NCBI RefSeq assembly: GCF_030553055.1
Contig: NZ_CP130713.1
Location: 6,138,001 to 6,202,000, forward strand
Direction: 5' to 3'
Length of the DNA stretch: 64,000 nt
Source of the DNA: Streptomyces sp. XD-27
Lineage (GTDB): Bacteria; Actinomycetota; Actinomycetes; Streptomycetales; Streptomycetaceae
Part shown: positions 1 to 64,000 of the stretch, one piece after another
Position numbering within the stretch: position 1 is the first letter of the stretch
Layout of the letters: the number at the start of each line of letters is the position of its first letter
Position numbers and translations under genes: made by a program
Notes under the pieces: generated by a model
Seen by the model: the letters and a program-made list of their open reading frames with translations, nothing else
What the model was told of the DNA's origin: nothing
Databases searched by the model: none

Positions 1-684
1 GTCGGTGTGCGGGAACCAGTAGAACTCGAAGTGCTCGTTGTCCGCGACGAGTTCGTCGAAGGATCCGGTCACCTGGTCGAAGGACATGGGTTCTTCACGG
101 GCGGTGAGCAGGAACTCCGGCTCCACCGCGAAGGTGATCGAACTGACCACCCCCAGCGCGCCGAGCCCCAGCCGGGCCGCCGCGAAGACCTCCGGGTTCT
201 CGGTCGGCGAGCAGCGCAGCACCGAGCCGTCCGCCGTCACCAGTTCGAGGCCGCGGATCTGGGCGGCCAGCGAGGCGCTGTCGCGGCCGGTGCCGTGGGT
301 GCCTGTGCTGGTCGCCCCGGCCGCGGTCTGCACCATGATGTCGCCCATGTTGGTCAGCGACAGCCCGTGCGCGGAGAGGGTCTCGTTCAGCCGCCGCAGC
401 GGGGTGCCGGCCGCCACGGTCACCGTGCCGGCCGCGCGGTCCAGCCCGGTCACCCCGGTCAACCGGTCGGGCCGGATCAGCACCCCGTCGGTGGCGGCCG
501 CGGCGGTGAAGGAGTGGCCGGTGCCGGCGGCCTTCACCGCCAGGCCCTCGGCGGCCGCCGCGCGGACCGCCGCCGCCAGTTCCTCCGTGGACGCCGGGGA
601 CACCGTCCGTACCGGATGGACGGTGACATTCCCCGCCCAGTTATGCCAAGTGCCGCTGCTCCGCCCGGTCCTCGTCGTGGCCAT
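1..684 (-). CDS. FAD-linked lactone oxidase family protein (partial, 3' end outside window)
   Basis: This is the N-terminal 228 codons of a FAD-dependent oxidoreductase resembling D-arabinono-1,4-lactone oxidase / gulonolactone oxidase. The visible part is the FAD-binding (PCMH-type) domain, with VKAAGTGHSF, the stretch NMGDIMVQTAAGATSTGTHG and, near the cut end, HFEFYWFPHTD. Family members oxidise sugar lactones or alditols with a flavin; the true Streptomyces substrate is unknown. The ATG at 684 is chosen because a purine-rich GAGGGGAAGG lies just upstream and the N-terminus matches family proteins. It overlaps the 3' end of the upstream MFS gene by 44 nt in another frame, suggesting translational coupling. 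The sequence runs off the window at base 1. Confidence 0.8.
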   Translation of the reverse strand, partial: MATTRTGRSSGTWHNWAGNVTVHPVRTVSPASTEELAAAVRAAAAEGLAVKAAGTGHSFTAAAATDGVLIRPDRLTGVTGLDRAAGTVTVAAGTPLRRLNETLSAHGLSLTNMGDIMVQTAAGATSTGTHGTGRDSASLAAQIRGLELVTADGSVLRCSPTENPEVFAAARLGLGALGVVSSITFAVEPEFLLTAREEPMSFDQVTGSFDELVADNEHFEFYWFPHTD

Positions 685-1909
685 CCGCCCCTGACCTTCC
701 CCTCGCCTGCGGTGTCACCCGCTGTGGCGCCGGCCGCAGCAGCCGGCGGTAGCCGAGGAAGCCCACCGCCGCCGCGAGCGCTCCGGACGCCGTCGAGACC
801 ACGTACCCGGCACCGGCCCCGGCGGCGTCGACCACCGCACCGGCGGCCGACGAGCCGAGCGCCGCCCCGACCGCGAGCCCCGTGCTCGTCCAGGTCATGC
901 CCTCGGTCAGTTTCGCGCGTGGTACGTGCCGCTCGACCAGGGCCATGGTGGTGACCATCGTCGGTGCGATGGACAGGCCCGCGACGAAGAGCGCCACGGC
1001 CAGGAACTGCAGGCTCCCGACCAGTTGGAGGGGGATCATACTCACGGCCATGGCGCACACGCCCAGCAGCCACCGGCGGGCCGCGGACCCCTTGAGGTCC
1101 AGCAGGCCGAAGACCACGCCCGCCAGGCAGGAGCCGAGCGCGTAGACGGCGAGTACCAGGCTCGCCGCGGCCTTGTGCCCCTCCTCCTCGGCGAACGCCA
1201 CGGTCACCACGTCCACCGCGCCGAAGATGCCCCCGGTCGCCACGAAGGTGGCCACCAGGACCTGCAGGCCGGGGGAGCGCAGCGCCGAACCGCCCGCGTG
1301 CTGCTCGCGCGGATGCGGCACGGGCTCGGTGGCGCGCTGCGCGGTGAGCAGGAAGACCCCGGCCGTCAGGAAGCAGGCGGCGAGCAGCGGGCCCGCCTCG
1401 GGGAACCAGGCCGTGGACAGTCCGATGGACAGGATCGGCCCCACGATGAAGCACGCCTCGTCGACGACCGACTCGAAGGCGTAGGCGGTGTGCAACTCAC
1501 GCGGGGAGTCCTGGTAGATCGCCGCCCAGCGCGCCCGCACCATCGAGCCGACGCTGGGCACGCAGCCGGCCACCGCGGCGAACACGAACAGCGTCCAGTC
1601 CGGCCACCCGCGGTGCGCGCTCACCAGCAGCCCCGCCGCGCCCGTCGCCGCGACCAGGGTGGCCGGCCGCAGGACCCGGCGCTGGCCGTAGCGGTCGACC
1701 AGCCGGGATATCTGGGGTCCCACGGCGGCGGCGGAGAGCGCCACGGCGGCCGCGAGCCCGCCCGCGAGGCCGTACCGGCCGGTGAGCTGCGAGATCATCG
1801 TGACCACGCCGATGCCCATCATCGACAGGGGCATCCGGCCGAGGAAGCCGGCCGCGGAGAAGCCCTTGGCGCCGGGAGCGGCGAAGATCAGGCGATAGGG
1901 ACTGGGCAC
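641..1909 (-). CDS. MFS transporter
   Basis: A 422-residue major facilitator with about 12 hydrophobic segments and the MFS loop motif DRYGQRRVLRP between TM2 and TM3. The N-terminal half resembles Streptomyces drug or metabolite exporters; the substrate cannot be told. The C-terminus (after about residue 395) is charged and Arg/Gln/His-rich and probably cytosolic. It is first in a two-gene minus-strand unit with the lactone-oxidase-like gene, whose start lies inside its last 44 nt. Its own start at 1909 is divergent from hemH, with a 186-bp shared upstream region. Confidence 0.75.
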   Translation of the reverse strand: MPSPYRLIFAAPGAKGFSAAGFLGRMPLSMMGIGVVTMISQLTGRYGLAGGLAAAVALSAAAVGPQISRLVDRYGQRRVLRPATLVAATGAAGLLVSAHRGWPDWTLFVFAAVAGCVPSVGSMVRARWAAIYQDSPRELHTAYAFESVVDEACFIVGPILSIGLSTAWFPEAGPLLAACFLTAGVFLLTAQRATEPVPHPREQHAGGSALRSPGLQVLVATFVATGGIFGAVDVVTVAFAEEEGHKAAASLVLAVYALGSCLAGVVFGLLDLKGSAARRWLLGVCAMAVSMIPLQLVGSLQFLAVALFVAGLSIAPTMVTTMALVERHVPRAKLTEGMTWTSTGLAVGAALGSSAAGAVVDAAGAGAGYVVSTASGALAAAVGFLGYRRLLRPAPQRVTPQARGRSGADGHDEDRAEQRHLA

Positions 1910-1994
1910 AGGGCAGCGCTCCGCCGGTCAGCGTGGTAAGGGATGTAGGTAGCCGATACAGCTTACGGTCCCCGGCGGGGGGCGCACACCCGGA

Positions 1995-2032
1995 TTTCCG
2001 CCGGTCCCGGGCCCCACGTTTCCGCCGGTCCC
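1995..2032. repeat. 14-bp direct repeat pair in the MFS/hemH divergent intergenic region
   Basis: TTTCCGCCGGTCCC occurs exactly at 1995-2008 and again at 2019-2032, a 24-bp period. It lies between the divergent MFS and hemH starts. No function can be assigned; it is one of several short tandem repeats in this window. Confidence 0.6.
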
Positions 2033-2095
2033 AGCCCCGCGGCGGGCCTCCCGCCCCATGAGCCCGTTCGGCCCGGGAGTGGCAGGATCGGGAAC

Positions 2096-3268
2096 ATGTC
2101 CGTCCAGCGATCACCCCAGCCCGGCGCCGCGCCGTACGACGCCCTGCTCCTGCTCTCCTTCGGCGGCCCCGAGGGGCCGGAGGACGTCGTCCCGTTCCTG
2201 GAGAACGTCACCCGGGGCCGCGGCATCCCCCGTGAGCGGCTCAAGGAGGTCGGCCGGCACTACTTCCTGTTCGGCGGGGTCAGCCCGATCAACGCGCAGA
2301 ACCGCGAGCTGCTCCAGGCGCTGCGCAAGGACTTCGCCGAGCACGGCCTGGACCTGCCGGTCTACTGGGGCAACCGCAACTGGGCGCCGTACCTGACCGA
2401 CACCCTGCGCGAGATCGTCGCCGACGGGCACCGCCGCGTGCTGGTGCTGGCCACCAGCGCCTACGCCTCGTACTCCGGCTGCCGCCAGTACCGGGAGAAC
2501 CTCGCGGACGCGCTGGCGGCCCTGGAGAGCGAGGGCCTCCCGCTGCCGCGGGTGGACAAGCTCCGGCACTACTTCAACCACCCCGGCTTCGTCCGGCCCA
2601 TGGTGGACGCGACGCTCGCCGCACTCGCCGGGCTGCCCGAGGACGTCCGGGCCGGGGCGCACCTGGCGTTCACCACGCACTCCATCCCGACTGCCGCCGC
2701 CGACACCTCCGGGCCCGCAGAGGACCACACCTCCGACGGGGCCGGGGGCGCGTACGTGGCCCAGCACCTGGACGTCGCGCGGGTCATCGCCGACGAGGTG
2801 CGCGAGCAGACCGGGATCGAGCACCCCTGGCGGCTGGTCTACCAGTCCCGCAGCGGCGCCCCGCACATCCCCTGGCTGGAGCCCGACATCTGCGACCACC
2901 TGGAGGAGCTGCACGCCGCCGGGGCACCGGCGGCCGTGATGGTCCCCATCGGCTTCGTCTCGGACCACATGGAGGTCAAGTACGACCTCGACACCGAGGC
3001 GGCGGCCAAGGCCGAGGAGCTCGGGCTGCCGGTCGGCCGCGCCGCCACGGTCGGCGCCGACGCCCGCTTCGCCGCCGCGGTCCGCGACCTGGTGCTGGAG
3101 CGGGCGGCGACCGAGCGCCGGGCGGCGGCGCCGGAGGAGCACCACCCGGTCCCGGAGCACTGCGTCCTGGGCCGGCTCGGGCCGAGCCACGACCTGTGCC
3201 CCGTCGGCTGCTGCCCGGCGCGGACCCCCAGGCCCGCCGCGGCGGGCGCCGACAGCCCGTACGCGTAG
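2096..3268 (+). CDS. hemH: Ferrochelatase (coproporphyrin ferrochelatase type)
   Basis: A 390-residue HemH/CpfC. It inserts Fe2+ into the porphyrin ring at the end of haem synthesis; in actinobacteria the substrate is coproporphyrin III. Recognisable stretches are [29 protein letters not shown] at the N-terminus, FTTHSIP around residue 195 and [14 protein letters not shown] near residue 290, the last carrying the metal-binding His/Glu region. Four cysteines lie in the C-terminal tail (residues about 353-375, [15 protein letters not shown]), matching the [2Fe-2S] cluster ligands known in actinobacterial ferrochelatases. The gene precedes the monophosphatase by 81 bp on the same strand. Confidence 0.95.
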
Positions 3269-3349
3269 CCGCCGCCCGGATGCCGGTGCCCGACGTGTGA
3301 CCCGACCGCCCGCAGCCGCGGCGGGCCGTCTGTACGACCAAGGAGAACA

Positions 3350-4150
3350 GTGACCGACCAGCTCAAGCAGGAACTCCTCGCCGTCGCCCTGGAGGCGGCC
3401 CGCCGCACCGGAGCCCTGCTGCGCGACGGCAGGCCCGCCGACCTCGGCGTGGCCGCGACCAAGACCAGCCCGATCGACGTCGTCACCGAGATGGACGTGG
3501 CCGCCGAGAAGCTGATCACCGACTTCCTCGCCGAGCGGCGCCCCGACGACGGCGTGCTGGGGGAGGAGGGCGCGAACACGGCCGGCAGCAGCGGCGTGCG
3601 CTGGGTGATCGACCCCATCGACGGCACGGTCAACTACCTCTACGGGCTGCCGTCGTGGGCGGTGTCCATCGCCGCCGAACTGGACGGCGAGACGATCGTG
3701 GGCGTGGTCGAGGCGCCGATGCGCGCGGAGACCTACCACGCGGTCGCGGGCGGCGGCGCGTTCCGGAACGGCGAGCGGACCCGGGTCCGGCCGACGCCGC
3801 CCTTCGAGCAGGCGCTCGTCGGCACCGGCTTCGGCTATCTGACCGAGCGGCGCGCCGCCCAGGCCGAGGTCCTGCGGGCGCTGCTGCCCCGGGTGCGGGA
3901 CATCCGGCGGGGCGGCTCGGCGGCCATCGACCTGTGCGACGTCGCGTGCGGCCGTCTCGACGCCTACTACGAGCGGGGGCTCAACCCGTGGGACCTGGCC
4001 GCGGGCGAGCTCATCGCGCGCGAGGCCGGCGCACTGACCGGCGGCAGGCCGGGCGCCCCCGCCGACGGGAACCTGACGCTCGCGGCCGTACCGGGCCTTT
4101 TCGAGCCCTTGCAGCGGCGGCTGGAGGAGCTCGGCGCCTGGCACGACTGA
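3350..4150 (+). CDS. Inositol monophosphatase family protein (SuhB-like)
   Basis: A 266-residue Mg2+-dependent phosphatase of the inositol monophosphatase superfamily. The motifs GEEG (about residue 66) and DPIDGTVNYLYGLP (about 87-100) supply the metal-binding Glu and Asp residues, and the C-terminal NPWDLAAGELIAREAGA is the WDxAAG motif. GTG at 3350 is chosen because AAGGAGAA precedes it by a short gap. It could act on inositol phosphates, histidinol phosphate or a sugar phosphate. It follows hemH on the same strand and ends in a strong hairpin. Confidence 0.88.
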   Translation: MTDQLKQELLAVALEAARRTGALLRDGRPADLGVAATKTSPIDVVTEMDVAAEKLITDFLAERRPDDGVLGEEGANTAGSSGVRWVIDPIDGTVNYLYGLPSWAVSIAAELDGETIVGVVEAPMRAETYHAVAGGGAFRNGERTRVRPTPPFEQALVGTGFGYLTERRAAQAEVLRALLPRVRDIRRGGSAAIDLCDVACGRLDAYYERGLNPWDLAAGELIAREAGALTGGRPGAPADGNLTLAAVPGLFEPLQRRLEELGAWHD

Positions 4151-4167
4151 GGGCCGCCCGCGGACAG

Positions 4168-4206
4168 CGGAGCGCCCCGGTGCCGTGCAGGCACCGGGGC
4201 GCTCCG
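4168..4206. terminator. Bidirectional hairpin terminator
   Basis: A 17-bp perfect GC-rich stem (4168-4184 pairs with 4190-4206) with a 5-nt loop sits between convergent genes, the monophosphatase on plus and the small 57-residue gene on minus. It lacks a T-run, as is usual in Streptomyces. Confidence 0.85.
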
Positions 4207-4251
4207 TCGTCCGTGGCTTCGGGTCCCGTGTACGGGGGAGCCGGGGTGGGC

Positions 4252-4425
4252 TCAGACGGCGACGGCACCGACCTGCACGCCGTGCTCGGCGGCCAGTCGG
4301 CGCAGATCGTCCAGCTCCGCCAGCTCAACGTCGACGAGGTGCTCGTCGCCCGCCTCACGGGCGCGGGACAGGTCGGACTGGGTGGTCTCTATGCGCTGCA
4401 GAAGGCCTGCGGTGAACGCGTCCAT
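4252..4425 (-). CDS. Small conserved Streptomyces protein, function unknown
   Basis: A 57-residue acidic, helical protein beginning MDAFTAGLLQRIETTQSDL and rich in Leu/Glu/Asp, with the pattern of a short coiled coil or helical hairpin. The ATG at 4425 is supported by GAGGGGG about 8 nt upstream. I recall similar small proteins beside cutRS in other streptomycetes, so it is likely real, but no function is known. It is convergent with the monophosphatase and divergent from cutR across a 503-bp region. Confidence 0.7.
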   Translation of the reverse strand: MDAFTAGLLQRIETTQSDLSRAREAGDEHLVDVELAELDDLRRLAAEHGVQVGAVAV

Positions 4426-4928
4426 ATGGCGCCCCCTCGTCTGGGTCGGATCGGCGGCACGGGGGTGTGCCCTCAGGGGTTTTCCGGTCTTCCCCGCCGG
4501 CCGGGGCCGGAGGGTGGCGATCACGTGCGTGGCCCTGCCGGCCGCGAGGTCCAGCGGGTCGTTCGCGTGCCAGGAAGCAAGGAGTGATCGCGGGTGTGTG
4601 CAGTCGTCCTCCCCATCGCCGGCCGGGCGGAAACCTCGACTACCCGACGAATCGGAATCGAATCCGAACGTGTGTCGGCCGTCTGCCCGCTCTTCCGTGC
4701 CCGTCCACACGGCCGCCACCCCCGGTCCACACGGCCGCCACCGTCCATCCGCACGGCCGCTACCGCCGGGTCCGTACGGCCGCCACCGCCGGTCCACCGG
4801 CCGGAAAGGCCCCGCTCACCGCGCTTACCGCCGGTTTATCGGGCTTCGGGGCAGGATGGAGGCGCTCAAGGAGCGTGCTGAGTGATCACGGCCCCGTCCG
4901 CGGGGTCCCCGAGGGAAGGACAAGCGAC
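4426..4928. other. Long intergenic region upstream of cutRS
   Basis: About 500 bp without a convincing gene. It carries the 5' regions of the small minus gene and of cutR, a short dyad TCGGA-N6-TCCGA at 4652-4667 and, at 4703-4804, five degenerate copies of a GTCC..ACGGCCGCCACC unit. GAGGGAAGGACAA just before the GTG at 4929 is the cutR ribosome-binding site. I could not assign a promoter with confidence. Confidence 0.5.
4703..4804. repeat. Degenerate tandem repeat, five GTCC..ACGGCCGCCACC units
   Basis: Units start at 4703, 4725, 4743, 4770 and 4792, with lengths of 18 to 27 bp. The core CACGGCCGCCACC is intact in the first two and altered in the others; the fifth is partial. It lies 125-225 bp upstream of cutR. 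Confidence 0.6.
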
Positions 4929-5582
4929 GTGCGTGTACTCGTCGTCGAGGACGAGCAGCTGCTCGCCGATGCGGTGGCCACCGGCCTGCGCCGGGAGGCC
5001 ATGGCCGTGGACGTCGTGTACGACGGTGCCGCCGCCATGGAGCGCATCGCGGTCAACGACTACGACGTCGTCGTGCTCGACCGCGACCTTCCGCTGGTCC
5101 ACGGCGACGACGTGTGCCGCAAGATCGTCGAACTGGGCATGCCGACCCGCGTCCTGATGCTCACCGCCTCCGGCGACGTCAGCGACCGGGTCGCGGGCCT
5201 CGAACTCGGCGCGGACGACTACCTGCCCAAGCCGTTCGCGTTCAGCGAGCTCATCGCCCGGGTGCGGGCCCTGGGGCGCCGTACGACCGTCGCGCTGCCG
5301 CCCGTCCTGGAGCGGGCCGGGATCAAGCTGGACCCCAACCGCCGCGAGGTCTTCCGGGACGGCAAGGAGATCCAGCTGGCGCCCAAGGAGTTCGCCGTGC
5401 TGGAGGTGCTGATGCGCAGCGAGGGCGCCGTGGTCTCCGCCGAGCAGCTCCTGGAGAAGGCCTGGGACGAGAACACCGATCCGTTCACCAACGTGGTGCG
5501 GGTCACGGTGATGACGCTGCGCCGCAAGCTCGGTGAGCCGCCCGTGATCGTCACCGTGCCCGGCTCCGGCTACCGGATCTGA
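4929..5582 (+). CDS. cutR: Response regulator CutR (OmpR/PhoB family)
   Basis: A 217-residue two-component response regulator. The receiver domain covers residues 1-115 with phospho-acceptor Asp51 (VVVLDRDLP) and Lys100-region KPFAFSEL. The winged-helix DNA-binding domain covers about 125-217, ending TVPGSGYRI. GTG at 4929 is chosen because the protein then starts MRVLVVEDE like other regulators and GGAAGGACAA precedes it. Sensor gene cutS follows after 5 bp. CutRS of Streptomyces was named for a reported link to copper metabolism and is one of the most conserved pairs of the genus; the signal is likely an envelope or redox condition. Confidence 0.9.
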   Translation: MRVLVVEDEQLLADAVATGLRREAMAVDVVYDGAAAMERIAVNDYDVVVLDRDLPLVHGDDVCRKIVELGMPTRVLMLTASGDVSDRVAGLELGADDYLPKPFAFSELIARVRALGRRTTVALPPVLERAGIKLDPNRREVFRDGKEIQLAPKEFAVLEVLMRSEGAVVSAEQLLEKAWDENTDPFTNVVRVTVMTLRRKLGEPPVIVTVPGSGYRI

Positions 5583-5587
5583 CCCGC

Positions 5588-6832
5588 ATGGCCACCTCTC
5601 CACCGCCGCCCACCGTCCCCCCGAAGCCGACCCGCGACCCGTGGCTGCCCGCGCCGCGGCATCCCTGGCTGCGCCCCACGATCCGGATACGGCTCACTCT
5701 CCTGTACGGCGGAGTGTTCCTGATCGCCGGGGTCATCCTGCTGACGATCATGTACCTGCTGGCGGCCCAGGCCCTGCATGTGGGCAATGAGCTGCCGTTC
5801 AAGCTGGTCAGCGGTCAGGTGATCGCCACCAACGACACCTGCCCGGAGATCACCGGGAAACGGCTGCCTCCCGAGGTCTTCAACCCGGCGCTCAACGACT
5901 GCATGCAGGAGCAGCGGCAGCTGGCCCTGGACAGCCTGCTGCGCCGCTCGCTGCTGGCCCTGCTGGGCCTGTCGGTGATCGCCTTCGCCTTCGGCTACGC
6001 CATGGCCGGCCGGGTGCTCTCGCCGCTGGGCCGGATCACCCGTACCGCGCGCCAGGTCGCCGGCTCGGACCTGTCCCGACGGATCGAGCTGGACGGGCCC
6101 GACGACGAGCTCAAGGAGCTGGCGGACACCTTCGACGAGATGCTGGAGCGGCTGGACCGGGCGTTCACCGCGCAGCAGCGGTTCGTGGCCAACGCCTCGC
6201 ACGAGCTGCGTACGCCGCTGGCGATCAACCGGACCCTGCTGGAGGTCCAGCTCTCCGATCCGGCCGCGTCGCCCGAGCTCGTCCAGCTCGGCAAGACGCT
6301 GCTGGCGACCAATGAGCGCAGCGAGCAGCTCGTGGAGGGGCTGCTGCTGCTGGCCCGCAGCGAGAACGAGATCGTCGACCGCAAGCCGGTGGACCTGGCC
6401 GAGGTGGCCACCCAGGCGCTCGACCAGGTGCGCGGCGAGGCGGAGGCCAAGGGCGTGGAGCTGCGCGGCTTCCGGCGGGCGGTCGTGGTCCAGGGCAACG
6501 GGGTACTGCTGGAGCGGATCGCCTTGAACCTGGTGCAGAACGCGGTGCGGTACAACGTGCCGGACGACGGATGGGTGGAGGTCACCACCGAGGCGCAGGG
6601 CGGCCACGCGGTGCTGGTGGTGACGAACACCGGTCCGGTCGTTCCCGCATACGAGGTGGACAACCTCTTCGAGCCCTTCCGGCGGCTCCGTACGGAGCGT
6701 ACGGGCAGCGACAAGGGTGTTGGCCTGGGTCTTTCCATCGCGCGCTCGGTGGCGCGGGCGCACGGCGGGCGGATCTCGGCGGAGCCGCGCGAGGGTGGTG
6801 GTCTGATCATGCGAGTCGTCCTTCCGCGCTGA
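5588..6832 (+). CDS. cutS: Sensor histidine kinase CutS
   Basis: A 414-residue membrane kinase. It has a Pro-rich cytosolic N-terminus, TM1 at about residues 35-60, a short extracytoplasmic loop containing two cysteines (Cys85 and Cys105), TM2 at about 121-142, HAMP at 143-195, a HisKA site with His205 in ANASHELRTPL, and a HATPase domain with N-box NLVQNAVRYN and G-boxes GVGLGLSIARS. The Cys pair in such a short sensor loop suggests thiol/disulfide sensing (inference). It forms an operon with cutR. Confidence 0.9.
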   Translation: MATSPPPPTVPPKPTRDPWLPAPRHPWLRPTIRIRLTLLYGGVFLIAGVILLTIMYLLAAQALHVGNELPFKLVSGQVIATNDTCPEITGKRLPPEVFNPALNDCMQEQRQLALDSLLRRSLLALLGLSVIAFAFGYAMAGRVLSPLGRITRTARQVAGSDLSRRIELDGPDDELKELADTFDEMLERLDRAFTAQQRFVANASHELRTPLAINRTLLEVQLSDPAASPELVQLGKTLLATNERSEQLVEGLLLLARSENEIVDRKPVDLAEVATQALDQVRGEAEAKGVELRGFRRAVVVQGNGVLLERIALNLVQNAVRYNVPDDGWVEVTTEAQGGHAVLVVTNTGPVVPAYEVDNLFEPFRRLRTERTGSDKGVGLGLSIARSVARAHGGRISAEPREGGGLIMRVVLPR

Positions 6833-6925
6833 GATCTGCGACCATGTCCGCAGGCCGTACGATCGCGCACTGGTTCGCTTTAGGCGGAATTTTCCGGACC
6901 CCACCACCACTTCGTTCGTGTGTGA

Positions 6926-6941
6926 TCGCTCACATGAGCGA
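6926..6941. promoter_or_regulatory. Short inverted repeat, possible operator
   Basis: TCGCTCA-CA-TGAGCGA is a perfect 7-2-7 dyad in the cutS-DUF4193 gap. TGTGA-TCGC-TCACA overlaps it at 6921-6934, but with a 4-bp spacer. The regulator is unknown. Confidence 0.35.
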
Positions 6942-7084
6942 ATTTCCAGCCATCCACGCTGAGTGATCGCCACGGTCGGCGGAAGGCCGGGAAAATCCGG
7001 GTTTCCGGGCGTCCCGCTCACGGGAAGTACACGTCAAGGCGGGTGCGCCACGCGCCTCGCGGACCGTGTACGGTCCCCTTCGCC

Positions 7085-7131
7085 ACTCAACTCGATCGCC
7101 TCTTAGAGGTGCGGTTGGGTGTCGATTGAGT
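7085..7131. promoter_or_regulatory. Foldable element upstream of DUF4193 gene
   Basis: ACTCAAcTCGA (7085-7095) can pair with TCGATTGAGT (7122-7131) with one bulged C. Inside it the 11-bp dyad CCTCTTAGAGG (7099-7109) gives a second small hairpin. It lies about 110 bp before the start codon and could be a leader structure or an operator. Confidence 0.3.
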
Positions 7132-7241
7132 AACAGACCTTGATGTGAGGCAAAATCTCCGCCTCGGGTCGGGCACAAGTCCGGCCTCTCACGCGTTACG
7201 TGCGCTGGAGACACCGCAGACACCCAGAGGGGGAGAGCGAC

Positions 7242-7541
7242 ATGGCAACGGATTACGACACCCCACGCAAGACCGACGATGACGTCAACGAGGACAGCAT
7301 TGAAGAACTGAAGGCCCGCCGGAACGACAAGTCGACCTCGTCGGTCGACGTCGACGAGTTCGAAGCCGCCGAGGGGCTGGAGCTGCCCGGGGCGGACCTC
7401 TCGAACGAGGAGCTGGCCGTCCGGGTGCTGCCGAAGCAGCAGGACGAGTTCACCTGCATGAGCTGCTTCCTCGTGCACCACCGCAGCCAGCTGGCCGAGG
7501 AGAAGAACGGCCAGCCGATCTGCCGCGACTGCGCGGCCTGA
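7242..7541 (+). CDS. DUF4193 family protein (small zinc-ribbon-like)
   Basis: A 99-residue acidic protein of the DUF4193 family, nearly universal in actinobacteria. The N-terminus is highly charged (MATDYDTPRKTDDDVNEDS). The C-terminus carries two CxxC pairs (CMSC..CRDC) separated by about 21 residues, a likely zinc or metal knuckle. Function is unknown. The ATG at 7242 follows a strong GAGGGGGAGAG, and an in-frame upstream start at 7200 would place this site inside the gene. It heads the conserved block shared with mycobacteria. Confidence 0.88.
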   Translation: MATDYDTPRKTDDDVNEDSIEELKARRNDKSTSSVDVDEFEAAEGLELPGADLSNEELAVRVLPKQQDEFTCMSCFLVHHRSQLAEEKNGQPICRDCAA

Positions 7542-7554
7542 GGCGCGGACCGGC

Positions 7555-8265
7555 GTGAGCGCGGAGCAGGGCGACGCGAGCGTCGAGCGGGGCCGCGGGG
7601 CCTCGCTCGCGGCCGCGGTCGGCCGCCGTGCCCGCGTGGGCGGCCGAGGTGTGCGGGCGGGGCTGACCACCACCGTCGAGCGCATCATCGCGAACGCCCC
7701 GCGCATCCCGGTCCGCGACCTCGCGACCCTGCGCGCGCAGTTCCCCGGGCTCGGACCGGAGGAGCTGGCCGACGCACTGGTGGCCGGTGCCGTCAAAGGC
7801 ACCTCCACCGTGGGAGCGGGCATCGGCGCGGCGGCGATGCTGCCGGTTCCCCCCGCGCTGCCCGCCGAGCTGGCGGCCGAGATCGTCGGCGTGGCCGCCG
7901 TGGAGTTCAAGCTCGTCGCCGAGCTGCACGAGGTCTACGGACTGCGCGCGCCCGGCGGCAGGCGTCTGCGCGCCGCCGCGTACCTCGCCTCCTGGGCGGA
8001 TGAGCGCGGTATCGACGTGGCCGCCCCGGTCACCGTCAACGCGGCGCTCGGTGTCCAGCTCCGGCGCGAGCTGCGCCAGAAGGTCCTCAAGCGGTCCTTC
8101 CGCAATCTGCCCGGCCTGGCGCCCTACATGATCGGCGCGGTCGTCGGAGCCACGACCAACCGGCGCGAGACCAGGAAACTCGCCGAGAAGATCCGCAAGG
8201 ACCTGCGCGCCCGGCAGCTGACCTGGGAGGCGCTGCCGTCCCTCGAACCCCTGCCGCCCGGCTGA
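7555..8265 (+). CDS. Conserved Streptomyces protein, function unknown
   Basis: A 236-residue basic protein that I do not recognise as a named family. The N-terminus is Arg-rich. The central region (about residues 78-115, AGIGAAAMLPVPPALPAELAAEIVGVAAVEF) is Gly/Ala/Pro-rich and hydrophobic and could associate with membrane. A second hydrophobic patch YMIGAVVGATTNRRETRKLAEKI follows near 190. GTG at 7555 starts 13 bp after the DUF4193 gene, so the two are probably cotranscribed. It converges on the DUF3093 gene with 16 bp between. Confidence 0.7.
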   Translation: MSAEQGDASVERGRGASLAAAVGRRARVGGRGVRAGLTTTVERIIANAPRIPVRDLATLRAQFPGLGPEELADALVAGAVKGTSTVGAGIGAAAMLPVPPALPAELAAEIVGVAAVEFKLVAELHEVYGLRAPGGRRLRAAAYLASWADERGIDVAAPVTVNAALGVQLRRELRQKVLKRSFRNLPGLAPYMIGAVVGATTNRRETRKLAEKIRKDLRARQLTWEALPSLEPLPPG

Positions 8266-8281
8266 CCGGCGAAAGCGCCGC

Positions 8282-8728
8282 TCAGCCCGCCCGTACCGCG
8301 TCCAGCGCCGCGGCCAGCCGCTCCGGATGGCGGGTGGAGAGATAGACGTACGGCGTCGGGTCGGACGGGTCGGTGACCTCCACCCGCACCGCGGTCCGGA
8401 TGTATCCCCGCAGCAGCATGAACGCCCGCGGATCGGCCTTGTGCGTGCGCCAGGCCGCCGCCTCCTCCGCGTCCAGCGCCTCGGCGGCGCCCAGGGCCGA
8501 CACCGGGATCCGGGCGTCCCCCGCGACCAGCGAACCCGCCACCACCCGGACCCGCGCCGAGCCGTACGAACTCACCGCCACGGCCGCCAGCGCCGTCCCG
8601 CCGATCAGCCCGCCCACCAGCGGCAGGGTGCCCAAGGGCAGCATGATCAGCCCCAGCGCGACCCCTACCAGGGCCGTCATGAACCACCAGGAACGGGGCG
8701 CGGTCAGACGTTCTTCGTAAGGCTGCAT
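8282..8728 (-). CDS. DUF3093 family membrane protein
   Basis: A 148-residue actinobacterial DUF3093 protein. Two adjacent transmembrane segments lie at about residues 13-52 (SWWFMTALVGVALGLIM.. and LVGGLIGGTALAAVAVSSY). They are followed by a soluble domain with DARIPVSALGAAEALD and the C-terminal TPYVYLSTRHPERLAAALDA. The ATG at 8728 is preferred over an upstream start because the protein then begins MQPYEERLTAP as in its relatives. In actinobacteria this gene regularly sits next to dut. Function unknown. Confidence 0.82.
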   Translation of the reverse strand: MQPYEERLTAPRSWWFMTALVGVALGLIMLPLGTLPLVGGLIGGTALAAVAVSSYGSARVRVVAGSLVAGDARIPVSALGAAEALDAEEAAAWRTHKADPRAFMLLRGYIRTAVRVEVTDPSDPTPYVYLSTRHPERLAAALDAVRAG

Positions 8729-8787
8729 GAGAGCAAGCTTGGCACGGCGGACGATCCGTACCTGTCGCGCGGGTAAGGTTCGGCGCT

Positions 8788-9372
8788 GTGAGTGGAAGAA
8801 CGACAGCGCTGACGCCGCCGGCCGGGGCGAGACCACCGGTGCGGCACCCCGACGCCCCCGCGCCCGGGGAGCCCCTGGGATCGCACTACGCCCAGTGTTT
8901 CGGCTGCGGCGACGGCCAGTCGCACGGGCTGCGGCTCGCGGCGCGGGCGGGCGAGGGCGTGAGCCTGACCGCCGAGTTCACCGTGCAGACCGCCCACCAG
9001 GGCGCGCCGGGACTGGCCCACGGCGGCGTGCTGACCACGGCGCTGGACGAGACGATGGGCGCGCTCAGCTGGCTGCTGCGCGTGATCGCGGTGACCGGCC
9101 GCCTGGAGACGGACTTCCTCTCACCGGTGCCGGTCGGCACCGTACTGCACCTGGAAGCGCGGGTGACCGCCGTGGACGGGCGCAAGATCTACTCCACCGC
9201 GACCGGCCGGATCGGCGGCCCGGACGGACCGGTCGCGGTCCGCGCCGACGCCCTTTTCATCGAGGTGAAGATCGACCACTTCATCGAGAACGGCCGCGCG
9301 GAGGAGATCGACGCGGCACTCGCCGACCCCGACCAGGTCCGGGTGGCGCGTGCCTTCGAGGTGAACCCGTGA
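8788..9372 (+). CDS. PaaI/hotdog-fold thioesterase
   Basis: A 194-residue hotdog-fold protein of the PaaI-type thioesterase group. The N-terminal Pro-rich leader and CFGCG motif precede the core LAHGGVLTTALDETMGAL (about residues 78-95), where HGG and Asp form the expected active-site helix. It probably hydrolyses acyl-CoA thioesters; the substrate is unknown. It is divergent from the DUF3093 gene and lies 61 bp upstream of dut on the same strand. Confidence 0.8.
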   Translation: MSGRTTALTPPAGARPPVRHPDAPAPGEPLGSHYAQCFGCGDGQSHGLRLAARAGEGVSLTAEFTVQTAHQGAPGLAHGGVLTTALDETMGALSWLLRVIAVTGRLETDFLSPVPVGTVLHLEARVTAVDGRKIYSTATGRIGGPDGPVAVRADALFIEVKIDHFIENGRAEEIDAALADPDQVRVARAFEVNP

Positions 9373-9433
9373 CCGTATGCCCCGCAGGCGGCAGGCCCGT
9401 GACCGCGGGCATGGAAGCGAACAGGAGGACGGC

Positions 9434-9949
9434 GTGACCCGGACGCCCGTCGATGTGTTGATCCGCAGGGTGGACCCCGAGGTGCCCCTGCCCGCGTACG
9501 GCCACCCCGGTGATGCGGGCGCGGACCTCGTCACCACCGAGGCCGCCGAGCTCGCCCCGGGCGAGCGCGCGGTGCTGCCGACCGGGGTGTCCATCGCCCT
9601 CCCGGACGGGTACGCGGCGTTCGTGCACCCGCGGTCGGGTCTGGCGGCCCGCTGCGGTGTGGCACTGGTGAATGCCCCGGGGACGGTCGATGCCGGGTAC
9701 CGTGGAGAGATCAAGGTGATCGTGGTCAACCTGGACCCGCGCACGAGCGTGCGGTTCGAGCGGTTCGACCGGATCGCCCAATTGGTCGTCCAACAGGTCG
9801 AGAAGGTGCGCTTCCACGAGGTCGCGGAGCTTCCCGGTTCGGCTCGGGCCGACGGGGGCTTCGGGTCCACCGGCGGACATGCCGCCGTGGACGGCTCGAC
9901 GGGTGGGAATGGATACGCTTCGGTCGGTTCCGACCGGGAAGGACAGTGA
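9434..9949 (+). CDS. dut: dUTP diphosphatase (dUTPase)
   Basis: A 171-residue trimeric dUTPase that converts dUTP to dUMP and PPi, preventing uracil incorporation and feeding dTMP synthesis. Motifs are GDAGADL (1), HPRSGLAARCGV (2), NAPGTVDAGYRGEIKV (3), RFDRIAQLVV (4) and the C-terminal Gly-rich arm GGFGSTGG (5). GTG at 9434 is chosen because GGAGGACGGC lies immediately upstream. The tail after motif 5 is about 26 residues longer than the minimal fold. The DUF3710 gene follows one base after the stop. Confidence 0.95.
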   Translation: MTRTPVDVLIRRVDPEVPLPAYGHPGDAGADLVTTEAAELAPGERAVLPTGVSIALPDGYAAFVHPRSGLAARCGVALVNAPGTVDAGYRGEIKVIVVNLDPRTSVRFERFDRIAQLVVQQVEKVRFHEVAELPGSARADGGFGSTGGHAAVDGSTGGNGYASVGSDREGQ

Positions 9950-9950
9950 C

Positions 9951-10718
9951 GTGTTCGGACGTCGCCGCAAGCGCAGCGAGGAGGACGTCGAGAAGCTCGA
10001 CGTCGCGGCCGAGGAGTCGGTCGAGGACGCCACGGAGGACGCGGAGGACGCGGCCGTGAGCAGGGTGAGCCTGCCACCGGCGCCGCGCCCCGACGGCCCC
10101 TGGGACGTCTCCGAGGTGGCTCGGCCCGCCGAGGGCCGGGTGGACCTCGGGGGGATGTTCGTGCCCGGTGTCGAGGGCATGGAACTGCGGGTGGAGGTCG
10201 CGGGGGACGCGATCGTCGCCGCCACCGTGGTGCTGCGGGACAGCGCCGTGCAGCTCCAGGCGTTCGCCGCGCCCAAGAAGGAAGGCATCTGGGGCGAGGT
10301 GCGGGAGGAGATCGCCAGCGGCATCACCCGGCAGGGCGGCGTCGTGGACGAGGTCGAGGGCCCGCTCGGCTGGGAGCTGCGCGCCCAGGTGCCGGTGCAG
10401 CTGCCCGACGGCACCAACGGCGTGCAGATGGTGCGGTTCGTCGGCGTCGACGGCTCGCGCTGGTTCCTGCGCGGCGTGATCTCCGGCCAGGGCGCGGTCA
10501 AGCCCGAGACCGGCAGCCTGCTGGAGGCGATCTTCCGGGACACCGTGGTGGTCCGCGGCGAGGGCCCGATGGCCCCGCGCGACCCGATCGTCCTCAAGCT
10601 TCCCGAGGACGCGCAGATGGTGCCGGACGGCGTGCAGCAGGACGAGGCGCAGGGCTCGCGGTTCGCGGGCGGCGCCGACCGGCTGCAGCGCGGGCCCGAG
10701 ATCACCGAGGTGCGCTGA
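9951..10718 (+). CDS. DUF3710 domain protein
   Basis: A 255-residue DUF3710 protein, conserved next to dut across actinobacteria. Residues 1-40 are strongly charged (RRRKRSEEDVEKL..). The folded part contains PEGRVDLGG, GIWGEVREEIA, GPLGWELRAQVPVQLP and VDGSRWFLRGVISG. Function is unknown. The GTG at 9951 follows GGAAGGACAGTGAC, so it is translationally linked to dut. A strong hairpin follows the stop codon. Confidence 0.85.
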   Translation: MFGRRRKRSEEDVEKLDVAAEESVEDATEDAEDAAVSRVSLPPAPRPDGPWDVSEVARPAEGRVDLGGMFVPGVEGMELRVEVAGDAIVAATVVLRDSAVQLQAFAAPKKEGIWGEVREEIASGITRQGGVVDEVEGPLGWELRAQVPVQLPDGTNGVQMVRFVGVDGSRWFLRGVISGQGAVKPETGSLLEAIFRDTVVVRGEGPMAPRDPIVLKLPEDAQMVPDGVQQDEAQGSRFAGGADRLQRGPEITEVR

Positions 10719-10763
10719 GACAGGGCAGAACCGGCCACAAACGGCCGGAAGCGGCTGTTCCGA

Positions 10764-10797
10764 GAGGGCCGCACTCCGTTTTCGGAGTGCGGCCCTC
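10764..10797 (+). terminator. Rho-independent-type terminator after DUF3710 gene
   Basis: A perfect 15-bp stem (10764-10778 with 10783-10797) with loop TTTT, followed by GTTTT at 10802. It separates the dut unit from the kdp operon. Confidence 0.9.
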
Positions 10798-10856
10798 CGG
10801 TGTTTTCGCAGGTAGAAGCGATAGGCGTATGAAAGTCGTCAAGAGCGCGCTAATGG

Positions 10857-10888
10857 CCGTAAGGGAGCCGTCAACGGCGTTCTTACGG
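10857..10888. promoter_or_regulatory. Nested inverted repeat upstream of the kdp operon, candidate KdpE site
   Basis: CCGTAAG (10857-10863) and CTTACGG (10882-10888) flank a second dyad GCCGT-CA-ACGGC (10867-10878). The 32-bp symmetrical element lies 63 bp upstream of the first kdp-operon start codon, a good place for the KdpE operator. Assignment to KdpE is inference from position. Confidence 0.45.
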
Positions 10889-10950
10889 GCCCACGCAGGC
10901 GGTTTCCTTTGGGAGTCCGTTCAACCGAACCTCATCTCGTAGGAGCACCG

Positions 10951-11034
10951 ATGGCCGACGTGGCCTTCGTCGTCGCCACGCTCGCGGTCTTCGCGCTGGT
11001 GGCATTCGTCGCCAAGGGGGTCTCGAAGCTATGA
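10951..11034 (+). CDS. 27-residue membrane peptide at the head of the kdp operon
   Basis: A 27-codon gene with the ribosome-binding site TAGGAGCACCG before ATG 10951. The product is one hydrophobic helix ([16 protein letters not shown]) with acidic N-terminus and KGVSKL C-terminus, so a single-pass membrane peptide with the positive end inside. Its stop overlaps the kdpF start in CTATGA. Similar peptides seem to precede kdpF in other streptomycetes (from memory). A role as an accessory or regulatory subunit of KdpFABC is inference. Confidence 0.7.
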
Positions 11035-11120
11035 CCGTCGAGAACATCGTCGGCTTGGCCGTGGCCGTGGCCCTGCTGGGCTACCTCGTCCTCGCCCTTG
11101 TCTTCCCGGAGAGGTTCTGA
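11031..11120 (+). CDS. kdpF: K+-transporting ATPase subunit F
   Basis: A 29-residue single-helix peptide starting [19 protein letters not shown] and ending FPERF, the typical KdpF C-terminus. KdpF stabilises the KdpABC complex through lipid-like packing in the membrane. The ATG overlaps the stop of the preceding 27-residue gene, and kdpA begins 8 bp after its stop. Confidence 0.88.
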
Positions 11121-11128
11121 GCACCAAT

Positions 11129-12811
11129 ATGAGCCCCGTCCTCGCTGATGTGCTCCAGGTCTCCGCGCTGATCGTCGCGCTGGCCCTGGTCCACCGTCCC
11201 CTCGGCGACTTCATGGCCGCCGTCTACACCTCCAAGAAGCACCTGCGTGTAGAGCGGCTGATCTACCGCTGTGTCGGCGCCAACCCCGACGCCGAGATGC
11301 GCTGGCCCGCCTACCTCCGCGGCGTCCTCGCGTTCTCCGCGGTGGGCGTCCTCTTCCTGTACGCGCTCCAGCGCTTCCAGGACAAGCTGCCGCTCTCGCT
11401 CGGCTTCAAGGCGATCACCCCGGACCAGGCGTTCAACACCGCCGCGTCCTTCGTCTCGAACACCAACTGGCAGTCGTACTCGGGCGAGTCGGCCATGGGC
11501 CACCTCGTCCAGACCGGCGGCCTGGCGGTCCAGAACTTCGTGTCGGCGGCCGTCGGCATGGCGGTCGCGATCGCGCTCGTCCGCGGCTTCGCCCGCTCCC
11601 GCACCGGCGACCTCGGCAACTTCTGGGCCGACCTGGTCCGCGGCGTCGTGCGGATCCTCGTCCCGATCTCCGTGGTCGCGGCGATCCTGCTGGTCGCGGC
11701 CGGCGCGGTGCAGAACTTCTCGGACGTCCACCAGATCACCACGCTCACCGGCGACAAGCAGAGCATCACCGGTGGCGCGGTCGCCTCGCAGGAGGCCATC
11801 AAGGACCTCGGCACCAACGGCGGCGGCTTCTACAACGCCAACTCCGCGCATCCGTTCGAGAACCCCAACGGCTTCTCCAACCTGCTCACGATCTTCCTGC
11901 TGCTGGTGATCCCGTTCTCGCTGCCCCGCACCTTCGGCAAGATGGTCGGCAGCGTGAAGCAGGGCTACGCCGTCGTCGCGGCCATGGGCATCATCTGGTT
12001 CGGCGCGGTCATCGCCGTGACTGTTACGGAGTTCGCGCACCCGGGCACCGCCTCGCAGCTGGCCGGCGGCGCCATGGAGGGCAAGGAGCAGCGGTTCGGC
12101 GAGGGCGCCTCCTCACTGTTCTCGGTCTCCACGACCATGACCTCGACCGGTTCGGTCAACTCCTTCCACGACTCGTTCGAAGGCCTCAGCGGCGGTGTGC
12201 TGCTGCTCGGCATGATGCTCGGCGAGATCGCGCCCGGCGGCGTCGGCTCCGGCCTCTACGGCATGCTGATCATGGCCATCATCGCGGTCTTCATCGCGGG
12301 CCTCATGGTCGGCCGTACGCCCGAGTACCTCGGCAAGAAGATCGGCACCCGCGAGATCAAGCTCGCCGCCTGCTACATCCTCGTCACCCCGGCGCTGGTG
12401 CTCATCGGCACCGCCCTGGCGATGGCGCTGGGTGAGGGCGAGAGCTCCATGACCAACGGTCCGATCAATGGGGTACCCAACCCGCACGGCTTCTCCGAGG
12501 TGCTGTACGCCTACACCTCGGCCTCGAACAACAACGGCAGCGCGTTCGCCGGATTCGCGGCCAACACGGAGTACCACAACACCGCGCTGGGCCTGTGCAT
12601 GCTGCTCGGCCGCTTCGTCCCCATGGTGTTCGTCCTGGCGCTGGCCGGCTCGCTCGCCGAGCAGAAGCCGGTCCCGGCCACTGTTGGCACGCTGCGGACC
12701 GAGAAGCCGCTGTTCACCGGGCTGCTGGTGGGGGCGATCCTGATCATCACCGGCCTCACCTTCTTCCCGGCCCTGGCACTCGGTCCGCTCGCTGAGGGGC
12801 TCTCGGTATGA
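11129..12811 (+). CDS. kdpA: K+-transporting ATPase subunit A
   Basis: A 560-residue potassium-channel-like subunit with about 10 transmembrane segments. Four selectivity-filter-like loops are visible: [40 protein letters not shown] and [14 protein letters not shown]. It forms the extracellular K+ entry of KdpFABC. Its stop is close to the kdpB start, as expected of a tightly coupled operon. Confidence 0.97.
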
Positions 12812-12843
12812 ACACTGAAGTAACCAAAGAGGAGCCTCGCTCC

Positions 12844-14970
12844 ATGTCCACCACGCACGCCCCGACCTCCGCGCCGCACCAGGACGTGCCCACCGGGCAC
12901 AAGCCGGAGGACGGCCGGGTCGGCGGCGGGCTCTTCGACCCCAAGCAGCTCGTCAAGTCGCTGCCGGACGCCTTCCGCAAGCTCGACCCGCGGGTGATGG
13001 TCAAGTCCCCGGTCATGTTCGTGGTGCTGATCGGCTCGGTGGTCACCACCGTGCTGGCGGTCAAGGACCCGGGCGACTGGTTCGGCTGGGCGATCGCCGC
13101 CTGGCTCTGGCTGACCACCCTCTTCGCCAACCTGGCGGAGGCCGTGGCCGAGGGCCGCGGCAAGGCGCAGGCCGACACCCTGCGCAAGGCCAAGACCGAC
13201 ACCGTCGCGCGCCGCCTGACCAAGGACGGCACCGCCGAGGAGCAGGTGCCCGGCACCGCGCTGCGCGTCGGGGACCTGGTGGTCTGCGAGGCGGGCGACA
13301 TCATCCCGGGCGACGGCGACGTCGTCGAGGGCGTGGCGTCCGTGGACGAGTCCGCCATCACGGGCGAGTCGGCGCCGGTCATCCGCGAGTCCGGCGGCGA
13401 CCGGAGCGCTGTCACCGGCGGCACCAAGGTGCTCTCCGACCGGATCGTCATCAAGATCACGACGAAGCCCGGCGAGACGTTCATCGACCGGATGATCAAC
13501 CTGGTCGAGGGCGCGGCGCGGCAGAAGACGCCCAACGAGATCGCGCTGAACATCCTGCTCGCGTCCCTCACGATCGTCTTCCTGCTGGCCGTCGTCACGC
13601 TGAAGCCGTTCGCGATCTACGCGGGCGCCGACGACGAGACCTCCCTGATCGTGCTGACCGCCCTGCTGGTCTGCCTGATCCCGACCACCATCGGCGCGCT
13701 GCTCTCGGCCATCGGCATCGCGGGCATGGATCGGCTGGTCCAGCGCAACGTCCTGGCGATGTCCGGGCGCGCGGTCGAGGCGGCGGGCGACGTCTCCACG
13801 CTGCTGCTGGACAAGACCGGCACGATCACGTACGGCAACCGCCAGGCCGCCGAGTTCCGGCCCGTCAAGGGCACCACGGCCGCCGAGGTGGCGGACGCCG
13901 CCCAGCTCTCGTCGCTCGCCGACGAGACGCCCGAGGGCCGCTCGATCGTCGTCCTCGCCAAGGAGAAGTACGGCCTGCGGGAGCGCCACGAGGGCGAGCT
14001 CGTCGGCGCCGAGTGGGTGCCCTTCACCGCGCAGACCCGGATGTCTGGCGTGGACCTTCACGAGGACGGCGTGAGCCGGAAGGTCCGCAAGGGCGCGACC
14101 GCTTCGATCATCAGTTGGGTCAGGGAGCAGGGCGGCACCGTCGCGGACGACGCCGACAAGCTCGCCAACCAGATCTCCGAGGCCGGCGGCACCCCGCTCC
14201 TCGTCGCCGTCGAGGACGACAAGGGCGCCCGCGTCCTGGGCGTCATCTACCTCAAGGACGTCGTCAAGGACGGCATGCGGGAGCGGTTCGAGGAACTGCG
14301 CCGCATGGGCATCAAGACCGTCATGATCACGGGTGACAACCCGCTGACCGCCAAGGCGATCGCCGACGAGGCGGGCGTGGACGACTTCCTCGCGGAGGCG
14401 ACTCCCGAGGACAAGATGGCGCTCATCAAGCGGGAGCAGGCGGGCGGCAAGCTCGTCGCCATGACCGGCGACGGCACCAACGACGCGCCCGCGCTGGCCC
14501 AGGCAGACGTCGGCGTGGCCATGAACACCGGCACCTCGGCCGCCAAGGAGGCCGGGAACATGGTGGACCTGGACTCCAACCCGACCAAGCTGATCGAGAT
14601 CGTGGAGATCGGCAAGCAGCTGCTCATCACGCGCGGCGCGCTGACCACCTTCTCGATCGCCAACGACGTCGCGAAGTACTTCGCGATCATCCCGGCCATG
14701 TTCGCGGCCGCCTACCCCGGCCTGGACAAGCTCAACATCATGAGCCTGGCCTCGGCGGAGTCCGCGATCCTGTCCGCGGTCATCTTCAACGCGCTGATCA
14801 TCATCGCGCTGGTGCCGCTCGCTCTGAAGGGCGTGCGCTACCGGCCGATGAGCGCGGACAGGATGCTCCGCCGCAACCTGGGCATCTACGGCCTGGGCGG
14901 CCTGATCGCGCCGTTCATCGGCATCAAGCTCATCGACCTGATCATTTCTGCGATCCCCGGGATCGGGTGA
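12844..14970 (+). CDS. kdpB: K+-transporting P-type ATPase subunit B
   Basis: A 708-residue P-type ATPase subunit. The phosphorylation motif DKTGTIT is centred on Asp323, TGES (about residue 176) marks the A domain, and [11 protein letters not shown] marks the hinge. It hydrolyses ATP to drive K+ uptake by KdpA. The ATG at 12844 is preferred: GAGGAG lies 9 nt upstream, and the 12 codons from the alternative ATG at 12808 (which overlaps the kdpA stop) have unusually AT-rich third positions. The 12808 start also has a GAGGGG ahead of it and cannot be excluded. Confidence 0.95.
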
Positions 14971-15617
14971 CCCTCATGATGAAATCCGTACAGAGCACCA
15001 CCCGGCTGGTGGTGGCCGCGTTCCGCGCGCTGCTGGTCCTCACCGTGGTCACGGGCGTGCTCTACCCGCTCGCCATCACGGGCGTCGCCCAGGGCGCGTT
15101 CCACGACAAGGCCAACGGCTCCATGATCAAGGTGGACGGCAAGGAGGTCGGGTCCGAGCTGATCGGCCAGACCTACAACCTGCCCGCCAAGGAGGGCGAG
15201 GACCCCAAGCCGGACCCGAGGTTCTTCCAGGGGCGGCCGTCCAACAGCGGTTACGACCCGCTGGCCACCGGCTCCAGCCAGCTCGGCACCAGCGATGCGA
15301 AGCTGGTCAAGATGGTGGGCGACGCCAAGAAGCAGGTCGCCGCGTTCAACACGGTGCCCGGCCACTACGAGGTCGAGCAGGCCGACGTCCCCAAGGACGC
15401 GGTCACCGGCTCGGCCTCGGCCATCGACCCGCACATCTCCAAGAAGTACGCGGAGATCCAGGTCGAGCGCGTCGCCAAGCACAACGGACTGACCGCGGCG
15501 CAGGTCGCGAAGCTGGTCAAGGACAACACCGAGGGCCGCACCTTCGGCTTCCTCGGCGAGCCGCACGTCAACGTGCTCAAGCTCAACATCGCGGTGCAGA
15601 AGCTCGCCAAGGGCTGA
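14967..15617 (+). CDS. kdpC: K+-transporting ATPase subunit C
   Basis: A 216-residue KdpC with one N-terminal transmembrane helix (about residues 15-40, [21 protein letters not shown]) and a periplasm-facing domain with [22 protein letters not shown] and the C-terminal [15 protein letters not shown]. It stabilises the complex and assists ion loading. GTG 14967 overlaps the kdpB stop; ATGs at 14976 and 14979 are alternatives. A terminator hairpin follows, separating kdpFABC from kdpDE. Confidence 0.95.
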
Positions 15618-15653
15618 CCACCCGGCATCCAGAGCCGACCGCCCGACGGCCCA

Positions 15654-15693
15654 GCGGCCCGTGGCACCCCGTACGAGGGGCGCCACGGGCCGC
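15654..15693 (+). terminator. Terminator after kdpC
   Basis: A 12-bp perfect stem (15654-15665 with 15682-15693) encloses a smaller CCCC/GGGG pairing. It lies 36 bp after the kdpC stop. kdpDE therefore probably has its own promoter in 15694-15831. Confidence 0.8.
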
Positions 15694-15831
15694 TTCGGTC
15701 TGTAGGGGCACGTCAGGACTGTGTCAATACCGCCGCACCGGCGCCCCGCGTCCCATTTGTCCGCTACCTGGGCCGTAAAGTCGAGGTTGCATATTCGATA
15801 GGCAGGGCGGTCTACCGGCCCAAGCACGAAA

Positions 15832-18414
15832 ATGGGGCCCATGGGACGCGGCAAACTTCGGATCTACCTCGGTGCGGCACCAGGCGTCGGCAAGACCTAC
15901 TCGATGCTCTCGGAGGGCCACCGGCGGGTCGAGCGGGGCACGGACCTCGTCGTCGCGCTGGTCGAGCACCATGGCCGCCCCCGCACCGAGGTCATGCTGC
16001 ACGGGCTGGAGGAGGTGCCGCGCCGCGCGATGGAGTATCGGGGGACCACCTTCACCGAGATGGACGTGGACGCCGTCCTCGCCCGCCGCCCCGCCGTCGC
16101 GATCGTCGACGAGCTGGCCCACACCAATGTCCCCGGCTCCCGCAACACCAAGCGCTGGCAGGACATCGAAGAGCTGCTCCAGGCCGGCATCGACGTCATC
16201 TCCACCGTCAACATCCAGCACCTCGAGTCGCTGGGGGACGTGGTGGAGTCCATAACGGGCATCCGCCAGCGCGAGACCGTGCCCGACGAGGTGGTCCGCC
16301 GCGCCGACCAGATCGAGCTGGTCGACATGTCGCCCCACGCGCTGCGCCGCCGCATGGCGCACGGCAACATCTACAAGCCCGACAAGATCGACGCGTCGCT
16401 CTCCAACTACTTCCGGCCCGGCAACCTCACCGCGCTGCGCGAGCTCGCGCTGCTGTGGACCGCCGACCGGGTCGACGAGTACCTCCAGCAGTACCGGGCC
16501 GACCACCGGGTCTCCACCATCTGGAGCGCCCGCGAGCGCATCGTCGTCGGCCTCACCGGCGGCCCCGAGGGCCGCACGCTCATCCGCCGCGCCGCCCGGA
16601 TGGCCGCCAAGGGCGCGGGCGGCGAGATCCTCGCCGTCTACATCGCCCGCAGCGACGGGCTGACCTCCGCCTCTCCGAAGGAGCTGGCCGTCCAGCGGAC
16701 CCTCGTGGAGGACCTCGGTGGAACCTTCCACCACGTCATAGGTGAGGACATCCCCCACGCGCTGCTGGAGTTCGCGCGCGGTGTCAACGCCACCCAGATC
16801 GTGCTCGGCTCCAGCCGCCGCAAGACGTGGCAGTACATCTTCGGGCCGGGCGTCGGCGCCACCGTGGCCCGCGACTCGGGACCCGACCTGGACGTCCACA
16901 TCGTCACCCACGACGAGGTCGCCAAGGGCCGCGGCCTGCCCGTCGCCCGCCGCGCCCGGCTCGGTCGGCCGCGCATCGTCGCCGGATGGCTGGTCGGCAT
17001 GGTCGGCCCGGTCCTCCTCTCGCTGCTCCTCATCGGCATCAACGCCAACCCCGACTCGTACGACTCCGGGCCGGGCTTCGCCAACGAGGTGCTGCTGTTC
17101 CTGTTCCTCAACGTGCTGGCGGCGCTGCTCGGCGGCATGCTGCCCGCCCTGGCCTCCGCGGCCTTCGGCTCCCTGCTGCTCAACTACTACTTCACCCCGC
17201 CCACCCGCACGCTGACCATCCAGGACCCCAAGAACATCGTCGCGATCGTGATCTTCTTCGCGGTCGCCGCCCTGGTCGCGTCCGTGGTGGGCACCGCCGC
17301 CCGCCGCACCCACCAGGCCGCCCGGCTGCGCGCCGAATCCGAGGTGCTCTCCTTCCTCGCGGGCAGCGTGCTGCGCGGCGAGACCAGCCTGGAGGCGCTG
17401 CTGGAGCGGGTCCGGGAGACCTTCGGCATGGACTCGGTCGCGCTGCTGGAGCGCACCAGCGAGGTCGACCCCTGGACCTGCGCGGGCAGCGCGGGCAGCG
17501 GCGACGCCCCGCCGCCGGTACGGCCCGAGGACGCCGACGTCGACATGCCGGTCGGCGACCACATGGCGCTGGCGCTCAGCGGCCGGGTGCTGCCCGCCGA
17601 GGACCGCCGGGTGCTCGCCGCCTTCGCCGCCCAGGCCGTCGTCGTACTGGACCGCCAGCGGCTGGTCGGCCAGGCCGAGCGCGCCCACGAGCTGGCCGAG
17701 GGCAACCGCATCCGCACCGCCCTGCTGGCCGCCGTCAGCCACGACCTGCGCACCCCGCTCGCCGGCATCAAGGCGGCCGTCACCTCGCTGCGCTCGGACG
17801 ACGTCGCCTGGTCGGACGAGGACGAGGCGGAGCTGCTGGAGGGGATCGAGGAGGGCGCCGACCGCCTGGACCACCTGGTCGGCAACCTCCTGGACATGTC
17901 CCGGCTGCAGACCGGCACCGTCACCCCGCTCATCCGCGAGATCGACCTGGACGAGGTGGTCCCGATGGCCCTCGTCGGCGTCCCCGAGGGCAGCGTCAGC
18001 CTCGACATCCCCGAGGCGCTGCCGATGGTCGCGGTCGACCCCGGCCTGCTGGAGCGCAGCGTCGCCAACATCGTCGAGAACGCCGTCAAGTACAGCCCCG
18101 CGGACACCCCGGTGCTGGTCAAGGCCAGCGCCCTGGGCGAGCGGGTGGAGCTGCGCGTCGCCGACCGCGGCCCCGGCGTCCCCGACAGCGCCAAGGACCG
18201 CATCTTCGAGCCTTTCCAGCGGTACGGAGACGCCCCGCGCGGCGCCGGGGTCGGCCTCGGCCTCGCCGTCGCCCGGGGCTTCGCCGAGGCGATGGGCGGC
18301 CAGCTCACCGCCGAGGACACCCCCGGCGGCGGGATGACCATGGTCCTCACCCTCCAGGCCGCACCGGGCCGGCCGCCGGCCCGCCCCGACCTCCCGGCCC
18401 AGGTCACCACGTGA
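15832..18414 (+). CDS. kdpD: Sensor histidine kinase KdpD
   Basis: An 860-residue KdpD, close to the usual length. It has the N-terminal KdpD domain with Walker A GAAPGVGKT and DELAHTN, a universal-stress-protein-like domain (about residues 235-370), four transmembrane helices (about 380-490), a GAF-like region, HisKA with SHDLRTPLAGIK (about 640) and a C-terminal HATPase. It senses K+ limitation and phosphorylates KdpE. A start at 15841 (MGRGKLRIYLG) fits relatives equally well; neither start has a clear ribosome-binding site, so a leaderless message is possible. Confidence 0.95.
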   Translation: MGPMGRGKLRIYLGAAPGVGKTYSMLSEGHRRVERGTDLVVALVEHHGRPRTEVMLHGLEEVPRRAMEYRGTTFTEMDVDAVLARRPAVAIVDELAHTNVPGSRNTKRWQDIEELLQAGIDVISTVNIQHLESLGDVVESITGIRQRETVPDEVVRRADQIELVDMSPHALRRRMAHGNIYKPDKIDASLSNYFRPGNLTALRELALLWTADRVDEYLQQYRADHRVSTIWSARERIVVGLTGGPEGRTLIRRAARMAAKGAGGEILAVYIARSDGLTSASPKELAVQRTLVEDLGGTFHHVIGEDIPHALLEFARGVNATQIVLGSSRRKTWQYIFGPGVGATVARDSGPDLDVHIVTHDEVAKGRGLPVARRARLGRPRIVAGWLVGMVGPVLLSLLLIGINANPDSYDSGPGFANEVLLFLFLNVLAALLGGMLPALASAAFGSLLLNYYFTPPTRTLTIQDPKNIVAIVIFFAVAALVASVVGTAARRTHQAARLRAESEVLSFLAGSVLRGETSLEALLERVRETFGMDSVALLERTSEVDPWTCAGSAGSGDAPPPVRPEDADVDMPVGDHMALALSGRVLPAEDRRVLAAFAAQAVVVLDRQRLVGQAERAHELAEGNRIRTALLAAVSHDLRTPLAGIKAAVTSLRSDDVAWSDEDEAELLEGIEEGADRLDHLVGNLLDMSRLQTGTVTPLIREIDLDEVVPMALVGVPEGSVSLDIPEALPMVAVDPGLLERSVANIVENAVKYSPADTPVLVKASALGERVELRVADRGPGVPDSAKDRIFEPFQRYGDAPRGAGVGLGLAVARGFAEAMGGQLTAEDTPGGGMTMVLTLQAAPGRPPARPDLPAQVTT

Positions 18415-18460
18415 CCGGCCGCAACCGACGAGACAACAGACCAGAAGGGCAGGCCGCCGA

Positions 18461-19144
18461 ATGAACCGGGTGCTCGTGGTGGACGACGAGCCGCAGATCG
18501 TACGCGCCCTCGTGATCAACCTGAAGGCGCGCAAGTACGAGGTGGACGCCGCCCCCGACGGCGCGACCGCCCTCCAGCTCGCCGCCGCCCGCCACCCCGA
18601 CGTGGTGGTCCTGGACCTGGGCCTGCCCGACATGGACGGCGTCGAGGTGATCAAGGGGCTGCGCGGTTGGACCAGGGTCCCGATCCTGGTGCTCTCCGCG
18701 CGCCACACCTCCGACGAGAAGGTCGAGGCGCTGGACGCCGGGGCCGACGACTACGTCACCAAGCCGTTCGGCATGGACGAGCTGCTGGCGCGGCTGCGTG
18801 CCGCGGTGCGCCGCGCCGAGCCCACCGGGCAGAGCGACGACGCCGTCATGATCAGAACCGACAGCTTCACCGTCGACCTGGCCGCCAAGAAGGTCCACCG
18901 CGGTGACCGGGACGTCCGGCTGACCCCCACCGAGTGGCATCTGCTGGAGGTACTGGTCCGTAACACCGGCCGGCTGGTCAGCCAGAAGCAACTGCTCCAG
19001 GAGGTCTGGGGCCCGTCGTACGGGACCGAGACCAACTACCTGCGGGTCTACATGGCGCAGCTGCGCCGCAAACTGGAGGCCGACCCCTCCCACCCGCGGC
19101 ACTTCATCACCGAGCCGGGGATGGGGTACCGGTTCGAAGGGTGA
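18461..19144 (+). CDS. kdpE: Response regulator KdpE
   Basis: A 227-residue OmpR-family regulator. The receiver domain has Asp52 (VVVLDLGLPDMDG) and KPFGMDEL; the winged-helix C-terminal domain ends FITEPGMGYRFEG. It activates kdpFABC on phosphorylation by KdpD. The gene starts 46 bp after kdpD behind GAAGGGCAGG. Confidence 0.95.
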   Translation: MNRVLVVDDEPQIVRALVINLKARKYEVDAAPDGATALQLAAARHPDVVVLDLGLPDMDGVEVIKGLRGWTRVPILVLSARHTSDEKVEALDAGADDYVTKPFGMDELLARLRAAVRRAEPTGQSDDAVMIRTDSFTVDLAAKKVHRGDRDVRLTPTEWHLLEVLVRNTGRLVSQKQLLQEVWGPSYGTETNYLRVYMAQLRRKLEADPSHPRHFITEPGMGYRFEG

Positions 19145-19213
19145 GCCGGGGCCGGAGAAGGGATACCGCGTTCGAGGGGTAGCTCGTGCGAGGGACCCCG
19201 GTACGCTGACCGT

Positions 19214-19612
19214 ATGAGTGCCGTATCCCGAACCGACAAGCCCGCCGGGCGTTTCCGGCGCATGCTCGACCGGCTGTCGAGCTCCCAGGAGGAGCTCACC
19301 GCCGCCGAGCTGGAGCAGGACGCTGAGGCTACGGGCTGCACGAAGATCGGCGAGTGCGGCGACCGGCAGATCGTCAAGGTGACCGGTACACTGCGCACGG
19401 TCACGCTGCGGCCGCGGGCCGGGGTGCCCGCCCTGGAGGCGGAGCTCTTCGACGGCACCGCCGCCCTGGACGTGGTGTGGCTGGGCCGGCGCTCCATCAT
19501 CGGGATAGAGCCGGGCCGCAAGCTGATAGCCACCGGCCGTATCTCCATGAGCCACGGGCGCCGGGTGCTGTTCAACCCCAAGTACGAGCTCCGACCGCTC
19601 GGACAGGAGTGA
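19214..19612 (+). CDS. OB-fold nucleic-acid-binding domain protein
   Basis: A 132-residue protein with an OB-fold: IVKVTGTLRTVTLRPRAGVPALEAELFDGTAALDVVWLGRR..IEPGRKLIATGRI. The N-terminal 45 residues are charged and helical. It belongs to a family found beside DUF3159 and TrkA genes across actinobacteria. RNA or DNA binding is expected from the fold, but the target is unknown. The DUF3159 gene starts 3 bp after its stop. Confidence 0.82.
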   Translation: MSAVSRTDKPAGRFRRMLDRLSSSQEELTAAELEQDAEATGCTKIGECGDRQIVKVTGTLRTVTLRPRAGVPALEAELFDGTAALDVVWLGRRSIIGIEPGRKLIATGRISMSHGRRVLFNPKYELRPLGQE

Positions 19613-19615
19613 CGG

Positions 19616-20368
19616 GTGACGTCTGAAGGCAAGCAGACCCCGACCGACACCGACCAGGACGCCGCGGCCGCCGCCGCGCAGAGCAGGGCGGCGGCCGACA
19701 CCGCGCTCCTGGAGGCGTTCGGCGGGGTGCGCGGGATGGTCGACACGACCGTCCCCGGCCTGGTCTTCGTCCTGCTCTACACGATCAAGCGGGACATCCA
19801 TCTGGCGGCCATCGCCGCGCTCGCGCTGACGCTGCTGCTCGCGGTCGCGCGGCTGGTGCGCAAGGAGACCCTCAAGCACGCCTTCAGCGGCGTCTTCGGC
19901 GTCGCGTTCGGCGCGGTCTTCGCGATGATGTCCGGTGACGCCAAGAACTTCTACCTGCCCGGCATGCTCTACACGCTGGGCCTGGCCATCGCCTACGTCC
20001 TCTCGGCGATCTTCCGCTTCCCGCTGATCGGGGTGCTGCTCGGCCCGATGCTCAAGGAGAACCTCTCCTGGCGCACCCGCAATCCGGGGCGGTTCCGCGC
20101 GTACACCAAGGCCACCTGGGCATGGGGCCTGATCCTGCTGGCGAAGTCGGCGATCCTCTTCCCGCTCTACTGGTGGGGCGACGCCACACAGCTGGGCTGG
20201 GTCAAGGTGGCGCTGGGCATCCCGCCGTTCCTGCTGTGCGTCTACCTGACCTGGATCTTCCTCGCCAAGGCGCCGCCGCCGATCGACGTCATCGCCGAGA
20301 TGGAGGCGGAGGAGCAGGCCGAGCGGGAGCGCGAGCGCACGGCGCGCGCCCAGGTCGAGACCTCCTGA
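19616..20368 (+). CDS. DUF3159 family membrane protein
   Basis: A 250-residue integral membrane protein of the DUF3159 family. The N-terminal 35 residues are hydrophilic. About five to six hydrophobic segments follow (GLVFVLLYTI, LAALALTLLLAVARL, AFGAVFAMM, LYTLGLAIAYVLSAIF, IPPFLLCVYLTWIFL), then a charged Glu/Arg-rich tail. Function unknown. It is coupled to the OB-fold gene and next to trkA genes in many actinobacteria, so a role in ion or membrane homeostasis is plausible only by context. Confidence 0.82.
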   Translation: MTSEGKQTPTDTDQDAAAAAAQSRAAADTALLEAFGGVRGMVDTTVPGLVFVLLYTIKRDIHLAAIAALALTLLLAVARLVRKETLKHAFSGVFGVAFGAVFAMMSGDAKNFYLPGMLYTLGLAIAYVLSAIFRFPLIGVLLGPMLKENLSWRTRNPGRFRAYTKATWAWGLILLAKSAILFPLYWWGDATQLGWVKVALGIPPFLLCVYLTWIFLAKAPPPIDVIAEMEAEEQAERERERTARAQVETS

Positions 20369-20401
20369 CCGCGGGGGCTCCCGGCCCATAACACGGTCCT
20401 C

Positions 20402-20445
20402 AAACGGCGGACTCCCCCAGCCACAGCCGGGGGAGTCCGCCGTTT
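20402..20445. terminator. Bidirectional terminator between DUF3159 and trkA genes
   Basis: A perfect 17-bp stem (20402-20418 with 20429-20445) with a 10-nt loop, A-rich on the left and T-rich on the right, so it can serve both convergent genes. Confidence 0.92.
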
Positions 20446-20476
20446 CGGTGCGCAGAGGCAGACGCAGACGCGGCCG

Positions 20477-21154
20477 TCAGTCGGTGGCGTCCTCGCGCCG
20501 GACCGACAGCAGGTCCTCCAGCTGCTCCTCGCGGGCCGGAGCCGCCACGAACAGCAGCTCGTCACCCGCCTCCAGCACGTCGTCCTTGCTGGGGGTCAGC
20601 ACCCGCGTCCCGCGGATGATCGTGACCAGGCTGGTGTCCTCGGGCCACGCCACCTCGCCGACCCGGGTGCCCGCCAGGGCAGCCTCCGGCGGCAGCGTCA
20701 GCTCCACCAGGTTCGCGTCGCCGTGGCTGAAGCGCAGCAGCCGCACCAGGTCGCCGACGCTCACCGCCTCCTCGACCAGGGCGGACATCAGGCGCGGCGT
20801 GGAGACGGCGACGTCGACGCCCCACGACTCGTTGAACAGCCACTCGTTCTTGGGGTTGTTCACGCGGGCCACCACCCGCGGCACCCCGTACTCGGTCTTC
20901 GCCAGCAGCGAGACGACCAGGTTCACCTTGTCGTCGCCGGTCGCCGCGATGACGACGTTGCAGCGCTGCAACGCGGCCTCGTCCAGCGAGGTGATCTCGC
21001 ACGCGTCGGCCAGCAGCCACTCGGCCTGCGGCACCCGTTCCACCGAGATGGCGGTCGGCGCCTTGTCGATGAGGAGCACCTCATGACCGTTCTCCAGGAG
21101 CTCACCCGCGATGGAGCGGCCCACCGCGCCGGCCCCGGCAATGGCAACCCTCAT
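20477..21154 (-). CDS. TrkA family potassium uptake regulatory protein
   Basis: A 225-residue cytosolic TrkA. The RCK-N Rossmann domain has the nucleotide motif AGAGAVGRSIAGELLENGHEV with Asp at the end of strand 2 (LLIDK), and the RCK-C domain ends LFVAAPAREEQLEDLL. Such subunits gate K+ transporters in response to NAD(H) or nucleotides. The ATG at 21154 overlaps the stop of the preceding trkA gene, so the two are coupled. In Mycobacterium the equivalent pair is called CeoB/CeoC (from memory). Confidence 0.9.
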   Translation of the reverse strand: MRVAIAGAGAVGRSIAGELLENGHEVLLIDKAPTAISVERVPQAEWLLADACEITSLDEAALQRCNVVIAATGDDKVNLVVSLLAKTEYGVPRVVARVNNPKNEWLFNESWGVDVAVSTPRLMSALVEEAVSVGDLVRLLRFSHGDANLVELTLPPEAALAGTRVGEVAWPEDTSLVTIIRGTRVLTPSKDDVLEAGDELLFVAAPAREEQLEDLLSVRREDATD

Positions 21155-21816
21155 CACGCTTCCTCCGGCCCTGCCGCGAATGCGGCCTCGACCTTGTCGA
21201 CCTCGTCCGAGCGCATCATCACGTGCACCAGGTCGCCTTCCTGCAGCACGGTCTGCGAGGTCGGCAGCATCGCCTCGCCCAGGCGGGTGAGGAACGCCAC
21301 CCGAACCCCGGTCTCGTCCTGCAGCCTGCTGACCTTGTGCCCCACCCAGGACGGCGCGGCGTGCACCTCGGCGAGCTGCACGCCGCCGCTCGGGTCGCGC
21401 CACAGCGGTTCCGCGCCCGAGGGGAGCAGTCGCCGCAGCATCTGGTCGGCGGTCCAGCGGACCGTCGCCACGGTGGGGATGCCGAGGCGCTGGTAGACCT
21501 CGGCGCGGCGCGGGTCGTAGATACGGGCCGCGACGTTCTCCACGCCGAACATCTCCCGGGCCACCCGGGCCGCGATGATGTTGGAGTTGTCACCGCTGCT
21601 GACCGCGGCGAACGCCCCGGCCTCCTCGATGCCCGCCTCGCGCAGGGTGTCCTGGTCGAAGCCGACGCCGGTCACCCGGCGGCCGCCGAACCCGGCGCCC
21701 AGCCGACGGAAGGCCGTGGGGTCCTGGTCGACCACGGCGACCGTGTGCCCCTGTGCTTCCAAGGTCTGGGCGAGCGCGGCGCCCACCCGCCCGCAGCCCA
21801 TGATCACGATGTGCAT
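21154..21816 (-). CDS. TrkA family potassium uptake regulatory protein
   Basis: A 220-residue TrkA paralogue, first of the pair. The Rossmann motif is IMGCGRVGAALAQTLEAQGH followed by VVDQD, and the C-terminal RCK-C domain contains LQEGDLVHVMMRSDE. ATG 21816 is chosen for the clean MHIVIMGCGRVG start. The nearest membrane partner in the block is the KimA-like permease at 27.7-29.8 kb; an interaction is inference. Confidence 0.9.
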   Translation of the reverse strand: MHIVIMGCGRVGAALAQTLEAQGHTVAVVDQDPTAFRRLGAGFGGRRVTGVGFDQDTLREAGIEEAGAFAAVSSGDNSNIIAARVAREMFGVENVAARIYDPRRAEVYQRLGIPTVATVRWTADQMLRRLLPSGAEPLWRDPSGGVQLAEVHAAPSWVGHKVSRLQDETGVRVAFLTRLGEAMLPTSQTVLQEGDLVHVMMRSDEVDKVEAAFAAGPEEA

Positions 21817-22088
21817 GGCGTGTCTACCCCGCACTCCTGGTCGGCCCGCTGATTCCGGTAAACAACCTGCTCACATCTTCCTTCTCGGGTCACGCGTGTT
21901 CTGGGGTCCACCGTAACGGCAACCCCGGGTCCGGGATCCGCCGCGTCGCGGGGCGGGCTGTCCGCCCGCCAATTGCCTCAGCGTTTCGCAAATTGTTACG
22001 GCGAACGGACGCATGGTCACCGGCGTGGCTAGGATGATCGCCGTATTCCGCTTCTGGACTCCTGTACGCCCCCGTCCATGAGGAACTG

Positions 22089-23588
22089 ATGACAGATCAC
22101 ATATCGGAGGTGATGGTCTGGTGCCTGGCCGCGGTCCTGCTCGTCGTGCTGATCCTGCTGCTGCGCCAGCACCGCATCACCGCCGCCGTGCGCCGGCGAA
22201 CCGCCGTTCTGGAAGGCAGCCTGCAGGCACGTGACGAGGAGCTCCAGCACCTGGTCGCGGTCCGCCTCCCGGCCATCGGCGACGCACTGAACCAGCCGGG
22301 CCCGCTGCCCGGGCTCCGGGACGGACGGCTCGCCGGGACGGCGTACGCGCAGAGCCTCCAGACGCTGCTCGACCTCTTCGCGCAGGCGGGGGAGAAGGCC
22401 CAGGCCAAGGCCGACGCCTCGGCGAAGGCCGCACTCAAGGCGTCCATGCGGGCGCTCCAGGGACTCGCGCACGAGCAGCAGCTGTCGATCTCCGACATGC
22501 AGGACCGGCACGACAACCCCGACGTGCTCCGCGACCTGCTGGAGATCGACCACGCGAACTCCCAGTTCGGGCGGCGTGCCCAGGCCATCGCCGTGCTGTG
22601 CGGCTCGTGGCCCGGCCGGCAGCGGGCCGCCTCCCCCCTCACGGACGTGGTACGGGGCGCCAAGTCCCGGATCCGCGACTACCGCCGGGTCCAGGTGCAC
22701 AGCCAGATCGACATCGCCGTCGCCAGCCGGGCCGTCGAGCCGGTGGTGCTCGCGGTCGCCGAGCTGCTCGACAACGCCGCCCGCCACTCGCAGCCGAACA
22801 CCACCGTCGAGGTCAGCCTGCAGCCGGTGCACAACGGCGCCTGCGTGGTGATCGACGACGCGGGCGTCGGCATGGACGGCCAGGAGGTGCAGCGGGCCAC
22901 CGCCCATCTCACCGGCCGCCGCCCGGTGGACGTCGCCCGGCTCGGAGACCCGCCGCAGTTCGGCTTCCCGGTGATCGGCGTGCTCGCCGCCCGCTACGGA
23001 TTCAGCGTCTCGGTCGACACCCGCTCGCCGTACGGGGGTGTACGGGCGGTGCTGTTCCTGCCCAGCGCGCTGCTCACCCACCTGGACCCGGACAGGGACA
23101 GCTCCCGCACCATGCCCGCCGCCGCCCCACCGGCCGCCCAGCCGCCCCAGCGCCAGCCCCAGGCTCAGCGCCAGCCCCAGGCCCAGGCCCAGCACCACCC
23201 CCAGGCTCAGGCCCAGCACCAGCCCCAGGCTCAGCCCCAGCCCCCGGCCGCGGCCGCCGCCCGCCCGGCGGTGCCCGAGCCGAGGACCCCGCTGGGCCAC
23301 CCGGAGGTGGGCGACGACGTGCCCCGTACGTACCCGTCGACGGCCGGCGGACTGCCCAAGCGCCGTCGCCGCCGACCCGCCGCGGGGCAGCAGCAGGCGG
23401 ACGACTGGCCGACGGCCGACGGGAGTCAGCAGGCGGCTGCCGAATCCGACACCGGTGCGCACCGCATCCGCTCGGCGGAGGAGACCGCCCGGCGCATGGG
23501 GGCCTTCGCCCGCGGCACCCGGTCCGGCCGCGCGGAGTCCCGAGACGACGCAGCCCCCCACCACGACGAAGGGAATCGCCAGGCATGA
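22089..23588 (+). CDS. cvnA: Conservon sensor kinase-like protein CvnA
   Basis: A 499-residue membrane-anchored histidine-kinase-like protein. One TM segment lies at about residues 10-26, then a helical dimerisation region with EIDHANSQFGRRAQ (about 155-170). The HATPase domain (about 210-335) has N-box ELLDNAARHSQPN and G1 DDAGVGMD. A low-complexity Pro/Gln/Ala/His stretch (about 355-395) and a basic tail follow. CvnA is the putative sensor of Streptomyces conservons, which resemble a small G-protein relay. The start of cvnB overlaps its stop. Confidence 0.9.
   Translation: MTDHISEVMVWCLAAVLLVVLILLLRQHRITAAVRRRTAVLEGSLQARDEELQHLVAVRLPAIGDALNQPGPLPGLRDGRLAGTAYAQSLQTLLDLFAQAGEKAQAKADASAKAALKASMRALQGLAHEQQLSISDMQDRHDNPDVLRDLLEIDHANSQFGRRAQAIAVLCGSWPGRQRAASPLTDVVRGAKSRIRDYRRVQVHSQIDIAVASRAVEPVVLAVAELLDNAARHSQPNTTVEVSLQPVHNGACVVIDDAGVGMDGQEVQRATAHLTGRRPVDVARLGDPPQFGFPVIGVLAARYGFSVSVDTRSPYGGVRAVLFLPSALLTHLDPDRDSSRTMPAAAPPAAQPPQRQPQAQRQPQAQAQHHPQAQAQHQPQAQPQPPAAAAARPAVPEPRTPLGHPEVGDDVPRTYPSTAGGLPKRRRRRPAAGQQQADDWPTADGSQQAAAESDTGAHRIRSAEETARRMGAFARGTRSGRAESRDDAAPHHDEGNRQA
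23150..23250. repeat. In-frame hexanucleotide-like repeat encoding Pro/Gln/Ala/His
   Basis: Imperfect CAGCCC/CAGGCC-type hexamers within cvnA encode repeated QPQAQ, QAQHH and QAQHQ segments. The length is a multiple of three, so the frame is kept. Confidence 0.8.
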
Positions 23589-24013
23589 ACGACCACATGA
23601 ACAACGAGTTGGGCTGGATGCTCGACGAGGTGGTGCGGATGCCGGAGGCGCGGCACGCGATCCTGCTCTCCGCGGACGGCATGCTCCGCAGCCACTCCGA
23701 GGGCATCGACCGGGACGAGGCCGAGCGCCAGGCCGCCGCCCTCTCCGGACTCCAGTCGATCAGCCGCAGCACCTCCGAGTTCTGCGACCACCAGGAGACG
23801 CCCTGGCGGCAGACGCTGGTGGAGTTCGCCGGCGGCTACGTCTTCCTCATCGCCGCCGGCCCCGGCGCCTACCTCGCCGTCTCCGCCACCGAGGACGTGG
23901 ACATGGAGGCCGTCACCTACCGGATGCAGAAGCTGGTCGACCGGCTCGGCAAGGAACTGACCAGCCCGCCGCGGCAGGACACCGCCTGGCAGGGCATCGG
24001 CAGCCCGGCATGA
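23585..24013 (+). CDS. cvnB: Conservon roadblock/LC7 protein CvnB
   Basis: A 142-residue roadblock/LC7-domain protein starting MNDHMNNELGWMLDEVVRMPEARHAILLSADGML. In bacteria such proteins act as partners or regulators of small GTPases (MglB-like). ATG 23585 overlaps the cvnA stop, and the cvnC ATG overlaps its own stop. Confidence 0.9.
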   Translation: MNDHMNNELGWMLDEVVRMPEARHAILLSADGMLRSHSEGIDRDEAERQAAALSGLQSISRSTSEFCDHQETPWRQTLVEFAGGYVFLIAAGPGAYLAVSATEDVDMEAVTYRMQKLVDRLGKELTSPPRQDTAWQGIGSPA

Positions 24014-24372
24014 CCCCGCCGCGCAGGCGCGAGGAACGAGGGCTGGTCCGGCCGTACGTCGTCACCGACGGCCGCGCCCATCCGACCCGTAACACGTTCG
24101 ACCTGGTCACGCTGGTGATGGCCTACGGAGACCGGCCGCTGGGCGGGCTCAGCCCCGAAAAGCGCAAGCTGATGGAGCTGTGCCTGGGCGGAGCGCTGTC
24201 CGTCGCCGAGATCGCCGGCCATCTGCGGCTGCCCGTCAGCGTCACCAAGGTCCTGCTCGGCGACCTCGTGGACAGCGGCCACATCACCACCCGGTCCCCC
24301 ATCCCCTCGGCGCAACTGCCCGAGGCCCAGCTCCTTCAGGAGGTGCTCGATGGACTCCGCGCTCGCCTCTGA
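24010..24372 (+). CDS. cvnC: Conservon DUF742 protein CvnC
   Basis: A 120-residue DUF742 protein. RPYVVTDGRAHPT near the N-terminus and a winged-helix-like region SVAEIAGHLRLPVSVTKVLLGDLVDSGHI are typical. It is the third conservon component. It overlaps cvnB by 4 nt and cvnD by 23 nt. Confidence 0.9.
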   Translation: MTPPRRREERGLVRPYVVTDGRAHPTRNTFDLVTLVMAYGDRPLGGLSPEKRKLMELCLGGALSVAEIAGHLRLPVSVTKVLLGDLVDSGHITTRSPIPSAQLPEAQLLQEVLDGLRARL

Positions 24373-24952
24373 CTCCGGCGTCTATCTGCGGCAGACGGTG
24401 CGGACGGCGGTCAAGCTCCTGGTCGTCGGGCACTTCGCGGTCGGCAAGACGACCTTCGTCGGCTCGCTCTCGGAGATCAAGCCGCTGCGTACCGAGGAGA
24501 CGATGACGCAGGCCGGCGCGCTCGTCGACGACCTCGCCGGCATCAAGGACAAGACGACCACCACGGTCGCCATGGACTTCGGCCGGCTCACCCTCAGCGA
24601 CTCACTCGTGCTGTACCTGTTCGGCGCCCCCGGACAGCAGCGCTTCACCCGGCTGTGGCAGGACATGACCCGCGGCGCGCTGGGGGCCCTGGTCCTCGCC
24701 GACACCCGCCGCCTGGAGCAGTCCTTCGACGTCATGGGCCTGCTGGAGGAGCACGGACTGCCCTACGCCGTCGCCGTCAACCACTTCGACGGCGCGCCGG
24801 CCCACTCCGAGGCCGAGATCCGCGAGGCCCTCGACCTGCTCCCGGAGACCCCGCTGGTCACCTGCGACGCCCGCGACCGGGTCTCCTCCACCCAGGCGCT
24901 GATCTCCCTCGTCCAGTACCTGCACGCCCGTACCACCCAGGAGCCCGTGTGA
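24350..24952 (+). CDS. cvnD: Conservon small GTP-binding protein CvnD
   Basis: A 200-residue Ras-like GTPase. The P-loop is GHFAVGKTTF (about residues 28-37), the switch II region LFGAPGQQRF, and the base-recognition motif VNHFDG replaces the canonical NKxD. It is the G-protein of the conservon and is thought to cycle with CvnB/CvnC under CvnA. It overlaps the P450 start by 4 nt. Confidence 0.9.
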   Translation: MDSALASDSGVYLRQTVRTAVKLLVVGHFAVGKTTFVGSLSEIKPLRTEETMTQAGALVDDLAGIKDKTTTTVAMDFGRLTLSDSLVLYLFGAPGQQRFTRLWQDMTRGALGALVLADTRRLEQSFDVMGLLEEHGLPYAVAVNHFDGAPAHSEAEIREALDLLPETPLVTCDARDRVSSTQALISLVQYLHARTTQEPV

Positions 24953-26466
24953 CCTTCACCCCCGACACCGGTGCCGTGCCGCCCCCCGGCTGCCCCGCGC
25001 ACACCGGTGGCACCGGCCACGCCGCGCGCGAGCCGTTGTACGGACCCGAGTTCGCCGCCGACCCGCACGCCGTCTACGCCCGGCTGCGGCAGTACGGGCC
25101 GACCGCGCCGGTCGAACTCGCCCCCGGCGTGCACGCCACGCTGGTGACCAGCTACCAGGCCGCCCTCGAAGTGCTGCGCAGCCCCGAGAAGTTCGCCAAG
25201 GACGCCCGGCGCTGGAAGGCGCTGGCCGACGGCCGGGTCGCCCCGGACAACCCGGTCGTGCCGATGATGCACTACCGCCCCAACTGCCTGTTCAACGACG
25301 GCGAGACGCACGCCAGGCTGCGCCAGCCGGTCACCGACAGCCTGGACCGGGTCGACCCCAGCGCCCTGCGCGGCTACGTCGAGCGCAGCGCCGACACCCT
25401 CATCGACCGGTTCGCGCCCAACGGGGAGGCGGACCTGCTCGGCGACTACGCGAAGGTCCTGCCGCTCCAGGTCTTCCAGCAGCTCTTCGGCTGCCCGCCC
25501 GCGCTCGGCGAGCGGCTGGTCAAGGGCATGTCGGGGATCTTCGACGGGATCGACGCCGAGCGGGCCAACGCGCTGCTCACCGAGACGTGCGTCGAGCTGA
25601 TCTCGCTCAAGCGCAGGCAGCCGGGCGCCGACATCACCTCCTGGATGCTGGCCCACCCGGTGCGGCTGACCGACGAGGAGATGATCCACCAGCTCATCGT
25701 CCTCATGGGCGCCGGAACCGAGCCCCAGCAGAACCTGATCACCAACGCGCTGCGGCTGCTGCTCTCCGACGACCGCTTCGCGGGCGACCTGTCCGGCGGC
25801 AGCCTGCCGGTCGAGGACGCGCTGGACGAGGTGCTGTGGCTGGACCCGCCGATGGCCAACTACGCCATCCACTACCCCGTGCACGACCTGGACTTCGGGG
25901 GCGTACGGCTGCTGGAGGGCGAGCCGGTCGTGATCAGCCTCGCCGCCGCCAACAACGACCCGGCCCTCGCCTCCGACCACCGCGCGGGCAACCGCGCCCA
26001 CCTGGCCTGGAGCGCCGGTCCGCACACCTGCCCCGGCAAGGACGCCGCCCGGCTGATCGCCGCCGTCGCGGTGGAGAAGCTGCTGGACCGCATCCCCGAC
26101 ATCGAGCTCGCCGTCCCGGCAGACCAGTTGGTCTGGCGGCCCGGCCCCTTCGCCCGCGCGCTCGCCGCGCTGCCGGTCCGCTTCCCCCCGGTTCCCCTCA
26201 CCGTGACGACGCCGCTGCCGACGCAGGCGCCGGCACCCGAGGCCGTACCCGCGCGTGACCACATCGACCCCACACCTGGAGACAGCCGATGGAACGCCAG
26301 TCCAGCCAGTCAGGCCCCGTCAGTCAGTCAGCTCCCGTCGCCCCGTCAGGCCCCGTCGTCATCGATCCCACAGGGCGCGACATCCACGCCGAGGGAGCCC
26401 GGATCCGCGCCCAGGGGTCGGCGACGCCCGTGGAGCTCCCTGGCGGCGTGGTGGCGTGGGCGATAA
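24949..26466 (+). CDS. Conservon-associated cytochrome P450, CYP157-like, lacking ExxR
   Basis: A 505-residue P450, about 90 residues longer than usual. Haem ligand Cys361 lies in WSAGPHTCPG. The K-helix reads E294-V-L-W297 where all ordinary P450s have ExxR, and the I-helix reads GAGTEPQQN (254-262) without the usual acid-Thr pair. Loss of the ExxR arginine is known in the CYP157 family of Streptomyces conservons. GTG 24949 overlaps the cvnD stop. After about residue 414 the protein is Pro/Ser/Ala-rich and its last 178 nt overlap the next P450 gene in another frame, so the tail may be a run-on after loss of an ancestral stop. Confidence 0.85.
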   Translation: MTFTPDTGAVPPPGCPAHTGGTGHAAREPLYGPEFAADPHAVYARLRQYGPTAPVELAPGVHATLVTSYQAALEVLRSPEKFAKDARRWKALADGRVAPDNPVVPMMHYRPNCLFNDGETHARLRQPVTDSLDRVDPSALRGYVERSADTLIDRFAPNGEADLLGDYAKVLPLQVFQQLFGCPPALGERLVKGMSGIFDGIDAERANALLTETCVELISLKRRQPGADITSWMLAHPVRLTDEEMIHQLIVLMGAGTEPQQNLITNALRLLLSDDRFAGDLSGGSLPVEDALDEVLWLDPPMANYAIHYPVHDLDFGGVRLLEGEPVVISLAAANNDPALASDHRAGNRAHLAWSAGPHTCPGKDAARLIAAVAVEKLLDRIPDIELAVPADQLVWRPGPFARALAALPVRFPPVPLTVTTPLPTQAPAPEAVPARDHIDPTPGDSRWNASPASQAPSVSQLPSPRQAPSSSIPQGATSTPREPGSAPRGRRRPWSSLAAWWRGR

Positions 26467-27566
26467 CCCGCCAGTCACTGCTGAAGGAACTCCTCACCGA
26501 CCCGCGCGTCTCCAAGGACCCGCGCCAGCACTGGCCCACCTGGATCAACGGCGAGGTCTCGCCCGAGTGGCCGCTGTTCACCTGGGTCGCCGTGCAGAAC
26601 ATGTTCACCGCGTACGGCCCCGACCACAGGCGGCTGCGCACCCTGGTCGCCAAGGCGTTCACCGCCCGCCGCACCGCCGCCCTGCGGCCCCGTATCGAGG
26701 AGATGACCGCCGAGCTGCTCGACACCCTGGCGGCCACCCCGCCCGGTGAGGCGGCGGACCTGCGCGAGGGATACGCGTACCCCATCCCGATCCAGGTCAT
26801 CTGCGAGCTGTTCGGCATCGACGACCAGGAGACCCGGGAGGGGCTGCGGCGCTGCGTCGACAGCATCTTCCACACCTCCGCCGATCCGGAGGAGGTCACC
26901 CGCACCTACGAGCAGATGTACGTCGTCATCGGCGGCCTGATCGCCCACAAGCGCGAGCACCCGGGCGACGACCTCACCAGCGGGCTGATCGCGGCCCGCG
27001 ACGAGGACGGCGACTCCCGGCTCACCGAGCAGGAGCTGGCCGACACCCTGCTCCTGCTGATCAGCGCCGGCCACGAGACCACCGTCAACCTGCTCGACAA
27101 CGCCATCCACGCCCTGCTCACCCACCCCGACCAGCTGGAACTCGTCCGGTCCGGGCAGGCGAGCTGGGACGATGTGATCGACGAGACACTGCGCGTCCAG
27201 GCGCCGGTGGCCAACCTGCCGCTGCGCTACGCCGTGGAGGACATCGAGCTCGACGGGGGTGTGGTGCTGGGCAAGGGCGACGCGATCGTCGCCGCCTACG
27301 CCGCCGCGGGCCGCGACCCGGAGCTGCACGGCGAGGACGCCGACCGCTTCGACCTCACCCGCAAGCTCAAGGACCACCTGGCCTTCGGGCACGGGGTGCA
27401 CTACTGCCTGGGGGCGCCGCTGGCCAGGCTGGAGGCACAGATCGCGCTCCCGGCGCTGTTCGAGCGGTTCCCGGCGCTGGAGCTGGCGGCCCCGCCGGAG
27501 GGGCTGGCCCCGGTGGAGTCGTTCATCTCCAACGGACACCGCGCGCTGCCGGCCCGGCTGAGCTGA
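26289..27566 (+). CDS. Cytochrome P450, CYP154-like
   Basis: A 425-residue P450 with all canonical elements: I-helix SAGHETT (about residue 258), K-helix E299-T-L-R302, and haem signature FGHGVHYCLG with Cys373. The N-terminal 23 residues are a Gln/Ser/Pro-rich leader; the fold begins at VVIDPTGRDIHAEG, which is typical of CYP154. GGAGACAGCCG precedes ATG 26289. CYP157/CYP154 pairs accompany some conservons. Monooxygenation of a terpenoid, steroid or aromatic substrate is likely, but none can be named. Confidence 0.9.
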   Translation: MERQSSQSGPVSQSAPVAPSGPVVIDPTGRDIHAEGARIRAQGSATPVELPGGVVAWAITRQSLLKELLTDPRVSKDPRQHWPTWINGEVSPEWPLFTWVAVQNMFTAYGPDHRRLRTLVAKAFTARRTAALRPRIEEMTAELLDTLAATPPGEAADLREGYAYPIPIQVICELFGIDDQETREGLRRCVDSIFHTSADPEEVTRTYEQMYVVIGGLIAHKREHPGDDLTSGLIAARDEDGDSRLTEQELADTLLLLISAGHETTVNLLDNAIHALLTHPDQLELVRSGQASWDDVIDETLRVQAPVANLPLRYAVEDIELDGGVVLGKGDAIVAAYAAAGRDPELHGEDADRFDLTRKLKDHLAFGHGVHYCLGAPLARLEAQIALPALFERFPALELAAPPEGLAPVESFISNGHRALPARLS

Positions 27567-27598
27567 CCGGGCACCGACCGCGGCCCTGATCGAGGCTC

Positions 27599-27628
27599 CC
27601 GCCCGTCGCCCGCGCGGGCGACGGGCGG
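27599..27628. terminator. 30-bp perfect palindrome, terminator of the conservon operon
   Basis: The 14-bp arms 27599-27612 and 27615-27628 are perfectly complementary around a central CG. It lies 32 bp after the P450 stop and just before the promoter of the permease gene. Confidence 0.8.
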
Positions 27629-27635
27629 ACCTCGT

Positions 27636-27666
27636 TTGACGGCGGGTCTTGACGACCGCTTAACAT
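27636..27666 (+). promoter_or_regulatory. Candidate promoter of the KimA-like gene
   Basis: TTGACG (27636-27641) and TAACAT (27661-27666) are separated by 19 bp. A start point about 7 bp after the -10 would fall at 27673, within 2 nt of the GTG at 27675, so the message may be leaderless. No ribosome-binding site is visible before that GTG. Confidence 0.45.
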
Positions 27667-27674
27667 CCTCTCTT

Positions 27675-29750
27675 GTGTCCAAACTGACCGACGTACCGAA
27701 ACGGATTCTGATCGGCCGGGCGCTGCGCAGCGACAAGCTGGGAGAAACGCTCCTCCCCAAGCGCATCGCCCTCCCGGTCTTCGCGTCCGACCCACTGTCC
27801 TCCGTGGCGTACGCGCCGGGCGAGGTGCTCCTCGTCCTGTCCGTGGCGGGTGTGTCGGCCTACAGCTACAGCCCCTGGATCACCCTCGCCATCGTGGCGC
27901 TGATGGTCACCGTCGTCGCCTCCTACCGGCAGACGGTCCACGCCTACCCGGGCGGCGGTGGCGCCTACGAGGTCGCCACCAAGAACCTGGGCCAGCGGGC
28001 GGGGCTCACGGTGGCCAGCGCCCTGCTGGTCGACTACGTCCTCACCGTCGCGGTATCCGTGGCCTCCGGCGTGGAGAACCTCGGCTCGGCGTGGGACTTC
28101 GCCGCCGAGAACAAGGTGACCTGCGCGCTGGTCATCATCGGCCTGCTGATGCTGATGAACCTGCGCGGGGTGAAGGAGTCGGGCTCGCTCTTCGCGATCC
28201 CGACGTACATATTCGTCGTCGGCGTGCTGGGTACGGTCGCCTGGGGCGCCTTCCGGGGACTGGTCCTCGGGGACACCATGCGCGCGCCCACCGCCGAGCT
28301 GGAGATCCACGCGGAGCACGCCGGCCTGGCCGGCCTCGCGCTGGTCTTCCTGCTGCTGCGCGCCTTCTCCTCCGGGTGTGCGGCGCTCACCGGCGTCGAG
28401 GCGATCAGCAACGGCGTCCCGGCCTTCCGCAAGCCCAAGAGCAAGAACGCCGCCGCCACGCTGTGGCTGATGGGCGTCCTGGCCATCTCGATGTTCGTCG
28501 GCATCATCGCGCTGGCCATGACGACCAAGGTGCGCATGGCCGAGGACCCGGCCACGCAGCTGCTCCGCGACGGCAAGCCGGTCGGCGAGGACTTCACCCA
28601 GGACCCGGTGATCGCCCAGGTGGCGGCCGCGGTCTTCGGCGACGGCTCGATCGCCTTCGTGGTGCTCGCCGCCGCCACGGCCCTGGTGCTCTTCCTGGCC
28701 GCGAACACCGCCTACAACGGCTTCCCGGTCCTCGGCTCGATCCTCGCCCAGGACCGCTTCCTGCCGCGCCAGCTGCACACCCGCGGCGACCGGCTCGCGT
28801 TCAGCAACGGCATCGTGCTCCTCGCCCTGCTGGCGGGCGGGCTCGTCTACGCCTTCGGGGCCGACTCCACCAAGCTGATCCAGCTCTACATCGTCGGCGT
28901 CTTCGTGTCCTTCACCGGTAGCCAGACCGGCATGGTCAGGCACTGGAACCGGCACCTGGCCGCCGAGTCCGACCCGGCCGCGCGCCGCCGGATGGTGCGC
29001 GCCCGCGGCATCAACGCCTTCGGCGCCGTCTTCTCGGCGCTGGTCCTGGTCGTCGTCCTGCTCACCAAGTTCACCCACGGGGCCTGGGTCGCGCTCGTCG
29101 GCATGGTCATGTTCTACGGCGTGATGACCGCGATCCGCGGCCACTACGACGGCGTCGCCGACGAGCTGGCGGCCGACGACGCCCCCTACGACGACGCCGT
29201 ACGCCCCTCGCGGGTGCACGCCATCGTCCTCGTATCCAAGATCCACAAGCCGACGCTGCGCGCGCTGGCCTACGCCAAGCTCATGCGCGCCGACAAGCTG
29301 GAGGCGCTCAGCGTCGGCGTCGACCCGACCGAGACCAAGTCCCTGCGGACCGAGTGGCACGAGCGCGGCATCGACGTCCCGCTGAAGGTCCTCGACTCGC
29401 CCTACCGCGAGATCACCCGGCCGGTCGTCGACTACGTCAAGGGACTGCGGCGGGAGAGCCCGCGCGACGTGGTCAGCATCTACATCCCCGAATACGTGGT
29501 CGGCCACTGGTACGAACACCTGCTGCACAACCAGAGCGCCTTGCGCCTCAAGGGCCGGCTGCTGTTCACGCCGGGCGTGATGGTGACGTCGGTGCCCTGG
29601 CAGCTGGACTCCTCCGAACAGGCGAGGAGGCGGGCCCGCAAGCGGGCGGAGTGGAACGCGCCGGGCTCGGTGCGACGCGGCCCGGTGCCGCAGCCCAAGG
29701 GCGAGAAGCCGGCCGCGAAGCCGACCGGCGAGGCGGCGGCGAAGAAGTAA
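27675..29750 (+). CDS. KimA-like APC-superfamily K+/H+ symporter or amino acid permease
   Basis: A 691-residue permease with about 12 TM segments (residues about 30-480) and a C-terminal cytosolic domain. Segments ASDPLSSVAYAPGE, YPGGGGAYEVATKNLG, LLVDYVLTVAVSVASG, SSGCAALTGVEAISN, RGDRLAFSNGIV and LHNQSALRL align, as I recall it, along the whole of Bacillus subtilis KimA (YdaO), a high-affinity K+ importer; the Asp, Tyr and Thr/Ser positions lining its K+ site appear kept. GTG 27675 gives the usual start SKLTDVPKRILIGRALRS. The last 45 residues are basic and Lys/Ala-rich. In databases it would be named amino acid permease; I favour potassium transport, given the adjacent trkA genes. Confidence 0.8.
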   Translation: MSKLTDVPKRILIGRALRSDKLGETLLPKRIALPVFASDPLSSVAYAPGEVLLVLSVAGVSAYSYSPWITLAIVALMVTVVASYRQTVHAYPGGGGAYEVATKNLGQRAGLTVASALLVDYVLTVAVSVASGVENLGSAWDFAAENKVTCALVIIGLLMLMNLRGVKESGSLFAIPTYIFVVGVLGTVAWGAFRGLVLGDTMRAPTAELEIHAEHAGLAGLALVFLLLRAFSSGCAALTGVEAISNGVPAFRKPKSKNAAATLWLMGVLAISMFVGIIALAMTTKVRMAEDPATQLLRDGKPVGEDFTQDPVIAQVAAAVFGDGSIAFVVLAAATALVLFLAANTAYNGFPVLGSILAQDRFLPRQLHTRGDRLAFSNGIVLLALLAGGLVYAFGADSTKLIQLYIVGVFVSFTGSQTGMVRHWNRHLAAESDPAARRRMVRARGINAFGAVFSALVLVVVLLTKFTHGAWVALVGMVMFYGVMTAIRGHYDGVADELAADDAPYDDAVRPSRVHAIVLVSKIHKPTLRALAYAKLMRADKLEALSVGVDPTETKSLRTEWHERGIDVPLKVLDSPYREITRPVVDYVKGLRRESPRDVVSIYIPEYVVGHWYEHLLHNQSALRLKGRLLFTPGVMVTSVPWQLDSSEQARRRARKRAEWNAPGSVRRGPVPQPKGEKPAAKPTGEAAAKK

Positions 29751-29790
29751 GGGGAGGGACTGGACGCGGCGGGACGTAGACTGGACGGCT

Positions 29791-29938
29791 GTTGTCCTAA
29801 CGACGGGACGGCGGTCGTCCTACGACGGGACGGGTGTTGTCCCAACGATGGGACGGCGGTCGTCCCACGACGGGACGACTGTTCTCCTACGACCGGACGG
29901 CAGTCGCCCTACGACGGGACGAAAGCCGTCCGACCCGT
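29791..29938. repeat. Tandem array of 22-23-bp dyad-containing repeats
   Basis: Six full units begin at 29791, 29814, 29836, 29859, 29881 and 29903, with a partial seventh at 29925. Units alternate between GTTGTCC..AACGA and GTCGTCC..ACGAC types, giving a 45-bp dimer period. Each contains a small inverted repeat such as GTCGT-CCT-ACGAC and ends in GGGAC. The array fills the gap between the KimA-like gene and the RNA methyltransferase gene. Confidence 0.9.
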
Positions 29939-30002
29939 GGCCCACGCCGCACCCCTCACCGACACCTGCTGCCGCATCTCTCACGTACTGGAGCCACCCG
30001 CC

Positions 30003-31331
30003 ATGCAATCCGAAGCCCACGCATCGCTGGTCGGCGAGGAGTACGAGGTCGAGGTGGGGCCCGTCGCGCACGGCGGGCACTGCATCGCCCGCACCGCGGA
30101 GGGGCGGGTGCTGTTCGTCCGGCACGCGCTGCCCGGCGAGCGGGTCGTCGCCCGGGTCACCGAGGGCGACACGGGGTCGCGCTTCCTGCGGGCGGACGCG
30201 GTCGAGATCCTGGAGCCGTCCAAGGACCGGGTGGAGGCACCCTGCCCGTTCTCCGGACCGGGCGCGTGCGGCGGCTGCGACTGGCAGCACGCCAAGCCCG
30301 GCGCGCAGCGCCGCCTCAAGGGTGAGGTCATCGCCGAGCAACTGCAACGCCTGGCGGGCCTGACGCCCGAAGAGGCGGGCTGGGACGGCACGGTGGAGCC
30401 CGCGCCCGGCGACAAGGTCGCCACGGGCGAGGTCCCGGCGTGGCGGACCCGCGTCCAGTACGCGGTGGACGCCGAGGGCCGGCCCGGCCTGCGCAAGCAC
30501 CGCTCCCACGACGTCGTCCCGATCGACCGCTGCCTGATCGCCGCCCCCGGCGTCACCGAGCTGGGCATCGAAAGCCGCGAGTGGCCGCAGATCGCCACGG
30601 TCGAGGCCATCGCCGCCACCGGCTCGCAGGACCGCCAGGTCGTCCTCACCCCGCGACCGGGCGGCCGCCTCCCCCTGGTCGAGCTGGACAAGCCGGTCTC
30701 GGTCCTGCGTGTGGACGAGAAGACCGGAGGCGTCCACCGCGTCCACGGCCGCCCCTTCGTCCGCGAGCGCGCCCTGGACCGCACCTGGCGGGTCGGCGGC
30801 GGCGGTTTCTGGCAGGTCCACCCGAAGGCCGCGGAGCTCCTGGTCGAGGCGGTGATGCAGGGCCTCATGCCGCGCAAGGGCGAGACGGCCCTCGACCTGT
30901 ACTGCGGCGTAGGCCTCTTCGCGGCCGCGCTCGCCGAACGGGTCGGCGACACCGGCGCGGTGCTGGGCATCGAGTCCGGCAAGCGAGCGGTCGAGGACGC
31001 CCGCCACAACCTCCAGGACCTGGACCGCGTCCGCATCGAACAGGGCAAGGTCGAGCAGGCCCTGCCCCGCACCGGCATCACCGAGGCCGACCTGATCGTC
31101 CTCGACCCCCCACGCGCCGGCGCCGGCCGCCAGACGGTCCACCACGTATCAACCCTCGGCGCCCGCCGCATCGCCTACGTAGCCTGCGACCCGGCAGCCC
31201 TGGCCCGCGACCTGAAGTACTTCGCCGAGTCGGGCTACCGAGTGCGGCGCCTGCGGGCGTTCGACCTGTTCCCGATGACGCACCACGTGGAGTGCGTGGC
31301 GGTCCTGGAGCCGGTGAAGAAGGACCGCTGA
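30003..31331 (+). CDS. TrmA/RlmD-family class I SAM-dependent RNA methyltransferase
   Basis: A 442-residue RNA m5U methyltransferase-type enzyme. A TRAM domain (residues 1-70) precedes the Cys cluster CPFSGPGACGGCDWQHA (about 80-95), expected to hold a [4Fe-4S] cluster. The C-terminal half has SAM motif LDLYCGVGLFA and catalytic Cys in YVACDPAALARDL. Its target could be tRNA U54 or a 23S uridine. ATG 30003 follows CTGGAGCCACCCGCC; an upstream in-frame ATG at 29937 lies inside the repeat region and lacks a site. Conserved downstream of the permease in actinobacteria. Confidence 0.9.
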   Translation: MQSEAHASLVGEEYEVEVGPVAHGGHCIARTAEGRVLFVRHALPGERVVARVTEGDTGSRFLRADAVEILEPSKDRVEAPCPFSGPGACGGCDWQHAKPGAQRRLKGEVIAEQLQRLAGLTPEEAGWDGTVEPAPGDKVATGEVPAWRTRVQYAVDAEGRPGLRKHRSHDVVPIDRCLIAAPGVTELGIESREWPQIATVEAIAATGSQDRQVVLTPRPGGRLPLVELDKPVSVLRVDEKTGGVHRVHGRPFVRERALDRTWRVGGGGFWQVHPKAAELLVEAVMQGLMPRKGETALDLYCGVGLFAAALAERVGDTGAVLGIESGKRAVEDARHNLQDLDRVRIEQGKVEQALPRTGITEADLIVLDPPRAGAGRQTVHHVSTLGARRIAYVACDPAALARDLKYFAESGYRVRRLRAFDLFPMTHHVECVAVLEPVKKDR

Positions 31332-31393
31332 CCTGCGCCGCTGACCTTCGAGGGCCCGGCGCGCCACTGACCGGGTGACGTCCCCTGATCGCG

Positions 31394-31430
31394 TTGATTG
31401 ATCCGTTATGACGTTTGTATGATCAATCAA
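31394..31430. promoter_or_regulatory. 10-bp inverted repeat spanning the start of the HNH gene
   Basis: TTGATTGATC (31394-31403) and GATCAATCAA (31421-31430) are perfect inverted repeats 17 bp apart, with the start codon 31419 between and overlapping them. TTATGA and TATGAT inside the element are -10-like. A repressor bound here would cover promoter and start. Confidence 0.6.
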
Positions 31431-32120
31431 CCGAGAAGTCGGCGGGCCCTGGCGTTCGCCGCCGCGCTGGGGACGGCGCTTGCGCTCGTCCCCGCGTCGG
31501 TGTCCTCCGCCGAGCCCGCCGCCTCCGCCGCCCGCGGTGCGGCCGCGTACGTCCCTGTGGGCCCGGCCGAGATGCCCGAGCCGCCCGAGGTCGCCGAGAT
31601 CCGTGCGGAACTGGAGCAACTCGCCGTCGCCGAGCCGCACGACATGGAGGGCTACAGCCGTGCCCGGTTCCCACACTGGGTCGACCAGGGCGAGCGGTGC
31701 GACACCCGTGAGGTCGTCCTGCAGCGCGACGGCGAGAACGTCGTGCAGGACGACATGTGCCGAGCCACGTCCGGGAGCTGGGTCAGCCGCTACGACGGCA
31801 GGACCCTGAACGCGGCGAGCCAGGTGGACATCGACCACATGGTGCCGCTGGCCAACGCCTGGCGTTCGGGGGCGGACGAGTGGACCACGGCGCAGCGACG
31901 GCGGTTCGCCAACGACCTGACCAACTCGCAGCTCATCGCCGTCTCCGCGGCCTCCAACCGCAGCAAGGCCGACAAGGGCCCCGACGCGTGGAAGCCGCCG
32001 AGTGTCGACTATTGGTGCACTTACAGCCGCGCCTGGGTCAGCGTGAAGTACCTCTACAAGCTCAACATCACGGCACGAGAAGGACGCGAGCTGAACAGAA
32101 TGCTGAACACCTGCGACTGA
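31419..32120 (+). CDS. Secreted HNH endonuclease family protein
   Basis: A 233-residue exported protein. A Sec signal peptide (residues 1-35: RSRRALAFAAALGTALALVPASVSSA) precedes the mature domain. The nuclease core VDIDHMVPLANAWRSGADEW and LTNSQLIAVSAASNRSKADKGPDAW carries the DH, N and N/K residues of HNH/DUF1524-type proteins. Cys pairs may form disulfides. It is likely an extracellular nuclease for nutrient scavenging. No ribosome-binding site precedes ATG 31419, so a leaderless message is plausible; the in-frame start at 31398 would place the dyad inside the gene. Confidence 0.85.
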   Translation: MINQPRSRRALAFAAALGTALALVPASVSSAEPAASAARGAAAYVPVGPAEMPEPPEVAEIRAELEQLAVAEPHDMEGYSRARFPHWVDQGERCDTREVVLQRDGENVVQDDMCRATSGSWVSRYDGRTLNAASQVDIDHMVPLANAWRSGADEWTTAQRRRFANDLTNSQLIAVSAASNRSKADKGPDAWKPPSVDYWCTYSRAWVSVKYLYKLNITAREGRELNRMLNTCD

Positions 32121-32121
32121 G

Positions 32122-32634
32122 CTACTCCAGCAGCGCGATGAAACCGCCGCCGTGGGCGAGACGTTCGAGCTCGTCGAGGGCCTGCCGGGCCCGGTCCGCG
32201 GCGGCGGGGTCGCGTTCCGGCAGGCCGCTCTCCAGGAACTCGTCCTCGTCCAGGCGCAGCACCGTCCGCCCGTCGGCCGACACCCACAGATCGAGGTCCA
32301 GGTCCTCCACGACCAGCCCGTCGTCCTCCACCGTCGCGGGCCGGGTGATGTCGCAGTACCAGCCCTTGAGCGCGCCGTGACCGTCACGTACCTCCTTGAC
32401 GGAGTACCAGCGGTCGCGCCAGTAGTGCTCGGTGAACACATCGCCGCTCTCGAAGCGCACGAACCCGAAGTCGCGGGTCGCGGCGCCGGCCCAGGGGGCG
32501 CGGACCACGAGGTGTGTGCCGTCGTCGGCGGTCACCACCGCGGGGTAGCGCACGTCACGCCGCGGGTGTTTGACCAGCCGTACCGTCACCTCGCTGTCCG
32601 GCGCCAGCCTCTCGGTCATCTTCGTGCTGCCCAT
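32122..32634 (-). CDS. DUF402 domain protein
   Basis: A 170-residue DUF402 protein with WYSVKEVRDG, GALKGWYCDITRPATVEDDGLVVEDLDLDLWV and LDEDEFLESGLPERDP. Characterised DUF402 relatives are metal-dependent nucleoside di/triphosphate phosphatases; the Asp cluster of that fold is present here. ATG 32634 follows GAGGGAGCTGTG. It converges on the HNH gene with 1 bp between stop codons. Confidence 0.85.
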   Translation of the reverse strand: MGSTKMTERLAPDSEVTVRLVKHPRRDVRYPAVVTADDGTHLVVRAPWAGAATRDFGFVRFESGDVFTEHYWRDRWYSVKEVRDGHGALKGWYCDITRPATVEDDGLVVEDLDLDLWVSADGRTVLRLDEDEFLESGLPERDPAAADRARQALDELERLAHGGGFIALLE

Positions 32635-32720
32635 CACAGCTCCCTCGCTCCGTACTCCGCGCCCGTCGCGGTGTACACCTGTACCTGACCCTCCGGCAGG
32701 GAGCCCGTTGGCGTCCATCG

Positions 32721-32784
32721 GATTTCCGGCGTCCCGTGCCGGCTTCCCGGCGTCCCGTGCCGGCTTCCCGGTGTCGTTGCGCCG
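32721..32784. repeat. 21-bp tandem repeat, about three units
   Basis: Units at 32721-32741, 32742-32762 and 32763-32784. The first two differ only in the first few bases (GATTTCCGG against GCTTCCCGG); the third is degenerate. It lies upstream of the SepF-like gene and just behind the DUF402 start. Confidence 0.8.
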
Positions 32785-32853
32785 GGGATTATGTGGTTAT
32801 CCCTAGAATTGCCTGATGCAGATATCCAGCGCGTACGCTCGCGAGGCCGCCCG

Positions 32854-33255
32854 GTGACCCGCTTCGATGTCACCGACGAGCAGTGGGAGGGGCTCGCGGA
32901 AGTCGTCCCGCTGCGCGGCAGGAACGAATGGCCTTCCTGGCCCAACCACCGGGCGTTGCCCGAGGACGAACCGGAGCACGAGGAGGCCGGTGCGCGACGG
33001 TTCGTCGTCATTCGGGTGCAGTGCTTCGCGGACGCCCGCGAGGTCGCCGAGTACCTCATCGCCCAGATCCCGGTCCTGCTGGACCTCAGCAGCGCCGAAG
33101 GGGACGTCGCCAAGCGGGTCCTCGACTTCTCCAGCGGTGTCGTCTTCGGACTGAACAGCGGAATGCACCGGGTCGACACGAACGTCTTCCTGCTCGCTCC
33201 CGTCGGGACGGAAGTGGCGGAGCCGCGGACATCCGGGGCAGTGCTTCGTCCGTAA
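32854..33255 (+). CDS. SepF-like cell division protein paralogue
   Basis: A 133-residue SepF-family protein. The core RRFVVIRVQCFADAREVAEYLIAQIPVLLDLSSAEGDVAKRVLDFSSGVVFGLNSGMHRVDTNVFLLAP is the SepF fold that polymerises and binds FtsZ. It lacks the N-terminal membrane-targeting helix of canonical SepF, so it is one of the short paralogues known in Streptomyces. GTG 32854 is chosen because GAGGCCGCCCG precedes it and relatives start with TRxDVTDEQWEGL. It is not near ylm genes. A role in sporulation septation is possible. Confidence 0.85.
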   Translation: MTRFDVTDEQWEGLAEVVPLRGRNEWPSWPNHRALPEDEPEHEEAGARRFVVIRVQCFADAREVAEYLIAQIPVLLDLSSAEGDVAKRVLDFSSGVVFGLNSGMHRVDTNVFLLAPVGTEVAEPRTSGAVLRP

Positions 33256-33329
33256 GAGTGGTACTCCGATCGTAGGAAGGTAGAGAAGGTGTAACGGTTC
33301 GTCTGATTTCCACCAAGTACGTTCCGATC

Positions 33330-34466
33330 ATGAGCGTATCGAGGCTGCGGCCTGTTGTGACCGAACTGAGGCTGTCGGCCTACAAGACACACACCAGAGC
33401 CGCCTACCCGCTGGGGCCGCTCACCCTGTTCGCCGGACCGAGCGGTAGCGGCAAGTCCACGGCGCTGGAGGCGTACACGGCGCTGTCCCGCCTGGCGGGA
33501 GGCGAGCCGCTGGACGCGGTGTTCCCCGACCCGGCCGCGTGTGTGCCGCGGCGGGCGCGGCCCGACTCCCAGGGGAGGCGGGGCTTCCGCATCGGCTGCA
33601 CCGTGGACGGGCCCGTCGGCCCCGTCCAGCTCGATGTCGCCGTCCAGGCCGAACCCGAACTGCGCGTCGTCGGCGAGCGGATGACCGGCGCCGGCGAGAC
33701 CCTGTTGGAGACGGCACTGCGCGATCCGGGCCGGCGCGCGGTGCAGGCCGCCTGGCACACCGGGGGCGCGGTGCCCGTCACGCGTGCGCCGCTGCCCGAC
33801 GACCGGCTGGCCACGGCGCTGCTGCCGCTGCGTATCGCGGGAACGACCGCCGGGCAGCTGCTCGCGCTGGCCGCCGCCGAGCAGGTGGTCATCGCGCTGC
33901 GCTCGGTCTTCCCCTGCGACCCTGTGCCGGACCGGATGCGGGTGCCCGCGCGGCGGGAGGAGGGGCGGTTGCGGGCCGGGTGCGACAACCTCGCCGCCGT
34001 GCTGCTCCGTACGCGTACGGAGTGCGCCACGCGGCACACCGCACTGGTCGGCGCGGTGCGGGCGGGGTGCGCCGGGCCGGTCGCGGATCTGACCACCGAG
34101 CCGCTGACGGGCGGGGCGGTGCGCGCGCTGCTGGATCAGGGGGAGCTGGGCGCGATGCCCGTCGACCGGCTGGGCGACGGAGAGCTGCGCTATCTCGCGC
34201 TGGCGCTGGTCCTGATGACCGGTCCGGAGGTGCTGGACGTGGACACGGTGAAGGACGTGCTTCCGGCCCGGCAGGCGCTGACGGTGCTGGCCGACGGGTT
34301 CGACCGGTGCCTGGACCGCAGGCAGGCGGGGGAGCTGCTGGGAGTGGCGGCGCGGATGTGCGCGCGGGGGCACGTCCGGCTGGTGGCGGCGGTGGGCGAC
34401 ACCGTGGACCTGGGCGTCGGGGCCGGGGGCGAGGATGTGACGGTGGTGGATCTGGGGAGGGCGTGA
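33330..34466 (+). CDS. AAA-type ATPase (ABC/SMC-like), function unknown
   Basis: A 378-residue protein with the ABC-type Walker A GPSGSGKS (residues about 36-43) following an SMC/RecF-like start (ELRLSAYKTHTRAAYPLGPLTLFAG). No clear ABC signature or coiled coil is visible; LGDGELRYLALALVLM near residue 285 resembles the degenerate signature region of RecF/OLD-like ATPases. The C-terminus ends in VTVVDLGRA, and the DNA encoding this is duplicated beyond the stop. It lies between the SepF-like and MazG-like genes on the same strand. The physiological role is unknown. Confidence 0.75.
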   Translation: MSVSRLRPVVTELRLSAYKTHTRAAYPLGPLTLFAGPSGSGKSTALEAYTALSRLAGGEPLDAVFPDPAACVPRRARPDSQGRRGFRIGCTVDGPVGPVQLDVAVQAEPELRVVGERMTGAGETLLETALRDPGRRAVQAAWHTGGAVPVTRAPLPDDRLATALLPLRIAGTTAGQLLALAAAEQVVIALRSVFPCDPVPDRMRVPARREEGRLRAGCDNLAAVLLRTRTECATRHTALVGAVRAGCAGPVADLTTEPLTGGAVRALLDQGELGAMPVDRLGDGELRYLALALVLMTGPEVLDVDTVKDVLPARQALTVLADGFDRCLDRRQAGELLGVAARMCARGHVRLVAAVGDTVDLGVGAGGEDVTVVDLGRA

Positions 34467-34511
34467 CGGTGGTGGATCTGGGGAGGGCGTGACGGTGGTA
34501 CACCTGGGGGC
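34437..34511. repeat. 26-bp tandem repeat across the ATPase stop codon
   Basis: Units at 34437-34462 and 34463-34488 are identical; 34489-34511 is a degenerate third. The first encodes the ATPase C-terminus, its stop falls at the junction, and the rest fills the gap to the MazG-like gene. Confidence 0.9.
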
Positions 34512-34934
34512 GTGAACGACGTACCCGAATCCGAGCCCGAGAATGAGCCGACGGGCGAGCCCGCGCCCGCTGCCGAGCCCTCGGCCGCCCGTGATGTGCT
34601 CGCGCTGCAGCGCCGGCTCGCCGCGTTCGCGGCGGCCCGCGACTGGCAGCCGTACCACACGCCGAAGAACCTGGCTGTGGCGCTGAGCGTCGAGGCGGCC
34701 GAGCTGGTGGAGATCTTCCAGTGGCTGACGCCTGAGGAATCGGCGCGGGTGATGGAGAACCCTGAGGCCGCTGCGCGTGTCGAGGACGAAGTGGCGGATG
34801 TGCTGGCGTATCTGCTCCAGTTCTGCGGGGCTTTGGGCATCGACGCGCTGGCGGCGCTGGACGCGAAGATCGACCGCAACGAGCAGCGCTTCCCTGTGAC
34901 CGACCCGACGATCTCCCATCGTCACTCTTTGTAG
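34512..34934 (+). CDS. MazG-like nucleotide pyrophosphohydrolase (dCTPase-type)
   Basis: A 140-residue all-alpha NTP pyrophosphohydrolase of the RS21-C6/DCTPP1 type: YHTPKNLAVALSVEAAELVEIFQWL and VEDEVADVLAYLLQF give the ExxE..ExxD Mg2+-binding residues. The N-terminal 25 residues are acidic and Pro/Glu-rich. It probably hydrolyses non-canonical or surplus dNTPs (house-cleaning). GTG 34512 lies right after the 26-bp repeats; each unit carries GGGGAGGG, which may serve as its ribosome-binding site. Confidence 0.88.
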   Translation: MNDVPESEPENEPTGEPAPAAEPSAARDVLALQRRLAAFAAARDWQPYHTPKNLAVALSVEAAELVEIFQWLTPEESARVMENPEAAARVEDEVADVLAYLLQFCGALGIDALAALDAKIDRNEQRFPVTDPTISHRHSL

Positions 34935-35065
34935 TGATCGAGTTATCCACAGCGCAACTTCTGTCTACAGATTCCTGAATTCCCCTAGCTTTTCGGGCTG
35001 TTGACCATCACTCTGGGTAGTGGATGGTTAACGGGCGCGGAAGTCCGTGGAGAGGGGTACGGGGC

Positions 35066-35539
35066 ATGGACGCGATGCGGCTGATCGGCGCCACCCGGCA
35101 TGCCCTGGCGCAGGCCGGGACGGTGCAGGACATCGTTGCCGAAGCGTGGCAGGCGCATGCGCTGGCGGAGGCGATCGGCGGCCATCTCACGGTGTACGGG
35201 CCGGTGCCCGCGCGAGCGGAGGCGCGCGGACTGGGCGAGGCGGGAAGCAGGGCGCGCGCCGCCCTGTACCACCCGGCCTTGCGCCACCCGGCGGTGCGCA
35301 GCGGATGCATACGGGCGGTGCAACTGTCCGAAGTGCAGGAGCTTCGGCGGACGTTGATCGCTCTGGCGGAGCTGCTGGGGGACGCGGGGATCGCCTTGGT
35401 GGGCGTTGCCTCGGGCACCGAGGAGGAGGCGCTGTACTGGAGTTGCGTCGAATCGATCGACGCCGCCGACGAGTGCCGGGACCGGGTGCGCGGAATCCTG
35501 CGCCACCTGGAGGTCCGGGAACGGGGTGGTGCGGCGTGA
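35066..35539 (+). CDS. DUF6099-like Streptomyces protein, function unknown
   Basis: A 157-residue Ala-rich helical protein beginning MDAMRLIGATRHALAQAGTVQDIVAEAWQAHALAEAIGGHL. It resembles a Streptomyces-specific family (DUF6099, from memory). A conserved-looking C-terminal segment EEEALYWSCVESIDAADECRDRVRGILRHL is predicted helical. No function is known. ATG 35066 follows GGAGAGGGG. It converges on a small minus-strand gene 5 bp away. Confidence 0.7.
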   Translation: MDAMRLIGATRHALAQAGTVQDIVAEAWQAHALAEAIGGHLTVYGPVPARAEARGLGEAGSRARAALYHPALRHPAVRSGCIRAVQLSEVQELRRTLIALAELLGDAGIALVGVASGTEEEALYWSCVESIDAADECRDRVRGILRHLEVRERGGAA

Positions 35540-35544
35540 GACGG

Positions 35545-35775
35545 TCAGAAGGCGTGCTGAGACACGTGGTCGGCACCGCGCTCGGCCTGGTCGTCTACAT
35601 CGTCGTCACCGGCGGCGGTGGCGGTGTCGGTGGCGCGCGCGGCGGACGACTGCAGATCGGCGTCGAGACGCGACAGATCCGCGGTGAGCGCCGCCATCAG
35701 TTCCTCCATCTGCTGGAGGAGGCCCTTGGGGCCGCCCTGCTCGGCGGACGGGTCGGTCGCGGCTTCCTGGTGCAT
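35545..35775 (-). CDS. Small acidic protein, function unknown
   Basis: A 76-residue protein with a helical segment GLLQQMEELMAALTADLSRLDADLQSSAARATD, likely a short coiled coil, and an acidic Asp-rich tail GDDDVDDQAERGAD. ATG 35775 is supported by GAGGAGGCCGCC directly upstream. Upstream in-frame codons are Pro/Arg-rich and look non-coding. No family recognised. Confidence 0.6.
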   Translation of the reverse strand: MHQEAATDPSAEQGGPKGLLQQMEELMAALTADLSRLDADLQSSAARATDTATAAGDDDVDDQAERGADHVSQHAF

Positions 35776-36017
35776 GGCGGCCTCCTCGGCCCCCGCCCTC
35801 CAGGCTGGGGAGGGCGGTGGTGCGGTCGCCGCCGGCGGCGGCCGCCGGCGCGCGGGCCGGGCGGTCCGGCTCCGCCCGACCAAACGATCACCTGTCGCGC
35901 CGGTCACTGGCCCGGCGGACCGATCCGTCACGGGGGAGCGGATTTCACCCGGGCGGGACGCCCCGGTTGGTCGAGGTGGAGCGTGGTTGACGTCCCAGGG
36001 GAGTGCAGGATGGGGGC
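35776..36017. other. GC-rich intergenic region
   Basis: A 242-bp divergent region between the small minus gene and the LLM oxidoreductase gene. A 9-bp hairpin (35793-35801 with 35809-35817) lies just upstream of the small gene's ribosome-binding site. I see no gene. Confidence 0.5.
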
Positions 36018-36941
36018 ATGGACCTGCGCATTTTCACCGAGCCTCAGCAAGGGGCCGACTACGAGACCCTGCTCACCGTCGCCAAGGCCACGGAGGACCT
36101 GGGCTTCGACGCCTTCTTCCGTTCCGACCACTATCTGCACATGGGAGGTGTCGACGGGCTGCCCGGCCCGACGGACGCCTGGATCACCCTCGCCGGACTG
36201 GCCCGTGAGACCCGGCGGATCCGGCTCGGCACGCTGATGACCGCCGGCACGTTCCGGCTGCCCGGTGTGCTCGCCATCCAGGTCGCCCAGGTCGACCGGA
36301 TGTCCGGCGGCCGGGTGGAGCTCGGCCTGGGCGCGGGCTGGTTCGAGGAGGAGCACAAGGCGTACGGCATCCCGTTCCCGAAGGAGAAGTTCGCCCGGCT
36401 GGAGGAGCAGCTGGCGATCGTCACCGGACTGTGGAGGACGCCGGTCGGCGAGACCTTCAGCTACGCCGGGGACTTCTACCAGCTGACCGACTCGCCCGCC
36501 CTGCCCAAGCCCGCCCAGCCCAAGGTGCCGGTGCTCGTCGGCGGTCTCGGTGCGACCCGCACCCCGCGGCTCGCCGCCGCCTACGCCGACGAGTTCAACA
36601 TCCCGTTCGCGTCCCTGGAGGACAGCGCGCGGCAGTTCGGCCGGGTGCGGGAGGCGGCCGAGGCCGCCGGGCGCAAGGGCGACGACCTGGTGTACTCCAA
36701 CGCCCTGGTGGCGTGCGTGGGCAAGGGCGACGCGGAGGTCGCGCGACGGGCCGCCGCGATCGGCCGGGAGGTGGCGGAGTTGAAGGCGAACGGCCTGGCG
36801 GGCTCGCCCGCCGAGGTCGTCGACAAGATCGGCCGCTACCGGGAGATCGGTTCGTCGCGGATCTACTTCCAGATTCTGGACCTCGACGATCTCGACCACC
36901 TGGAGCTGATCTCCTCCCAGGTGGGGTCCCAGCTGAGCTGA
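36018..36941 (+). CDS. LLM-class F420-dependent oxidoreductase
   Basis: A 307-residue luciferase-like TIM-barrel oxidoreductase. MDLRIFTEPQQGADYETLLTVAKATEDLGFDAFFRSDHYL is typical of F420-dependent members (TIGR03560-like), and VELGLGAGWFEEEHKAYGIPFP and PVLVGGLGATRTPRLAAAYADEFN follow. It probably uses cofactor F420 to reduce or oxidise a small molecule. ATG 36018 is chosen over an in-frame ATG at 36003 because homologues begin MDLRIFTEP. The methyltransferase gene follows after 30 bp. Confidence 0.88.
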   Translation: MDLRIFTEPQQGADYETLLTVAKATEDLGFDAFFRSDHYLHMGGVDGLPGPTDAWITLAGLARETRRIRLGTLMTAGTFRLPGVLAIQVAQVDRMSGGRVELGLGAGWFEEEHKAYGIPFPKEKFARLEEQLAIVTGLWRTPVGETFSYAGDFYQLTDSPALPKPAQPKVPVLVGGLGATRTPRLAAAYADEFNIPFASLEDSARQFGRVREAAEAAGRKGDDLVYSNALVACVGKGDAEVARRAAAIGREVAELKANGLAGSPAEVVDKIGRYREIGSSRIYFQILDLDDLDHLELISSQVGSQLS

Positions 36942-36971
36942 CCAGCCGCTGACCAGACAAGGAGCACCGCG

Positions 36972-38063
36972 ATGTCCGCCCGTGTACCCGCGTCGGCCCC
37001 TGCCACGCCGCTCGCCACCGCGCTCGCGCGCGGGCCGCTGATCCTCGACGGCGGCCTGTCCAACCAGTTGGAGGCGCAAGGGTGCGAACTGCTGGACGAG
37101 CTGTGGTCGGCCCGGCTCCTGGCCGACGAGCCGCGGCAGATCGAGGCGGCCCACGCGGCGTACGTGCGGGCGGGCGCGCAGGTGCTCATCACCTCCAGCT
37201 ATCAGGCCACGTACGAGGGGTTCGACCGCCGGGGCGTGCGGCGGCCGGAGGCGGACGCGCTGCTGCGGCGCAGTGTGGAGCTGGCGCGGCGGGCGGCGGC
37301 CGGCGCGGATCGGGAGATCTGGGTGGCCGCCTCCGTCGGGCCGTACGGGGCGATGCTCGCGGACGGCAGCGAGTACCGGGGGCGGTACGGCCTGAGCGTG
37401 GCCGAGCTGGAGCGGTTCCACCGGCCGAGGATCGAGACCCTGGCCGCGGCCGGCCCGGATGTGCTCGCCCTGGAGACCGTGCCGGACGTGGACGAGGCGC
37501 GAGCCCTGCTGCGGGCGGTCGAGGGGTGCGGGGTTCCGGTGTGGCTCTCGTACAGCATCGCGGGGGAGACCACCCGCGCCGGGCAGCCGCTCGCCGAGGC
37601 CTTCGACCTCGCCGCCGAGGCCGACCAGGTCATCGCGGTGGGCGTGAACTGCTGTGAGCCGCACGACGCGGACCGCGCGGTGGAGGTCGCGGCTCGGACC
37701 ACCGGCAAGCCGGTGGTGGTCTATCCGAACAGCGGGGAGGTGTGGGATGCGCGGACGCGGAGCTGGCGGGGGCGGTCGACGTTCGGCCCGGACCGGGTCG
37801 CGGCGTGGCAGGAAGCCGGTGCGCGGCTCATCGGCGGCTGCTGCCGGGTGGGGCCGGACCGCATCGCCGAACTGGCCGCCGTCATCGGACGGAACGGCAT
37901 CAGTGACACCGGCACAGGCGGCACCGGGGGTGGCGGCACGGGCCCCCGTGGCACGAGCGCCGGTGGCACGAGCGGTACGAGTTGTAGGAGCGGCACCGGA
38001 ACCGGCACCGGCGGTGCGGGGACCGGCGGGGGCGTCGAGGGCGAAGGGGGTGAAAACCGGTAG
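36972..38063 (+). CDS. mmuM: Homocysteine S-methyltransferase with Gly/Thr-rich tail
   Basis: A 363-residue MmuM-type enzyme that methylates homocysteine to methionine with S-methylmethionine or SAM as donor. Motifs are LILDGGLSNQLEAQGCELLDELWSA, LITSSYQATYEGF, the first zinc Cys in GVNCCEP and the Cys pair in GGCCRVGP (about residues 295-300). The enzyme should end near residue 307. The following 55 residues are a low-complexity Gly/Thr/Ser tail (GTGGTGGGGTGPRGTSAGG..), absent from the family and GC-skewed. Start codon follows AAGGAGCACCGCG. Confidence 0.88.
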   Translation: MSARVPASAPATPLATALARGPLILDGGLSNQLEAQGCELLDELWSARLLADEPRQIEAAHAAYVRAGAQVLITSSYQATYEGFDRRGVRRPEADALLRRSVELARRAAAGADREIWVAASVGPYGAMLADGSEYRGRYGLSVAELERFHRPRIETLAAAGPDVLALETVPDVDEARALLRAVEGCGVPVWLSYSIAGETTRAGQPLAEAFDLAAEADQVIAVGVNCCEPHDADRAVEVAARTTGKPVVVYPNSGEVWDARTRSWRGRSTFGPDRVAAWQEAGARLIGGCCRVGPDRIAELAAVIGRNGISDTGTGGTGGGGTGPRGTSAGGTSGTSCRSGTGTGTGGAGTGGGVEGEGGENR

Positions 38064-38097
38064 GAGGCGGCGGTGCGGAGCGGCGATACTCGACCGT

Positions 38098-39618
38098 GTG
38101 TTCCTGACGATAACCACCACCGGCACCGCCGAACGCCCAGCCACCGACCTCGGGTTCCTGCTGCACAAGCATCCCGACAAGACCCAGCGCTTCTCCACCT
38201 CGCACGGCGTGGCGCACGTCTTCTACCCCGAGGCGACCGCCGAGCGCTGCACCGCGGCGCTGCTGCTGGAGATCGACGCGGTGGCGCTGGTGCGGCGGAA
38301 CCGCGGCAAGGGCGCCGCCCCGGGCGGGGCGCCGCACCTGGCCCTCGCCCAGTACGTCAACGACCGGCCGTACGCCGCCTCGTCGCTCTTGGCCGTGGCC
38401 CTGAGCACGGTCTTCTCCAGCGCGCTCAAGGGCCAGTGCAAGGCGCGGCCCGAACTGCCAGAGCAGGCGCTGCCGCTGCGCGTGGACGTGCCCGCCCTCC
38501 CCGCGCGCGGCGGCACGGGGCTGGTGGCCCGGCTCTTCGAGCCTCTCGGCTGGACGGTCACGGCCGAGACCGTGCCACTGGACGAGAGGTTCCCGGAGTG
38601 GGGCGACTCGCGCTACGTGCGGCTGTCGCTGGAGGGCGAGCTGCGGCTGGCCGACGCGCTGCGCCATCTGTACGTTCTGCTGCCGGTGCTGGACGACGCG
38701 AAGCACTACTGGGTCGCGCCCGACGAGGTGGACAAGCTGCTGCGCTCCGGGGAGGGATGGCTGGAGACCCACCCGGAACAGCTGCTCATCACCAATCGCT
38801 TCCTGGCGCGGCGCCGGTCCCTGACCCGGGATGCGCTGGATCGGCTGGAGCTGGCGCGGCTGGCCGAGGCCGACGACACCGAGGCGGAGGAGCTGGACAA
38901 CGCGGTCGACGAGACCTCGGACACCGAGGACAAACCGATCCCGCTGGCGGTCCAGCGGCGGGAGGCGATCCTGGACGTGCTGCGCGGCGCCGGTGCGTCG
39001 CGTGTGCTCGACCTCGGCTGCGGGCAGGGGCAGTTGGTCGGCTCGCTCCTCAAGGAGCCCCGGTTCACCGACATCGTCGGCGTCGACGTGTCGATGCGGG
39101 CCCTGCAGTTCGCCGCCCGGCGGCTGCGCCTGGACCGCATGCCCGAGCGGCAGGCGGCGCGCGTGAAACTGCTCCAGGGCTCGCTGGCGTACACCGACAG
39201 CAGGCTCAAGGGGTACGACGCTGCCGTGCTCAGCGAGGTCGTCGAGCATGTCGACCCGCCGCGGCTGCCCGCCCTGGAGTACGCGGTGTTCGGTGCGGCC
39301 CGGCCCGCGACCGTCGTCGTGACGACACCCAACGTCGAGTACAACGTGCGCTGGGAGAGCCTTCCGGCCGGACACGTGCGGCACGCGGACCACCGCTTCG
39401 AGTGGACGCGGGAGGAGTTCCGCGCCTGGGCGCACGCCGTGGCGGAACGGCACGGTTACGCCGTCGAGTTCCGGCCCGTGGGCCCCGACGACCCGGAGGT
39501 GGGGCCGCCGACCCAGATGGCGGTCTTCCACAACGCCGGAAACACCCCTGACACCACGACCGACTCCACGACCGAGTCCATCACCGAGTCCACGACCGAG
39601 AAGGAGGCCGCGGCATGA
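38098..39618 (+). CDS. hen1: 3'-terminal RNA ribose 2'-O-methyltransferase Hen1
   Basis: A 506-residue bacterial Hen1. The N-terminal domain ([26 protein letters not shown]..) is specific to bacterial Hen1. The C-terminal methyltransferase domain has [15 protein letters not shown] for SAM and [12 protein letters not shown] with the metal-binding Glu/His residues. It 2'-O-methylates the 3' end at a break in RNA before Pnkp religates it. GTG 38098 is the start matching relatives, though its ribosome-binding site is weak. A tail of about 20 residues of Thr/Glu/Ser repeats precedes the stop, which overlaps the pnkp ATG. Confidence 0.92.
39556..39600. repeat. 12-bp in-frame repeat in the hen1 tail
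   Basis: ACGACCGASTCC-type 12-mers at 39556, 39568, 39580 and 39592 (last partial) encode T-T-D-S / T-T-E-S / I-T-E-S / T-T-E. Confidence 0.85.
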
Positions 39619-42164
39619 CCACCGACAAGCGCACCCTGGCCGTGACCGACCTGTCCCTCGTGGTCCTGATCGGCTCCACCGGCTCCGGCAAGTCGACCTT
39701 CGCACGCAGGCACTTCAAGCCCACCGAGGTGATCTCCTCGGACTTCTGCCGCGGCCTCGTCGCCGACGACGAGAACGACCAGACCGCGAGCCGGGACGCC
39801 TTCGACGTCCTGCACTACATCGCCGGAAAGCGGCTCGCCGCCGGCCGGCTCACCGTGGTCGACGCGACCAACGTGCAGCCCGCGGCCCGCAAGCAGCTCG
39901 TCCAGCTCGCCCGGGAGCACGACGTCCTGCCCATCGCCGTGGTCCTCGACGTGCCCGAGGCGGTCTGCGCGGAACGCAACGCCGCCCGCGCCGACCGGGC
40001 GGACCTGCCGCGCCACGTGATCCAGCGCCACCAGCGCGAACTGCGCCGCTCGCTGCGCCACCTGGAGCGCGAGGGATTCCGCAAGGTCCACGTCCTGCGC
40101 GGTGTCGCGGAGGTCGAGGCCGCCGAGATCGTCCGGGAGCGCCGCTTCAACGACCTGCGGCACCTGACCGGGCCGTTCGACATCATCGGCGACATCCACG
40201 GCTGCCGCGCCGAGCTGGAGACCCTGCTCGGCAAGCTCGGCTACGTCGACGGGGTCCACCCCGAAGGCCGTACCGCCGTGTTCGTCGGCGACCTCGTGGA
40301 CCGCGGCCCGGACAGCCCCGGCGTCCTGCGCCTGGTCATGGGCATGGTGGCCGCGGGCAACGCGCTGTGCGTGCCGGGCAACCACGAGAACAAGCTCGGC
40401 CGCTGGCTCAAAGGCAGAAACGTCCGGCACACGCACGGACTCGCCGAGACCATCGAGCAGTTGGAGCGGGAGGACGACGCCTTCAAGGAGCAGGTGCGCG
40501 AGTTCGTCGACGGGCTCGTCAGCCACTACGTCCTGGACGAGGGCAAGCTGGTGGTCTGCCACGCCGGGCTGCCCGAGAAGTACCACGGCCGCACCTCGGG
40601 CCGGGTGCGCTCGCACGCCCTGTACGGGGACACGACCGGCGAGACCGACGAGTTCGGGCTGCCCGTGCGCTACCCGTGGGCCGAGGACTACCGGGGCCGC
40701 GCCGCCGTCGTCTACGGCCACACCCCGACCCCGAAGGCGTCCTGGCTCAACAACACCATCTGCCTGGACACCGGCTGCGTCTTCGGCGGCACCCTGACCG
40801 CGCTGCGCTGGCCGGAGCGCGAGCTGGTGGACGTGCCCGCCGAGCAGGTCTGGTACGAGCCGGTCCGACCGCTCACCCCGGAGGCACCCGGCGGCGCCGA
40901 CGGGCGCCCGCTGGACCTCGCCGACGTCACCGGGCGGCGGGTCGTGGAGACCCGGCACCTGGGCCGGGTCGCGGTGAAGGAGGAGAACGCCGCCGCCGCG
41001 CTGGAGGTGATGAGCCGCTTCGCGATCGACCCGCGGCTGCTGGCCTACCTCCCGCCGACGATGGCGCCCTGCGCGACGTCGAAGGAGGACGGCTACCTGG
41101 AGCACCCGGCCGAGGCGTTCGCCGCCTACCGGGCGGACGGAGTGCGCCAGGTGGTGTGCGAGGAGAAGCACATGGGCTCGCGGGCGGTGGCCCTGGTCTG
41201 CCGCGACGCGCAGGCCGCGCGCGAGCGCTTCGGCACCGCGGGGGACGCCACCGGCGCGCTGTACACCCGTACCGGGCGCCCGTTCTTCGACGACCCGTCC
41301 GTCACGGAGCAGGTGCTGGCTCCCCTCCGGGAGGCCGTCACGAGCACCGGCCTGTGGGACGAGCTGGGTACGGACTGGCTGCTGGTCGACGCCGAGCTCC
41401 TGCCGTGGTCCCTCAAGGCATCCGGCCTGCTGCGCGCGCAGTACGCGGCGGTGGGCGCCGCCGCCGGTGCCGCCTTCCCCGGCGCGCTGGCCGCTCTCGA
41501 AGCGGCGGCGGCCCGCGGCGTCGAGGGCGTCGGCGGCGCGGACGGGCTGCTGGGCAGGCAGCGCGACCGGGCCGCGCACGCCGCGGCCTTCACCGAGGCG
41601 TACCGCCGCTACTGCTGGCCGGTCGACGGGCTGGACGGCGTGCGGTTCGCCCCCTTCCAGCTGCTCGCCGCCCAGGGGCGCAACCTGGCCACCGTGCCGC
41701 ACGACCGGCAACTGGCCTGGCTCGACCGGCTGGTGGAGCACGACACCAGCGGACTGCTGCGCCGCACCGGACGGCTCTCCGTGGACACCGAGGACGAGGC
41801 GTCCGTCGCGGAGGGCGTGCGCTGGTGGCTGGAGCTGACCGAGGCGGGCGGCGAGGGCATGGTGGTCAAGCCGCTCCAGGCGTTCATACGCAAGGAGAAC
41901 GGGCGGCTCGTCCAGCCGGGCATCAAGTGCCGGGGCCGGGAGTACCTGCGGATCATCTACGGCCCGGAGTACACCCGCCCGGACAACCTGGCGCGGCTGC
42001 GGGAGCGGCACCTCGGCCACAAGCGCTCACTGGCGCTGCGCGAGTACGCGCTGGGCCTGGAGGCGCTCGACCGGCTGGCGGAGGGGGAGCCGCTCTGGCG
42101 GGTCCACGAGGCGGTCTTCGCGGTGCTCGCCCTGGAGTCCGAGCCGGTGGACCCGAGGCTGTAG
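39615..42164 (+). CDS. pnkp: Polynucleotide kinase-phosphatase-ligase Pnkp
   Basis: An 849-residue RNA repair enzyme with three modules: an N-terminal 5' kinase with Walker A GSTGSGKS (residues 20-27), a central metallophosphatase with [25 protein letters not shown] and GNHENKL (about 195-260), and a C-terminal adenylyltransferase with nucleotidyl Lys518 in [10 protein letters not shown]. With Hen1 it repairs tRNA-like RNAs cut by ribotoxins. It overlaps hen1 by 4 nt. Length is typical (bacterial Pnkp about 850-870). Confidence 0.94.
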
Positions 42165-42172
42165 CCGACCGC

Positions 42173-42203
42173 GCCGGGCCGGGGCGTCCTGCCCCAGCCC
42201 GGC
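42173..42203 (+). terminator. Likely terminator after pnkp
   Basis: A 13-bp GC-rich stem (42173-42185 with 42191-42203) has one A mismatch and a 5-nt loop, 8 bp after the pnkp stop. Confidence 0.6.
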
Positions 42204-42261
42204 CCGCCCCCGGCTTGCCCCCTGGCCCGCCGGTCCCGTCGCCAGTACATCCGGCCGCTTT

Positions 42262-42319
42262 GGTCCGCCCTGGCTCGCCCGGTCCGCCCTGGCCCACCTG
42301 GTCTGCCCCGGTCCGTCCC
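42262..42319. repeat. 19-bp tandem repeat, three units
   Basis: GGTCCGCCCTGG plus a variable 7 bp is present at 42262-42280 and 42281-42299, with a diverged copy at 42300-42319. It lies in the pnkp-arcA gap, 80-140 bp before the arginine deiminase start. Confidence 0.75.
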
Positions 42320-42397
42320 GCTCGCCTGGCGAGCCGAACGCGTCACGCTGAGAGCGGCGGCGTTCCTTCCGGGCCCCGGGCGGCCAAGATGGGTCGT

Positions 42398-43636
42398 ATG
42401 GGATTTCATGTCGACTCCGAGGCCGGGCGGCTGCGCCGCGTGATACTGCACCGCCCCGACCTGGAGCTCAAGCGGCTCACGCCGACCAATAAGGAAGCGC
42501 TGCTCTTCGATGACGTGCTCTGGGTGCGGCGCGCCCGGCAGGAGCACGACGGTTTCGCGGACGTCCTCCGCGATCGCGGGGTCGAGGTGCATCTCTTCGG
42601 CGACCTGCTGACCGAGAGCCTGGCCGTGCCGGAGGCCCGCGCCCTGGTCCTGGACCGGGTCTTCGACGAGAAGGAGTACGGTCCGCTCGCCACCGATCAC
42701 CTGCGCGCCGCCTTCGACGAACTGCGGGACACGGAACTGGCCGAGGCGCTCGTCGGCGGCATGACCAAGCGGGAGTTCCTGGAACGGCACCCCGAGCCGA
42801 TCTCCGTACGCTTCCACGCCATGGATCCGGACGACTTCCTCGTCAATCCGCTGCCCAACCACCTCTTCACGCGCGACGCGTCGGCCTGGGTGTACGACGG
42901 CGTCTGCATCAACGCGATGCGCTGGCCGGCCCGTTGGCACGAGACGGTGCACTACGAGGCCGTGTACCGGCACCACCCGCTGTTCGCCGCGCAGTACGCC
43001 TCCGGCGGCTTCCACGTCTGGTCCGAGGGCCAGGCGGCGTACCCGTCGACCATAGAAGGCGGCGACGTGCTGGTGCTCGGCAACGGCGCGGTGCTGATCG
43101 GGATGAGCGAGCGCACCACCCCGCAGGCGGTGGAGATGCTGGCGCGCGGACTGTTCGCGGCCGGCTCCGCGCGCACGATCGTGGCGCTGGACATGCCCAA
43201 GCGGCGGGCGTTCATGCATCTGGACACGGTCATGACGATGGTGGACGGGGACACGTTCACCCAGTACGCGGGGCTGGGGATGCTCCGCTCGTACACCATC
43301 GAGCCGGGCGCCGAGGAGCAGGAGCTCAAGGTCACCGACCATCCGCCGGAGCACATGCACCGGGCCATCGCGGCGGCCCTCGGCCTGGACGGCATCCGGG
43401 TCCTGACCGCGACCCAGGACGTCCACGCGGCCGAGCGCGAGCAATGGGACGACGGCTGCAACGTGCTCGCGGTCGAGCCGGGCGTCGTCGTCGCGTACGA
43501 GCGGAACGCCACCACCAACACCCATCTGCGCAAGTGCGGCATCGAGGTGATCACGATCCCGGGCAGCGAGCTGGGCCGCGGCAGGGGCGGGCCGCGCTGC
43601 ATGAGCTGTCCCGTCGAGCGGGACCCGGTCCACTAA
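42398..43636 (+). CDS. arcA: Arginine deiminase
   Basis: A 412-residue arginine deiminase that converts arginine to citrulline and ammonia. Guanidino-group-modifying fold motifs are [19 protein letters not shown]-containing [19 protein letters not shown] and the catalytic Cys401 in RCMSCP. ATG 42398 gives the family start [20 protein letters not shown]; an ATG three codons earlier is possible. It is followed by ornithine carbamoyltransferase, so the pair gives the first two steps of the ADI route; no carbamate kinase or antiporter gene is adjacent. Confidence 0.93.
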
Positions 43637-43666
43637 CCCCCTCTCGCGGGTCCACCACACCCTCTC

Positions 43667-43694
43667 GATATATATGCAGAGCATCGTATACACT
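43667..43694. promoter_or_regulatory. AT-rich dyad between arcA and argF
   Basis: An unusually AT-rich patch (CGATATATATGC..GCATCGTATACAC) with dyad ATGC-AGA-GCAT at 43674-43684 lies 50-70 bp before the carbamoyltransferase start. ArgR-type boxes are AT-rich with GCAT-like halves, so ArgR is one candidate; the match is weak. Confidence 0.4.
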
Positions 43695-43735
43695 TCCATG
43701 GTCCCGTAGATTCGCTGTGCCCTAGGAGCCACGCC

Positions 43736-44737
43736 ATGGCGAAAGACCTCACCGGCCGCCACTTCCTCAAGGAGCTGGACTTCACCGCCGACGAGTTCAG
43801 TCGCCTGGTCGAGCTGGCGGCTGAGCTCAAGGCCGCCAAGCGCGCGGGCGCCGAGGCGCGGCGGCTGACCGGCAAGAACATTGCACTGGTCTTCGAGAAG
43901 ACCTCCACCCGCACCCGCTGCGCCTTCGAGGTCGCGGCGGCCGACCAAGGGGCCTCGACGACCTATCTCGACCCTGCCGGATCGCAGATCGGACACAAGG
44001 AGTCGGTCAAGGACACCGCCCGTGTCCTTGGCCGGATGTTCGACGCGATCGAGTACCGCGGTCATGGCCAGGGTGTCGTCGAGGAGCTGGCCGCACACGC
44101 CGGGGTCCCGGTCTACAACGGCCTCACCGACGAGTGGCACCCCACCCAGATGCTCGCCGACGTCCTGACCATGACGGAGTTCTGCGACAAGCCGCTCAAC
44201 CGGATGGCGTACGCCTACCTCGGGGACGCCCGGTACAACATGGGCAACTCCTACCTGGTCACCGGGGCGCTCCTGGGGATGGACGTGCGGATCGTGGCGC
44301 CGCGCCTGCTGTGGCCGGACCAGACGATCGTGGCGGTGGCGCGCGAGCTGGCCAAGTCCTCGGGCGCCACCGTCAGCCTCACCGAAGACGTGTCCGAGGG
44401 CGTGCGCGGCGCCGACTTCGTCGCCACCGACGTGTGGGTGTCCATGGGGGAGCCGAAGTCGGTGTGGGACGAGCGGATCGGCCTGCTCGGTCCGTATGCG
44501 GTCACGATGGACGTGCTGCGCGCCACCGGCAACCCGGACGTGCGGTTCCTGCACTGCCTGCCCGCCTTCCACGACCTGGGCACGGACGTCGGCCGGGAGA
44601 TCTACGAGCGGCACGGGCTGACCGAGCTGGAGGTCAGCGACGAGGTCTTCGAGTCCGAGCACTCGGTCGTCTTCGACGAGGCGGAGAACCGGATGCACAC
44701 GATCAAGGCGGTGCTGGTGGCCACGCTGGCCGCGTAG
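43736..44737 (+). CDS. argF: Ornithine carbamoyltransferase
   Basis: A 333-residue OTCase. The carbamoyl phosphate motif is [17 protein letters not shown] (about residue 58), the ornithine-binding motif is HCLPAFHD (about 270), and [15 protein letters not shown] is also present. It interconverts ornithine plus carbamoyl phosphate with citrulline plus phosphate. Its place behind arginine deiminase suggests the catabolic role (ArcB-like), but the protein could serve biosynthesis. Start ATG follows CCTAGGAGCCACGCC. Confidence 0.93.
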
Positions 44738-44801
44738 GCCGTGGCGGGGGGCTCCAGTCGGAGGGGGCCCGGCAGGGGCGATCGACACCTATCGCGTTCC
44801 C

Positions 44802-44829
44802 GTGACGACAGTCACGCATCGGTGATAAC
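44802..44829 (+). promoter_or_regulatory. Candidate PaaX operator/promoter A (enoyl-CoA hydratase operon)
   Basis: GTGACGACAGTCAC (44802-44815) is a dyad GTGAC-N4-GTCAC. Nine bases after its thirteenth base comes GATAAC (44824-44829), a -10-like box. The same GTGACGACAGTCA-N9-GATAA occurs at 51248-51275 before the acyl-CoA dehydrogenase gene. The shared arrangement strongly suggests a common regulator. Confidence 0.7.
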
Positions 44830-44891
44830 TTCTCCAGTACGGGAACCAGCCGTCCGCCCGCCCAGCCACCGGCTGAAGGAGGCCGTGCTCC

Positions 44892-45719
44892 ATGAGTCCC
44901 TTTACCGGATCCGCGTCCCGGACCGAGCGGTGGCGCCACCTGCGCCTCACCCTCGACGCCGGGGTCGCCACCGTCACCCTCGCCCGCCCCGAGAAGCTCA
45001 ACGCACTCACCTTCGGCGCCTACGCCGACCTGCGCGACCTGCTCGCCGAACTCTCCCGCGAGCGCTCCGTACGCGCCCTGGTGCTCGGCGGCGACGGCCG
45101 CGGCTTCTGCTCCGGCGGCGACGTCGACGAGATCATCGGCGCCACCCTCGCCATGGACACCGGGGCGCTCCTGGACTTCAACCGCATGACCGGGCAGGTC
45201 GTCCGGCAGTTGCGGGAATGCCCCTTCCCCGTGGTCGCGGCGGTGCACGGCGTCGCCGCCGGCGCCGGGGCCGTCCTCGCCCTCGCCGCCGACTTCCGCG
45301 TCGCCGACCCCACCGCGCGTTTCGCGTTCCTCTTCACCAAGGTCGGGCTGTCCGGCGGGGACATGGGCGCCGCGTATCTGCTGCCGCGCGTCGTCGGACT
45401 CGGGCACGCCACCCGGCTGCTGATGCTCGGCGAACCGGTGGCCGCGCCCGAGGCCGAACGGATCGGGCTGATCAGCCAGGTGGCCGACGAAGGCCAGGCG
45501 GGGCAGGCGGCCGCGGCGCTCGCCCGCCGCCTCGCCGAGGGACCCGCCCTCGCCTACGCCCAGACCAAGGCGCTGCTCACCGCCGAACTCGACATGCCGC
45601 TGGCCGCCTCCGTCGAACTCGACGCCGCCACCCAGGCCCTGCTGATGAACAGCGCCGACTACGCCGAGTTCCACGCGGCGTTCACCACGCGGCGCCCGCC
45701 GAAATGGCAGGGGCGCTAG
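44892..45719 (+). CDS. Enoyl-CoA hydratase/isomerase family protein
   Basis: A 275-residue crotonase-fold protein with RPEKLNALTFGAYADL, the oxyanion-hole segment GRGFCSGGDVDEII and AVHGVAAGAGAVLALAADFRVADPTARFAFLFTKVGLSGGDMGAAYLLPR. It likely hydrates an enoyl-CoA formed during aromatic ring breakdown. It is the first gene of an operon with the monooxygenase/reductase fusion 2 bp downstream, behind AAGGAGG and the shared operator at 44802. Confidence 0.9.
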   Translation: MSPFTGSASRTERWRHLRLTLDAGVATVTLARPEKLNALTFGAYADLRDLLAELSRERSVRALVLGGDGRGFCSGGDVDEIIGATLAMDTGALLDFNRMTGQVVRQLRECPFPVVAAVHGVAAGAGAVLALAADFRVADPTARFAFLFTKVGLSGGDMGAAYLLPRVVGLGHATRLLMLGEPVAAPEAERIGLISQVADEGQAGQAAAALARRLAEGPALAYAQTKALLTAELDMPLAASVELDAATQALLMNSADYAEFHAAFTTRRPPKWQGR

Positions 45720-45721
45720 CC

Positions 45722-48034
45722 ATGGCGGCGGCGGGGACACCCGCCGGGGCCGCGGCGACGGCCCGCCGGGTGGCCGTCGTCGGCGGCGGCCCCGGCGGCC
45801 TCTACGCGGCGGCGCTCCTCAAACGCCTCGATCCCCGGCGGGAGGTCACCGTCTGGGAGCGCAACGCCCCCGACGACACCTTCGGCTTCGGCGTGGTCCT
45901 GTCCGACGAGACCCTCGGCGGCATCGAACACGCCGACCCCGTGGTCTACGCGGCGCTGCGCGCCGAGTTCGTCCGCTGGGACGCCATCGACGTGGTCCGC
46001 GGCGGCCGGGTGCTCAGCTCCGGCGGCCACGGCTTCGCGGCGCTCGGCCGCCGCCGGCTGCTGGCGCTGCTGCACGACCGCTGCCGCGCGCTCGGCGTCC
46101 GGCTGCGCTTCCGCGCCCCGGCCCCGCCCGCCGCCGAGCTCGCCCGCACCCACGACCTGGTGATCGCCGCCGACGGGGTGCACAGCGCCACCCGCGAGAC
46201 CCACGCCGACGTCTTCCGCCCCCACCTGACCACCCACCGCTGCCGCTACATCTGGCTGGCCGCCGACGTCGCCTTCGACGCCTTCCGCTTCGAGATCGCC
46301 GAGACCGAGCACGGCGTGGCGCAGTTGCACGGATACCCGTACGGGCCGGACGCCAGCACCGTCATCGTCGAGATGCGCGAAGACGTCTGGCGCCGCGCCG
46401 GGTTCGACCGCTGCGGCGAGCGCGCCTCCATCGAACGGTGCGCGCAACTCTTCGCCCCGGCGCTCGACGGCCGCCCGCTGCGCGGCAACCACTCGCAGTG
46501 GACCGCCTTCCGCACCGTCGTCAACGACCGCTGGTCACACGGGAACACCGTGCTGCTCGGCGACGCCGCGCACACCGCCCACTTCTCCATCGGCTCCGGC
46601 ACCAAGCTCGCGGTCGAGGACGCCCTCGCCCTCGCCGCCTGCCTCACCGAGCAGCCGACCGTACCCGACGCGCTCGCGGCGTACGAGGCCGAACGCCGCC
46701 CCGTGGTGGAGTCCACCCAGCGCGCGGCCGCGGCCAGCCTGCGCTGGTTCGAGGACCTGGCCCGCTACCTGCCGCAGCCGCCGCGCCAGTTCGCGTTCAA
46801 CCTGCTCACCCGCAGCCGCCGCGTCACCCACGACAACCTGCGGCTGCGCGACCCCGCGTTCGTCTCGGCGGTCGAGCGCGAGGCGGCCGTGGCCCCCGGC
46901 ACGCCCCCCATGTTCACGCCCTTCCGGCTGCGCGGCCTCACCCTGCGCAACCGCGTCGTGGTGTCCCCGATGGACATGTACTCCGCGGTCGACGGCACCC
47001 CCGGCGACTTCCACCTCGTCCACCTCGGCTCCCGGGCGCTCGGCGGCGCCGGACTGGTCATGACCGAGATGGTGTGCGTCAGCCCGCGCGGCCGCATCAC
47101 CCCCGGTTGTGCGGGGCTGTACGCGCCGGAACACGAGGCGGCCTGGCGCCGCGTGGTGGACTTCTGCCACGACCGGTCGCCGGGCGCGGCGGTCGGCGTG
47201 CAGCTCGGCCACTCCGGACGCAAGGGCTCCACCCGGCCGATGTGGGAGGGCATCGACGACCCGCTCCCGTCCGGCAACTGGCCGCTGGTGGCGTCGTCGC
47301 CGCTGCCGTACCGGCCGGGCGTCAGCCAGATCCCGCAGGCCCTGGACGCGGCGGGACTGGCCGCGATCCGCGAGGAGTTCGCGGCCGCCGCCCGCCGTGC
47401 CGCGCGTGCCGGATTCGACCTCCTCGAACTCCACTGCGCCCACGGGTATCTGCTCTCCGGCTTCCTGTCGCCGCTGACGAACCGCCGCACCGACGCCTAC
47501 GGCGGCTCCCTCACCGCGCGACTGCGCTACCCGCTGGAGGTCTTCGACGCGGTACGGGCCGCCTGGCCCGAGGACCGGCCGATGACGGTGCGCATATCGG
47601 CCACCGACTGGGCGCCGGGCGGCACCACGGCCGACGACGCGGTCGCCATGGCCGCGGCGTTCGCCGCCCACGGCGCCGACGCCATCGACGTGTCCACCGG
47701 CCAGGTCGTGCCCGACGAGCGCCCCGAGTACGGCCGCTCGTACCAGACCCCGTACGCCGACCGCATCCGCAACGAGCTCGGTGTCCCCGTCATCGCGGTC
47801 GGCGCGATCTCGTCATGGGACGACGTGAACTCGCTGGTGTTGGCGGGGCGCGCGGACCTGTGCGCACTGGCCCGGCCGCACCTGTACGACCCGCACTGGA
47901 CGCTGCACGCCGCGGCGGAGCAGGGGTACGCCGGGCCCGGTGCGCCCTGGCCCCTCCCGTACCAGGCGGGCAGCCGCCGCCCGCCGACGGGCCGCACGGA
48001 CGCCCCGCGGCCGCGGCTGTCCCTGGAGGTCTGA
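45722..48034 (+). CDS. Bifunctional FAD monooxygenase / OYE-type reductase (2-aminobenzoyl-CoA monooxygenase/reductase-like)
   Basis: A 770-residue fusion. Residues about 15-385 are a PHBH-type flavin monooxygenase with VAVVGGGPGGLYAAALLKR, a DG motif in VIAADGVHSATR and GDAAHTAHFSIGSG. Residues about 400-750 are an old-yellow-enzyme reductase with TPFRLRGLTLRNRVVVSPM, LHCAHGYLLSGFLSPLTNRRTDAYGGS and IAVGAISSWDDV. This architecture matches 2-aminobenzoyl-CoA monooxygenase/reductase of aerobic anthranilate catabolism; databases often call it salicylyl-CoA 5-hydroxylase. It hydroxylates then reduces the CoA-activated ring, removing aromaticity. It is cotranscribed with the enoyl-CoA hydratase. 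Confidence 0.88.
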   Translation: MAAAGTPAGAAATARRVAVVGGGPGGLYAAALLKRLDPRREVTVWERNAPDDTFGFGVVLSDETLGGIEHADPVVYAALRAEFVRWDAIDVVRGGRVLSSGGHGFAALGRRRLLALLHDRCRALGVRLRFRAPAPPAAELARTHDLVIAADGVHSATRETHADVFRPHLTTHRCRYIWLAADVAFDAFRFEIAETEHGVAQLHGYPYGPDASTVIVEMREDVWRRAGFDRCGERASIERCAQLFAPALDGRPLRGNHSQWTAFRTVVNDRWSHGNTVLLGDAAHTAHFSIGSGTKLAVEDALALAACLTEQPTVPDALAAYEAERRPVVESTQRAAAASLRWFEDLARYLPQPPRQFAFNLLTRSRRVTHDNLRLRDPAFVSAVEREAAVAPGTPPMFTPFRLRGLTLRNRVVVSPMDMYSAVDGTPGDFHLVHLGSRALGGAGLVMTEMVCVSPRGRITPGCAGLYAPEHEAAWRRVVDFCHDRSPGAAVGVQLGHSGRKGSTRPMWEGIDDPLPSGNWPLVASSPLPYRPGVSQIPQALDAAGLAAIREEFAAAARRAARAGFDLLELHCAHGYLLSGFLSPLTNRRTDAYGGSLTARLRYPLEVFDAVRAAWPEDRPMTVRISATDWAPGGTTADDAVAMAAAFAAHGADAIDVSTGQVVPDERPEYGRSYQTPYADRIRNELGVPVIAVGAISSWDDVNSLVLAGRADLCALARPHLYDPHWTLHAAAEQGYAGPGAPWPLPYQAGSRRPPTGRTDAPRPRLSLEV

Positions 48035-48038
48035 ACCC

Positions 48039-48054
48039 GGCCGGACTTCCGGCC
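48039..48054 (+). terminator. Small hairpin after the monooxygenase gene
   Basis: GGCCGGA-CT-TCCGGCC, a 7-bp dyad 5 bp after the stop codon. The loop is short and the structure modest, so this is a weak terminator call. Confidence 0.35.
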
Positions 48055-48125
48055 TCCACCGCCCCGCCACTAGTAGTCTCGTCCACGTAACGAGCAGTGA
48101 GCCTCACGGGGGGAATCGGACACCC

Positions 48126-48713
48126 ATGCCCAAGTTTCGCCGTGCCGCGGCCTGGTTCATCGACTTCGCACTGGTGGTCGCCGCGGCCTCGGCGCTGGCC
48201 GTGCTGACCTTCCACCGGATATCGGGGCTCGTCACCGACGTGCCCGAACTGGCCTCCAGGGGCGCCTTCGACCTGTTGACCTCGCGCGGGGACGTCGTCG
48301 ACGCCTCAGAGAAGCTCGGACTGTCGCTGTGGGACAAGGCGGTGCTGTACGTCGAGCAGGCCTTCGGCGCGCTGGTCATCGCCACGTTCCTCTACCAGTG
48401 GGGCTGCCTCGCCCTCGTCGGGCGCACCGTCGGCAAGGCGCTGCTCGGGCTGAAGGTCGCCCCGAGCACCGCGCGGCGGGCCGCCCTGCGGGCCGCCGTC
48501 ACCACCATCGCCGACGTCGCCGTGTACGCCGTGGCCTGCGTGCTGCTGGTCGAGGGGCATGTGGTGCTGTCGGTGCTCGTGTGGGCGGTGGCCGTCGGGC
48601 TCTTCTTCCTCAACGCGCTGCCGGTCCTCTCACGCAGCCGACGGTCCCTCGCCGACCGGGTGGCCGGGACCACCGTGACCGGGCTCGGGATCGGCGCGCC
48701 CGGCTCCATGTAG
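48126..48713 (+). CDS. RDD family membrane protein
   Basis: A 195-residue RDD-domain protein. It starts RRAAAWFIDFALVVAAASALAVL, where R, D and D mark the family, with about four TM segments and VGRTVGKALLGLKVAPS in the middle. RDD proteins are often annotated as transporters, but their functions are mostly unknown. It sits inside the aromatic catabolic island, yet has its own leader and an 84-bp tail overlap with the opposite paaX gene, so it may be unrelated to the pathway. Confidence 0.85.
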   Translation: MPKFRRAAAWFIDFALVVAAASALAVLTFHRISGLVTDVPELASRGAFDLLTSRGDVVDASEKLGLSLWDKAVLYVEQAFGALVIATFLYQWGCLALVGRTVGKALLGLKVAPSTARRAALRAAVTTIADVAVYAVACVLLVEGHVVLSVLVWAVAVGLFFLNALPVLSRSRRSLADRVAGTTVTGLGIGAPGSM

Positions 48714-49532
48714 CCGGCCCGCGACGTACTCCGCCCCGAGGTCCCGCAGGCGCTCGTGCAGGGCACCGAAGACATGGGCGGCGCGGGCGCCGGGCCAGTC
48801 GGGTGGGAGCAGGGCGGGCGGCAGGCCCGGGTCGGCGTACGGCAGGTGGCGCCAGGAGTCCAGGGCCAGCAGATAGTCGCGGTACGCGTCCTCGGGGGCG
48901 CCGGCCCGCCGCCGCGACCAGCGTCGCAGCACCGGTTCGTGCGCGTCGAGGAACGCGTGGTGGAGCGCCGCCAGCGCGTCCAGGTCCCACCAGCGGCGCA
49001 CCGCGTCGGCGGTCGGTTCGAACCCGGCGTGCCGGCCGCGGAAGAGGTCCACGTACGTGGCGAGTTCGAGCCGCTCCAGGGTGTGCCGGGTCTCCTCGTA
49101 GAGGTGGTCGGGGGCGATCCACACCCCCGGCGCGGCCGTTCCGAAGCCCAGCCGGGCCAGCCGGGAGCGCAGCAGGTGGCGCTTGTGCCGCTCCTGCTCG
49201 GGCACCGAGAACACCGCCAGCAGCCAGCCGTCCCGGGACCGGGCCGAGGCGCGGCCGTAGACGCGCCGGTCGCCGTCGTCCAGCAGCTGTCGCGCGTCGG
49301 CGGACAGCGCGTACCCGGCGGCGCCGTCCGTCGTACGGTCCGGCACCAGCAGCCCGCGCCGCTTGAGCCGGGAGACCGCGGAGCGCACCGACGGCGGGTC
49401 GACGCCGACCGCGCCCAGCAGCCGGATCAGGGCGGCCACGGGCACCGGGCCCGCGGGGCGGTCCGCCGTACCGCGGCCGTACGCGCCGTAGAACGTCACG
49501 ATCAGGGAGCGGGGAGCGTGGTGATCACTCAC
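48630..49532 (-). CDS. PaaX-family transcriptional repressor
   Basis: A 300-residue PaaX-type regulator. The N-terminal winged helix (about residues 8-75, SLIVTFYGAYGRG..VDPPSVRSAVSRLKRRGLLVPDR) is followed by the PaaX-like domains with WLLAVFSVPEQERHKRHLLRSRLARLGFGTAAPGVWIAP. PaaX proteins bind aryl-CoA thioesters and leave DNA, inducing the pathway. GTG 49532 lies 18 bp after the CoA ligase gene, so it is autoregulated through the ligase promoter. Its 3' end overlaps the convergent RDD gene by 84 bp. Confidence 0.9.
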   Translation of the reverse strand: MSDHHAPRSLIVTFYGAYGRGTADRPAGPVPVAALIRLLGAVGVDPPSVRSAVSRLKRRGLLVPDRTTDGAAGYALSADARQLLDDGDRRVYGRASARSRDGWLLAVFSVPEQERHKRHLLRSRLARLGFGTAAPGVWIAPDHLYEETRHTLERLELATYVDLFRGRHAGFEPTADAVRRWWDLDALAALHHAFLDAHEPVLRRWSRRRAGAPEDAYRDYLLALDSWRHLPYADPGLPPALLPPDWPGARAAHVFGALHERLRDLGAEYVAGRLHGAGRADPEPGHGGPGHPVGEGPSAA

Positions 49533-49550
49533 GCGCTTACTGTAGAGCGC

Positions 49551-51179
49551 CTACCGGGGCGCGCCCTCGGCGCCGTCGCGCAGGCGGTAGCGCTGGAGCT
49601 TGCCGGTCGGGGTGCGCGGGAGCGCGTCCAGGAAGACGACGTCGCGCGGGCACTTGTACGGGGCCAGCTCCGCCTTGGCGAACCGCCGCAGCGCCTGCGC
49701 CGTCTCCTCGTTCCGCGGCACCCCCGGGCGCAGTACGACGTGGGCGACGACGGCCATGCCGCGCTCGCTGTCCGGACGTCCGGTGACCGCGACCTCCTCC
49801 ACGTGCGGGTGGCGCAGCAGCGCGTCCTCGACCTCCGGGCCCGCGATGTTGTACCCCGCTGAGATGATCATGTCGTCGGCGCGAGCCACATAGCGGAAGT
49901 AGCCATCCGGATCGCGGATATAGGTGTCGCCGGTCAGGTTCCAGCCGTCGCGTACGTAGTCGCGCTGCCGATCGTCCGCCAGATAGCGGCAGCCGGTCGG
50001 CCCGCGCACGGCCAGCAGCCCCGGCTCGCCGTCCGGGACCGGCCGGCCGTCGGCGTCCACCACCCGCGCCTGGTAGCCGGGCACCGGGATCCCGGTGGTG
50101 CCGGGCCGGATCGCGTCGTCGGCAGCGGAGATGAAGATGTGCAGCAGCTCGGTGGCGCCGATACCGTTGATGATGCGCAGGCCGGTCGCCGCGTACCAGT
50201 CGTGCCAGACCGCGGCGGGCAGGTTCTCCCCGGCCGAGACGCAGCGGCGCAGGCTGGAGGTGTCGTACCCGTGCAAGCGCCCGAGCATCGCCCGGTACGC
50301 GGTCGGCGCCGTGAACAGCACCGAGATCCGGTGGTGCTGGACGTCGTCCAGCAGCCGCGCGGGCCCGCCCCAGTCGGTCAGCAGCGCGGCGGCGCCCGCC
50401 CGCAGCGGGAACACCACGAGCCCGCCGAGCCCGAAGGTGAAGCCGAGTGGCGGGCTGCCGGCGAACACGTCGTCCTGGCGCGGCCGCAGGACCCGCGCGG
50501 AGAAGGTGTCGGCTATTGCGAGCACGTCGCGGTGGAAGTGCATGCAGCCCTTGGGCCGCCCGGTGGTGCCGGAGGTGAAGGCGATCAGCGCCACGTCGTC
50601 GGCGGAGGTGGCCACCGCCGGGTACGGGCTGGGGTGGGCCGCCGCGCGGCGCAGCAGGTCGTCGGCGGACCGGCCGCCGAACACCGTCACCCGCAGCCCC
50701 CGTACCTCGGCTTTCTCGATGTCCTCCAGAGACCGGGCGTCGCACAGCGCGTGACTCACGCGCGCGATCCGGCAGATCGTCGCCAGCTCCGCCGCGCGAT
50801 GGGAGGCCAGCACGGTGACCGCTACGGCGCCCGCCTTCATCACGGCCAGCCAGCACGCCGCCAGCCACGGGGTGGTGGGGCCGCGCAGCAGCACCCGGTT
50901 GCCGGGCACCACGCCCAGGTCGGCGGTGAGGGTGTGCGCGATGCGGTCCACGTGCCGTTGCAGCTCGCCGTACGTCCAGCTCTCGCCGCCTGCGCCGCGC
51001 AGCGCGACCCGGTGCGGGCCCAGCCGGTCGGCGGTGCCGTCCAGCAGCTCGGCACCGCAGTTGATCCGGTCGGGATAGGCGGGGGCGGGCGGATCGTGCA
51101 GCAGCCGCGGCCACTGGCCGGGGGGCGGCAGGTGGTCGCGGGCGAAGGTGTCGATGTGCGCCGAGGGCTTGAGCTCCAT
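49551..51179 (-). CDS. AMP-dependent aryl-CoA ligase (2-aminobenzoate-CoA ligase-like)
   Basis: A 542-residue acyl-adenylate-forming ligase of the benzoate-CoA ligase group. Motifs are FTSGTTGRPKGCMH (P-loop), NGIGATELLHIF, GWNLTGDTYIRD and the C-terminal PRTPTGKLQRYRLR with catalytic Lys. It activates an aromatic acid, probably 2-aminobenzoate, with ATP and CoA, in line with the neighbouring monooxygenase/reductase fusion. It is transcribed divergently from the acyl-CoA dehydrogenase gene and is first in an operon with paaX. Confidence 0.9.
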   Translation of the reverse strand: MELKPSAHIDTFARDHLPPPGQWPRLLHDPPAPAYPDRINCGAELLDGTADRLGPHRVALRGAGGESWTYGELQRHVDRIAHTLTADLGVVPGNRVLLRGPTTPWLAACWLAVMKAGAVAVTVLASHRAAELATICRIARVSHALCDARSLEDIEKAEVRGLRVTVFGGRSADDLLRRAAAHPSPYPAVATSADDVALIAFTSGTTGRPKGCMHFHRDVLAIADTFSARVLRPRQDDVFAGSPPLGFTFGLGGLVVFPLRAGAAALLTDWGGPARLLDDVQHHRISVLFTAPTAYRAMLGRLHGYDTSSLRRCVSAGENLPAAVWHDWYAATGLRIINGIGATELLHIFISAADDAIRPGTTGIPVPGYQARVVDADGRPVPDGEPGLLAVRGPTGCRYLADDRQRDYVRDGWNLTGDTYIRDPDGYFRYVARADDMIISAGYNIAGPEVEDALLRHPHVEEVAVTGRPDSERGMAVVAHVVLRPGVPRNEETAQALRRFAKAELAPYKCPRDVVFLDALPRTPTGKLQRYRLRDGAEGAPR

Positions 51180-51233
51180 CGCGTCACGCGCCTCCCATGC
51201 CTGGCCGTATGCCTGCCCTGAAGTCGCTTCTTC

Positions 51234-51275
51234 AGCGTAACGTGTTGGTGACGACAGTCAACAGAGCGCGATAAA
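51234..51275. promoter_or_regulatory. Candidate PaaX operator/promoter B with divergent promoters
   Basis: On plus, GTGACGACAGTCA (51248-51260), nine bases, then GATAAA (51270-51275), exactly as in site A at 44802. On minus, TTGACT (51261-51256), a 16-bp spacer and TACGCT (51239-51234) form a plausible promoter for the CoA ligase gene. One operator would therefore overlap both promoters. Confidence 0.7.
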
Positions 51276-51293
51276 GCGACAGGGAGGCTTCCG

Positions 51294-52433
51294 ATGCCGG
51301 CCTTCGGACTGGATCCGGAACAGCTCAGGTGGCGCGCGGAGTTGCGCGCGCTGGCCGCCGAGCGGCTGCGCCCGCTGGTGGCGGGCGCCCCGCCCGGCCG
51401 GATCAACCGGCCCCTTGTCGCGGCGCTCGGCGAACTCGGCCTGCTGCGGCGGCTGTTCCCGGCGGAGGGACCGGTGCGCGCGCTGGACCTGTGCCTGCTA
51501 CGCGAATCGCTGGCCATGGAATGCACGGAGGCCGAGACCGCGCTCGCCCTCCAGGGCCTGGGCGCCTATCCGGTCGTCCTGTCCGGCACCCCGGAGCAGC
51601 GCGACCGCTGGCTGCCCGGGGTACGGGCGGGCCGCGCCGTCACCGCCTTCGCGCTCAGCGAGGAGGCCGCGGGCTCCGACGCCGCCGCACTCACGCTGCG
51701 CGCCGAGCCCGACGGCTCCGGCGGCTGGCGGCTGACCGGCGAGAAGTGCTGGATCTCCAACGCCCCGGAGGCGGACGTGTGCACCGTCTTCGCGCGCACC
51801 ACCGACGGCGCCGGCGCGCGCGGGGTCACCGCCTTCCTCGTCCCGGCCGACCGGCCCGGACTCGGCGGCGAGCCCCTGGAGATGCTCAGCCCGCACCCCA
51901 TCGGCCGGTACACCTTCGACGCGGTCCCGGTCACCCGCGCCGACGTCATCGGCCCGGTCGACGGGGGCTTCCGCGTCGCCATGCGCACCCTCAACCTGCT
52001 GCGGCCCAGCGTCGGCGCGTTCGCCGTCGGCATGGCACAGGCGGCGCTGGACGCGGCACTCGCCCACGCGGGCGAACGCACCGCCTTCGGCGGGCCGTTG
52101 AAGGACCTCCAGGCCGTGTCCCACCAACTCGCCGAGATGGCCACCCGCACCGAGGCGGCCCGGCTGCTGGTCTACGCCGCGGCCGCCGCCTGCGACGCGG
52201 ACGCCCCCGACGTCGCCAAGCGCTCCGCCATGGCCAAGCTGCTCGCCACCGAGACGGCCGGATACGTGGTCGACGCCGCCGTCCAGATCCACGGCGCCCG
52301 CGCCCTGCGCCGCGGCCACCTGCTCGAACACCTCTACCGCGAGGTGCGCGCGCCGCGGATCTACGAGGGCGCCACGGAGGTCCAGCGCACGATCATCGCC
52401 AAGGAGCTGTACCGAGAGGAGCCGCACCGATGA
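51294..52433 (+). CDS. Acyl-CoA dehydrogenase
   Basis: A 379-residue flavin acyl-CoA dehydrogenase with AVTAFALSEEAAGSDAAALTLRAE, GEKCWISNAPEADVCTVFA and the C-terminal QIHGARALRRGHLLEHLYREVRAPRIYEGATEVQRTIIAKEL, in which the Glu of YEGATE is the usual catalytic-base position. In this island it would oxidise a ring-derived cyclohexane- or alkyl-CoA intermediate. GGGAGG precedes ATG 51294. The RidA gene overlaps its stop. Confidence 0.9.
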   Translation: MPAFGLDPEQLRWRAELRALAAERLRPLVAGAPPGRINRPLVAALGELGLLRRLFPAEGPVRALDLCLLRESLAMECTEAETALALQGLGAYPVVLSGTPEQRDRWLPGVRAGRAVTAFALSEEAAGSDAAALTLRAEPDGSGGWRLTGEKCWISNAPEADVCTVFARTTDGAGARGVTAFLVPADRPGLGGEPLEMLSPHPIGRYTFDAVPVTRADVIGPVDGGFRVAMRTLNLLRPSVGAFAVGMAQAALDAALAHAGERTAFGGPLKDLQAVSHQLAEMATRTEAARLLVYAAAAACDADAPDVAKRSAMAKLLATETAGYVVDAAVQIHGARALRRGHLLEHLYREVRAPRIYEGATEVQRTIIAKELYREEPHR

Positions 52434-52828
52434 GTCTGGACCGGCTGAACCCCGCCGGGCTCGCCCCGGCCTCCGGCTTCACCCACGCCGTCACCGCCAC
52501 CGGCGGCCGCCTGGTCTTCCTGGCCGGGCAGACCGCGTTGGACGGTGAGGGAAACGTGGTCGGCACCGGTCTGCCGGAGCAGTTCCGGCAGGCGCTCGGC
52601 AATCTCCTCACCGCCCTGCGCGCCGCCGGAGGTACGCCCGCCGACCTCGCCCGCGTCACCGTGTACACCACGGACGTCGCGGCCTACCGCTCCCGCGCCC
52701 GCGAACTCGGCACGATCTGGCGGGAGCTGGCAGGCCGCGACTACCCGGCGATGGCGGTCATCGGCGCGGTCCGGCTGTGGGACGAGGCGGCGCTGGTCGA
52801 GCTGGACGGGATCGCGGTCCTGCCTTAG
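52430..52828 (+). CDS. RidA-family enamine/imine deaminase
   Basis: A 132-residue RidA/YjgF/UK114 protein: GGRLVFLAGQTALDGEGNVVGTGLPEQFRQALGNLLTALRAAGGTPADLARVTVYTTD. RidA proteins hydrolyse enamine or imine intermediates. In 2-aminobenzoyl-CoA breakdown the de-aromatised product carries an enamine, so a deaminase here makes chemical sense (inference). It overlaps the acyl-CoA dehydrogenase gene by 4 nt and converges on the murA-like gene. Confidence 0.88.
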   Translation: MSLDRLNPAGLAPASGFTHAVTATGGRLVFLAGQTALDGEGNVVGTGLPEQFRQALGNLLTALRAAGGTPADLARVTVYTTDVAAYRSRARELGTIWRELAGRDYPAMAVIGAVRLWDEAALVELDGIAVLP

Positions 52829-52838
52829 TCGCCCCGGC

Positions 52839-54368
52839 TCAGATGTCCCGGAACGTCTCGATCTGCGCGCCGATCGAGTTCAGCCGCTCCGCCAGATCCT
52901 CGTAACCGCGGTTGATGACATACACGTTGCGCAGCACCGACGTGCCCTCGGCCGCCATCATGGCCAGCAGTACCACCACCGCGGGGCGGAGCGCGGGCGG
53001 GCACATCATCTCCGCGCTGCGCCAGCGGGTCGGGCCCTCGACCAGCACCCGGTGCGGGTCGAGGAGCTTGACGCCGGCGCCCAGCCGGTTCAGGTCGGTC
53101 AGGTAGATGGCGCGGTTGTCGTAGACCCAGTCGTGGATCAGCGTCGAACCCTGGGCGGCGGCCGCGATGGCCGCGAAGAACGGCACGTTGTCGATGTTGA
53201 GCCCGGGGAACGGCATCGGGTGGATCTTGTCGAGCGGAGCGCTCAGCTTCGACGGACGGACCGTGAGGTCGATCAGCCGGGTCCGCCCGTTGTCCGCCTT
53301 GTACTCGGCGCTGCGCTCGTGGTCCAGGCCCATCTCCTCCAGGACGGCCAGCTCGATCTCCAGGAACTCCACCGGAACCCGGCGGATCGTCAGCTCCGAC
53401 TCGGTGACCACGGCCGCGGCGAGCAGGCTCATCGCCTCCACCGGGTCCTCCGACGGCGCGTAGTCGACGTCGCGGTCGATCTGCGCGACACCGTGCACGG
53501 TCAGCGTGGTGGTGCCGATGCCGTCGACCCGTACGCCCAACTGCTCCAGGAAGAAGCACAGGTCCTGGACCATGTAGTTGGAGGAGGCGTTGCGGATGAC
53601 CGAGATCCCGTCGTGCCGGGCGGCGGCCAGCAGCGCGTTCTCCGTCACGGTGTCGCCGCGCTCGGTCAGCACGATGGCGCGGGTGGGGGAGACCGTGCGG
53701 TCCACCTGCGCGTGGTACGTGCCGTCGGTGGCGGTGATCTCAAGTCCGAAGTGGCGCAGCGCGGTCATGTGCGGCTGCACGGTGCGGGTGCCCAGGTCGC
53801 AGCCGCCCGCGTACGGGATCTTGAAGCTGTCCATCCGGTGCAGCAGCGGGCCGAGGAACATGATGACGCTGCGGGTCCGCCGGGCCGCCTCGGTGTCCAT
53901 CGCGGCCAGGTCCAGTTCGGCCGGCGGGGTGATCTCCAGGTCGGCGCCGTCGTTGATCCACCGCGTCTTCACGCCGATGCTGCCCAACACCTCCAGAATG
54001 CGGTAGACCTCCTCGATCCGGGCGACCCTGCGCAGCGTCGTACGGCCGGAGTTGAGGAGTGAGGCGCACAGCAGCGCCACGCACGCGTTCTTGCTCGTCT
54101 TGACGTCGATGCTGCCGGAGAGCCGGCGGCCGCCGACCACGCGCAGATGCATCGGGCCCGCGTACCCGAGCGAGACGATCTCGCTGTCCAGGGCCTCTCC
54201 GATGCGGGCGATCATCTCAAGGCTGATGTTCTGGTTACCGCGTTCGATGCGGTTGACCGCGCTCTGACTCGTACCGAGGGCCTCCGCGAGCTGCGACTGC
54301 GTCCAACCACGGTGCTGACGGGCGTCACGGATGAGCTTGCCGATACGTACGAGGTAGTCGTCTGTCAT
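52839..54368 (-). CDS. murA2: XRE-type HTH fused to MurA-like UDP-GlcNAc enolpyruvyl transferase
   Basis: A 509-residue fusion. Residues 8-62 are a Cro/CI-type helix-turn-helix (GWTQSQLAEALGTSQSAVNRIERG). From about residue 72 a complete EPSP-synthase-fold MurA follows, with Lys93 in KTSKNAC, the PEP-binding Cys190 in GGCDLGTRTVQPH, and GLNIDNVPFF and VINRGYEDL. The enzymatic residues look intact, so it may make UDP-GlcNAc-enolpyruvate while also binding DNA. ATG 54368 is immediately preceded on its strand by dyads at 54373-54395. Its partner gene in the chromosome is aconitase. Confidence 0.88.
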   Translation of the reverse strand: MTDDYLVRIGKLIRDARQHRGWTQSQLAEALGTSQSAVNRIERGNQNISLEMIARIGEALDSEIVSLGYAGPMHLRVVGGRRLSGSIDVKTSKNACVALLCASLLNSGRTTLRRVARIEEVYRILEVLGSIGVKTRWINDGADLEITPPAELDLAAMDTEAARRTRSVIMFLGPLLHRMDSFKIPYAGGCDLGTRTVQPHMTALRHFGLEITATDGTYHAQVDRTVSPTRAIVLTERGDTVTENALLAAARHDGISVIRNASSNYMVQDLCFFLEQLGVRVDGIGTTTLTVHGVAQIDRDVDYAPSEDPVEAMSLLAAAVVTESELTIRRVPVEFLEIELAVLEEMGLDHERSAEYKADNGRTRLIDLTVRPSKLSAPLDKIHPMPFPGLNIDNVPFFAAIAAAAQGSTLIHDWVYDNRAIYLTDLNRLGAGVKLLDPHRVLVEGPTRWRSAEMMCPPALRPAVVVLLAMMAAEGTSVLRNVYVINRGYEDLAERLNSIGAQIETFRDI

Positions 54369-54372
54369 ATAG

Positions 54373-54395
54373 TGAGACTATCTCAAATATGAGAT
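54373..54395. promoter_or_regulatory. Overlapping TGAGA/TCTCA dyads at the HTH-MurA start
   Basis: TGAGA-CTA-TCTCA (54373-54385) and ATCTCA-AATA-TGAGAT (54380-54395) share a half-site, giving three alternating 5-bp half-sites 5 to 27 bp upstream of the start codon. This is the likely binding site of the fused HTH (autoregulation), by position. Confidence 0.65.
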
Positions 54396-54471
54396 GCATA
54401 TGGGTTACGGGTGCCGCGAGGGGAGGGTGTGTCGTGGGCGTGGCGGCGCATGGTCGCCCACTCGGCCCTCA

Positions 54472-54843
54472 TCACTCCTGAAGCACCGACAGGACGTTGC
54501 CCGCGGGGTCCTTGAACCACGCGATCTGCGGGCCGCCGCCCGTGCGGACGATGCCCTTGCCGTCGTGTTCGAAGGCGTCGTACCGCTCGAACGCCACCCC
54601 GCGTCCGGCCAGGTCGTCGACGGCCTGGTCGATGTCGTCGACGGGGAAGTTGAGGATGGTGAACGTGGCCGGGGTGTGGTGGTCCTTCGGGTAGACCAGG
54701 ACGTCCGTGCCCCCGGCGAGGTGCAGCGTCAGCATGCCCTGCTCCTCGGAGACCCGGAGTCCGAGGGTGCCCTCGTAGAAGTCCTTCGCCTTGCGGGTGT
54801 CGTCCACGGAGAAGCCGCTGAACGCCTTGCTGTTCCCGAACAT
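54472..54843 (-). CDS. VOC-family (glyoxalase/bleomycin resistance-like) protein
   Basis: A 123-residue vicinal-oxygen-chelate-fold protein: [50 protein letters not shown] and [17 protein letters not shown] give two beta-alpha-beta-beta-beta modules. Function cannot be named; members include metal-dependent dioxygenases, isomerases and drug-binding proteins. ATG 54843 follows GGGAGGTACCGGG. It is divergent from aconitase. Confidence 0.82.
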
Positions 54844-54947
54844 CCCGGTACCTCCCTTTTTGCTCCCTTTTTCTCAGTCTCGCGGCCCTGCGGCGGCGAG
54901 GCGAGTGGGCAGCCCAAAGGGCGGCGGTTGCGGTCATGTACTAGAGT

Positions 54948-54965
54948 TATCTCGACATCGAGATA
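54948..54965. promoter_or_regulatory. Perfect 18-bp palindrome between VOC gene and acnA
   Basis: TATCTCGA-CA-TCGAGATA, 8-bp arms. It is 105 bp from the VOC start and 136 bp from the aconitase start. It is shaped like a MarR- or TetR-type site; the regulator is unknown. Confidence 0.6.
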
Positions 54966-55004
54966 TCTGCCGAGAGGCGTACCGCGACGCCCGCTGGCTG
55001 AGGC

Positions 55005-55028
55005 AAGCCTAACTTAGGCATACCTTAG
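55005..55028. promoter_or_regulatory. Iron-box-like sequence upstream of acnA
   Basis: AAGCCTAACTTAGG (55005-55018) continues into CATACCTTAG. It holds GCCTAAC, TTAGGC and ACCTTA half-sites like the DmdR/IdeR iron box (TTAGGTTAGGCTNACCTAA). It lies 73-96 bp before the GTG, a good place for iron-dependent control of an Fe-S enzyme. Confidence 0.55.
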
Positions 55029-57818
<2,790 letters not shown>

Positions 57819-57843
57819 GCGGTAGCCGGCAGCGGACAGCCGA

Positions 57844-57878
57844 ACGGGCCGCACCCCCATGGCAGGGGTGCGGCCCGT
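57844..57878. terminator. Terminator after acnA
   Basis: A perfect 14-bp stem (57844-57857 with 57865-57878) with a 7-nt loop, 26 bp after the acnA stop. It may also serve the minus-strand MFS remnant. Confidence 0.9.
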
Positions 57879-57948
57879 CAGCCGTTCCGGGGCCAGGTCA
57901 GGTGCTTGGCGAAGTGGATCCCCACGGCCACCGCCATGAGCGCCGCGG

Positions 57949-58650
57949 TCACGCTGCGACCGCCTCCGGCGCGGCGGGGCACGCCTTCGAGAACCATGCC
58001 TGGGAGCAGACGGGCACGGCACCGTACGCGACACCCCAGACGACGAGCAGCGCCAGCACGCCGATGGGCCACCGGCCGAGCACGGGAAGCAGTCCCGTCG
58101 CGCAGGCGGGCGTTCCCGCCGCAGCCGCGAACGTGGCGTGCGGATGGCGCGCCACCGTGGCGCCGCCCACGAAATTGCCGACGATCCCGGCGGCTCCGTA
58201 CGTCAGCAGAATGACGGTGACCAGTCCCGAGCCCGCGTGGGAGACCTGCTCGAGGAACGGGGTCACATAGGTGTACGCCCCGAAATGCGCCAGCACGATG
58301 AGAAACGTCGTCAGCAGCGCGAAGCGCGTGGTGACGCTCTCGAGCGCGGTACGCAGGACACGCAGCCGGGTAACGCGCGTGGGCGGCAGTGCGGGAATCA
58401 CCAGAAGCATCATGATCCACACCCCTACCGCCAGCACTCCCATGACGGCGAACGCGGTCCGCCAGCCGGCGACGTCCCCGATGAACGTGCCGACGGGCAC
58501 ACCGAGGACAGAACCCAGGGGAACCGCTGAGAAGATCACCGCTGTCGCCCTGCCGACCGACTCCGCCGGTACAAGCCGGTCGGCCAGACCGGCCCCGATC
58601 GACGTCAGCAGGCCGATCGGCAGGATCTCGGTGGTGACGCAACCGCCGCC
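57949..58650 (-). pseudogene. Remnant of an MFS efflux transporter (internal deletion, truncated)
   Basis: In frame from about 58641 the sequence CVTTEILPIGLLTSIGAGL looks like TM1 of an arabinose-efflux-type MFS protein but continues directly into ADRLVPAESVGRATAVIFSAVPLGSVLGVPVGTFIG, which normally lies about 90 residues later (TM4). TM4-TM11-like segments follow to a stop at 57949, without the last helices; another frame continues to 57878. No ribosome-binding site or start is evident, and a terminator hairpin of the neighbouring gene lies just upstream. I read it as a degraded gene. Confidence 0.65.
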
Positions 58651-58733
58651 GAAAGCGTCCGGCGGATTTCCGACGCCAACGGCATCGCGGAACGGTGACG
58701 TCGCAATCTCGCCGAACGCGCCCCCGAAAAGCG

Positions 58734-58770
58734 GTATGGGCCGCATTCCCTCGCGGAATGCGGCCCATAC
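58734..58770 (-). terminator. Terminator after the FG-GAP gene
   Basis: A perfect 16-bp stem (58734-58749 with 58755-58770) with loop CTCGC, 25 bp beyond the stop of the minus-strand FG-GAP gene. On the minus strand it is followed by AC then CGCTTTTCGG, which contains four Ts. Confidence 0.88.
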
Positions 58771-58795
58771 GGTCACCCGGTCACCCGGTCAGCGC

Positions 58796-59719
58796 TCAGA
58801 ACAGCTGGGCGTACTGGTTCCAGCCCGAGGCGCCGATCTTCTTCTTCGCCTTGAACGGCGCGGACGCCCTGCCCGTGCCCGCGTACACCCACAGCGCGCC
58901 CGCCTTGTCGCGGGCGACCAGGTCGGCGCGGCCGTCGAAGGTCAGGTCGCCGGTGGAGAGCACGTGGTTGAACTGGCCCCAGCCGGTGCCGATCCTGCTG
59001 CGGGACGCGAACGGCTTGGTGTAGTCGCCGGTGCCCTTGTACAGCCACGCCACGCCGGAGCGGTCGACGGCCACGAGGTCCGCCTTGCCGTCGCCGGTCA
59101 GGTCGCCCTGCCCCGCCAGCTGGGTGTACTGGCCCCAGCCGGTGCCGACCTTCTTGCGGCCGGTCAGGGTGCCGTCGGACTTGGCCAGGTACAGCCACAG
59201 CGCGCCGGAGCGGTCGCGGGCCAGCAGGTCGGCCTGCTTGGCGCCGCCGACGTTGCCCACCGAGCGCAGCAGGTCGTACTGGCCCCAGCCGGTGCCGATG
59301 CGCTTGACGGCCCCGTCGCTGTAGTTCAGCGTGCCGTCCGGAGTCCGGGTGTAGAGCGCGACATTGTTGCCGGTGACGGCCTGGACGGACGCGTCGATGG
59401 TCTGCCAGCGGGTCACGAACTCGCGGGCCTTCAGGCCGCCGTGGCCGTTCGCCCGGTACATGTACAGGTCGCCGGACCGGGTGGCGGCGAACAGCGGCAG
59501 GATCGGCGCGGCGGCCACGCCGGCGGTCCTCGGAGCGGCCTGCGGCAGGTCGCCGAGCCGCTCGGTCGCCTTGTGCAGGCTCTTCACAGGTGCCGGGGCA
59601 GGCGCCGGGCTGTCGGCCACGGCGGCTCCGGCGGAGGTGCCGACCAGTGCGGCGGCTATCGCCGCGGTCGTCAGCCGCGCCGCGGCGCGGCCGCGGGTAC
59701 GGCCAGAAAGTCGGGCCAC
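58796..59719 (-). CDS. Secreted FG-GAP/VCBS repeat protein
   Basis: A 307-residue exported protein. The signal peptide (about residues 1-36) contains RGRAAARLTTAAIAAALVGTSAGAAVA. The mature part holds four to five repeats of about 45 residues with GTGWGQYDLL, GDLTGDGKADLVAVDRSGVAWLYKG and GDLTFDGRADLVARDKAGALWVY, typical FG-GAP/integrin-like beta-propeller blades binding Ca2+ through DGDGxxD-like loops. GTG 59719 is chosen because TTGGAGAACTAC precedes it. Binding or adhesion to polymer is possible. It lies downstream of the GH92 gene in the same direction. Confidence 0.82.
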   Translation of the reverse strand: MARLSGRTRGRAAARLTTAAIAAALVGTSAGAAVADSPAPAPAPVKSLHKATERLGDLPQAAPRTAGVAAAPILPLFAATRSGDLYMYRANGHGGLKAREFVTRWQTIDASVQAVTGNNVALYTRTPDGTLNYSDGAVKRIGTGWGQYDLLRSVGNVGGAKQADLLARDRSGALWLYLAKSDGTLTGRKKVGTGWGQYTQLAGQGDLTGDGKADLVAVDRSGVAWLYKGTGDYTKPFASRSRIGTGWGQFNHVLSTGDLTFDGRADLVARDKAGALWVYAGTGRASAPFKAKKKIGASGWNQYAQLF

Positions 59720-59748
59720 GTAGTTCTCCAATGGGGTGATGACACGAC

Positions 59749-59779
59749 GCGGCGCGCCCGGTGTGGCCGGGCGCGCCGC
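59749..59779. terminator. Strong hairpin between GH92 and FG-GAP genes
   Basis: A 13-bp GC stem (59749-59761 with 59767-59779) with a 5-nt loop. On the minus strand it lies 36 nt after the GH92 stop and 30 nt before the FG-GAP start. It is either the GH92 terminator or an attenuator in the FG-GAP leader. Confidence 0.7.
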
Positions 59780-59790
59780 ATGAGCTCCTT

Positions 59791-59819
59791 GATCGTTTCA
59801 CACGATCTTCACTTGTCAA
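59791..59819 (-). promoter_or_regulatory. Candidate promoter/operator for the FG-GAP gene
   Basis: On the minus strand a perfect -35 TTGACA (59819-59814) overlaps the GH92 stop. The dyad GATCGT-TTCAC-ACGATC (59791-59807) occupies the spacer and -10 position. No good -10 is visible. Confidence 0.35.
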
Positions 59820-62800
59820 TCGGTTTGCTCGCCGAGGAGTTCGATTTCTGCCAGGGTTGTCCGCTTGTCCGCGACCAGGCGGTAGTGCCGGTAGTCGCCG
59901 GGGTGATCGATGCCGAAGACCCGGGTCTGGTGGTCCCAGCGGAAGGACTCGCCTGAGCGCCGGTCCAGCTCCCGCCACCGCTCGCCGTCGTCGGAGCCCT
60001 CCAGCACCCAGCCCGACGGCGCCGCGGCCCGGTCCGACGACGTCAGCGTGTACTGCACCGCGCGCCGAGCCGACGCGACCGGCAGGTCCACCGAGTCGAA
60101 CGAGCCCCCGTCGCCGAGGTGTCGTCGAACAGCGGCCCGGAGCCGTCGAGGAGGTCGCCGCGCGGCTCGGGCACCTCGTCGCCGTCCGTGATGGACGACG
60201 GGCCCGCCTTCGCCCCCGTGCCCCACGTCGACGGCTTCGGACCCATCGCGAACTCGAGCGTCCCCCCGGCCGCCACCACCGCGTGCGGCAGCGCCGTCGA
60301 CGTCCAGCGCTTGCCGTTGACCCTCAGGCCCTGCACGTAAGGGTTCCGGGCGCTGTTGCGCGGGGCCTTGACCACCAGGTCGCGGCCGTTCTCCAGATGC
60401 ACCGTCACCTTCTTGAAAAGAGGCGATCCGATCGCGTACTCCGCGCCGCCCATCACCAGCGGATAGAAGCCCAGTGCGCTGAAGACGTACCACGCCGACT
60501 GCTCGCCGTTGTCCTCGTCGCCGTGGTAGCCCTGCCCGATCTCGCTTCCGGTGTACAGCCGGGAGAGGACCTCGCGGACCTTCTCCTGGGTCTTCCACGG
60601 CTGCCCGGCCGCGTCGTACATGTATGCGGCATGGTGGGCGACCTGGTTGCTGTGCCCGTACATGCCCATCCGCACGTCCCGTGCCTCGGTCATCTCGTGG
60701 ATCACGCCGCCGTACGAACCGGCGAACTCCGGGCTCGCGGTCTCCGGCGTGGCGAAGTACGCGTCGAGCTTCCTGGCGAGGCCGTCCCGGCCGCCGTAGA
60801 GGTTGGCCAGGCCGCGGCTGTCCTGGGGCGCGGTGAAGGCATAGCCCCAGCCGTTGGTCTCGGTGTAGTCGTAGCCCCACACGCGCGGGTCGTACCTGTC
60901 CGACGGCACCCGCCACGTCCCGTCCGCGTTCCTGCCCTGGAAGAAGCCCGCCGCGCGGTCGAAATGCCTGACGTAGCCGCGAGCCCGGTTCAGGAAGTAG
61001 GCGGACTCCTCTTTGTAGCGGGTCTTCTTCGTCTTCTTGTAAAGAGCTTCACCCATCCGCGCGAGCCCGAAGTCGTTGAGGTAGCCCTCCAGCGCCCAGG
61101 ACATGCCCTCATGGGTCTTGGTGCTCGTGTAGCCCAGGAACACGGAGGTGTCCATGCCCTTGCGGCCGACACCGGAGTGCGCGGGGGCGACCGTGGCGTT
61201 CTTGAGCGCGGCCTCGTACGCGGCCTCGGCGTCGAAGTCCACGCCCTTGAGGTAGGCGTCGGCGAAGGCCACGTCCGAGCTGGTGCCGGTCATCAGATCG
61301 GCGTAACCGGGCGAGGACCAGCGGGATATCCAGCCGCCGTCCTTGTACTGCTGGACGAAGCCGTCGACCATCACCCCCGCGCGCGCGGGGTGAGCAGGGA
61401 GTAGGCGGGCCAGGTGGTGCGGTAGGTGTCCCAGAAGCCGTTGTTCACGTAGACCTTGCCGTCCACGATCCGCGCGCCGGTGCGGGTCGGGGTGTCCTCC
61501 CCGGCCGGCGGCGAGAAGGGGCTGGCGTACTGGTACCTGGGCCTGGCCGCCGTCCCGGTGTTCTCGTAAGCGGAATTGGGATACAGATACAGCCGGTAGA
61601 GGCTGGAGTAGAGCGTGGTGAGCTGGTCGCGGGTGGCGCCCTCGACCTCCACCCGGCCCAGGATCTCGTCCCACTCCGCCTGGGCTCGCGCCGTGACCTG
61701 CGCGAAGGTGGTGGACTCCGGGATCTCGCGCTCCAGGTTGGCCTTCGCCTGGTCGATCCCGATGAGGGAGGTCGCGACGCGCAGGGCGACGGTGCGGTCC
61801 GCGCCCGGCCTGAAGCGGAAGTAGCCGGTGACGTCCTTGCCGCCGTCGCCGGGCAGCTTCCCGCCGGCGGTCACGGGCGCGTCGAAGACGCCGTACACGA
61901 ACATCCGGGTCGCACCCGTCGACAGGCCGCTCCTGACGTCGGAGAAGCCGGTGACCACCCCGCGGTCGGGGTCCAGGGTCAGCCCGCCGTCGCCGGTGAC
62001 GTTGTCGAAGACGACGCTCGCGTCCTCACCCGGATAGGTGAACCGCATGACGGCCGCGTGGTCGGTCGGGGCGATCTCCGCCGTGAGGCCGTTGTCGAAC
62101 CGGACGCCGTAGTAGTGCGGCCGGGCGGTCTCGGCGGTGTGCCGGAACGGGAGGGCGCGGGCCTCCCGTGCCGCGTCCGGTGTGCCCGGGGCCGCCGACG
62201 GCATCACCTGGAAGGTCTGCCGGTCGCCCATCCAGGGGCTGGGCTCGTGGCTGGCGCTGAACGCCTGGATGGTGGGCAGGTTGGCCGTGTTGTTGGCGCG
62301 CGCGTACTGGTACAGCCAGTCGGTGGAACCGGCGTTGGTCACCGGGGTCCAGAAGTTGAAGCCGTTCGGAACCGCGGTGGCGGGGAAGGTGTTGCCGCGC
62401 GAGAAGCCACCGCTGGAGTTGGTGCCGCGGGTGGTGACGGCGTAGTCCGACAGATGGGCGAGCCGCTTCTCGGGCTTCTTCGGGGCGATGGAGATGTCGT
62501 CGAGCCAGCCGCGGAAGGCGGCCGGCCCTTGGGCGCGTCGTACGCCACCAGGATGCGGTCGATCGTCCGGCCCGCGGCGACCGCGCCGATCCGGGACTCC
62601 TTGTGGTTCCACTGGTTGACGTACAGGGTCTTGGAGGCGGCCTGGCCGCGCGGGGAGAGCTCCGCGCCGTGCTGGTCGACCGCGCCCAGGTCACTCAGAT
62701 AGGTGCCGTCGGTGAAGGCGAGGTCCACCGACACATGGGTGGCGGGGTAGCTCAGATCCGTCTCCGGCATCGAGGGGAAGACCCGGTAGGACAGCACGGA

Positions 62801-63690
62801 GTCGGCGAAGACCGCCGTGTCGACGTCGAAGACCTTGTTGTACGAGTACGCCCGGCCGTCCGGCCGGTGCGTGCCGGCGTAGACCAGCGCGTGGGTGCCG
62901 GTGAAGCCCGCGCGGGCCTTGGCGGTGGGGAGCCGGACGGGCCGCGGTCGATCCGGCTCAGCATGTCGGACGGGGCGGGCGGGCTGGTGTCGCGGCCGCC
63001 GAACTGCACCTCGGCGAGCTGGGTCAGGTCGTCGCCCGCGTTACGGGTGACCTCCAGCCGGAAGCGGCGGTACTTCCCGGCGCTGTCGAACGAGAACTCC
63101 CTGGTCTGGTGGCGTTGCGGGAAGTCCTCGCCCGTACGGGTGTCCAGGGTCTGCCAGTCCGCGCCGCCGGTGGAGCCCTTGAGGGTCCAGTCGCGCGGGT
63201 CGCGGCCCGCCGCGTCGTTGGCCGAGGTGAGCGCGTACCGGATGACGTCCACCGGTTCGGAGAGCGCGAACTCCAGCCAGGCCGTGCGGGCGAAGACCAG
63301 CCACTTGCTGGTGGGCTCGCCGTCGACGAGGTTCTCCTTGACCTCGCCCCCGGCCGGGTTCTCCCCGCTGGCCGAGACCTCGGTGACCTTGTCCGTCACG
63401 TTCCCGGGGATGCCCGTGCTGTAGGCGCCGTCGACGCCGGACGCCTTCTTCGCCCCGCCGGGGCCGGTCTCCACGGTGTTGCGCCAATCGGGTGCGGGGT
63501 CGCCCGGTTCGAAGGACGAGCTGAACGTGTCGGCACGGTCCTGGGGTTGGTGCCGGGTGGCGGCGGCCGTCGTGGTCGCCGCGGGTTCCGCGGTAGCGGT
63601 GGCGGCGCCTTCCGCGGTCACCACCAGCGCGACGGCCGCCACCAGGGCGGTGAGGCGCCCGGCCCGGCGCCGTCGTCTGTGTCCTCGCAT
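59816..63690 (-). pseudogene. GH92 alpha-1,2-mannosidase gene interrupted by four frameshifts
   Basis: The reading runs from ATG 63690 to a stop at 59816 and would encode about 1,290 residues. It begins with a signal peptide and a discoidin-like domain (KYRRFRLEVTRNAGDDLTQLAEVQF). Then comes the GH92 N-domain (PNGFNFWTPVTNAGSTDWLYQYARANN) and the catalytic domain with DGFVQQYKDGGWISRWSSPGYADLMTGTSSD and GYHGDEDNGEQSAWYVFSALGFYP. A second discoidin-like domain ends LAEIELLGEQTD. The frame changes near 62938, 62524, 61384 and 60115. Three changes look like loss of one G/C from a GGG/CCC run; the third looks like one extra CG in a CGCGCG run. The enzyme would trim mannose from glycans outside the cell. 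Decay or sequence error are both possible. Confidence 0.8.
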
Positions 63691-63734
63691 CGCAGCCTCT
63701 CGTCGGGCGCCTCGCGGCGGGGTGACCGAGAGGC

Positions 63735-63746
63735 GACAACGTTGTC
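63735..63746. promoter_or_regulatory. LacI-type operator upstream of the GH92 gene
   Basis: GACAACGTTGTC is a perfect 12-bp palindrome with the central ACGT-type symmetry usual for LacI-family sugar regulators. It lies 45 bp upstream of the GH92 start on its strand. Confidence 0.6.
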
Positions 63747-63833
63747 AAGCTCCTGGGGCAGAGACCAGTAGGGAGCACGGGGCCGGTGGTGTCAAGGGTG
63801 CTGCGCGCGGCGGGAGATGGGGGAGGGGCGAGC

Positions 63834-63881
63834 GGCGAGGGGCCGCGGAGTCCGTACCCCTGGACTCCGCGGCCCCTCGCC
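63834..63881 (-). terminator. Terminator of the minus-strand gene at the window edge
   Basis: A perfect 20-bp GC-rich stem (63834-63853 with 63862-63881) with an 8-nt loop, 21 bp after the stop of the partial gene. It insulates that gene from the GH92 promoter. Confidence 0.92.
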
Positions 63882-63902
63882 AGGGCGGGCGTGTGCGATC
63901 CG

Positions 63903-64000
63903 TCAGCTGCCGGGCTTCGTGCCCTTCTTGGAGGCGAACGTGACCTGGCACCTCTTCGCCTTCTTGGACGAGTCGGCCTTCGTGCCCGTGACCCTGACGG
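63903..64000 (-). CDS. C-terminal end of an unidentified gene (partial)
   Basis: Only the last 32 codons are in the window, reading VRVTGTKADSSKKAKRCQVTF..KKGTKPGS and a TGA at 63903-63905. The end is Lys/Ser/Thr-rich with one Cys. It resembles the tail of a secreted or surface protein, but the family cannot be named. The strong hairpin just beyond the stop supports a real gene end. Confidence 0.55.
   Translation of the reverse strand, partial: VRVTGTKADSSKKAKRCQVTFASKKGTKPGS

Follow-up and report, generated by a model that had tools for sequence, protein, structure and literature searches.

MeqR2, the PaaX-family repressor of the Arthrobacter plasmid pAL1, reportedly recognises the operator TGACGNNCGTCA, a 12-bp box, with anthraniloyl-CoA as its effector; we take ARUE_RS22915 to be MeqR2 of Arthrobacter sp. 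Rue61a pAL1, a match made by gene order. Anthranilate is a product of tryptophan breakdown, and tryptophan 2,3-dioxygenase lies next to the cluster on plasmid pN9T4-1 of R. qingshengii. For the pAL1 ligase (matched by gene order), measured anthranilate-CoA ligase activity is described in an excerpt of PMC3534580, where the Azoarcus evansii monooxygenase/reductase is cited as the reference enzyme. For E. coli PaaX, an excerpt of PMC9493321 reports a long-spaced repeat, TGATTC(N27)GAATCA.

Here we analyse a window of 64,000 nucleotides (the whole stretch of DNA under study), for which it had been predicted that one dyad-plus-minus-10 element controls two operons of a PaaX-type regulon. Our preferred reading, with a probability of about 0.78, is that the linked PaaX-family repressor, an anthraniloyl-CoA sensor of the MeqR2 type, uses the two elements as its operators; binding, repression, the inducer and occupancy by one or two dimers are what we infer.

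Gene content and class of the regulator

The locus comprises the following genes.

44892..45719, plus strand: enoyl-CoA hydratase (NF006107, 384.8 bits, cut-off 330; PF00378)
45722..48034, plus strand: bifunctional aryl-CoA monooxygenase/reductase (FAD monooxygenase plus old yellow enzyme), 2-aminobenzoyl-CoA type (NF006101, 1211 bits, cut-off 1078; 62% identity to the pAL1 enzyme)
48630..49532, minus strand: PaaX-family repressor, MeqR2 type (42% identity to pAL1 ARUE_RS22915; TIGR02277, 133 bits, below 264.55)
49551..51179, minus strand: aryl-CoA ligase, anthranilate-CoA ligase type (54% identity over 535 aa to pAL1 ARUE_RS22905)
51294..52433, plus strand: acyl-CoA dehydrogenase (PF00441, PF02770, PF02771)
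52430..52828, plus strand: RidA-family gene (PF01042; 4-base overlap with the end of the dehydrogenase gene)

Genes for a ligase and a 2-aminobenzoyl-CoA monooxygenase/reductase, assigned by sequence, are thus linked to paaX, and the predicted functions fit an aerobic anthraniloyl-CoA (2-aminobenzoyl-CoA) pathway. A profile scan of the seven proteins of 44892-52828 found no paa ring-epoxidase genes among them. The PaaX protein carries PF07848 (PaaX), PF20803 (PaaX_M) and PF08223 (PaaX_C), all above cut-off, and its recognition helix, VRSAVSRLKRRG, matches the MeqR2-like VRSxxSRLKRRG, the corresponding helix being VRSSVSRLKKRG in MeqR2 and VRTALFRLNKEG in E. coli PaaX. Assignment as a phenylacetate PaaX was rejected on the score of 133.1 bits against the equivalog TIGR02277 (curated cut-off 264.55); MeqR2 scores 151.9 bits and E. 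coli PaaX 410.9 bits, the latter by direct scoring of the K-12 protein, as the whole-genome family search had E. coli under the cut-off. In the tree, in which the E. coli branch is very long and several deep forks are unsettled, the window protein falls among cluster-linked PaaX proteins. On the TIGR02277 scores, the window regulator resembles MeqR2 of pAL1, not the phenylacetate PaaX.

The paired element and its promoters

The candidate regulatory features are listed below.

44790..44827, plus strand: operator E, 38 bp, TATCGCG-N6-TGACGACAGTCA-N6-(G)GTGATA, upstream of the hydratase operon (conserved in orthologous loci; fits the 38-bp model with 1 mismatch)
44802..44815, no strand: inner dyad GTGACGACAGTCAC, the first six bases of which, GTGACG, fit a -35
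44826..44831, plus strand: -10 TAACTT of the hydratase promoter (18-base spacer; TANNNT here in 36 of 36 valid orthologous loci)
49539..49544, minus strand: -10-like hexamer TACAGT of paaX itself, six bases before the GTG start
51234..51239, minus strand: -10 TACGCT of the ligase promoter
51236..51273, plus strand: operator D, 38 bp, in the ligase-dehydrogenase intergenic region (conserved; fits the 38-bp model with 2 mismatches)
51256..51261, minus strand: -35 TTGACT of the ligase promoter, which shares bases with the inner dyad

In the window sequence GTGACGACAGTCA lies at 44802-44814 and 51248-51260, and nine bases after each copy stands GATAA (44824-44828 and 51270-51274). As predicted, the first element (44802-44815) is a full GTGAC-N4-GTCAC dyad; the second has GTCAA. 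Within the window, GTGACNNNNGTCA has four matches against 0.66 expected, one site being scored on both strands, and the 13-mer at two or fewer mismatches has five against 2.05 expected; taken alone, the window is only moderately persuasive, and the genome and genus counts decide. Within its own genome of 7.55 Mb, the 26-base pattern RTGACGRNAGTCAMNNNNNNGYGATA matches exactly at two places, the first site read in reverse giving 2 mismatches and three more matches having 3 mismatches; beyond the two sites, the own genome yielded no further regulon members with the 26-base pattern at up to 2 mismatches or the 38-base pattern at up to 3. The located copies, together with these counts and those for the genus, bear out the claim that the same element precedes both operons.

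The original prediction treated GATAA as a -10 shared by both sites. Before the hydratase this holds, the conserved -10 in the orthologue alignment being TANNNT, mostly TARCTT, with GATAA forming its start. At site D it was dropped, as the alignment shows no conserved -10 context for the plus-strand GATAA; conservation there ends after CGCGATA, the mirror of the TATCGCG found beside the hydratase site, on the side whose next gene has the same direction. Because of this mirroring, and because conservation stops there, CGCGATA is better read as an operator arm. The alignment columns are slightly blurred by four misplaced rows (L056 and L065 for the hydratase, L039 and L040 for the ligase). Nor are the nine spacer bases wholly unrelated, as had been supposed: the spacer is partly conserved, the bases that directly precede GATA in orthologues being mostly (G/A)GT at the hydratase and CGC at the ligase/dehydrogenase. 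The expected overlap of the second element with TTGACT-N16-TACGCT is present (minus strand, 51261-51256 and 51239-51234) and recurs in 36 of 38 orthologous loci; the conserved promoter at the second site is the ligase's. That all pathway genes and the repressor stand under one site type is supported for both operons and too strong for paaX, because paaX has its own -10-like hexamer next to the start codon, found in 57 of 62 orthologous upstream sequences; a leaderless paaX transcript is possible.

Since both sites overlap promoters, part of the site conservation is promoter conservation. The element might even be mainly a promoter (a -35 with a -10, read by a housekeeping sigma factor or an alternative one) with an incidental dyad, given the conservation of RTGACG-N18-TANNNT upstream of the hydratase and of TTGACT-N16-TACGCT upstream of the ligase. 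We consider this very improbable, however: neither the downstream GTCA half nor the upstream TATCGCG arm is a promoter element, and both are highly conserved; the plus-strand GATAA of site D lacks a conserved -10 context; and in other genera related dyads with the same arm spacing precede other genes of such clusters. We rejected a sigma-factor motif on the conserved non-promoter parts and on the rarity of the pattern genome-wide, few matches occurring elsewhere in the genome.

Distribution across the genus

The 26-base element (at most 1 mismatch) is present in 168 of 199 same-genus genomes, with two copies in 155, one in 12 and three in 1, and the backwards control pattern gave a single match, in one genome. 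Across a syntenic set of 40 loci, drawn from the upper part of the PaaX match list, a site at two or fewer mismatches stands before the hydratase in all 36 valid loci and before the ligase in all 38 loci having a ligase gene. One locus (L065) was left out of the hydratase count, as its slice starts within the hydratase gene and its row caught another site; a hydratase-type site lies just beyond that slice in its genome, G197. The check originally proposed, a search upstream of the orthologues in relatives, therefore finds the motif conserved.

Sites occur in 167 of 187 genomes with a PaaX match and in 1 of 12 without (Fisher p 2.5e-9, a value that ignores genome relatedness and for which the 167 include G023, G072 and G075, discussed below). 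In the one genome with sites but without a PaaX match (G008), the ligase and monooxygenase genes run off contig ends, which fall where paaX would be expected. At locus L069 the pathway is absent and an intact site is kept about 180 bp before paaX. Fourteen genomes have an intact-looking paaX orthologue, no site at 1 or fewer mismatches and no pathway in the fetched stretch, one of these contigs being 3.4 kb only. A target search for lone paaX orthologues (44 genomes, 38-bp model, at most 3 mismatches) gave, among these fourteen, nothing closer than 3-mismatch matches in G014, G062, G068, G084, G181, G183 and G187, that of G084 being the paralogous RidA site, and no match in G092, G094, G125, G130, G176, G177 and G192. 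Possible decayed sites are left in G076 and in G082, where paaX is in two pieces and apparently frameshifted. Overall, the sites are associated no less closely with the pathway genes than with paaX.

These exceptions bear on whether the sites are operators of another regulator encoded elsewhere, paaX being a mere neighbour. G023, G072 and G075 retain sites and pathway without a linked paaX, and the 14 lone-paaX genomes retain the regulator without sites, as this would predict. Yet the former three do have another PaaX-family protein, a 47-53% relative elsewhere in the genome that groups with the cluster PaaX proteins in the tree. Same-spacing dyads also adjoin PaaX genes with the same kind of helix in many actinobacteria, the dyad recurs in pAL1, and two loci (L177, L178) in which the helix of the linked PaaX is like that of E. 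coli carry no site at 4 or fewer mismatches. Another regulator is consequently unlikely, and we retain the linked PaaX as the candidate.

A proposed 38-bp two-tier operator

Judged by its sequence, the operator resembles a two-tier palindrome of 38 bp, TATNNCG-N6-TGACGNNNGTCA-N6-CGNNATA, with arms at one fixed distance. The right arm of operator D is CGCGATA (51267-51273) and the left is degenerate, CGTAACG. From the best 80 of 234 relatives, 77 dyads were obtained in 46 loci and none in 34. In a set of 54 non-redundant promoter dyads of other actinobacteria, offset 6 accounts for 55 arms and no other offset for more than 5; 15 dyads have both arms, 25 one and 14 none. At up to 3 mismatches the 38-bp model finds a site in 52 of these 80 loci and none in 28, with 0 of 66 sites within matched genes; it was derived from sites of the same loci on which it was scored, the controls being other arm distances and whole-genome tallies.

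It is possible, if rather doubtful, that PaaX binds the 12-bp inner dyad only and the outer arms serve another protein, such as an activator beside the -35. In both window promoters it is the arm upstream of the -35 that is better conserved, one-armed and armless sites make up 25 and 14 of the 54, and the four promoter dyads of pAL1 stand 4, 4, 4 and 6 mismatches from the armed model, near chance. Against this, the arms of all 15 two-armed sites are symmetric about the dyad with a spacing of 6 every time, and Amycolatopsis has a site (3 or fewer mismatches) in 19 of 20 loci, the six displayed keeping both arms nearly or fully with a degraded inner dyad.

We give even odds to the broader proposal that actinobacterial MeqR2-type PaaX proteins recognise the 38-bp palindrome, its arms about one helical turn past the inner half-site, and that binding is hence by two cooperating dimers or by a single dimer making an additional contact with the DNA; the odds are held there because the poor fit of pAL1 counts against it and the Amycolatopsis sites for it. 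The geometry could equal that of the long E. coli PaaX operator (39 bp), a link that is speculation because the K-12 pairs displayed, including TGATTC-N27-GAATCG before paaA, have no TGACG core. The armed form itself appears to be new here and common to related actinobacteria.

Proposed regulation and comparison with known systems

The sites, their conservation and promoter overlap, the gene content, the pAL1 relation of regulator and operator, and the fixed-distance arms are directly supported. In the mechanism we propose, a repressor dimer, or two cooperating dimers, would occupy each 38-bp site when substrate is absent, covering the -35 elements of two promoters, those of the hydratase-monooxygenase/reductase operon and of the ligase, and also extending to where the dehydrogenase-RidA operon starts. 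Anthranilate, imported or made from tryptophan, would be converted by basal ligase to anthraniloyl-CoA, which would release the repressor, such that activation, ring attack and later steps come on together. Most of the genomes sampled from this large genus, presumably Streptomyces, would then have a compact two-site anthranilate regulon. The operator model for a repressor family that has received little study would become sharper, and sensor and promoter would form a candidate pair with a possible response to anthraniloyl-CoA.

With the Azoarcus evansii 2-aminobenzoate (anthranilate) CoA pathway the locus shares its predicted pathway chemistry. E. coli PaaX belongs to the same three-domain family and likewise represses aryl-CoA catabolism, but has another recognition helix, another box and phenylacetyl-CoA as its inducer; the original remark that the motif is unlike the E. 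coli box is supported. MeqR2 differs in sharing only 42% identity with the window regulator, whose cluster is chromosomal and includes hydratase and dehydrogenase operons, and the pAL1 sites fit the armed model poorly. The window core TGACGNNAGTCA has A in place of the C of the reported MeqR2 box, all other bases of the two operators agreeing. In both systems the neighbours of the PaaX-family regulator include an AMP-binding ligase and a bifunctional monooxygenase/reductase, the recognition helices are near-identical, and TGACGNN(C/A)GTCA dyads stand before genes. In pAL1, exact TGACGNNCGTCA dyads precede three genes, the linked paaX among them, a one-off version lies between RidA and FAH, and one dyad, on a reading of the sequence, overlaps the -35 (TTGACG-N16-TATATA) before the FAD monooxygenase next to meqE.

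The conserved site pair and its anatomy

A sequence search of the window located both copies of GTGACGACAGTCA-N9-GATAA where the original prediction had placed them, together with the divergent TTGACT-N16-TACGCT promoter that it had proposed. The features concerned are:

44790-44827, site before the enoyl-CoA hydratase gene
48630-49532 (-), paaX, a PaaX-family repressor gene of the MeqR2 type
51236-51273, site between the ligase and acyl-CoA dehydrogenase genes

The element showed a moderate excess in the window relative to shuffles, and its longer 26-base form gave two exact matches in the whole genome, three matches with three mismatches, and one exact copy that in reverse reading matched again with two mismatches. 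The expected conservation in related genomes was borne out: with at most one mismatch, the 26-base pattern was present in 168 of 199 genomes of the genus, 155 of which carried exactly two copies (row count), while a backwards control pattern matched once, in one genome. Forty loci around paaX, all taken from among the higher-ranking PaaX matches, were also fetched. At ≤2 mismatches, the hydratase site occurred in all 36 valid loci having the hydratase gene (one invalid row was removed) and the ligase site in 38/38; the hydratase -10 read TANNNT in 36/36 (mostly TAACTT or TAGCTT), and 36 of the 38 ligase promoters carried TTGACT-N16-TACGCT without a mismatch. The strongly conserved regulatory pair is real; its kind is already known, and the operator model presented here extends it.

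Comparison of orthologues gave a conserved block of TATCGCG-N5-RTGACGRNAGTCAC-N6-GTGATARCTTCG upstream of the hydratase and of AGCGTA(T/A)CG...GTGACGRCAGTCAACRG-N2-CGCGATA between the ligase and dehydrogenase genes, with TATCGCG and CGCGATA forming mirror images at equal distance from the dyad. The "identical -10" once assigned to the dehydrogenase was consequently dropped, as CGCGATA mirrors the arm upstream of the hydratase, where no divergent promoter is needed; the reading frame preceding the hydratase (43736-44737, argF-like by eye) runs in the same direction. From sequence, CGCGATA/TATCGCG is read as a putative operator arm rather than a -10, and a weak -10 at CGCGATA may still serve the dehydrogenase. 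Of 62 sequences upstream of paaX, 57 show a -10-like TANRRT hexamer 4-9 bases ahead of the start codon, whether or not the ligase gene is present (one of the five misses is a masked sequence); the ligase promoter is therefore probably not the only one that serves paaX.

A proposed extended operator of 38 bp

The 38-bp model combines the inner dyad with two outer arms (TATNNCG and CGNNATA), each 6 bases outside it. It was examined in 80 named loci that carry MeqR2-like genes, the top 80 of 234 relatives. In 46 of these loci, 77 dyads (≤1 mismatch) were found within 300 bp before pathway genes, and the reversed pattern gave 4 matches. The CGNNATA arm (≤1 mismatch) occurred 76 times at 6 bases outside the dyad versus ≤5 times at any of 18 other offsets, and after removal of near-duplicates (54 sites) 55 arms remained at offset 6 versus ≤5 elsewhere, with two arms in 15 sites, one in 25, and none in 14. 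With spacing 6 the model matched 66 sites at ≤3 mismatches, spread over 52 of the 80 loci and never inside a matched gene; spacings 2-5 and 7-12 matched 0 or 1 each. Nineteen of 20 Amycolatopsis loci have such a site, and in the six inspected the inner dyad is degraded and the arms are at least nearly kept. In a phylum scan at ≤2 mismatches, 19 of 396 genomes matched, 11 of them among the 12 sampled from this genus, and the control matched once. The window sites carry 1 and 2 mismatches, and none below 5 was seen in 20 simulated 64-kb windows. Counting against the model are the 28 loci with no site at ≤3 mismatches and the four promoter dyads of pAL1, the MeqR2-bearing plasmid of Arthrobacter sp. 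Rue61a, which fit poorly (4, 4, 4, and 6 mismatches). We found no earlier description of the model in searches of open-licence papers, and we claim no priority for it.

A third GTGAC-N4-GTCA match in the window, GTGACGCCCGTCA at 54316-54328 (-), inside the start of a long minus-strand ORF (52839-54368), is absent from the model's matches at ≤6 mismatches and is probably chance. A near-identical 3-mismatch match (TATGCCGGACTCTCGACGCCTGTCAT...) shared by three genus genomes (G068:C1:3297435-3297472, G128:C2:8632168-8632205, and G183:C27:8054-8091) may reflect conservation of a coding region or mark an additional target.

Co-occurrence of sites and paaX

A PaaX match (E≤1e-30) was found in 187 of the 199 genomes. 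In favour of a link between site and PaaX, the sites were present in 167 of these versus 1 of the 12 without it (Fisher p 2.5e-9, which ignores relatedness), and in that exception (G008) the paaX position falls in a contig gap. Against the link, three of the 167 (G023, G072, G075) keep pathway and sites without a linked paaX, and their distant PaaX relatives elsewhere (47-53%; L180, L181, L182) may have taken over regulation. In G072, a GNAT-acetyltransferase-like frame (by eye; L140 9700-10700) occupies paaX's place between the monooxygenase and ligase genes.

Also counted against the link are 20 genomes that have a PaaX match and no site. Of these, four (G055, G096, G150, G165) carry only a paralogue and more distant relatives, one (G082) has paaX in two pieces, and one (G076) keeps ligase and paaX beside a degraded site. 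The other 14 keep a paaX orthologue, with the pathway absent from the fetched stretch (L071, L108, L110-L113, L115-L122). argF shares that stretch in 12 of the 14; it is absent from the G014 stretch, and the contig of G084 extends over just 3.4 kb. A divergent monooxygenase/reductase (64-67%) is encoded elsewhere in six of the 14 genomes, and eight have no full-length one. In 12 lone paaX copies examined, the recognition helix is kept in most, lost in L112 (VRSAVSALEQRG), and altered in L113, as expected if targets were lost.

Two further observations favour the link. Some genus genomes contain a paralogous cluster of anthraniloyl-CoA type (L123-L134; monooxygenase/reductase ~65%, PaaX ~50% where present). 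By reading, 8 of 11 such loci have an operator variant of their own, TGACGNNNGTGA-N6-CGAGAYA, before RidA; L129 departs from it by one base, and L130 and L134 differ more. At ≤4 mismatches, the site was not found in L177 and L178, two clusters whose PaaX has a recognition helix resembling that of E. coli.

Regulator, pathway, and relation to known systems

The PaaX-family protein of the window carries the full set of three PaaX domains, and its 133.1 bits on the phenylacetate PaaX model (cut-off 264.55) resemble the 151.9 bits of pAL1 MeqR2 and are unlike the 410.9 bits of E. coli PaaX; its recognition helix matches that of the MeqR2 group. MeqR2 is reported to recognize TGACGNNCGTcA and to leave it in the presence of anthraniloyl-CoA (Niewerth et al. 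2013, J. Bacteriol.). On pAL1, exact TGACGNNCGTCA dyads lie upstream of xanthine-dehydrogenase-like genes, the FAD monooxygenase beside meqE, and the linked paaX; one-off dyads lie between RidA and FAH and, also intergenic, at L184:7756, and two more fall inside genes.

The window encodes an enoyl-CoA hydratase (NF006107), a bifunctional aryl-CoA monooxygenase/reductase (NF006101), a benzoate-CoA-ligase-like protein (338.9 bits, under the family cut-off of 375.25), an acyl-CoA dehydrogenase, and a RidA protein, with the monooxygenase/reductase 62% and the ligase 54% identical to their pAL1 counterparts. Passages of PMC3534580 report anthranilate-CoA ligase activity for the pAL1 ligase, anthraniloyl-CoA in cells grown on anthranilate, and involvement of two PaaX-related plasmid regulators in the control of quinaldine degradation. 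Given this gene content and likeness, the predicted pathway most likely degrades anthranilate by way of anthraniloyl-CoA, with salicylate and salicylyl-CoA as a possible alternative. On the R. qingshengii plasmid pN9T4-1 (L186), the cluster adjoins genes for tryptophan 2,3-dioxygenase and for an enzyme of the aminotransferase-class-V fold that may be kynureninase, which points to tryptophan as an anthranilate source. In the window, an RDD-family membrane protein gene (48126-48713, +) converges on paaX, their 3' ends overlapping by 84 bases; it may be lineage-specific, since tblastn (E≤1e-20) found no relative in the 40 syntenic loci.

In the proposed mechanism, the repressor would sit on the 38-bp site over each -35 until freed by anthraniloyl-CoA, the product of the ligase. 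Each outer arm is displaced by ~11 bp from the inner half-site and faces the same side of the helix, which suggests two dimers side by side or an added contact. E. coli PaaX is described in PMC9493321 as recognizing a repeat with a 27-base spacer; its overall length is similar to that of the 38-bp site, but the letters differ, and a common geometry is therefore only a suggestion.
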